The notes below the pieces were generated by a model. That model saw nothing but the letters and a program-made list of their open reading frames with translations, had not been told where the DNA came from and made no database searches. The translations under genes were made by a program, and so were the position numbers. DNA of 26,180 bases from a virus, in the IMG/VR virus record IMGVR_UViG_3300044591_001040, positions 1-26,180 of that record, one strand, 5' to 3'. Below, one piece after another: positions 1 to 26,180 of this stretch; position 1 is the stretch's first letter, and each line of letters begins with the position of its first letter.

Positions 1-164
1 AAACCTAAAAATTTTTTTTCACCGTCTAAAAAAGTTTTCCACTCAGACCCTTCGTTAACAAACGCGGAAACTATGAGCCACCGCAATTCCAAAACGGTAC
101 GGTTTAATTCAGCCAATTGCATTGAAATTTCTGTTAAATCCGGTGTATAGTATTCTGTATCCAT
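1..164 (-). CDS. Hypothetical protein, N-terminal part, cut by window edge
   Basis: This minus-strand frame opens with ATG at 164 and is still open at the window edge, so only about 54 residues are visible. The start is supported by an AAGGA sequence about 10 bases upstream. The visible protein begins MDTEYYTPDLTEISM, continues with a helical stretch rich in Leu and Glu, and has a short hydrophobic patch (LRWLIVSAFV) around residues 27-36. I do not recognise the family. It follows the recombinase-like gene in the same direction and probably belongs to the same early transcript. Confidence 0.7.
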   Translation of the reverse strand, partial: MDTEYYTPDLTEISMQLAELNRTVLELRWLIVSAFVNEGSEWKTFLDGEKKFLG

Positions 165-180
165 TGTTTTACGTCCTTTG

Positions 181-288
181 CTATGCGTTAAAATAATGTT
201 TTTGGCCGTTTGCGTGGCCGTGGTTAAACGAAAGGGCGCAGAGCCGTGTAAATATATGCCCCGCACCCGTTTCGTCTCTTAAAATCAA
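181..288 (-). CDS. Possible 35-residue ORF with TTG start
   Basis: A 35-codon frame runs from a TTG at 288 to a TAG at 181-183. Its translation (LILRDETGAGHIFTRL, then FNHGHANGQKHYFNA) looks like a real protein rather than a random frame. The same frame stays open upstream, inside the end of the neighbouring gene, for about 17 more codons with no ATG. No clear ribosome binding site precedes the TTG. It could be a small gene with a non-ATG start, or the displaced C-terminal part of a gene broken by a frameshift. Without it, the interval 165-284 would be non-coding. Confidence 0.35.
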   Translation of the reverse strand: MILRDETGAGHIFTRLCALSFNHGHANGQKHYFNA

Positions 289-686
289 TTTACGCCATTT
301 TGTTGTTGTGCGTAATTCATTCGTTGGCCTAAACTTGGGTTATTGCTGTTTTTGTGTCTTTGTTCGTAATCGTATTTTTTACAACGTTCGCGCCTCTTTT
401 GTCTGTTGTCTTCTAATAGACTCCAATAAAATACGCTTGACTCATTCCATTTTCTACCTCGGGGTGTCATATATCCCATTTTATTCAATTTCTTTGCAAC
501 CTCTTTATTATTCATGTATTTAGACATTTCATTTACTATGCGCTCCGAGTCATGATAGGACAAACGGCCAACCGGCGGGCGTTCCCAAATGCCAATATAT
601 TTTATAGTTTCCTTTGTTTTTAACGCTTTAACGCGTTTTTGTGTGGGTTTGGTAAATAACCCGCGAATAAATTTCAAAAATCCCAT
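285..686 (-). CDS. Orphan recombinase-type DNA-binding domain protein
   Basis: This 133-residue basic protein starts at the ATG at 686, chosen because GGAG lies 9 bases upstream; an in-frame ATG at 701 is a possible alternative. Around residues 56-90 (VAKKLNKMGYMTPRGRKW followed by a Ser-Val helix) it resembles the 'Recombinase' DNA-binding region of large serine recombinases, which typically reads LN..G..TPRG..W....V. The serine catalytic resolvase domain is absent: the N terminus is only a short basic segment. It may therefore be a stand-alone DNA-binding or accessory protein. The C terminus is rich in Arg, Lys, Gln and Asn and looks disordered. It follows the nuclease gene by about 130 bases. 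The family match is from memory of the motif. Confidence 0.6.
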   Translation of the reverse strand: MGFLKFIRGLFTKPTQKRVKALKTKETIKYIGIWERPPVGRLSYHDSERIVNEMSKYMNNKEVAKKLNKMGYMTPRGRKWNESSVFYWSLLEDNRQKRRERCKKYDYEQRHKNSNNPSLGQRMNYAQQQNGVN

Positions 687-793
687 TTTACTAGTCTCCA
701 TAACTTGTTGAAAATAAATAGTATTGCGCGCTCTGTGCGCATTGCTTGTTTGTGATAATCCGTATTGCGTACGCTGTTTATGTAGTGTCTCAT
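674..793 (-). CDS. Possible 39-residue basic ORF
   Basis: An ATG at 793 opens a 39-codon frame ending in TGA at 674-676, where it overlaps the start of the next gene. The product (beginning MRHYINSVRN, with a hydrophobic and basic end FIFNKLWRLVKWDF) could be a small amphipathic or membrane-associated peptide. It fills an otherwise empty gap between the nuclease and the recombinase-like gene. Its ATG lies inside the right copy of an imperfect direct repeat whose left copy precedes the next gene. No purine-rich ribosome binding site is visible, so it may be spurious. Confidence 0.35.
   Translation of the reverse strand: MRHYINSVRNTDYHKQAMRTERAILFIFNKLWRLVKWDF
699..719. repeat. Direct repeat copy 1 (leader repeat)
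   Basis: This 21-bp sequence (starting cataacttgttga on the plus strand) matches 791-811 with one mismatch. On the minus strand both copies end in ATG. Here that ATG is in frame with the recombinase-like gene. The flanking gtctc is also shared, with a one-base indel. Confidence 0.7.
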
Positions 794-811
794 AACTTGT
801 TGACAATAAAT
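791..811. repeat. Direct repeat copy 2 (leader repeat)
   Basis: Second copy of the repeat at 699-719, spaced 92 bp start to start. It lies between the nuclease stop codon and the possible 39-residue ORF, whose ATG it contains. It could be a duplicated leader, a regulator-binding site, or a footprint of a local duplication. Confidence 0.7.
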
Positions 812-815
812 GTAG

Positions 816-1448
816 TTAGGTAGTTTGCATATCTATTTGCAATAACGGGTGCGAACTCAGCCCAAACCGCTCTAATAATTGGGTAAATTCCGTGACGCTC
901 TGCATTAACTCACGTTCCATATTGGCGTATGTGTATAACACAAAATCGTTATATGATTTTACCTTACATGCGTTGGTGTCTTCGTCCCGTTTCAATTCCC
1001 AAACCTTGTAATTAACGCATGGAACGTCGAATAACATGCAATATAATCGCCATTGCATAGAGTCTGCATAACTCTCATATTGAAACGGTGAATAACGGGT
1101 TTTAAATTCGACAACTTGGCCGGGTAATATTTGGTCCGCCACGCCTGTTATTGCAACCTCCATTCCGTAATGGGTTTGGACAACCGCCCGTAACTTAAAT
1201 TCAAACGCCTTGCAACTGTAATTTACTTTTTTGCGGGCCTCTGTTATATCCTCATAATCAAAATACGGGGCGCAATCGTCGGGCGTAACCGTGTCGGCCT
1301 GTAATAACTCATGGAATAGCGTTCCAAGGGCCATTAACGGGCTTGGGGGGCTTTTTTTTAGTATTGTGTCCTCTAACATGGTCCACGATATTTTACCGCT
1401 CTGATAGCGTCTAAACGCCTCCAATTGGGTTGCGGATATTTTAAGCAT
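816..1448 (-). CDS. PD-(D/E)XK exonuclease, RecB/Cas4-like
   Basis: This 210-residue protein has the ordered motifs of the RecB/Cas4-like PD-(D/E)XK nuclease family: S-x-TQL near residues 5-9, GTLFHE with His46, G-x-x-D with Asp105, EFK with Glu114 and Lys116, and Q-x-x-x-Y at Gln132 to Tyr136. Members of this family cut DNA with a metal in the active site, and phage versions act as recombination exonucleases. The ATG at 1448 overlaps the preceding 37-residue gene by 8 bp. It lies three genes downstream of a Sak4-like ATPase, which fits a recombination or replication-repair module. No iron-sulfur cysteine cluster is evident, unlike classical Cas4. The substrate is not deducible from the sequence. 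Confidence 0.8.
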   Translation of the reverse strand: MLKISATQLEAFRRYQSGKISWTMLEDTILKKSPPSPLMALGTLFHELLQADTVTPDDCAPYFDYEDITEARKKVNYSCKAFEFKLRAVVQTHYGMEVAITGVADQILPGQVVEFKTRYSPFQYESYADSMQWRLYCMLFDVPCVNYKVWELKRDEDTNACKVKSYNDFVLYTYANMERELMQSVTEFTQLLERFGLSSHPLLQIDMQTT

Positions 1449-1554
1449 GAAAACCTCTGAGCATTGTTACCACAACGTCCATTACTATCAATGCAAACGT
1501 TACTATTATGGCGCTCCACATTAACGCGGTTGCAACCTCTCTTAATTTACTCAT
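1441..1554 (-). CDS. 37-residue single-span membrane protein
   Basis: The ATG at 1554 overlaps the stop of the upstream gene as ATGA, and the TAA at 1441-1443 overlaps the start of the nuclease gene. The product begins MSKLREVATALMW and has one hydrophobic helix from about residue 9 to 32 with a short basic and polar end. The overlaps on both sides, and the absence of any other frame for this interval, support translation. The function is unknown. Two other tiny membrane proteins (2777-2899 and 3780-3905) lie in the same cluster. It begins with MSK like the proteins at 2777-2899 and 2892-3119. Confidence 0.65.
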   Translation of the reverse strand: MSKLREVATALMWSAIIVTFALIVMDVVVTMLRGFHA

Positions 1555-1865
1555 GGCATTTGCTCCACATAATCATGCAAACTATTTAATATTTCCATAC
1601 GGCGCGCCTTGGTATAACGGCGCCAATATACGGGGTCCTCAAAAAATAACTCATGGTTGTCGGTGCTTTGTATGAATGATACCATTAAACGGCGCATTGC
1701 GTTGGAAACTATTACAAGGGCTTGGGCGTTGTGCTTGTCGTTATATGCTTTGTATAACTCTGCATAATCCTCACGTGTCAAATTGACACTAACCATTGTG
1801 TCCAAATGCTCTAATACAAGGTCAACGGCGTGACGCATTTCATTGGGCATGCGGGGCGTAATCAT
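1551..1865 (-). CDS. Hypothetical 104-residue protein
   Basis: The start is the ATG at 1865, which overlaps the stop of the ATPase gene as ATGA and is preceded by GGGGGAAAA; the longer frame to 1904 has no such support. The protein (MITPRMPNEMRHAVDLVLEH...) is predicted to be mostly helical, with many charged residues and a YWRRYTKARR basic stretch around residue 81. I do not recognise a family. Its position between the Sak4-like ATPase and the RecB-like nuclease suggests an accessory to recombination or an unrelated small early gene; nothing in the sequence decides this. Confidence 0.75.
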   Translation of the reverse strand: MITPRMPNEMRHAVDLVLEHLDTMVSVNLTREDYAELYKAYNDKHNAQALVIVSNAMRRLMVSFIQSTDNHELFFEDPVYWRRYTKARRMEILNSLHDYVEQMP

Positions 1866-2758
1866 TTTTCCCCCTTGGTAAATAGTTTGGCGTCCGCGTC
1901 CCATGTGAAACCGCGTTTACTGAGCGTTCCAACAATGGCACCCCAAACGCTTTTTTTCGTATCATTTGGTAAACCCGCGTTTGCAAGACTCTCAAATAGT
2001 TTGTTTGGGTCTTTTGCGGTTTTTGCCTCGTTTGTCCACTTGTCAACAACTTGTAACGCTTGTTCCTGATTTTTGGCGCGTGCAATTAACGCCGCCTTTG
2101 TCGTGTCTATTACCTCACTCAGTACATTACGCATTTCCAACACGTCACCCACTACAATTGGGGGAATACCCGCGCAATTTTTAGCGGTCACGGTGTCCGA
2201 TAAATCAAATGTTAAAACATGCTTGTTATTGGTAGTGGTGTAATATCCCACCAAATCACACGTTTGCAAAATTGTGTCGTATGTTCCGCCGGGTATCAAT
2301 GGCATTGCGCGGCGTGTGTCGCCCTCGTCTTTGAACTTCGTGTGCGCAATATACACTATGTTTTTACCCATGAATTTGAGCGGGTTAAAAAATTCCGTGG
2401 ACTGCTTTTTAATTTCACCCCACATGCGCATTGTGGAATTTTCTAACCGCGGGTCCGATTTGACGGCCCACGCTTGCATTAACTCTATGCCCGTTCCAAC
2501 GGTGTCAACAACCAATGTATTATACTCAGTTTTAAGAGCATTGTAAATATCCTGTTTGTCTCTGAGCACGTCGCCCCAATTGGAATATGTTACATAATGC
2601 TTGCTATGGCTTGCGCGGTGGTAACCGTTGTCAAAATCCAAAACCAATGGGTTTGGGGCTGTGTTCGCGAGTGTGGTTTTACCTATACCCGGGTCGCCAT
2701 AAATTAAAATATTTAACCCACGCTCGGGCATTTCCTCAAGTGTTTTGCGAATAATCAT
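1862..2758 (-). CDS. RecA/Sak4-like P-loop ATPase
   Basis: This 298-residue protein has a Walker A motif GDPGIGKTT at residues 21-29 and a Walker B-like TLVVD at 81-85. The gap between them holds a short FDNG segment typical of the AAA_24/Sak4 family. Sak4-type phage proteins are minimal RecA relatives that assist single-strand annealing and are usually encoded near a nuclease or SSB. The core ends near residue 195. The remaining roughly 100 residues form a helical tail that may be a separate domain. The ATG at 2758 is preceded by TTTGGAGCA, the ribosome site seen repeatedly in this cluster. With the RecB-like nuclease at 816-1448 it makes a plausible recombination pair. Confidence 0.85.
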   Translation of the reverse strand: MIIRKTLEEMPERGLNILIYGDPGIGKTTLANTAPNPLVLDFDNGYHRASHSKHYVTYSNWGDVLRDKQDIYNALKTEYNTLVVDTVGTGIELMQAWAVKSDPRLENSTMRMWGEIKKQSTEFFNPLKFMGKNIVYIAHTKFKDEGDTRRAMPLIPGGTYDTILQTCDLVGYYTTTNNKHVLTFDLSDTVTAKNCAGIPPIVVGDVLEMRNVLSEVIDTTKAALIARAKNQEQALQVVDKWTNEAKTAKDPNKLFESLANAGLPNDTKKSVWGAIVGTLSKRGFTWDADAKLFTKGEK

Positions 2759-2776
2759 TACTATTGCTCCAAATAA

Positions 2777-2899
2777 TTAAGAAAAAAAAACATATTTAAC
2801 CAAGGCCGCCACCGCCAAAACACATACCGACGCACCGGCCAAAAATATGGTAAATACCAAAAATTGTATAACCAAATCAAATGCTTTGCTTTTACTCAT
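2777..2899 (-). CDS. 40-residue single-span membrane protein
   Basis: The ATG at 2899 overlaps the end of the upstream gene by 8 bp and is preceded by a strong GGAGGCGACC ribosome site; it stops at 2777-2779. The product starts MSKSKAFDLV and is almost entirely one hydrophobic helix (about residues 8-39, including LVFTIFLAGASVCVLAVAAL). This suggests an inner-membrane peptide. There is no signal peptidase site. The function is unknown; small early membrane peptides of phages may modify host physiology or block superinfection, but this is only a possibility. Confidence 0.7.
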   Translation of the reverse strand: MSKSKAFDLVIQFLVFTIFLAGASVCVLAVAALVKYVFFS

Positions 2900-2909
2900 G
2901 GTCGCCTCC
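2892..2909. repeat. 18-bp stop/RBS/start cassette, copy 1
   Basis: The plus-strand sequence ttactcatggtcgcctcc is identical to 3112-3129. On the minus strand it reads GGAGG ribosome site, ATG start, and TAA stop of the overlapping upstream frame, so one 18-bp block couples two genes. The flanking bases differ at both ends. Confidence 0.8.
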
Positions 2910-3119
2910 AATTGGTAATTTACCATGATAAACTCTGTAATAATCATATCCGGTCACATCCATTGCCCTACGCTCCCATGCTTTTGCAATTTGCTCGCAT
3001 TCCTTTATCTTCGCTTGTGCAAACATGCTATCAATTTTTTCTTGTTGCATTTCATCAATAGTGAATACATATTTCAAAGTATGTTCCAACCAATCTACTG
3101 CGGTTTGTTGCTTACTCAT
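2892..3119 (-). CDS. Hypothetical 75-residue phage protein
   Basis: The start is the ATG at 3119, preceded by GGAGGCGACC; the long upstream extension of the frame lies inside the neighbouring gene and is rejected. The protein starts MSKQQTAVDWLEHTLKY and continues with an E/K/Q-rich helix ending in KECEQIAKAWERR. This TAV-[ED]-WL ... A-K-x-x-E-x-x-Q-I arrangement is common in small phage and Bacteroides-group proteins of unknown function. The last residues GGDHE are encoded by the ribosome binding site and start codon of the next gene. The upstream gene ends in the same residues by the same device. Confidence 0.8.
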   Translation of the reverse strand: MSKQQTAVDWLEHTLKYVFTIDEMQQEKIDSMFAQAKIKECEQIAKAWERRAMDVTGYDYYRVYHGKLPIGGDHE

Positions 3120-3129
3120 GGTCGCCTCC
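3112..3129. repeat. 18-bp stop/RBS/start cassette, copy 2
   Basis: Exact copy of 2892-2909, located at the preceding gene junction. It gives the upstream protein the C-terminal residues GGDHE and the downstream protein the N-terminal residues MSK. Confidence 0.8.
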
Positions 3130-3336
3130 GTTTGGTTCGTCGTGAATATTCCAACCGATTTTAATTTGCTCCAATTCGCTAAATTCAACTTTGCCAATAA
3201 AATACATTTCGTTTTTAAATTGGCCGTCCGCCCAATCCCGTACGGTTTCCTCAAATACGTTGTAATCTAACAAAATCCCGTTTTCATCAAATGCGCCGTA
3301 AAATTGGCGTGGCTCGTTTTCCGTTTGGGGTTTCAT
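3112..3336 (-). CDS. Hypothetical acidic 74-residue protein
   Basis: The ATG at 3336 overlaps the upstream stop as ATGA. The protein (MKPQTENEPRQFYGAFDENG...) is acidic, with two or three short beta-like segments and many aromatic residues (FYGAF, MYFIG, IGWNIH). I do not recognise a family. It ends in GGDHE, encoded by the 18-bp cassette that also starts the next gene. It sits in a run of seven to eight tiny coupled genes, which is typical of phage early accessory regions. Confidence 0.75.
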   Translation of the reverse strand: MKPQTENEPRQFYGAFDENGILLDYNVFEETVRDWADGQFKNEMYFIGKVEFSELEQIKIGWNIHDEPNGGDHE

Positions 3337-3581
3337 ATCCTATCACCCCAATTAACATAATTAACGGTCTGAGTAAAACTTTGCATAAACTCGTCAAATG
3401 TTTTACCCTCTTTGCCATAACGCCATGCCAATTGTAATTGCATGTTTTCTGATTGCCGGGCGTACATAAGTATTTTTGAAATTTTTTCGAAATCCTGAGC
3501 CGTCATTTCATTGCGTAATTCTTGTTCTATCCTGTGCGCCGCGGGCATCTTATGGCGGGCTTTAATCTTTGCATGTTCCAT
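3333..3581 (-). CDS. Hypothetical 82-residue helical protein
   Basis: The start is the ATG at 3581, with AGGA about 8 bases upstream; the frame extends further upstream but only into the helix-turn-helix gene, which it overlaps by 20 bp. The product (MEHAKIKARHKMPAAHRIEQ...) is helical, with a basic N-terminal third and a more acidic, aromatic C-terminal half. It may bind nucleic acid because of the basic start, but there is no recognisable motif. Confidence 0.7.
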   Translation of the reverse strand: MEHAKIKARHKMPAAHRIEQELRNEMTAQDFEKISKILMYARQSENMQLQLAWRYGKEGKTFDEFMQSFTQTVNYVNWGDRI

Positions 3582-3783
3582 TGCGTTTCCTAATGTCGTC
3601 CACATGTATTAAATACCATGTGTAACGTTGTTTGTGAATTTTAATCACGTTAGTAAATACGGGCGGTTCAAATCGCGTGCCATGCTTTGTTACGCGGTCA
3701 CGCCCTTTAATTAGGTGGTAAACGTGGCGTTTGCTTATTCTGAGCATTTGCGCCGCCTCGTTTGCCGTTACATATTCTGTCAT
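3562..3783 (-). CDS. Small helix-turn-helix DNA-binding protein, excisionase-like
   Basis: The 73-residue product begins MTEYVTANEAAQMLRISKRH. Residues 4-28 match the MerR-type helix-turn-helix of excisionases and small phage regulators (Y-x-T-x-x-E-A-A-x-x-L-x-I-S-x-x-x-V-Y-x-L-I). The remainder is a basic strand-rich extension with aromatic residues. The ATG at 3783 overlaps the stop of the upstream membrane-protein gene as ATGA; the longer frame to 3801 lies within that gene. It could be an excisionase or a local transcription regulator. No integrase is seen in the window, so the excisionase role is not supported by context. Confidence 0.75.
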   Translation of the reverse strand: MTEYVTANEAAQMLRISKRHVYHLIKGRDRVTKHGTRFEPPVFTNVIKIHKQRYTWYLIHVDDIRKRNGTCKD

Positions 3784-3905
3784 TCCAATGGTAACCCCCA
3801 CAATGTTTGTTCAAAAAATTGTAAAATAATGTGCGCCATAATTACTATAAATACGGGCCATAAAATACTCTTTGGCATTTCTTGTTTTTCGGTTTGCTTA
3901 TTCAT
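3780..3905 (-). CDS. 41-residue single-span membrane protein
   Basis: The ATG at 3905 lies 2 bases after the upstream stop and is preceded by GAGGGGTGA; the frame ends in TGA at 3780-3782, overlapping the next start. The product starts MNKQTEKQEMPKS, a polar cytoplasmic-type segment, followed by one hydrophobic helix (about residues 14-31, ILWPVFIVIMAHIILQFF) and a short tail. Tight junctions on both sides support expression. The function is unknown. Confidence 0.7.
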   Translation of the reverse strand: MNKQTEKQEMPKSILWPVFIVIMAHIILQFFEQTLWGLPLE

Positions 3906-3907
3906 AT

Positions 3908-4138
3908 TCACCCCTCTACTGTGTAATATTTGCCGTCAAAGTTAAACGCGTCGTCCATTATGTTAAACATAATCGCGTCGGCGTCATAATTCCATGTATG
4001 TAAATCGCTATCGTATTGTGCCATGTTCGTTTTAATCACGTTTTGAGCGTCGTCCAATTCATAATAACCATTGGTTATATTACTCAAATTTTCAGCGAAT
4101 TGTATAACCTCGTCGCGTGTAATAACTATGCGTTTCAT
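3908..4138 (-). CDS. Hypothetical acidic 76-residue protein
   Basis: The ATG at 4138 overlaps the upstream stop as ATGA and is preceded by GGAGCAAAG. The protein (MKRIVITRDEVIQFAENLSN...) is acidic, especially in the second half (DSDLHTWNYDADAIMFNIMDD). It has no recognisable catalytic motif. Its high charge would suit an inhibitor or DNA mimic, but this is speculation. Confidence 0.75.
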   Translation of the reverse strand: MKRIVITRDEVIQFAENLSNITNGYYELDDAQNVIKTNMAQYDSDLHTWNYDADAIMFNIMDDAFNFDGKYYTVEG

Positions 4139-4275
4139 TTCTTTGCTCCATTGCTTGTTATGTAATACCGGCCGTCGCCATGCTGTTTTACGCTCTGTTT
4201 GTTTGGGGCCAATTTCTGAGCCGCTTGCTTTGTGGGGTATGTTTGTACCAACACTAATTTAACTGAATTTTTCAT
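4135..4275 (-). CDS. Hypothetical basic 46-residue protein
   Basis: The ATG at 4275 is preceded by TTTGGAGCATAGC and the frame ends in TGA at 4135-4137, overlapping the next start as ATGA. The product (MKNSVKLVLVQTYPTKQAAQ...) starts with a short beta-like segment, then a Lys/Gln-rich helix, then GDGRYYI. It is the kind of small basic protein found in phage early operons. I do not recognise it. It is the only coding frame in this interval. Confidence 0.7.
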   Translation of the reverse strand: MKNSVKLVLVQTYPTKQAAQKLAPNKQSVKQHGDGRYYITSNGAKK

Positions 4276-4296
4276 GCTATGCTCCAAATTATTTTA

Positions 4297-4512
4297 TTAG
4301 ATTAACTCTAGTTTTAACATCATGTATAGTGCTTGTTGGCTTGCTATTATTTCGTCTTTTGTCGTGTAAACGCCTCTAACAATGCGTAACGCATTTGAGG
4401 CGGTTGTACTGAGCATTCCCCATGTTTCGTTTAACTCGGGGGTTGTAATAAACTCATGGTACGCGTTTACGGGGTTAACATGAATAAGTAATTTTTTTTG
4501 TTCGTTTGTCAT
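4297..4512 (-). CDS. Hypothetical 71-residue helical protein
   Basis: The start is the ATG at 4512, preceded by TTGGAGCAAAGCA; the frame extends upstream only into the neighbouring gene. The product (MTNEQKKLLIHVNPVNAYHE...) is helix-rich with a hydrophobic C-terminal helix (ASQQALYMMLKLELI). I do not recognise a family. It is the second gene after the promoter at 4750-4781. Confidence 0.75.
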   Translation of the reverse strand: MTNEQKKLLIHVNPVNAYHEFITTPELNETWGMLSTTASNALRIVRGVYTTKDEIIASQQALYMMLKLELI

Positions 4513-4525
4513 TGCTTTGCTCCAA

Positions 4526-4708
4526 TTAGATGAAATAATCAAATTTGCTTGTTTGTGGCTTAACAATCTTAAAATACCACTCGGCCGCTTTGTCGTTTAT
4601 GAAATCGAATGTTTCGCCACTAAATTCGGATAACTCAGATATTGCAACGTTTAATGTAACTTCCGTTACTTCTCTTGTTCCTCTGTTTCGTCTTCTAATT
4701 GTTAACAT
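4526..4708 (-). CDS. Hypothetical 60-residue protein, first gene of the early cluster
   Basis: The ATG at 4708 is preceded by CGGAGCACGGCA, and a promoter lies about 40-70 bases upstream. The product (MLTIRRRNRGTREVTEVTLN...) has a basic N terminus, a middle helix and an aromatic end (WYFKIVKP). I do not recognise a family. Being first after a promoter with an overlapping dyad, it is probably among the earliest and most strongly made products of this cluster. Confidence 0.75.
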   Translation of the reverse strand: MLTIRRRNRGTREVTEVTLNVAISELSEFSGETFDFINDKAAEWYFKIVKPQTSKFDYFI

Positions 4709-4749
4709 TGCCGTGCTCCGTTTGTGTTTGTGTTTCGTTTAACTTGGTA

Positions 4750-4781
4750 CAAACTTAGTGTAAACTTTAACACGAAGCAAG
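4750..4781 (-). promoter_or_regulatory. Bacteroidota-type promoter for the early cluster
   Basis: On the minus strand, TAAGTTTG (4757 to 4750) matches the TAnnTTTG -7 box known from Bacteroides. CTTG (4781 to 4778) lies exactly 20 bases upstream as the -33 element. The predicted transcript start near 4742 leaves a leader of about 35 bases before the ATG at 4708. Upstream of the box lies an A/T-rich tract. Confidence 0.65.
4758..4773. promoter_or_regulatory. Candidate operator between the promoter boxes
   Basis: GTGTAAACTTTAACAC is an imperfect palindrome (12 of 16 positions symmetric) that fills most of the spacer between the -33 and -7 elements. A repressor bound here would block the polymerase. 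The regulator is unknown. Confidence 0.45.
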
Positions 4782-4815
4782 AAAAAAATAAAATAATTTG
4801 AAAATGATTTTACGC

Positions 4816-5013
4816 CTAACGTGAAACCCGCATAAAACCTATGTTTTCGGCGTTAATTTTTTTTTGATATTCTTGGAAATCGCGGGGTGTAATTGCAAAT
4901 ATTGTCATTTCCGCCACGTTTTCCGTGTTGGATAATTGCATTATTTGCGCCCATGTGGCGGGTAAAAATTGGCGGGCGGTTCCGTCCGTGTATTGTATTA
5001 TTACTCGTATCAT
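4816..5013 (-). CDS. Hypothetical 65-residue protein
   Basis: The ATG at 5013 opens a 65-codon frame (MIRVIIQYTDGTARQFLPAT...) that looks like a small alpha-beta protein. An overlapping frame at 4853-5053 is low-complexity and polar and is rejected. The gene stands alone between the structural operon and the early cluster. It has its own candidate promoter about 130 bases upstream and the early promoter just after it. No clear ribosome site precedes the ATG. I do not recognise a family. Confidence 0.65.
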   Translation of the reverse strand: MIRVIIQYTDGTARQFLPATWAQIMQLSNTENVAEMTIFAITPRDFQEYQKKINAENIGFMRVSR

Positions 5014-5097
5014 TTATTTGCTTGCTATGCTCATGAAATTTAGTATATTGCATCTGTCACGCTTGGGGCGCGTGGTAATACTTATCGTTATGGCGTA

Positions 5098-5127
5098 AAA
5101 TAGGCACTCTTAACGGGGTGCCTATTT
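5098..5127. terminator. Perfect 10-bp hairpin with T-rich flanks
   Basis: The arms AAATAGGCAC (5098-5107) and GTGCCTATTT (5118-5127) are exactly complementary around a 10-base loop. On the minus strand the second arm ends in a run of four T; on the plus strand it is followed by GTTTTTA. It can act as a bidirectional terminator for the structural operon. It would also lie at the very 5' end of a transcript from the promoter at 5139-5170, where it could stabilise the RNA or attenuate it. Confidence 0.6.
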
Positions 5128-5138
5128 GTTTTTATACT

Positions 5139-5170
5139 CAAATGTATTATATTGGGGTGCGGTCCACAAT
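5139..5170 (-). promoter_or_regulatory. Bacteroidota-type promoter upstream of the 65-residue gene
   Basis: On the minus strand TACATTTG (5146 to 5139) matches TAnnTTTG and ATTG (5170 to 5167) lies exactly 20 bases upstream. The predicted start near 5131 would give a leader of about 118 bases containing the hairpin at 5098-5127. Confidence 0.5.
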
Positions 5171-5192
5171 AACCGCGCCTCCCCCCAAGAGT

Positions 5193-5217
5193 TAGGCCCG
5201 TATATTTTGCGGGCCTA
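5193..5217. terminator. 8-bp G/C-rich hairpin after the last structural gene
   Basis: TAGGCCCG (5193-5200) and CGGGCCTA (5210-5217) are exactly complementary around a 9-base loop, 6 bases past the stop codon of the 66-residue gene. The T-run is on the plus-strand side only (TTTTTATT), so on the transcribed minus strand it is not a textbook terminator. It may slow exonucleases or pair with the second hairpin in ending transcription. Confidence 0.5.
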
Positions 5218-5223
5218 TTTTTA

Positions 5224-5424
5224 TTACGGACCACCGCCACCGCCACCATGGCCACCGCCCGCGTCATGCGTTAAACTTGCAAACGTCTCAGAAACGTCGT
5301 AACGGGTGCCGTCGTTTTTAATTAATATACGGTAGTCGTCAATATCATATATGGCATTCACGTCGTTAGCCGCCACAATATACGTTGTCCCGTCGTTTAT
5401 ATCGGTTATTGTAAACGTTGCCAT
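5224..5424 (-). CDS. Small protein with Gly/His-rich tail, last gene of the tail operon
   Basis: This 66-residue product (MATFTITDINDGTTYIVAAN...) is beta-rich up to about residue 52. It then ends in a low-complexity tail GGGHGGGGGGP. The ATG at 5424 is 3 bases past the upstream stop, and hairpins follow it. Its place at the end of the tail-tip genes suggests a minor structural protein or a small accessory of the tail fibre. The Gly-rich tail is likely disordered or packs as a poly-glycine helix. I do not recognise the family. Confidence 0.7.
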   Translation of the reverse strand: MATFTITDINDGTTYIVAANDVNAIYDIDDYRILIKNDGTRYDVSETFASLTHDAGGGHGGGGGGP

Positions 5425-5427
5425 ATT

Positions 5428-5925
5428 TTAGTCTATTGCTTGTATGGTTTGGCCTGTTATACGGGCCGTGGAATGAAACGTAAACGCGCCTCGTATTTCA
5501 GGAACTAAATATAATATATTTGAGGCGGGTTGCAATCTATATGGAATACTAACCGTTTTTTCTACAATGGCAACCCCCGTTCCGTTGTTAATCCAATCGG
5601 CGTTGGCAATATCAATAAACCCAATGTATAAATCCATTTGGGCGCTTGTAAACGCCTGTGGACTATTACGCGCGGCGGGTGTCAATGCGGAACCAAACAA
5701 CCATATACGTAATGCGGGGCGCTGTAATGTTCCGCCCGTGTTTGTTTCTTTTAAAATGATTTTTTGTAATTCCCCGGGTTCGCCTGCGGAACGTGCGGAC
5801 TCAGCAACCGAAATTGCGGCGCTTGTTAATATATCCCCCGACGCGTACGCCAATGTATCTAACGTGCCAAAATCGAACGTATTGCGCACGCGGTCAACGC
5901 CTTTGCGGCCTGTGTAAAATTGCAT
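5428..5925 (-). CDS. Putative virion structural protein, beta-sandwich type
   Basis: This 165-residue protein has a run (LAYASGDILTSAAISVAESA, then a Gly-rich turn and a LQKIILKE strand, then LRIWLFGSALTP) that resembles a widespread beta-sandwich family of small phage structural proteins. Members are found near tail-tip or decoration genes and their exact role is unclear. The ATG at 5925 is preceded by GAGG and lies 9 bases past the upstream stop. It follows the putative receptor-binding protein. It could decorate the tail tip or serve as an adaptor for host binding. Confidence 0.65.
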   Translation of the reverse strand: MQFYTGRKGVDRVRNTFDFGTLDTLAYASGDILTSAAISVAESARSAGEPGELQKIILKETNTGGTLQRPALRIWLFGSALTPAARNSPQAFTSAQMDLYIGFIDIANADWINNGTGVAIVEKTVSIPYRLQPASNILYLVPEIRGAFTFHSTARITGQTIQAID

Positions 5926-5934
5926 GATAACCTC

Positions 5935-6645
5935 TTAAACTGCGGTAATTGTGGCGCGCTCACTTATGGGTAATGCGCCCAAATAAATAATTTGTAAATT
6001 GGCCTTTGTGTTCGCCGTTGTGAGCGTTTGGGAACCCGCGTGTGTTGTTCCCAATCGTAACGTAAACTTGCGTTCACCCTGTGGCCATTGCTCGTTTTGC
6101 GTTGGCACGTTCAATAACGCGGAACCGTTCAAATGGCAATGTTTGTACGCGTTGGTATAATCCATGTATTGCGCGTGACGCTCTGAGAGCGCGGGGGTTA
6201 ACGCCGTTGGGGTAATGAGACTAACCCACCAATCCACGTTGGCATTGGTTGCGGTTGTAAATAACATACATTTTATGTAATACCAACCCGGTTTCCGTAA
6301 TGTAAATTCCTGTAACCGCGGGTCGTAACTTACATACGGGTTCAATATAGTATATGTATTAAAATTCCATTGAATATTGGCGGACCCAACAAACCAAAAA
6401 TCCCGTACGCCTGTTACCTCAAATGGAAAATTTTGCACGGCGTTTTGGGTTGCGGTCGCGGCGGAATATGCGGCGGACTCAGCAAAACCCGTAACCCCTG
6501 TTACCATGTTTAAACGCTCTGCGGTTAACTCTGTTGCGTTTAATTGGTCTGTGGCCTCGGACAATGGCGACGGCGTCACCGACGTACTAAACGCCACTTG
6601 TTTACGCCCTATGCCCGCGGGCCGTACTAACTCATTTTGTTTCAT
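5935..6645 (-). CDS. Putative receptor-binding tail protein with C1q/TNF-like fold
   Basis: This 236-residue protein has an Ala/Thr/Glu-rich helical start (residues 25-72) that could be an anchor or trimer stalk. Residues 75-225 look like a jelly-roll, including YDPRLQEFTLRKPGWYYIK (107-125) and the ERKFTLRLG ... ANLQIIYLG strands. The pattern 'Y-x-F-T-L-x-x-P-G-x-Y-x-I' is characteristic of C1q/TNF-like domains, which occur as trimeric receptor-binding heads of phages. It overlaps the 607-residue tail gene by 4 bp (ATGA). The assignment rests on pattern and position after the tape measure. Confidence 0.55.
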   Translation of the reverse strand: MKQNELVRPAGIGRKQVAFSTSVTPSPLSEATDQLNATELTAERLNMVTGVTGFAESAAYSAATATQNAVQNFPFEVTGVRDFWFVGSANIQWNFNTYTILNPYVSYDPRLQEFTLRKPGWYYIKCMLFTTATNANVDWWVSLITPTALTPALSERHAQYMDYTNAYKHCHLNGSALLNVPTQNEQWPQGERKFTLRLGTTHAGSQTLTTANTKANLQIIYLGALPISERATITAV

Positions 6646-8465
6646 GTTAACCCGTGGACTCTGAGCGTTAAACTTACTTCATTTGTATTGATATTGTGGC
6701 TATGCTTGGTAATTACCGCGCGCGCCGTGTTTGCATTGTATATTGCGGTTAACAATGGGTTTAACGCGTTTAAATCAATACGGGCCTCTTTGCCAACGTC
6801 TGAATATTTAACGGCCTCTATTATGGTGTCGAACTCGGCAACCGCTTGTTTAGGGTCGCCCATAATCGTTACCATTGCGCTTGCTAATGTAACGGGTAAC
6901 CCCGCCTCTTGTTGTTCCTTGATAATTGCGGCGTTGCGTCCAATGAATAACCCATTTAACGACGTTGTGGCGGGCTCGGTGAAACCGTAGTTATACGACA
7001 CTCTGCATTGCGTATCTACTTTGCGCACGGTGCCCGCGTCATTGTAAACAATATGCCCGCTTGCTATGCCATTGCGCACGTAATACGTTGCGTTGTCTAT
7101 GGTATCTAATTGCGTTGCTGTTACGCCCTCATTTTTACGGTCTGTGGCTAACGTTAAATTATGGAATATAACTTGTAAATCTTTGCTATTGTCCCCGCTT
7201 GTTCCCTGTCGGCCCGCGGGGTATTCCTGTGTGTCTTTGCCCCCTGTTATTGTTTTAACGTTAGCGGTCGCCTCTGCTAATGTTTCTTGCAACAACTTTA
7301 TTTTAACGTCACTAACAATATTAGACGTATCAAATAAAATGCCATTTATGAGCCCGCCGCTTTTTTCAAGTGGTAAACAAAAATCGGCCGTATATGAGGC
7401 GCCAAACCAACCCGCTATTGTGGACTTGGAATAAGACAGACGGTAAATTTCTAACGATTGTTCCGCAATGAGTTTTAATACCTCATGGAAATTATTAAAC
7501 GCCGCAAACGCGTTTTTATCCACGTGCGGCCCGCCGTCCGTATTCCCTGTTTCCGTATTTTTTATGTCGCAAATATAACCAATTTTTGAGACGCTTACGA
7601 GGGTATCGGCAAAATCCAAACGGTTGCGGTAAAATGTCCACGCCTTTGCAAATGGAACCGGCACGGCAACGGGGTTGCTATAATTGGGAATAAGAGCGCG
7701 CAAATGCCCCGCGTACATTTCCGCAACCTTTGACGCCATACGCTCAAATGTGGTTGCATGATACACGTACGGTTCAATGGTCAAATCAATTGCGCCCGTG
7801 CGTTCAAAACCTGTAACCGTTTCTGCGTATGTGGTACCGCACCGTAATTTCTTGTGCTCTGTTTGCTCATTTTGTGAATACCCATTACCCCAATCAATAA
7901 CGGCGTTTTTGGCTTCCAACTCCTCAGCCCAAAACTCGGGCGTAATCATTTCACCAATACAACGCATAATGTCGAATAATTCAATTTTATACGTTACCAC
8001 GTTTGTTAGATTTGTTACCGTTATTTCGTTTTCAGCGGCGAACTTTTGCCCCCCAATAAATATGGGCTCTAATGTTCCCGTTCCATAATCACACTCAAGA
8101 ATAAACGTATTAAAACAATTGAAAAAATTTGTATAGGTAAAACCCCCGACGCTTTTAATTGGGTATAACGTTGCGGTGGTTCCTCTCAGTAACGCCGTAC
8201 GTAAATCATTTAACGGGGTTGTTCCCTGTAACGATGCTATGTTAACCTCTATTTGTAACGTTTGGGTAACAAGCCCCGCGGGTATTTCCCCCAATTCCGT
8301 ATCTAACGTCATGGTTTCCAATAAAAACGACGCGGGTAATTGGAGCGTGTTTGTATAACCCGACGTTATCGTGTCAACGGCGTCTATGTAATCATGGCTT
8401 GGAATTATTGTTAATTGGTAATTATACCCGTTATCGCTTTGCCATGTCGTGTAATATTTATTCAT
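6642..8465 (-). CDS. Tail-tip / tail hub protein
   Basis: This 607-residue protein (MNKYYTTWQSDNGYNYQLTI...) is the largest product after the tape measure. It is the positional counterpart of the distal tail hub or baseplate protein (Tal-like or gpJ-like). I see beta-rich segments throughout and no catalytic motif, lysozyme or peptidase signature. Its first 130 residues resemble a Dit-like or hub fold with short strands. A Thr/Gly-rich loop occurs near residue 410 (ITGGKDTQEYPAGRQGTSGD). Start and stop are tight: 1 base after the upstream stop and a 4-bp overlap with the receptor-binding gene. The specific family is not recognised. Confidence 0.6.
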   Translation of the reverse strand: MNKYYTTWQSDNGYNYQLTIIPSHDYIDAVDTITSGYTNTLQLPASFLLETMTLDTELGEIPAGLVTQTLQIEVNIASLQGTTPLNDLRTALLRGTTATLYPIKSVGGFTYTNFFNCFNTFILECDYGTGTLEPIFIGGQKFAAENEITVTNLTNVVTYKIELFDIMRCIGEMITPEFWAEELEAKNAVIDWGNGYSQNEQTEHKKLRCGTTYAETVTGFERTGAIDLTIEPYVYHATTFERMASKVAEMYAGHLRALIPNYSNPVAVPVPFAKAWTFYRNRLDFADTLVSVSKIGYICDIKNTETGNTDGGPHVDKNAFAAFNNFHEVLKLIAEQSLEIYRLSYSKSTIAGWFGASYTADFCLPLEKSGGLINGILFDTSNIVSDVKIKLLQETLAEATANVKTITGGKDTQEYPAGRQGTSGDNSKDLQVIFHNLTLATDRKNEGVTATQLDTIDNATYYVRNGIASGHIVYNDAGTVRKVDTQCRVSYNYGFTEPATTSLNGLFIGRNAAIIKEQQEAGLPVTLASAMVTIMGDPKQAVAEFDTIIEAVKYSDVGKEARIDLNALNPLLTAIYNANTARAVITKHSHNINTNEVSLTLRVHGLT

Positions 8466-8466
8466 G

Positions 8467-8937
8467 TTAATTTAGGTCTTGGGAATGAAGCGTTAACGTT
8501 AATTTTTCCTGTCCTGAGGCCCATAACTTTTCATTTGTCGTATCAAAACGCGCAAACACAAACGGAATAAGAGGCGCCGTATTTGGAAATAAAATTGCAT
8601 CACGCCAACGGTCGGGTAATTTCTTTGGAGCCGTGGGGGCAACCATGCGGGCGTATTTCTTTTGTAACACTACGTCCAATAAATACATGGCATGGTCTGT
8701 GCTTATTGTGTTTCCATTGTCCCACGTGGAAACGGGAAATAAATTTACCTCTAAACTATGGCGCAATCTGCGTTGTCCTATTTCACGCCCGCCAATTGTT
8801 TTTACCGTTTTTGACTCATAACCTGAGCCGGGGAATATACCCGTTATTGGTAATTCAATTGCTACGTAACTCGCGTGGCCCGTACTGAATGTGTCCACGT
8901 CGCAACCCTCAAATTTAACCCAAAATCGCCAACCCAT
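8467..8937 (-). CDS. Tail protein following the tape measure, Dit-position
   Basis: This 156-residue protein starts at 8937. Its ribosome site GGAGGGGG is formed by the last codons of the tape measure gene. It contains a Gly-rich turn (TGIFPGSGYESK, about residues 32-43) and a basic segment (REIGQRRLRHSLEVN). In siphoviruses the gene after the tape measure usually encodes the distal tail protein or a tip adaptor; this one is shorter than typical Dit proteins (about 200-250 residues). There is no motif to settle the role. Confidence 0.6.
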   Translation of the reverse strand: MGWRFWVKFEGCDVDTFSTGHASYVAIELPITGIFPGSGYESKTVKTIGGREIGQRRLRHSLEVNLFPVSTWDNGNTISTDHAMYLLDVVLQKKYARMVAPTAPKKLPDRWRDAILFPNTAPLIPFVFARFDTTNEKLWASGQEKLTLTLHSQDLN

Positions 8938-8940
8938 ATA

Positions 8941-11900
8941 TTACCCCCTCCGTATTGTTTTGCGTTTATTATGTTCAATCATTGCGTTAATGCTGTTACC
9001 GTCCGCAACCAATTGGCCCGTTAATTCCACGGTGGTATTGCGTCTAATGTGGACGCCTAAATTACGGGTTTCCTCTCGTAACTTTTGCACCTCGTTTATC
9101 AATTGCCCGTCATGCGTTACGGCCGTTGTGCTTGTTTCTACGGTATGGAATTTGTAATACTCAGATATAGGGCGGTTTGTTTTATTTGCCCACTCCAAAA
9201 CGTCACGGTTTGCGCGTGTGGCCTCTGCGTTCAATACGTATTCTTGGCCGTGGACAACGCCCGTAACCTCGTCGGTCCCCGCGTCGCCTGTGTAACCGCC
9301 CGTCTTGAAACCCGCAACCGCTTCGTTATACAATGCCCATAGCGTTGCCGTTAAACCACCCGCAACCACAACCCCAAATGGTCCTAATTGTCCAACGGTC
9401 GTACCAAATATTTGCGCCACAAAAATCGGTATTTGTTGGGCCAATAAATCAGCCGCAATTTTTAAACCCGCTTTGCCAAAATCCCCGAGGGTTGCCGTAC
9501 CCGTGGCGGCCAATGCGCCAAATTGTTCTATGGCACGCCCCGCAAACTCTTCTAATACGGCGGTACGGAAACCATACGTTTGCTCGTCTACGTCGGCCAA
9601 TGCTTTTGTTTTTTCCGCTACGTCCTGTTGTGCTTTTGCGTACTGCTCTGTGTCCGTAATTAACGTGCGGTTTAACGCTCTTTGCGCTTGGGCTAAATCA
9701 TTTTCCGCCTTTAATATTTCCGCTTGCTTTTCTTTTGCGGTTGCAATCATTGGGGCGCTTTGCTGTTTGGCTATTTCGTTTAACGCTTGTTCACCTGAGC
9801 GCTTTAAATTAGCCAAAACCGAATTAAAATTGTTTTCCGCGTCGCCCTCTTGTTCGCGTCGTGCGTCTGCTATTGCGCCCAACTTTTGTTGGAACTCGTC
9901 AAACGAAACCTCGCGTTTTGCTAACGACGTTTCTAGGTCCGTTTCCTCTTGGTTTAACTCAGCCAAACGGGCCGCGCGGGCTTGCTCTGCTTGTTCGCGT
10001 TCCGCCTGTGTCTTGTCATTCAAAAACGCGCCAATTAACGCACGTTGCGCCGCGTACGCCGCTACGTTTGCTAACGTGGAATTTTGCAAAGTAACGTCCG
10101 AGGCGTCCACATACGCCGCTAACCTTTGTTCCGCCGTATTCAATAAACTATTGTTTGCATCTAATTGTTTTTGGAGCGCCTCCGCGGCTTTGTCCGCGCC
10201 CGCAATTTGTGCGCTTACTAATTGGTCGTTAATAAAACGTCCTTTGGCGCGTAACGTCTCTATGTAATCGTCCCCATTTTTCTTGGCTTCGTCGTACTGA
10301 GTCTGCGTTAATGCCCCCGTGTTTGGAATTGCGGTTGCAATTGCGGTCGTGTTTTGTTTAATATCCGCCGCTATAATATCAGACAATTCTTTGTATTGTT
10401 TTTCGGCCTCTGCTATTGCTTGTTTTCGCGCCTCGGCCTCTGTTTTCAATTGCTCTTTTAACTCAGCGTCCGCCAATTTGTTTACGGCGTCGCGGTTTTT
10501 TAGGAACGTGTCAACGTAAAATTTTTGGATATTTACGTCGGTTTCTGTGTCCCCCTGTGGTTTAATTTTTACGGGTAAATCTAAAAATTCCGTTGTCTTG
10601 CTTTTTTGAAATTGCTCATTTAAAAACTCGTTCAATTTATTTGAGTCATTTAATAAGCGTTTTTGATATTCTGAGCTCTCTCTTTTTTGTTGGTCTGTAA
10701 ACTTGGCAAATTCGGACTCACGGGCAACCTCCAAACGCGCCGCAAATTGGTCGTACGCATTTTTGCGTTTCTGAAATTCCGTTACGGTTTTCCCTGTTTT
10801 CTTTTCCTCTGTTTCGTCGTCGTCCCCGCCCGGCGGTGGTTTTACCTCTGTGGTATCTTGTATAATAAAATCGTTTAATAACTTTTGTTTATTTGCGGCG
10901 TTTGTTGAACTACCCGCCAACTTGTCTAATACGCTTGCCATTTTAGCGGCTTGGGCCTCTTGGTCTTTTTGCGCTTGTAAATATTTACCCGCGGTTTCTT
11001 GGCCCTCTTTGTACGCACTTGATATTCTGTTAATGCTATTGGCCACTACATTATATGCGCCCGAAAAATCGGCCCTTGATATTGCGCCAAAAAATTCGTT
11101 TACTAAATTTCCAACCTCATTTAATGCGGAAACAATACCACCAATTGCCATTTTAACGACGTCAATATATGAGCCGATATTTGCAAAGAAACTACTAACC
11201 CCCGCGGCCGCATTTCTCAAAATTGTAATAACGCCTTGGACGGCTCCAAAACTTAAAACCCATTCCCCTATTTTACTCACAATGCCCGTAACCCAACCTA
11301 TTGCGGCCTTGACGGGTTCAATTAAATACGTCGTAATGATATTGGCGCCAAAATCAAAAATGGCGTTTGCAACGTTTTTAATTATTTCCCACACGGAATT
11401 TAACGCCCCTTGGAACCCTTGCCAAACGTTGCCCGATAAATTGACAATGCTTGTCATTTCATTCCAAAATCCAATTAAATCGTTTACCGTTGCTATGACT
11501 GCGTTAAACGCCCCCTCTATGCTTTGAATTATGCCTTGGAAAAAATCCACGGCGCTCGTAACCGCGCCAATTACTGTTTCTAGTATTCCGCTTTGTTTAA
11601 TCCACTCGGCAACCTTTGTAATTACTGAGCCAATAACCTCGGCTAAAAAACGTACGGGCGTTAATACAAATGATATTGCGCCACTGAGCGCCCCGCTTAT
11701 TAAATCCGCTACAAATCTTATGGCATCACCAACCCCGTTTAACACGCTTTGGAATATAGCCATAAAATCCAATGTTTCCCCGCCTTTGTCCCCAAACCCG
11801 AGCGCGTCACCAATTACCGCCCCCACCTCTTTGAACGCGTCTATAATCGGTTGTACGGCGTTTAATATCCCGTCGAAAACGGATATAAAAACATTGTAAC

Positions 11901-13578
11901 CAATGGTAACGGTTTCCACTACCAAGTTAATTGCGTTCGATATTCCCGATATTATGCCCCCGCCTATGAGCGCCAACACGGGACCAACAACGGACCAAAT
12001 GCGTTGGAACGTTCCGCCAACCGCGTCAAATAAACGGCTCATGCTTGGGCCGACGGCCTCCCCAATCATGCCAAAAACTTGTTGGATACCTTGGTAAAAT
12101 GAAATAGCAAAATTATCAATGTTAGATTTTACGCGCGCCAATGTTTCCGCAAATGTTGCCATATTTATTTTGGCTTGTTCTGTGGCGGTTTGGGTCCCTG
12201 TTACGTTTGCCGTGAGCGCATCCATACCTGAGCCCGTGGCGTTCAATGCGCCTTTAATCAAGATAGAGGCCGCCGCGCTATCAGTACCAAAAAGCTTGGT
12301 AGTTAACGCCGCGTCGCTTTGTATCTTTTGTAACTCGCGTAAACGCTCTGAGAATGTTATGGACGTGTCTCCGAGCTTGTTAATATCCACGCCCGCTTTT
12401 TCCAATTCCTTTGCGGTGTCCTTGGGTAAAAATCGGCCCTCCCCTAACTTGTTTAACACGTTACGCAATGACGTACCCGCCTCGGCTCCAACCTTACCAC
12501 CCGCCGCCAAAATTTGTATTGCGCTGTTTGTTTCTTCAAAACTAACCTTTGATTTTGACGCCGCAACCCCCGCAACATTGATAGCGGCCGCAACCTCGGG
12601 AACCTCCGACGCTCCAAACTTTGCGCCCGCGGCTAATGTATTCATTGCAACCGCCATTGCGTCCGCGGCGTTTTTGGGGTCCTGTAAATCCACGCCGAAT
12701 TGTAACAACGCACCCGTTAACGCCTCGGTTGCGGCGCCCGGCGTGTCCCCTGTGGCCTTGGACAATGTGTTAACGGACTCAGCCATACTATTAAGAGCCT
12801 CGGGGCTCTTTGCAATATCGGGGCCTAATTTACTGAGAATGGTTTTGAACGCGTCAATATTGGCGCTCGCGTCCGTTCCAAACTTTGTAGCCATTGTTTG
12901 GGCCTTGTTTCCAAGGTCTTGCAACCCCGCGCCACTTACCCCCGTAATTGAACTTAACGACGCTAACTGCGTTTCGAACTCTTTGCCCTTGTCTATGGCA
13001 TAGGCCACGCCCGCCCCAACGGCCGCTATGCCCGCGGTAATACCACCGCCCGCCAATACGCCCGTTAATGAGCCCAAACCGGGCACCAACCCCGTTACGC
13101 CCCCCGCCAAACTTTGAAACGAACCGCCCAAATTACCAAGGCCCCCACTTAGCCCCGGTATCTTGTCTGTTAATCCTGAGAACATGCCCCCGATTTTTCC
13201 CGTCGCGGCGTTACCCCCGTCACCTATCCCCGCTAATGAGGCGTCCACTTTTTTGGCGGCGTCGTCAATTTTCGCCACCTCTTGTTGTGCTTTTTTAACG
13301 CTATCCTCTATGGCTTTGTAGGCCTTTGTCCCCGCTTCGCCGTTCAATTGCATAGCGGCCAACGCTTTTTTATTTTCGTCCACAAATGCCAATAGCTCGC
13401 GTTTGCTATTAGCAATACCCCCCGCGCCTTTGCTCATGTTATTTACAAGGGCGTCGCCTAACCGTTTTGCGTCTTGTTCTAACTTGGTAATAACTTGTTG
13501 TGTTTGCGCGCTTGCATTTTGCAGGCCCGCAAATAATTCGCGGGTGTCAATGCCAAAACTGATTTGTGCGTCGGCCAT
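8941..13578 (-). CDS. Tail tape measure protein
   Basis: This 1545-residue protein is by far the longest in the window. The N-terminal 110 residues are coiled-coil-like. A Gly-rich hydrophobic stretch follows (about 120-195). Then comes a TP901-type tape measure core (about 200-480, beginning KGKEFETQLASLSSITGVSG). A long region of hydrophobic and amphipathic helices spans about 500-850, and an Ala/Glu/Lys/Gln-rich coiled region about 950-1380. The C terminus has a GGYTG motif (1427-1431) and HGQEYVLNAEAT (1443-1454), which is common at the end of tape measure proteins. The ATG directly follows the stop of the chaperone frame. At roughly 0.15 nm per residue it would set a tail of about 230 nm. 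Confidence 0.95.
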   Translation of the reverse strand: MADAQISFGIDTRELFAGLQNASAQTQQVITKLEQDAKRLGDALVNNMSKGAGGIANSKRELLAFVDENKKALAAMQLNGEAGTKAYKAIEDSVKKAQQEVAKIDDAAKKVDASLAGIGDGGNAATGKIGGMFSGLTDKIPGLSGGLGNLGGSFQSLAGGVTGLVPGLGSLTGVLAGGGITAGIAAVGAGVAYAIDKGKEFETQLASLSSITGVSGAGLQDLGNKAQTMATKFGTDASANIDAFKTILSKLGPDIAKSPEALNSMAESVNTLSKATGDTPGAATEALTGALLQFGVDLQDPKNAADAMAVAMNTLAAGAKFGASEVPEVAAAINVAGVAASKSKVSFEETNSAIQILAAGGKVGAEAGTSLRNVLNKLGEGRFLPKDTAKELEKAGVDINKLGDTSITFSERLRELQKIQSDAALTTKLFGTDSAAASILIKGALNATGSGMDALTANVTGTQTATEQAKINMATFAETLARVKSNIDNFAISFYQGIQQVFGMIGEAVGPSMSRLFDAVGGTFQRIWSVVGPVLALIGGGIISGISNAINLVVETVTIGYNVFISVFDGILNAVQPIIDAFKEVGAVIGDALGFGDKGGETLDFMAIFQSVLNGVGDAIRFVADLISGALSGAISFVLTPVRFLAEVIGSVITKVAEWIKQSGILETVIGAVTSAVDFFQGIIQSIEGAFNAVIATVNDLIGFWNEMTSIVNLSGNVWQGFQGALNSVWEIIKNVANAIFDFGANIITTYLIEPVKAAIGWVTGIVSKIGEWVLSFGAVQGVITILRNAAAGVSSFFANIGSYIDVVKMAIGGIVSALNEVGNLVNEFFGAISRADFSGAYNVVANSINRISSAYKEGQETAGKYLQAQKDQEAQAAKMASVLDKLAGSSTNAANKQKLLNDFIIQDTTEVKPPPGGDDDETEEKKTGKTVTEFQKRKNAYDQFAARLEVARESEFAKFTDQQKRESSEYQKRLLNDSNKLNEFLNEQFQKSKTTEFLDLPVKIKPQGDTETDVNIQKFYVDTFLKNRDAVNKLADAELKEQLKTEAEARKQAIAEAEKQYKELSDIIAADIKQNTTAIATAIPNTGALTQTQYDEAKKNGDDYIETLRAKGRFINDQLVSAQIAGADKAAEALQKQLDANNSLLNTAEQRLAAYVDASDVTLQNSTLANVAAYAAQRALIGAFLNDKTQAEREQAEQARAARLAELNQEETDLETSLAKREVSFDEFQQKLGAIADARREQEGDAENNFNSVLANLKRSGEQALNEIAKQQSAPMIATAKEKQAEILKAENDLAQAQRALNRTLITDTEQYAKAQQDVAEKTKALADVDEQTYGFRTAVLEEFAGRAIEQFGALAATGTATLGDFGKAGLKIAADLLAQQIPIFVAQIFGTTVGQLGPFGVVVAGGLTATLWALYNEAVAGFKTGGYTGDAGTDEVTGVVHGQEYVLNAEATRANRDVLEWANKTNRPISEYYKFHTVETSTTAVTHDGQLINEVQKLREETRNLGVHIRRNTTVELTGQLVADGNSINAMIEHNKRKTIRRG

Positions 13579-13860
13579 TTATTTGCTCTTGTTTGTTAGT
13601 TTATTATGGGTCATATTCATTGCTATAATTTGCCAAACCTCATAACGCGGGGTATGATACCATAACGCCGTAAACGCCTCGGGTTTTGCCATTGCGCCCC
13701 AAGTGTAAACGGTCCATTTTTCCGTAAACGTGTCGTCTAAATAATCTAACGGGTTGTCCCCGTCGTCCTGTAAATATTCCGTTTCGTCGGGGTCGTTAAA
13801 TACCACGAATTCGCTACGGTAATATTCAACTAATACGCACTCGCTTGCATACTGTGTCAC
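13579..13860 (-). CDS. Tail assembly chaperone, downstream frame (gpT-like)
   Basis: A 93-codon frame ends directly before the tape measure ATG. It has no ATG near its start: the only initiator is a GTG at 13860 without a ribosome site. The frame is already open 9 bases before that. It overlaps the end of the upstream chaperone frame by about 35 bp. This is the usual position of gpT, which is made as a fusion through ribosomal frameshifting. The protein (ECVLVEYYRSEFVVFNDPDE...) is acidic, then aromatic, ending in YEVWQIIAMNMTHNK. It could instead be translated independently from GTG. Confidence 0.65.
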   Translation of the reverse strand: MTQYASECVLVEYYRSEFVVFNDPDETEYLQDDGDNPLDYLDDTFTEKWTVYTWGAMAKPEAFTALWYHTPRYEVWQIIAMNMTHNKLTNKSK

Positions 13861-14323
13861 GAAAAAACTTTAACGCGTCTAATATACCGTCCAAATCCTG
13901 AGCCGCCCAAAACTCGCTATTTGTTTCACTTTGCAGACCAACCAATAACTGAGCGTTGGTTACTTTTTTCGTGTCCACAACGGTTTTAACAAACTCAAAA
14001 ATTAACGGTATTGTTGTCGTGTCTATATTGATAACTTCAAATAAATTTGCACGAACTTTCAAATACGCATCTTTTACAATTTCTTGGAAACGAAAGTCAT
14101 TCATAATATCGGCGAACGCGTCCACGCCATTTTGTAAATTGATTTTTTCGGACAAATGGGGAACCGCGTAAACCTTGTTTAATATCTCTTGTTCCGCCGC
14201 TGTTTGCGCCCCTTTGCTCTGAGCCAATTCCAATAACATAGGTGTAATTTTTTCGTACAATGCGGGCGTTAAAATTTGGTATAATGGCGCTTCAACTGCT
14301 TGGCCGTCTACGTAAAATTTCAT
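13826..14323 (-). CDS. Tail assembly chaperone, upstream frame (gpG-like)
   Basis: The start is the ATG at 14323, preceded by TTTTGGAGTTGTAAC; the ten codons upstream in frame are rejected. The 165-residue protein (MKFYVDGQAVEAPLYQILTP...) is helical and acidic. It sits between the major tail protein and the tape measure, the standard place of the chaperone that coats the tape measure during tail assembly. Its last codons read TTA AAG TTT TTT CGT GAC, a homopolymeric site where the frame can change into the overlapping gpT-like frame. It terminates in TGA at 13826-13828. Confidence 0.7.
   Translation of the reverse strand: MKFYVDGQAVEAPLYQILTPALYEKITPMLLELAQSKGAQTAAEQEILNKVYAVPHLSEKINLQNGVDAFADIMNDFRFQEIVKDAYLKVRANLFEVINIDTTTIPLIFEFVKTVVDTKKVTNAQLLVGLQSETNSEFWAAQDLDGILDALKFFRDTVCKRVRIS
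13860..13871 (-). promoter_or_regulatory. Candidate programmed +1 (or -2) frameshift site
   Basis: On the minus strand the zero frame reads AAG TTT TTT CGT and the downstream frame reads TTC GTG ACA. A tRNA-Phe on the second TTT can slip forward one base to TTC with perfect pairing. A backward shift of two bases on the T-run would reach the same frame. The plain -1 frame meets a stop at once (TCG TGA). Confidence 0.5.
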
Positions 14324-14355
14324 ATTGTTACAACTCCAAAAATATATATACAATT

Positions 14356-14376
14356 GGGGCGCCCTAATGACGCCCC
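14356..14376. terminator. G/C-rich hairpin after the major tail gene
   Basis: GGGGCG (14356-14361) and CGCCCC (14371-14376) form a perfect 6-bp stem with a 9-base loop, between the major tail protein stop and the chaperone start. There is no T-run directly after it on the minus strand. It could be a leaky terminator or RNA-stabilising hairpin that lets the abundant major tail protein be made in excess over the chaperone. Confidence 0.45.
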
Positions 14377-14390
14377 GTGTTTAATCTAAA

Positions 14391-14942
14391 TTACTTGTCG
14401 CATGTAATCCAAACCTCTTTGTACCCCACGTCCTGTGGAATAGTCACGGTAATTGGGGAACTTACGAATAACGTATTGAAACATGCGGCGGGTACTGATA
14501 CCACCACGTCGTTATTAACAACCTCACCCGCAACCTTTGGCTTGGTATATTTACCGCTCTCCATATCAAATGAGCCCGCATCTTGCGCCAATTTGCATAG
14601 CATTAAAACAACCTTACGTTTTGTTTGTCCCGTACCACTTGAAACCAATTTACCACCGTAAATAATTTGTCCTAGTGTTTGGCTGTTTGCGGTTGCCGAA
14701 TTGAATTTAACGCCGTCCTCATATTCCCCCGCATCGCTTGCGGCCTGTGTTACGGGCGCGTAATTTTCTAGGAACGTTGTCATTTCCGGCGTGTCGTCGT
14801 TTTGGTCCAACGTGAAAGACGTACGGGAAACGCTTGTTTTAATCTTTTTGTTTAATGCGATTTGAACCGTAGTGGACCATGTCCCCGTGGTTTCGTCGGC
14901 TGTGAAAAATACGGAATAATTTCCGCCTCCAATAACTGCCAT
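14391..14942 (-). CDS. Major tail (tube) protein
   Basis: The start is the ATG at 14942, with AGAGG 8 bases upstream; the longer frame to 15017 lies inside the glycosyltransferase gene. The 183-residue product (MAVIGGGNYSVFFTADETTG...) is beta-rich, with alternating strands and Gly/Thr/Ser turns. It has the length and position (two genes before the tape measure, directly before the chaperone) expected of a siphovirus tail tube protein. The identity rests on context more than on a motif. It is followed by a hairpin that may set its level relative to downstream genes. Confidence 0.7.
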   Translation of the reverse strand: MAVIGGGNYSVFFTADETTGTWSTTVQIALNKKIKTSVSRTSFTLDQNDDTPEMTTFLENYAPVTQAASDAGEYEDGVKFNSATANSQTLGQIIYGGKLVSSGTGQTKRKVVLMLCKLAQDAGSFDMESGKYTKPKVAGEVVNNDVVVSVPAACFNTLFVSSPITVTIPQDVGYKEVWITCDK

Positions 14943-14953
14943 TTTATAGCCTC

Positions 14954-15655
14954 TTATGTTTTGTTGTTGTGTAAATATCCAAATGTTTTTACCAAGTAAT
15001 CCCAATTGCGAGCGCATTTGTTACGTGTGTATTCCCGTACAAGTAACTTTGCGTTGCGCTCTGCTTTTTGTTTTTGCACCTCGGGGCCTTGGTTGTACCC
15101 CAAATGAAATAACATTATTTCGCTATCAGCAAACGCGCCCAAATCGTACGCGCTTTTATCTAGTGTTTCATGACAAATTCCGTCCCATTTGAGCCCCGCG
15201 CTTTTGCGGTGTAAACGCATGTTCGCATTTATGTAACGTTCCGCGCGTCCGCTTTTGTTTACCCCGTCCATGATACCATAAACGGAAACATACGACGCGG
15301 GGGCGTCGGTCTCATGTAATGCCTCTAAAAACGCCCATAAATCCCCGTGGGGCGTCGTTAGGCGTTCGTCCGCATCTATATGCAAAATCCACTCACCACG
15401 GGCGTACGCGTCCAATGTATTTCGCAAATATGCAAAATCAAATTGTTCCGAAAAATCATTGTAACGCCAAACCAAACCCGTTAATAATTCAGTATCACCA
15501 ACCACGTTTAACACGGGTTCCGTAACCGCGTCGGTTTGCTCCGTCCTGAGAGCTACAATTTGTACTTTATGTTTGGCGGTGGTTTTTGGTAATGCCATAC
15601 GCCACGCCATTAAATCGTCGTCATTAGTGTATAGTACGCAAATGCTCAAATACAT
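14954..15655 (-). CDS. Family 2 glycosyltransferase (GT-A fold)
   Basis: This 233-residue protein starts MYLSICVLYTNDD, a short GT2-like opening. Its core reads FDFAYLRNTLDAYARGEWIL then HIDADERL, with the metal-binding DxD at Asp94 and Asp96. A later R-L-H-R ... G-I-C-H-E motif (about 147-163) corresponds to the acceptor-side HE of this subgroup. Such enzymes transfer a sugar from a nucleotide sugar to a protein, lipid or glycan. The gene starts directly after a tail-completion gene (stop and start adjacent, GGAGCA ribosome site). It ends 11 bases before the major tail protein. Co-expression with capsid and tail genes suggests virion glycosylation, which is an inference. Confidence 0.85.
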   Translation of the reverse strand: MYLSICVLYTNDDDLMAWRMALPKTTAKHKVQIVALRTEQTDAVTEPVLNVVGDTELLTGLVWRYNDFSEQFDFAYLRNTLDAYARGEWILHIDADERLTTPHGDLWAFLEALHETDAPASYVSVYGIMDGVNKSGRAERYINANMRLHRKSAGLKWDGICHETLDKSAYDLGAFADSEIMLFHLGYNQGPEVQKQKAERNAKLLVREYTRNKCARNWDYLVKTFGYLHNNKT

Positions 15656-16114
15656 TTAATTGCTCCGTATGTATTTTGTTCTGAATACCATAATACTCAG
15701 ACCCTTTGTATTGTCTTCATTGTATTGTAACGCCTGCGAACTAACGTAATGTAATGGGGCGAATTCGGCGGCCTCATAATCGGAAACATACGACGGTAAA
15801 ACGACGTTATGCAATTTGTATTCCACTTGTTCGCAAATGTTCGCGAGCGCGTCCCGTACATTGTGTTTATTTGTGGCGCTCTTTTTAACCTGAGCCCCTA
15901 CCAATAAATATATTTCTAATTGGCCCATGTTTACCATTGCGCTGTTATCTTCTAACGGCTCCAATTCCCGTGAGTCTTCGCAATGTAAAATTCCAACGTA
16001 ATTAAATTGCAAGGTGTCCCATTTATCTACGGTAATGACGTCGTAAACCCGCACGCCTTGCAATTCTCTCAGCAAATCAGTTACGCCGTTTAACGCTTTT
16101 GTTTCTCTAGCCAT
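15656..16114 (-). CDS. Neck / tail terminator candidate
   Basis: This 152-residue protein (MARETKALNGVTDLLRELQG...) is of mixed alpha-beta type. It follows the tail-completion gene with a 25-bp overlap and precedes the tail tube region. In HK97-like gene order this slot holds the tail terminator that caps the tube. There is no motif I can name. A GGAA sequence lies about 11 bases before the ATG. Confidence 0.55.
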   Translation of the reverse strand: MARETKALNGVTDLLRELQGVRVYDVITVDKWDTLQFNYVGILHCEDSRELEPLEDNSAMVNMGQLEIYLLVGAQVKKSATNKHNVRDALANICEQVEYKLHNVVLPSYVSDYEAAEFAPLHYVSSQALQYNEDNTKGLSIMVFRTKYIRSN

Positions 16115-16548
16115 TTCATTATTTCCAATGTTATTTGGTATTTCACGGCGTTTGTAAATTTTTCTTTTGTGGTTTTGTCAAATTGTTCCAACGCGGGTAA
16201 TAAATACGGGCGCTTTGGTATGTTTACTTTTAATCCTTTGCCCGCACGTCCGCCGTATTCATGTATAGCGGCGTATGGTAATGCGGAACCATAAATAACG
16301 TTAAATCCAAACGCGCTTGTTTTAATATCAAATACGTTGTTTGCATCATTGCGGCGCAATGATTTGAACAACGCGCCCGTAATGCGTCGCAATTTGTCCC
16401 CCGTGTTTCGCGTGCGCTTGTCGGCCTTTGTGGCGTAAACCATATTGGCACCTGCGAGCGCTTGTAACTCGTCGGTATATTGGTACGCAAAATCATTGTA
16501 TAACGGTTGTAATTGCGCTTGTAACTGAGCCACATTAAACAGAGCCAT
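16090..16548 (-). CDS. Tail completion / virion morphogenesis protein, HK97 gp10-like
   Basis: The start is the ATG at 16548, which shares one base with the upstream stop (TAATG); 14 more codons upstream are rejected. The 152-residue protein contains RITGALFKSLR and then YGSALPYAAIHEYGGRAGKG, followed by IPKRPYLLPAL. The Y-A-x-x-H-E-x-G-G ... R-P-[FY]-L pattern is the hallmark of the phage virion morphogenesis / HK97 gp10 group, which closes the neck between head and tail. Position after the connector agrees. Confidence 0.8.
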   Translation of the reverse strand: MALFNVAQLQAQLQPLYNDFAYQYTDELQALAGANMVYATKADKRTRNTGDKLRRITGALFKSLRRNDANNVFDIKTSAFGFNVIYGSALPYAAIHEYGGRAGKGLKVNIPKRPYLLPALEQFDKTTKEKFTNAVKYQITLEIMKWLEKQKR

Positions 16549-17174
16549 TAAACCGCCGGAATAACAAATTTTCGAAAATGCTTTTGCCAATCAATATTTT
16601 CTTTTAACGCTTGGGAAACGGTCGCCCCGTTGCCCCCGCTGTTTACACTACTTAGCCCAAACCAATTACCGCCGTCGGGTGACTGCTTGTAAGTTAACGC
16701 CGCCATTTCTGTAATGCCTTGCAAAATTGCGTACGGCATTGTGGCGTCGGTATAACCCGTTTGTAATGTGGCTTTAAATTGCCCGTTTGTCTTATTCCTG
16801 AAAATAAGATAACACGCGAAATCCTCAGTTTGGAACGCATAATCTACGGACGGAAACGCCGCGTACGTTGCAAATTCATTTTCACGCCATTCGAGAGCCG
16901 TAACGGTAGTGTTTGCATAGTATGGTATGTATTTCCACACGTGGTTACTTTCGAGCCCGTGACGGCCCGCGTTGGCGTAAAATTGGTATGTTTTGTTTAC
17001 TTGTCTTAGCGGTTGCCCACAAAATTGCTCGGCAATTGTATAACACGTCGTAAACAAATCGTCGAACCATGAATACAAGGCGGTTTCCTCAGCGGTCGGG
17101 TCACCGCTAACCTCTAAATTTAAAAACTTTGTAAACGCTGTAAATTGTCGTGGGTACGCGCTTGTATATGGCAT
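16548..17174 (-). CDS. Head-tail connector protein, gp6-like
   Basis: This 208-residue protein starts MPYTSAYPRQFTAFTKFL. It contains the helical DDLFTTCYTIAEQFCGQPL segment (about 38-56), which resembles the start of the gp6/phiE125 gp8 adaptor family. A beta region with VTALEW...YLIFRN and the late helix MPYAILQGITEMAALTYKQSP are also typical of this family, though here the protein is somewhat longer. Such adaptors bind the portal and carry the neck. The gene lies after the capsid gene and before the gp10-like gene, as in HK97. Confidence 0.75.
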   Translation of the reverse strand: MPYTSAYPRQFTAFTKFLNLEVSGDPTAEETALYSWFDDLFTTCYTIAEQFCGQPLRQVNKTYQFYANAGRHGLESNHVWKYIPYYANTTVTALEWRENEFATYAAFPSVDYAFQTEDFACYLIFRNKTNGQFKATLQTGYTDATMPYAILQGITEMAALTYKQSPDGGNWFGLSSVNSGGNGATVSQALKENIDWQKHFRKFVIPAV

Positions 17175-17178
17175 GGTT

Positions 17179-17349
17179 TTATTTTTTCTTTGTTATTGTT
17201 TTTGCGGGCTTTGGTTCCGCTTTTGTTTCTGTTTCAATTTCTTTGCAAACGCCTTGGGAATATAGGCGGGCGTACTCTTCGTCGTTAAACTGAGAATATT
17301 GGCCCGCCCGTAATCCGTACGCGTCAACTAACATAATTACGTTAATCAT
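17179..17349 (-). CDS. Hypothetical 56-residue protein between capsid and connector
   Basis: The ATG at 17349 lies 13 bases after the capsid gene stop and is preceded by TAGGAA; the frame ends in TAA at 17179-17181. The product starts MINVIMLVDAYGLRAGQYSQ. It has an acidic middle (FNDEEYARLYSQG) and a Lys/Thr/Pro-rich disordered tail ending KTITKKK. It is the only sensible frame in this gap. Small proteins of this sort are frequent after phage capsid genes and may aid capsid-connector joining. The role is unknown. Confidence 0.75.
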   Translation of the reverse strand: MINVIMLVDAYGLRAGQYSQFNDEEYARLYSQGVCKEIETETKAEPKPAKTITKKK

Positions 17350-17362
17350 TACGCGTTCCTAA

Positions 17363-18562
17363 TTAGGTTGCACTTGTTTTCAATACGCCAATTGCCGTTG
17401 GTGCGGGGAACGCAATACCGATGCGCTCGACAACCTCGATACCTTTTTGGTGTGTTCCGCCCAATCCTGTGGCGCCAAAATACTCCTTGTATTCGTTAAC
17501 CATAATATCCTCGCGAATACCAAGAATTGAGAACTGTGCAAAATCAGCATATAACGCACAACCTTTGTTCGCGGCGCTTGTTGGGAACAATGAGTCGGGG
17601 ACAACGTGCATAGGGCGGCCAAATGGCGTTACGTATGTGTTACCCTCCAATGCTGTTAAGCCAATTGCGGGAATATCCATAGGCTGTAATTGGTTCCATA
17701 TTGGGCGGTCTTGTTGGTCCATTTCCTTGATAATGTGACCGAATACGCTTTGCGGAACAACAAATACGCCGTTTGCGCCAACTGTGGAATTAAGGGACAA
17801 ACGTAAATTAATTAGGTCGGTCCATGAAATTGCGGAAAACGCTGTTTTACCACTGTTAGACGCACCGCCCAAATATGTTACAGTCGAACCGGAAATATTC
17901 AATGCGCCTGTGAAATTTGGAGCGGTACCGTTTCCATTAAAAAATTGTTCGTCCTCTTTGCCCGCAATGGCACGGCCCAAACCGTTCGTTACATAATCCA
18001 AAAATGCGGGGGTTGCGTCCTCTAATTGTTCAATTGAAAGGATAGCGCCGCCCACTACTTTTTGGCTTTGCAATGTGGTTTGTGTAAAAAAGTTTGCGGA
18101 GTCTGTGACTGTTAAACCTGAGCCCTCGGCTACAACGGCCGCGGTGAAATTACCACTTGACGCCAAATACTCTTTGTTACCTCTCATTGGGTAAATCTTA
18201 GCAAGGGCACGAGCGTAACCGAAACGGTCCGCAAAATTCATAATTTCCTCAACCCAAAACGCGGGGACAACCGCGCCACCTTGGGCCGTTGTTCCTGTGT
18301 TGAAATTTGCACGGGTAACGTATTTGTTGTTTGCATCACGCGCAATTGACTCAGCGCCCGCGTGGTCGCCTTTGTGCTTTGCGTTAATGTAATCAGAAAT
18401 AACGCGTGCTTGGTCGCGGCGTGCGTCGTGGTCTGCTTTAATCTTAACAAATCCCGTTACGTGTGTTGGGTTTGCGTTGCGCAAAATGTCTTGCGCCTTT
18501 TCGTTTGCTTTTGTTTCCACAACCATTTTTAATTGGTCGGGTGTAATTACAATATTTTCCAT
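17363..18562 (-). CDS. Major capsid protein, HK97 fold
   Basis: This 399-residue protein has a charged helical N-terminal part of about 90 residues, the size of an HK97 delta domain that the prohead protease removes. The typical transition GGAVVPAFWVEEI follows (95-107), and then a body with GKEDEQFFNGNG and the terminal GIEVVERIGIAF strand region, all typical of the HK97 phage capsid family. It lies directly after the protease and before the connector. The first base of the start is 18562, with AGAG about 10 bases upstream. The exact cleavage point cannot be read from the sequence, but lies probably near residue 85-95. Confidence 0.93.
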   Translation of the reverse strand: MENIVITPDQLKMVVETKANEKAQDILRNANPTHVTGFVKIKADHDARRDQARVISDYINAKHKGDHAGAESIARDANNKYVTRANFNTGTTAQGGAVVPAFWVEEIMNFADRFGYARALAKIYPMRGNKEYLASSGNFTAAVVAEGSGLTVTDSANFFTQTTLQSQKVVGGAILSIEQLEDATPAFLDYVTNGLGRAIAGKEDEQFFNGNGTAPNFTGALNISGSTVTYLGGASNSGKTAFSAISWTDLINLRLSLNSTVGANGVFVVPQSVFGHIIKEMDQQDRPIWNQLQPMDIPAIGLTALEGNTYVTPFGRPMHVVPDSLFPTSAANKGCALYADFAQFSILGIREDIMVNEYKEYFGATGLGGTHQKGIEVVERIGIAFPAPTAIGVLKTSAT

Positions 18563-18576
18563 TTTTATTTACTCTA

Positions 18577-19584
18577 TTAAATAAGGTTTAACAACTCGTT
18601 ATCAGTTAATTTTTTTGCGGGTTTAATTTCAAATCCGCGGTCCTGAGCAATTGCGTTGGAAATTTTTTTGTTACCCTCTGCAATCATTTGGAGCCCCTCG
18701 GTTATCATGCCATACGTTGTGGCGCTTATCTTTTTGCCCGCTCTGTTTTGATACGACGCCGCTACGGGTGCGGGCTCGTTTTCCGTGGGCATTGGTTCCG
18801 TCGCTACGGGCGCCACAACCTCGGGGGCAACCTCGGGGGCGTCGCCATTTAATACGGCTAACATTGCATCACCCGCCGCCATTGCGCCCGCCTCTGCGGC
18901 TTTAATTGCGTCGTCCTCTGCTATGCCCAACTCGTCACGTAAAAACGTCGTGGCGGCCTCAATGAGCACGGGCATAAATTGCTCACTTAACGCCGTTGTT
19001 TGTTCCGGTGTCAACATTTTATTTACCTTTTTGGCTTTGTTAAATATGGTTTCTAATTTGCGTTCTGTGTTTGCTTTGTTTACGCTACGTTCCAAACGCT
19101 TTTTTAATAGTGCTTGTCTATTGGCGGGAATACTAACAATAGAAAACTCTACCAATTCTGATTTGGTGTAAAACGTAACCGTTTCGCCGTCCACGTTTTT
19201 CTCCTCCCATTCCGTCGGAATGATACCAACGCTCACGGCGTTTACATATCCGTTACGGACCAAGTCCGCAACCTCACACGCTTCTTCTGTAATTCTGTGT
19301 ATTTGTAGTGTGGCCTCTAAATTTTCGCCATTCATGGCAAACCCCAAACACTTACCAATTGGCCACTCGTCGGCCTCATGTTGGGCCAATACAATTGGGT
19401 TATTTAGGTACGCCGTGTAATCTATTCCACTTGGAACAATCACCGTTCCGTATCTATCAATTTCCGGCGTGGAAACTACAAAAGTGTATATATCTTGCGG
19501 GGCCTCTTTGCCCTCATGTTCGTTACCCTCGTGCCCCTCATAACCGCGGGGTTCAAGTCGGTACGCTCGTTTAATTATTTCCAT
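18577..19584 (-). CDS. HK97-type prohead protease fused to a scaffold-like domain
   Basis: This 335-residue protein has the prohead protease (peptidase U35/S78) core in residues 30-170. It includes VLAQHE with His69, the NAVSVG motif with Ser118, and the ELVEFSIVSIPAN segment (143-155) that ends the fold. It matures the capsid by removing the N-terminal part of the capsid protein. Residues 190-335 are helical, Ala/Glu-rich and Pro-rich, like a fused scaffolding domain. A Gly/Glu/His-rich insert (about 14-29, YEGHEGNEHEGKE) precedes the core and is unusual. The start is set by the ATG at 19584, with AGAG upstream. A possible internal start lies at Met190. Confidence 0.88.
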   Translation of the reverse strand: MEIIKRAYRLEPRGYEGHEGNEHEGKEAPQDIYTFVVSTPEIDRYGTVIVPSGIDYTAYLNNPIVLAQHEADEWPIGKCLGFAMNGENLEATLQIHRITEEACEVADLVRNGYVNAVSVGIIPTEWEEKNVDGETVTFYTKSELVEFSIVSIPANRQALLKKRLERSVNKANTERKLETIFNKAKKVNKMLTPEQTTALSEQFMPVLIEAATTFLRDELGIAEDDAIKAAEAGAMAAGDAMLAVLNGDAPEVAPEVVAPVATEPMPTENEPAPVAASYQNRAGKKISATTYGMITEGLQMIAEGNKKISNAIAQDRGFEIKPAKKLTDNELLNLI

Positions 19585-19608
19585 GTTATTGCGCTCTTTT
19601 TTTGGGTT

Positions 19609-19731
19609 TTATTTTTTAGTCAATTCTTTCTTTATTTCGTCCCGTAATTCCCATAACACAGAGTCGTCCAATACTATTTCAGTTGTTTGCTCTGTGTCTT
19701 CTGTATTATTATTCAATTTCAACTCGCTCAT
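19609..19731 (-). CDS. Small 40-residue acidic protein between portal and protease
   Basis: The ATG at 19731 lies inside the end of the portal gene, in another frame, and the frame ends in TAA at 19609-19611. The product (MSELKLNNNTEDTEQTTEIV, then LDDSVLWELRDEIKKELTKK) is acidic, then helical. The codons past the portal stop read as a coherent protein, and no other frame fits this 120-bp gap. It might be a small scaffold or capsid accessory. The function is unknown. Confidence 0.65.
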   Translation of the reverse strand: MSELKLNNNTEDTEQTTEIVLDDSVLWELRDEIKKELTKK

Positions 19732-22510
19732 AAATCCACCCGTATTTTTTTGCTAATTCTATATTTGCATCATGTATCACCGTGTCGTTAATAAACGCGT
19801 TTGCTTCGTCCACGGTCCACTCGCCATTTTCTATTTTTTCTCTATACATTGGTGTATATTTTTTTACGCCTTGTTTTGTCAGTGCATTCCAATCGCGTTT
19901 TATACTTTTTTCAACTTGCTTTTTTAACGTCCTCCATTCCGGGGAAATTAAACGTATTGGTTCGCCGTTTTCATCTAACACATATTTATTGTTTTCTACT
20001 TTATACGGGTAATAGTAATAGTCTTCGTTAAACCCGTCCTTTGGCCTTTGCATAACGTAGTTATATTTTGGCGTTACGGCTCGCATTTCCGCCCCGTTTG
20101 TGTTTAACGTGTTTGACAAATCGGTGTATGAAAACGAACAATTATCTATGGGGTGGTTATGCGTTGTTATTTCGTTACCTGAGAGTCTTGCAATTTTTAC
20201 CTGTTTTGCATCATGCGTTAACACGCTTGTTTTACGTCCTTTAACCTCACGTAATACATTACCCTCGTAATCCGTGACCATTCCCATTTCATGGGTTTTT
20301 AGGTTTCTATATTTATTCTCAAAATCCGCTATGGCTTTTAATTGTCCGCCACGTCCGCCCGCAATAACACGCGGTAAATTGGAACCGCTCGGAGCATTTG
20401 GCGCGCTTGTTCCTGTGCTTGGTTTTTGGACTGTTACCGTTTCGGTTGTTTGTCTTTGCACGGGGAATAATTGACAACGGCAATTAACCGCCCCGCTTGC
20501 ACTCAGCCCGCCACCTAACGGGCGCTCCGTTTTCTCATAACCAACAATAATTTCACCAACGGCGCCCTCGTCTGTTATTCCTTTCTTCATTACAGGCACG
20601 CTAAAAAATCCGTCGGGGTCAACCTCTTTGCCCTCCATTATTTGGTGGCTTGGCCGTACTCTATTGTCTTGTTCTGTTAACCAAATGTAGGTATAACCCA
20701 AACGCTTATATGTTGCCAATTGTGAACCCGCCGTAACGTTTGCGCTTACCGTGTTTGCAATCGTGCGCAATCTACTTTGGCTGTAAACAGTGTCGAAACG
20801 GTTTGTTAATATACTGAGCAATTCGCTTTTATCTTTCATGGCGTTTGCTTGTATAACCCCCGCCATTTCCGTTTTAATTGTTTCCATGCTCTCAGTAATT
20901 TTGTCCGCGCTCTCACGTGCCAAACCTTGTAACGCTTTGCCGTATTCACCGTCCAACGGTACGGCGTTGCCCTCTAATTGCGTCGCCACGGTTTGGGAAA
21001 CATTGCGGACCGCGTCGTTAATCACGCTTTGTATTTTGTCCGTTGTTTTCTCGTTTAATTCAATACCACTTATTTGCGTTTGTCCGCTATTAACTTTGTC
21101 CGTTATTTTTTTTTTTAATTCGCTTATGGCGGTCGCGGTAACGTCTTCTAATCGTAATTGGTTTTCCGTTGTTAAACCGTCATAATTGCGCCAAAAATCC
21201 GCGCGGGCCTCATTGGTATTGTACGGGAAACTACGACGCGCCACGGGCAATTGTGGGGCGTTTGTGCTTATTTGCGCGGGCTTCGTTTGCGGTTGTCCGC
21301 CCGTTGCCATGTCTAACGGTAAAAACCCTTGAGCAATTAACGGAACGTCGCCATTTTGAACGGGTAAAAATCCACGGTCCGCACGCGCTTCGTTAATTGT
21401 CTTGATACCCCAACGTAATTGGAATTCCTCTTGCTTTAAATCGGCGTCCAAATCTTTGTAAACGTACGGCTCGGGCTCTATTAAAACGTCGTCCTCAAAT
21501 CGTCTAAAATGGCGCGTTAATTCCTCTGCTATGTATAACGCCTCGGGGTCTATTGTGTTTTGTCTAAATATCTGAAATTGAACCTCTGCGGTTGCGCGGT
21601 TTTGAAATTCCCCTGTTAACATGCCCGGGGGCACGCCGAAAACCTGAGCAATTTGTGAACGTGTGTCGGCGCTCACGGCGTCGTAACTTATGGCAAGTTC
21701 ACCCTTTGGCGGTAAGTTTAGTTTCATTCCCCCGTGTAACAACGCACGCAATTTGTATTTTGGTAGGGCTTCATTCCAACCGTTTTTAATCCGTTCCCAT
21801 GTTTCTTGGTCCACGGTGTCGGGGTGCTCTGCAATCAATGGCGGAACGGTATTATTTTCAAATAACCGTTGTAAATACGCACTAACCTCTCTATCTATAT
21901 TCGCATATTCCAACGCCGCGGTTACTAACCCAACGCCTAACATATTCATTCCCACAATTTCCTCCGGGCGTGCGGCGGGGTGAATACGAGCCAAATGGAC
22001 CATTTCACGCTCGGGTATATGTACGTTTCCGTCCTGAGCACTTTGGTATATGTAACCGTCTACAAATTTCTCTGAGCCTTTAATGATGCGTACGCGCGTC
22101 GGGTTTAATACCCACATTTGGAGCGGAACATGATAACCGTTTGTTGGCGTCCAAATAAACGCGTTACCGTTAATAGATAACCAATTTTCAATATAACTGT
22201 AAATCTGAGAGCGCACAAAATACGGGTTTGGGTTTGCTAACAAACGTGCCGCCCAATGGTCCGCGCCCAATTCTGAGCGGTCAAAGTTTTGCTCTTTGAA
22301 CGTATTAAATTTAATTGCACTCAGAGCGTTGGCCCTATGCTGTAAACACGCAAAGACGGTGCCACGTAACGAGGCCTCTGTTTCATTCCCCGCGCTTACG
22401 GAACCAATGTTACGTTGGTTGCCCATACGGTCGTATGGTAACAAACCGCGTTTTTGGCTTGGTAAAATCGCGTCTGAAATCCTTTGTCTAATATCGTCCA
22501 ATATACTCAT
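19709..22510 (-). CDS. Portal protein fused to MuF-type domain and C-terminal JAMM-like domain
   Basis: This 933-residue protein has a complete HK97-type portal in residues 1 to about 400 (for example AQVFGVPPGML and TAEVQFQIFRQNTI). A coiled linker follows. Then comes a MuF-type phage head morphogenesis domain (about 560-685) with YIWLTEQDNRVRPSHQ (608-623) and NCRC (676-679). After a Thr/Pro/Ser/Gly linker (about 690-725) lies a C-terminal domain. This domain contains Glu741 in HEMGMV and HNHP with His784 and His786, then Ser794 and Asp797. The spacing fits the JAMM metalloprotease signature H-x-H-x7-S-x2-D exactly. The portal forms the DNA entry ring; the MuF domain is thought to reside in the head and may be injected. 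The start overlaps the terminase stop as ATGA. The last domain could be a zinc hydrolase; no activity can be proved here. Confidence 0.88.
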   Translation of the reverse strand: MSILDDIRQRISDAILPSQKRGLLPYDRMGNQRNIGSVSAGNETEASLRGTVFACLQHRANALSAIKFNTFKEQNFDRSELGADHWAARLLANPNPYFVRSQIYSYIENWLSINGNAFIWTPTNGYHVPLQMWVLNPTRVRIIKGSEKFVDGYIYQSAQDGNVHIPEREMVHLARIHPAARPEEIVGMNMLGVGLVTAALEYANIDREVSAYLQRLFENNTVPPLIAEHPDTVDQETWERIKNGWNEALPKYKLRALLHGGMKLNLPPKGELAISYDAVSADTRSQIAQVFGVPPGMLTGEFQNRATAEVQFQIFRQNTIDPEALYIAEELTRHFRRFEDDVLIEPEPYVYKDLDADLKQEEFQLRWGIKTINEARADRGFLPVQNGDVPLIAQGFLPLDMATGGQPQTKPAQISTNAPQLPVARRSFPYNTNEARADFWRNYDGLTTENQLRLEDVTATAISELKKKITDKVNSGQTQISGIELNEKTTDKIQSVINDAVRNVSQTVATQLEGNAVPLDGEYGKALQGLARESADKITESMETIKTEMAGVIQANAMKDKSELLSILTNRFDTVYSQSRLRTIANTVSANVTAGSQLATYKRLGYTYIWLTEQDNRVRPSHQIMEGKEVDPDGFFSVPVMKKGITDEGAVGEIIVGYEKTERPLGGGLSASGAVNCRCQLFPVQRQTTETVTVQKPSTGTSAPNAPSGSNLPRVIAGGRGGQLKAIADFENKYRNLKTHEMGMVTDYEGNVLREVKGRKTSVLTHDAKQVKIARLSGNEITTHNHPIDNCSFSYTDLSNTLNTNGAEMRAVTPKYNYVMQRPKDGFNEDYYYYPYKVENNKYVLDENGEPIRLISPEWRTLKKQVEKSIKRDWNALTKQGVKKYTPMYREKIENGEWTVDEANAFINDTVIHDANIELAKKYGWIYERVEIE

Positions 22511-23664
22511 GTAAAAACGCCCGGTGTCTTTTTAATAGATGCAAACGCGTAACCCAATGCGTCCACGTAATCGTCGTGTTTGTCCTGTGCGGTGCCCGTA
22601 AAACTTAATAGCTCCTCTGTAAACTCAGGTGGTAACGTTCCATAATGGAATACCTCACGGCGTTCGTAACGCGCCTCTACGGGCTGAAATCGTATAACTT
22701 TATCACGGTCCGCCCTCATTCCAACCACGTTTAACGTTGTGTTTCGTTTCAATTCTTGGACCAACCACGCTTGGGCTTGGTTGTTCTCTATTGCTATTAC
22801 CTTGGGGTTCCATTTGTTTGCATATTCGATAACCTTTGCCCCAATGTTTACGAACGTCATGCGGTCGCGGAACGCGTCAACAACAACCACCTCTTTGTCC
22901 TCTGTTAACCCAATAACAACCAACGCCGTATAATCCGCCGTCTCTTTTTGACTAATTGCCAAATCCACGCCCATGTAAAACGTAACGGGCTTTTTTGTGT
23001 TGTCAATTTTGAGCCACTCGCGTTTAATCTTTGCGGCCCCTCGGTCCACATACTCGGCTAAATATTCCTGAGCAAAGACAACGCTCGGCAATATGAGCCG
23101 TTGGCGTTCAATTTCCGCATGTTTCATGCGGGGGTTGTCGTATGTGGTATAATGAAAGGACGCCCAATCTGTGTATAAATTACTAAAATTGTCCAACTCA
23201 GAAAAATGGTTTTTGCCATTTGGCGTGGAAAAGAAATAACCGTCGCCCTCATAATCTGTGAGCATTGGGCTTAAAACCTCTTCCCATGCGTTTTGAGCGT
23301 TTTCACAGTACGCCCACTCGTCGCAAATCATGCGGTGAAATGCGTTCCCTCTGAGCCCGTCCGCACGCCATATACCTGTTAACGTGAGCGTGGAACCGTT
23401 CAATGTTATTTCCCCCCATTTGATTGTGGCGCCTAACGGGGTAAACAGTTTAACGGCCTCTTTGTAACGCCCTTGTAATTCTTTGTAACTTGGGGTCGTG
23501 TATAACACATTGGTGCCCGGCTCTTGTAACATTTTTTCGATAGCAAGGGCAAATGCTAAGTAACTTTTGCCAAATCGGCGCCCGCTCCGTACAACGTTAA
23601 AACGTTTGCGGTTGTTTACTATTTCCAATTGCTTAGCGTGTGGCTCTGCTATTACGCGTTTCAC
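22507..23664 (-). CDS. terL: Terminase large subunit
   Basis: This 385-residue protein has a Walker A motif SGRRFGKS (27-34), a Walker B RMICDE (111-116) with catalytic Glu116, and a coupling motif STPNG (146-150). These form the ATPase that drives packaging. The RNase H-like nuclease follows, with Asp234 in MGVDLA, Glu293 in IAIEN and Asp365/Asp368 in HDDYVDA. All essential residues seem present, so it should be active. It overlaps the small subunit stop by 4 bp and the portal start by 4 bp. At 385 residues it is a little shorter than the family average. Confidence 0.95.
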   Translation of the reverse strand: MKRVIAEPHAKQLEIVNNRKRFNVVRSGRRFGKSYLAFALAIEKMLQEPGTNVLYTTPSYKELQGRYKEAVKLFTPLGATIKWGEITLNGSTLTLTGIWRADGLRGNAFHRMICDEWAYCENAQNAWEEVLSPMLTDYEGDGYFFSTPNGKNHFSELDNFSNLYTDWASFHYTTYDNPRMKHAEIERQRLILPSVVFAQEYLAEYVDRGAAKIKREWLKIDNTKKPVTFYMGVDLAISQKETADYTALVVIGLTEDKEVVVVDAFRDRMTFVNIGAKVIEYANKWNPKVIAIENNQAQAWLVQELKRNTTLNVVGMRADRDKVIRFQPVEARYERREVFHYGTLPPEFTEELLSFTGTAQDKHDDYVDALGYAFASIKKTPGVFT

Positions 23665-24026
23665 TTGTCGGCCTCATTGTTACCACCCCATACAAATACC
23701 ATTTTATTGGCGTTTGTGTTATCACGGGTTTGTCCTGAGAGCCGCGCCGCTTCGTCCTCGTTCGCTATCAGTTTCATTAACGCCACTTGTAACGTAGGGT
23801 TGTCGGACTTATACCATTTTTTGCGCATGTTCGATTTCATGGACACGCGGTTTTTTTCCAATGCGCTTTTAATATTGTCCATTTCGTCACTACCAATGGG
23901 GAAAAAATCGTAAAACGTTTGTTTCCTGAGCGGTAATAACGCTACAATATCCTCGATAAATATGAGCGTATGTTTCTCTATTATTTCCAATGTTTGGGCA
24001 TATACTTTTTTCTTGTCGTACGCCAT
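23661..24026 (-). CDS. Terminase small subunit candidate
   Basis: The preferred start is the ATG at 24026 (protein beginning MAYDKKKVYAQTLEIIEKHT), one base past the upstream stop with GGGG about 10 bases ahead; an ATG at 24035 is possible. The 121-residue protein has a helix-turn-helix-like start (KTFYDFF-type segment, here KQTFYDFFPIGSDEMDNI) followed by MRKKWYKSDNPTLQVALMKLI. It resembles the small subunits that precede TerL in Bacteroides-group phages. These recognise the packaging site and load DNA. Overlap with terL supports the role. Confidence 0.75.
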   Translation of the reverse strand: MAYDKKKVYAQTLEIIEKHTLIFIEDIVALLPLRKQTFYDFFPIGSDEMDNIKSALEKNRVSMKSNMRKKWYKSDNPTLQVALMKLIANEDEAARLSGQTRDNTNANKMVFVWGGNNEADK

Positions 24027-24027
24027 G

Positions 24028-24558
24028 TTAATCATTCCCCAATAATACCCATACGGCTTGTTCCGGCGTGCTTGCTATCTTAGCCAATTGGCTTTTTACG
24101 CGTGCGTAATCGTCCGCCGTATATTCTAGTGTTATTGTGTTTGTTTGCTTGTCTTGGTCCGCCTCTATTTGCGGGCCGTTTTCCTCTGTATTAACGGGTA
24201 AATCTAACCCCCACGCCTCCAACTGTATTTCGTCCCACTCGTTAGCCAATTGCTCATGGTCCCATTCCCCGTAACTTACGTTGTCTTTTATGAGAAATTC
24301 GGCACATTGCTCGGGTGTCCAATCGTCCGCCAATATAACGGGTAACTCAGTAAACCCCAATTCCTTTGCGGCCTTTAACCTCATGTTACCGCCCAATACC
24401 ATATATGTTCCGTCGTGGTCACTCACTACAATGAGCGGGCGTTTGTTTAGCATATCCGGGAACGCTTGTAAACTTGTTTTTAGTTTGGCGTATTTGTCCC
24501 GTGAAATCGTGCGCGGGTTCCGTGGGTTTGGTTTAATCTTTTTAATTGGAACCGTCAT
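24028..24558 (-). CDS. ParB-like N-terminal domain protein
   Basis: The start is the ATG at 24558, which overlaps the preceding stop as ATGA and has AAGG upstream; a frame extension to 24621 is rejected. The 176-residue protein starts MTVPIKKIKPNPRNPRTISR, the typical opening of ParB/Srx domains. It has LGGNMRLKAAKELG (55-68), equivalent to the G-x-x-R-x-x-A nucleotide-binding box. There is no ParB DNA-binding helix-turn-helix after it. Such phage proteins often occur next to DNA methyltransferases or terminases and may act as CTP/ATP hydrolases, nucleases or sensors. No methyltransferase is visible. The function here is uncertain. Confidence 0.75.
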   Translation of the reverse strand: MTVPIKKIKPNPRNPRTISRDKYAKLKTSLQAFPDMLNKRPLIVVSDHDGTYMVLGGNMRLKAAKELGFTELPVILADDWTPEQCAEFLIKDNVSYGEWDHEQLANEWDEIQLEAWGLDLPVNTEENGPQIEADQDKQTNTITLEYTADDYARVKSQLAKIASTPEQAVWVLLGND

Positions 24559-25031
24559 TGCCTTGCGCCCCAAATACCTAGTAACGTACCTAGTGCAAAC
24601 GCCACGGGTCCCCATGTCCACGCGCTGTTATTCTCAGTGGGTACGGGAATTGTTATTGTTTGTACTGAGTCGGGGCGGGGCCTGAATACCAAACTAAAAT
24701 TGGCTTTGCCCTTATTATACGCAAATGCCATATTTACGGTGTCCTTTGTGGTTGTTATCACGCTATCAGCCTGAGCAATAAACGACGTGTCCCCGCATGG
24801 AATGTTTACGGGGCGTTCTATAAAATACGTTGTGTCTTTGTGTTTAACCATTACCGATTTTACGCGCACGGTGTCCCGTACGGTAACGGGGCGTGTTATT
24901 ACGGCCGTAACTGTGTCCCGTGTATGTTTCGTGCCCTGTGGGGCATTACAGCCGCGTCCAAGGTGAACGCCTAACAATAAACACAACCCGCCAACCATTA
25001 TGAGCGTAACGCCATAGATATTTAGTTTCAT
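24555..25031 (-). CDS. Membrane protein with two terminal helices, possible lysis accessory
   Basis: This 158-residue protein has an N-terminal hydrophobic helix (about 5-24, IYGVTLIMVGGLCLLLGVHL). A long polar Thr/Asp/Val-rich middle follows, with repeated DTV/DTVRV segments (about 35-105). A second hydrophobic helix lies at the C terminus (about 137-156, GPVAFALGTLLGIWGA). This topology places the middle outside the inner membrane. The DTV repeats resemble a family of Bacteroides-phage proteins (DUF6808-like, from memory). It could be a spanin-type or holin-associated protein, but there is no lipobox and no endolysin neighbour in the window. It overlaps both neighbours by 4 bp. Confidence 0.6.
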   Translation of the reverse strand: MKLNIYGVTLIMVGGLCLLLGVHLGRGCNAPQGTKHTRDTVTAVITRPVTVRDTVRVKSVMVKHKDTTYFIERPVNIPCGDTSFIAQADSVITTTKDTVNMAFAYNKGKANFSLVFRPRPDSVQTITIPVPTENNSAWTWGPVAFALGTLLGIWGARQ

Positions 25032-25879
25032 TCCACAACCCCGTTATTAATCCACATATTGCGTACCGCTCCGTCCGCTTGGACAATTGCAAATCCATGG
25101 TTACTATTGCTATGGGGCATGTAACCTTGGCGTAACTTGCATAAACAACCCGTGGTGTATGTTTTAATGTATTTACCGCCCAATCCCCTACCATGTGAGA
25201 AACTTGTGCGGTGAACGTGTCCCATTACGGTTGTTTCTAATGTTTTGAGCAATAACGCGCGTGCGGGGTTAACGCCCCCACCCACTTTTACCTCGTGCCC
25301 ATGAATTATATGGGTGTCCGCCACTCTCATAAATTGCGACGTTTCCGCAAACTCTATGCCAACGTCCGTTAAATTCAGTAACTTTGTCCAATCTACAATG
25401 CCCGCCAATTCCTGAGCGTTTGCCATTAAATACGCTTCTAGTCTGTCCTCATGGTTGCCCGCTTTGAATATAATACGGGCGCTCGGGAAATCAGCGCGTA
25501 AACCGCGTAAAAATGGTTTCACCATTTCGAGCTCGTCTAAAAACTTTGGCATATTTGGGTTTTTCGGGTGTCTTGATATACGGGCTCCGTCCAATATATC
25601 CCCGTTCAAAACTATATTTTCCACTTGTTCCGAGCGTGCATATTGGACCGCCGCAATTACCGCCTGCTTATCATGTATTCCGAAATGAATATCAGATAAC
25701 ACGGCGGTTTTCCCCTCTAATTTAATAGGGGGCGCAACCTCGTCGCGTCCGTCGGGCATTTCCGCCAAATAATCAGGAACGGCCGTATATGCCAAACCGT
25801 TACGCCTGTGTAAAACGCGTTCGTACTCGTCGCGCGTCACCTTGGGGCGTATAAAATCGTTTATTTGTTTTTTAGCCAT
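25028..25879 (-). CDS. Calcineurin-like metallophosphoesterase
   Basis: This 283-residue protein contains the complete metallophosphoesterase motif set: SDIHFG (Asp63, His65), NGDILDG (Asp94), GNHED (Asn142, His143), HGHEV (His193) and GHVHR (His221, His223). These bind two metals and hydrolyse phosphoesters. It lies in the same operon as the packaging genes. Phages carry such enzymes as protein phosphatases, nucleotidases or DNA-end processors; the substrate is unknown here. The ATG at 25879 overlaps the upstream gene by 8 bp. No signal peptide is seen, so it acts in the cytoplasm. Confidence 0.9.
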   Translation of the reverse strand: MAKKQINDFIRPKVTRDEYERVLHRRNGLAYTAVPDYLAEMPDGRDEVAPPIKLEGKTAVLSDIHFGIHDKQAVIAAVQYARSEQVENIVLNGDILDGARISRHPKNPNMPKFLDELEMVKPFLRGLRADFPSARIIFKAGNHEDRLEAYLMANAQELAGIVDWTKLLNLTDVGIEFAETSQFMRVADTHIIHGHEVKVGGGVNPARALLLKTLETTVMGHVHRTSFSHGRGLGGKYIKTYTTGCLCKLRQGYMPHSNSNHGFAIVQADGAVRNMWINNGVVE

Positions 25880-26090
25880 TATTTGCTATGCTTTGCAAAA
25901 TGATTTGTTTGGCGTCGTCCTCTGTTCCATCAATTGCAGTTTCCGTATTCCAAATATTGCCGTTCTCATCTATGAATTTCCATAGCATGACGGGAAATGG
26001 TTCGCAAATTTTATTTGGGTTTCCGTCACTATCAAATGAAATTACAGGTGTATTCATCGCCTCTGTTTTTTTATGCAATATCAATTCCAT
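25872..26090 (-). CDS. Hypothetical 72-residue protein
   Basis: The start is the ATG at 26090, with GGAGG 7 bases upstream and a one-base overlap with the upstream stop (TAATG); a TTG five codons earlier is rejected. The product (MELILHKKTEAMNTPVISFD...) is an alpha-beta small protein with IWNTETAIDGTEDDAKQIIL near the C terminus. I do not recognise a family. It is coupled by overlap to the metallophosphoesterase. Confidence 0.75.
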   Translation of the reverse strand: MELILHKKTEAMNTPVISFDSDGNPNKICEPFPVMLWKFIDENGNIWNTETAIDGTEDDAKQIILQSIANNG

Positions 26091-26180
26091 TATGCAACCT
26101 CCCAAATATACATTTGGCTTCCTTTGTGTACCGTTACGCCTGTTGTTGCCGATAGTGAATTTTGTGCAAATTGAAATTTA
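26090..26180 (-). CDS. C-terminal end of a cut gene
   Basis: From the right edge a frame is open for 29 codons to a TAA at 26090-26092. The visible end (SATTGVTVHKGSQMYIWEVA) reads as a beta-type protein end. It shares one base with the next start (TAATG), so it belongs to the same operon. Nothing more can be said about its identity. Confidence 0.6.
   Translation of the reverse strand, partial: KFQFAQNSLSATTGVTVHKGSQMYIWEVA

What the first reader, a model, noticed from the sequence alone, without database searches (positions are those of the whole stretch)
19709..20320. JAMM metalloprotease signature at the C terminus of a portal-MuF fusion
Seen: after the portal and MuF regions, residues 720-933 include Glu741, then H-N-H-P with His784 and His786, Ser794 and Asp797. 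The spacing H-x-H-P-x6-S-x2-D is the exact JAMM/RadC signature, with a Glu 43 residues ahead. Known: JAMM proteins include deubiquitinases and the CBASS Cap3 protease, and MuF C-terminal domains are variable and often toxin-like. Inference: a zinc isopeptidase carried in the virion and perhaps delivered with the DNA could cleave host ubiquitin-like conjugates made by antiphage systems (Bil, type II CBASS), which are known from Bacteroidota. It could also process the head. The full portal-MuF-JAMM fusion is unusual to me.
Basis: partly seen in the sequence, partly recalled or inferred. Interest (0 to 1): 0.82.

Follow-up and report, generated by a model that had tools for sequence, protein, structure and literature searches.

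The report
Swappable JAMM effector cassette on phage portal
A bacterial virus carries a zinc-enzyme (JAMM/RadC-like) domain fused to the protein at its DNA gateway, and that domain plus a tiny partner gene next to it form one removable, exchangeable unit, which looks like a weapon delivered with the DNA and its safety catch rather than a head-building part.

Summary
The 933-aa portal-MuF protein (22510..19712, -) ends in a domain with Glu741, His784, His786, Ser794 and Asp797 exactly as stated. Without templates it folds into something whose best PDB matches are RadC (probability 0.99) and Pyrococcus JAMM1 (0.93). It belongs to a large uncharacterised phage family with no Pfam or NCBIfam model.

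The JAMM half and a 40-aa ORF overlapping its stop (19731..19609, -) form an 852-bp cassette, 19608-20459. In L003 (about 94% identical over ~25 kb) the single non-homologous block is the JAMM C-terminal part plus this ORF. In L245, L246 and L248, with 87-96% identical flanks, both are cleanly absent. A coupled small ORF follows 124 of 135 family JAMM genes, against 38% of control genes. Many partners share a short motif, PhixPhi-D-[D/G/E].

Best reading: an accessory, capsid-carried JAMM hydrolase effector with a cognate small partner, probably an inhibitor, in the style of MuF polymorphic toxins. A head-maturation role is disfavoured. Action on ubiquitin-like conjugates is possible but unsupported; RadC is the nearest fold. 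Catalysis, delivery, inhibition and substrate are all untested.

The parts
19712..22510 (-). portal-MuF-JAMM protein, 933 aa (19709 if the stop codon is counted)
21380..22360 (-). portal domain (residues 51-377, PF04860)
20468..20800 (-). MuF domain (residues 571-681, PF04233)
19608..20459 (-). accessory cassette: linker + JAMM domain + small ORF; absent in L245/L246/L248
20354..20467 (-). flexible T/S/P/G-rich linker between MuF and JAMM (residues 682-719); possible release site (inference)
   Evidence: sequence
19712..20353 (-). JAMM/RadC-like domain (residues 720-933)
   Evidence: AF2 pLDDT 85; Foldseek RadC and JAMM1; BFVD RadC/MPN/JAB entries
20288..20290 (-). Glu741, predicted catalytic Glu
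20153..20161 (-). His784-Asn785-His786, predicted Zn ligands
20120..20131 (-). Ser794-x-x-Asp797, Asp predicted Zn ligand
19591..20229 (-). the single non-homologous block against L003: JAMM C-terminal part plus small ORF
19609..19731 (-). small overlapping ORF, 40 aa, acidic (pI 4.4), MSELKLNNNTEDTEQTTEIVLDDSVLWELRDEIKKELTKK; putative cognate partner
18577..19584 (-). S78 prohead protease, next gene
17363..18562 (-). major capsid protein
22507..23664 (-). terminase large subunit

Best explanation
The C-terminal domain is a JAMM-fold, RadC-like zinc hydrolase carried as an accessory effector on the portal-MuF protein. It is encoded with a small, translationally coupled cognate protein, and the pair is gained, lost and exchanged as one cassette, as in MuF polymorphic toxins. 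Shown by sequence: the fold match, the intact Glu/His/His/Ser/Asp set, the cassette borders, co-absence and co-replacement of JAMM and small ORF, faster divergence of JAMM than of MuF, and the recurrent coupled partner in distant relatives. Inferred: the enzyme rides in the capsid, may be freed at the linker, reaches the newly infected cell with the DNA and cleaves a host target, while the small partner (perhaps through its PhixPhi-D-D/G motif) keeps it silent in the producing cell. The substrate is unknown: peptide or isopeptide bonds, or a RadC-like nucleic-acid or nucleotide target.
For: Fold: AF2 pLDDT 85, PDB top hits RadC 2qlc and PfJAMM1; a second family member gives RadC again; BFVD neighbours include phage minor capsid proteins and RadC/MPN/JAB entries; sub-threshold RadC Pfam hits in L003 and L050. 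Accessory cassette: precise empty site in L245, L246 and L248 with 87-96% flank identity and no small ORF, no JAMM elsewhere in those records. Exchange: 98-100% identity to about residue 740, then 4-52% per 25-residue window, the small ORF replaced too, and nothing else non-homologous in ~25 kb. Generality: coupled small ORF after 110/121 + 14/14 JAMM genes against 258/683 control genes; motif in 44/110 partners against 11.8 in shuffles, 24/258 control ORFs, and 11/14 held-out against 1.5 in shuffles. JAMM diverges more than MuF in 86 of 87 close pairs. The Dorea phage lineage repeats this: MuF-JAMM plus a 46-aa overlapping gene, while relatives A403 and 9874 have short MuF and no such gene. 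Jamet et al. found small ORFs after 89.4% of MuF toxin genes but 25.5% of short MuF genes (PMC5576092).
Against: No activity, toxicity, packaging or inhibition is shown. The partner families are diverse, and one (Cys-rich, phrog_33375) also follows MuF effectors with unrelated enzyme domains, which fits a loader or chaperone as well as an inhibitor. AF2 of a JAMM-partner read-through showed no confident docking: the motif stretch has the lowest pLDDT, about 71. Portal fusion would hold the enzyme in the capsid wall unless it is cleaved. No lysogeny gene was noticed in the L003 record, so lysogen immunity need not apply.
Confidence: 0.55

Rival explanations
1. Same effector, but the small partner is a chaperone or loading factor needed to fold the JAMM domain or pack it into the procapsid, not an inhibitor.
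For: One Cys-rich partner family serves JAMM, HExxH and ART-like MuF effectors; AF2 does not dock the motif at the active site.
Against: MuF is nearly identical in window and L003 while JAMM and partner change together, so specificity is towards the JAMM domain. Among Cys-rich partners the IDD/IDK-type motif is nearly constant next to JAMM and mostly missing next to other effectors (by inspection).
Confidence: 0.2
2. The JAMM removes ubiquitin-like modifiers placed on host or phage proteins by antiphage systems (Bil, type II CBASS): an anti-defence isopeptidase.
For: JAMM fold with an intact catalytic set; PfJAMM1 (structure with SAMP2), CSN5, BubCD and STAMBPL1 are among the fold hits; rapid cassette exchange fits an arms race.
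Against: Best match is RadC, not a deubiquitinase. No JAB hit in PADLOC. Zhang et al. argue that divergent toxin JABs and RadC lack the ubiquitin-tail groove (PMC3482391). A cognate small partner is not needed for pure anti-defence.
Confidence: 0.12
3. A head-maturation or assembly protease.
For: phrog_595, labelled 'head maturation protease', spans MuF and part of the JAMM and matches 29 of 58 members; few relatives' records hold an S78 protease (5 of 50, many fragments).
Against: The window phage has its own S78 protease next door. Relatives with 87-96% identical head genes lack the JAMM entirely. MuF relatives in a second lineage have a short MuF and a scaffold gene. The domain is swapped while capsid genes stay constant.
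Confidence: 0.05
4. An inactive or structural JAMM domain, for example a DNA or portal contact.
For: JAMM folds include inactive MPN- members (general knowledge).
Against: Glu741 conserved in 56/58 members without selection for it; both window and L003 alleles keep every catalytic position while the rest diverges.
Confidence: 0.06

Closest known systems
MuF polymorphic toxins (Jamet et al. 2017, PMC5576092)
   Same: MuF head protein with exchangeable C-terminal enzyme domain; small ORF directly downstream in 89.4% of toxin genes
   Different: Main text does not mention JAB; the 20% metallopeptidases it reports were not identified here (supplement not readable); here the MuF is also fused to the portal; toxicity untested; lifestyle unknown
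RadC (PF04002), including RadC domains of polyvalent proteins (PMC5512222)
   Same: Best structural match; HNHP...S..D motif; known in phage-carried polyvalent proteins
   Different: Pfam RadC is below its cut-off; different C-terminal helices and final strand; located on a MuF/portal protein with a coupled partner
Tox-JAB-1 and Tox-JAB-2/DUF4329 (Zhang et al. 2012, PMC3482391)
   Same: JAB domains used as toxin modules with immunity proteins (Imm65, Imm-NTF2-2)
   Different: Those sit on RHS and other secreted toxins; no Pfam hit to DUF4329; partners here are unrelated small proteins
CBASS Cap3, Bil/Bub JABs, PfJAMM1
   Same: JAMM fold and catalytic set; PfJAMM1 and BubCD appear among fold hits
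   Different: Cellular de-conjugases; no JAB hit in PADLOC
phrog_595 'head maturation protease'
   Same: Profile covers MuF plus part of the JAMM domain; half of the sampled members match
   Different: The label is a functional guess not supported here

Membership tests
JAMM/MPN+ metalloenzyme | E ... HxHP-x(n)-S-x2-D zinc motif | tested here: met
   some relatives have 5 or about 17 residues instead of 6 between P and S
JAMM/MPN+ metalloenzyme | JAMM (cytidine-deaminase-like) fold | tested here: met
   AF2 plus Foldseek: RadC prob 0.99, PfJAMM1 0.93; E-values only 1e-3 to 1e-2 and TM (target) 0.45-0.48
JAMM/MPN+ metalloenzyme | zinc-dependent hydrolase activity | not testable with these tools
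   needs biochemistry
RadC family (PF04002) | Pfam RadC above gathering score | tested here: not met
   no RadC match for the window; L003 14.5-15.4 bits and L050 14.7 against 22.1
MuF polymorphic toxin | MuF domain near portal/terminase genes with a C-terminal extension over 100 aa | tested here: met
MuF polymorphic toxin | exchangeable C-terminal domain on a constant MuF | tested here: met
MuF polymorphic toxin | small immunity-like ORF directly downstream, tied to the toxin domain | tested here: met
   presence, absence and exchange together; 124/135 against 38% in controls. That it confers immunity is untested
MuF polymorphic toxin | toxic activity of the C-terminal domain | not testable with these tools
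   needs expression assay
Cap3/Bil-type de-conjugase | match to defence-system JAB models | tested here: not met
   PADLOC: no hit for five members, an unrelated weak HORMA hit for one
head maturation protease | required for head assembly in its phage group | tested here: not met
   absent from close relatives with the same head genes; S78 protease present

The most novel reading that the evidence does not exclude
A widespread class of capsid-carried JAMM enzymes, each paired with a tiny dedicated partner from one of several unrelated small-protein families that share one short motif (PhixPhi-D-D/G) docking to the JAMM active site: a convergent inhibitor code controlling virion-delivered isopeptidases aimed at bacterial ubiquitin-like immunity.
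Probability: 0.1. Interest if true: 0.9.

Novelty: new variant of a known kind. Interest (0 to 1): 0.64.

Why it matters
It adds a large enzyme class with no Pfam or NCBIfam model to the proteins phages may inject with their DNA, and links it to previously overlooked tiny partner genes. Natural phages that differ almost only by presence, absence or allele of this cassette allow a clean test of what a capsid-carried effector does. It also argues against reading this architecture as a head protease, which the PHROG label suggests.

Tried and rejected
Pfam, NCBIfam, PDB sequence and PADLOC searches of the domain gave no JAB model above cut-off; the QacR-like TetR_C_5 hit falls on the helical tail, and that hit and the Na/H-antiporter hit were rejected as chance or composition matches. 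Two scans of 84,980 species genomes with the window family's peptides confirmed no relative, a weak negative because the patterns were narrow. One viral scan was wasted by a pattern one base short (corrected). An MSA that misplaced the partner rows was discarded. Modelling JAMM and partner as a read-through of L225 gave well-folded parts but no confident docking. The idea that the Cys-rich small protein is JAMM-specific was rejected by the reciprocal scan. The hhalign match to a RadC domain (prob 93.5) is partly circular, since that record had been fetched with the family's own motif.

Full report
Observation. The gene 22510..19712 (-) encodes 933 aa: portal (51-377), MuF (571-681), a T/S/P/G-rich linker, then a domain with Glu741, H784-N-H786-P, Ser794 and Asp797. 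The motif appears in 2 of 200,000 shuffles of the region. The window is an IMG/VR virus record; host and lifestyle are unknown.

Fold. Sequence libraries give no JAB model for the window. An alignment of 76 sequences (window plus viral loci) gave an AlphaFold2 model at pLDDT 85. Foldseek against the PDB ranks RadC 2qlc first (probability 0.98-0.99), then Pyrococcus JAMM1 (0.93), with CSN5, BubCD and STAMBPL1 below. E-values are modest (1e-3 to 1e-1) and TM-scores by target about 0.46, so this is remote homology of the core; the helical tail is extra. A second member (L225) again finds RadC. The viral library returns phage 'minor capsid protein' entries and RadC, MPN and JAB entries. Two relatives give sub-threshold Pfam RadC hits.

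Family. Capped pattern scans of viral contigs gave 144 distinct members. The HNHP, F, S and D columns were in the pattern; Glu741 (56/58), Gly750 (58/58), Gly758, Val763 and Tyr927 were not, and are conserved too. Of 58 members scanned, 26 hit Phage_Mu_F, 8 Phage_min_cap2 and 4 Phage_portal; some are stand-alone genes, such as Aphanizomenon phage CL131 gp044. Only three of 50,697 named phage records were found to hold the domain, with four different queries.

Cassette. In L003 (record G001) the window aligns at about 93-95% DNA identity over ~25 kb, with a single gap in homology, window 19591-20229. In the protein, identity is 98-100% to about residue 740 and then falls to 4-52% per 25 residues, with the catalytic set kept. 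The gap also takes in a small ORF that overlaps the JAMM stop: 40 aa in the window (19731..19609), 39 aa in L002 and L003, both acidic, unrelated apart from a short hydrophobic-DD stretch. Closer still to a natural knock-out, L245, L246 and L248 have portal-MuF proteins ending at CRCQLFPVKR; homology stops at window 20460 and resumes at about 19607, so JAMM and small ORF are both absent between flanks of 87-92% and 94-96% identity. No JAMM was found elsewhere in those records. More distant relatives L249 and L252 also end there. The pair is therefore an accessory unit that head assembly in this group does not seem to need.

Partner gene in other phages. A same-strand ORF of up to 140 aa starting within -40..+30 of the JAMM stop follows 110/121 family genes and 14/14 in a later set, against 258/683 (38%) for other long ORFs in the same loci; ORF calls were mechanical. 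The partners fall into several unrelated families: Cys-rich, Lys-rich tail, helical, acidic. A motif hydrophobic-x-hydrophobic-D-[DGE] occurs in 44/110 against 11.8 expected from shuffles (maximum 22 in 500), in 11/14 of the later set (expected 1.5), and in 24/258 control ORFs. The motif was noticed on the first set; the later set contains the window's own cassette (L232) and mostly one lineage, so this is suggestive only. The Cys-rich partner (phrog_33375) is not JAMM-specific: it also follows MuF proteins with other C-termini, for example the HExxH domain of Flavobacterium phage lotta8-2. Next to JAMM it nearly always has an N-terminal [IL]D[DK] stretch; next to other effectors it mostly lacks it (by inspection).

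Second lineage. Dorea phage DO134P1 has MuF-JAMM (WAX12352.1) followed by an annotated, overlapping 46-aa gene (WAX12351.1). MuF relatives in Anoxybacillus phage A403 and Streptococcus phage 9874 are short, with no such gene. A 69%-identical MuF in MT835606 carries another JAMM-like ending (IHNHPGSSVPSMGD) with its own coupled small ORF. Across 87 close pairs the JAMM part is less conserved than the MuF part in 86 (mean 72% against 86%, pairs not independent).

How it most likely works. Jamet et al. report toxin C-termini on MuF proteins, small ORFs after 89.4% of toxin genes against 25.5% of short MuF genes, and Gp7 of SPP1 bound to the portal in the virion (PMC5576092). The staphylococcal phage 80alpha minor capsid protein gp44 acts after ejection (PMC7290940). 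By analogy the JAMM rides in the head and acts in the new host, and the small partner keeps it silent in the cell that makes it. Delivery from a portal fusion would need cleavage, perhaps in the linker, perhaps by the neighbouring S78 protease; this is inference. AlphaFold2 on a JAMM-partner read-through did not dock the partner, so inhibition is unproven.

Substrate. Zhang et al. argue that toxin JABs and RadC lack the ubiquitin-tail groove and may act on nucleic acids (PMC3482391). The RadC-first fold result leans that way, but JAMM1 and BubCD keep a peptidase open.

Verdict. Observation confirmed; interpretation partly supported. The finding is better described as a two-gene, swappable effector cassette: a new variant of MuF polymorphic-toxin-like effectors built on an uncharacterised RadC-like JAMM family.

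Noticed in passing
L001 / L232 (IMGVR_UViG_3300044621_000812, 6367 bp): The contig carries the window's JAMM domain twice in inverted orientation, 100% identical: probably a palindromic assembly artefact.
   Followed up: no
L258 (MT835606.1), MuF C-terminus: A different JAMM-like ending (IHNHPGSSVPSMGD) on a MuF 69% identical to the Dorea phage's, with its own -4-overlapping 58-aa ORF containing YKYDGP.
   Followed up: partly
L253 (Flavobacterium phage lotta8-2 gp028-gp029): Culturable phage whose MuF protein ends in an HExxH metallopeptidase-like domain followed by an overlapping 66-aa Cys-rich ORF: a tractable sister system.
   Followed up: partly
L024 and L020: L024 has two JAMM motifs within one ORF; L020 has three separate JAMM ORFs in one locus.
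   Followed up: no
alignment A2 members: Some JAMM proteins also hit intein/Hint, ART-PolyVal, Ntox50, ParB or XopAD-like models: JAMM as one module of larger polyvalent proteins.
   Followed up: no
window 14954-15655 (-): Glycosyltransferase-like ORF inside the head-tail gene cluster.
   Followed up: no
window 25028-25879 (-): Calcineurin-like phosphoesterase near the terminase genes.
   Followed up: no
L239 / L255 (record G063): RadC domain (Pfam E 4e-12) inside a 3637-aa open frame, bearing THNHPSETFSFSSAD, which bridges classical RadC and this family's motif.
   Followed up: partly
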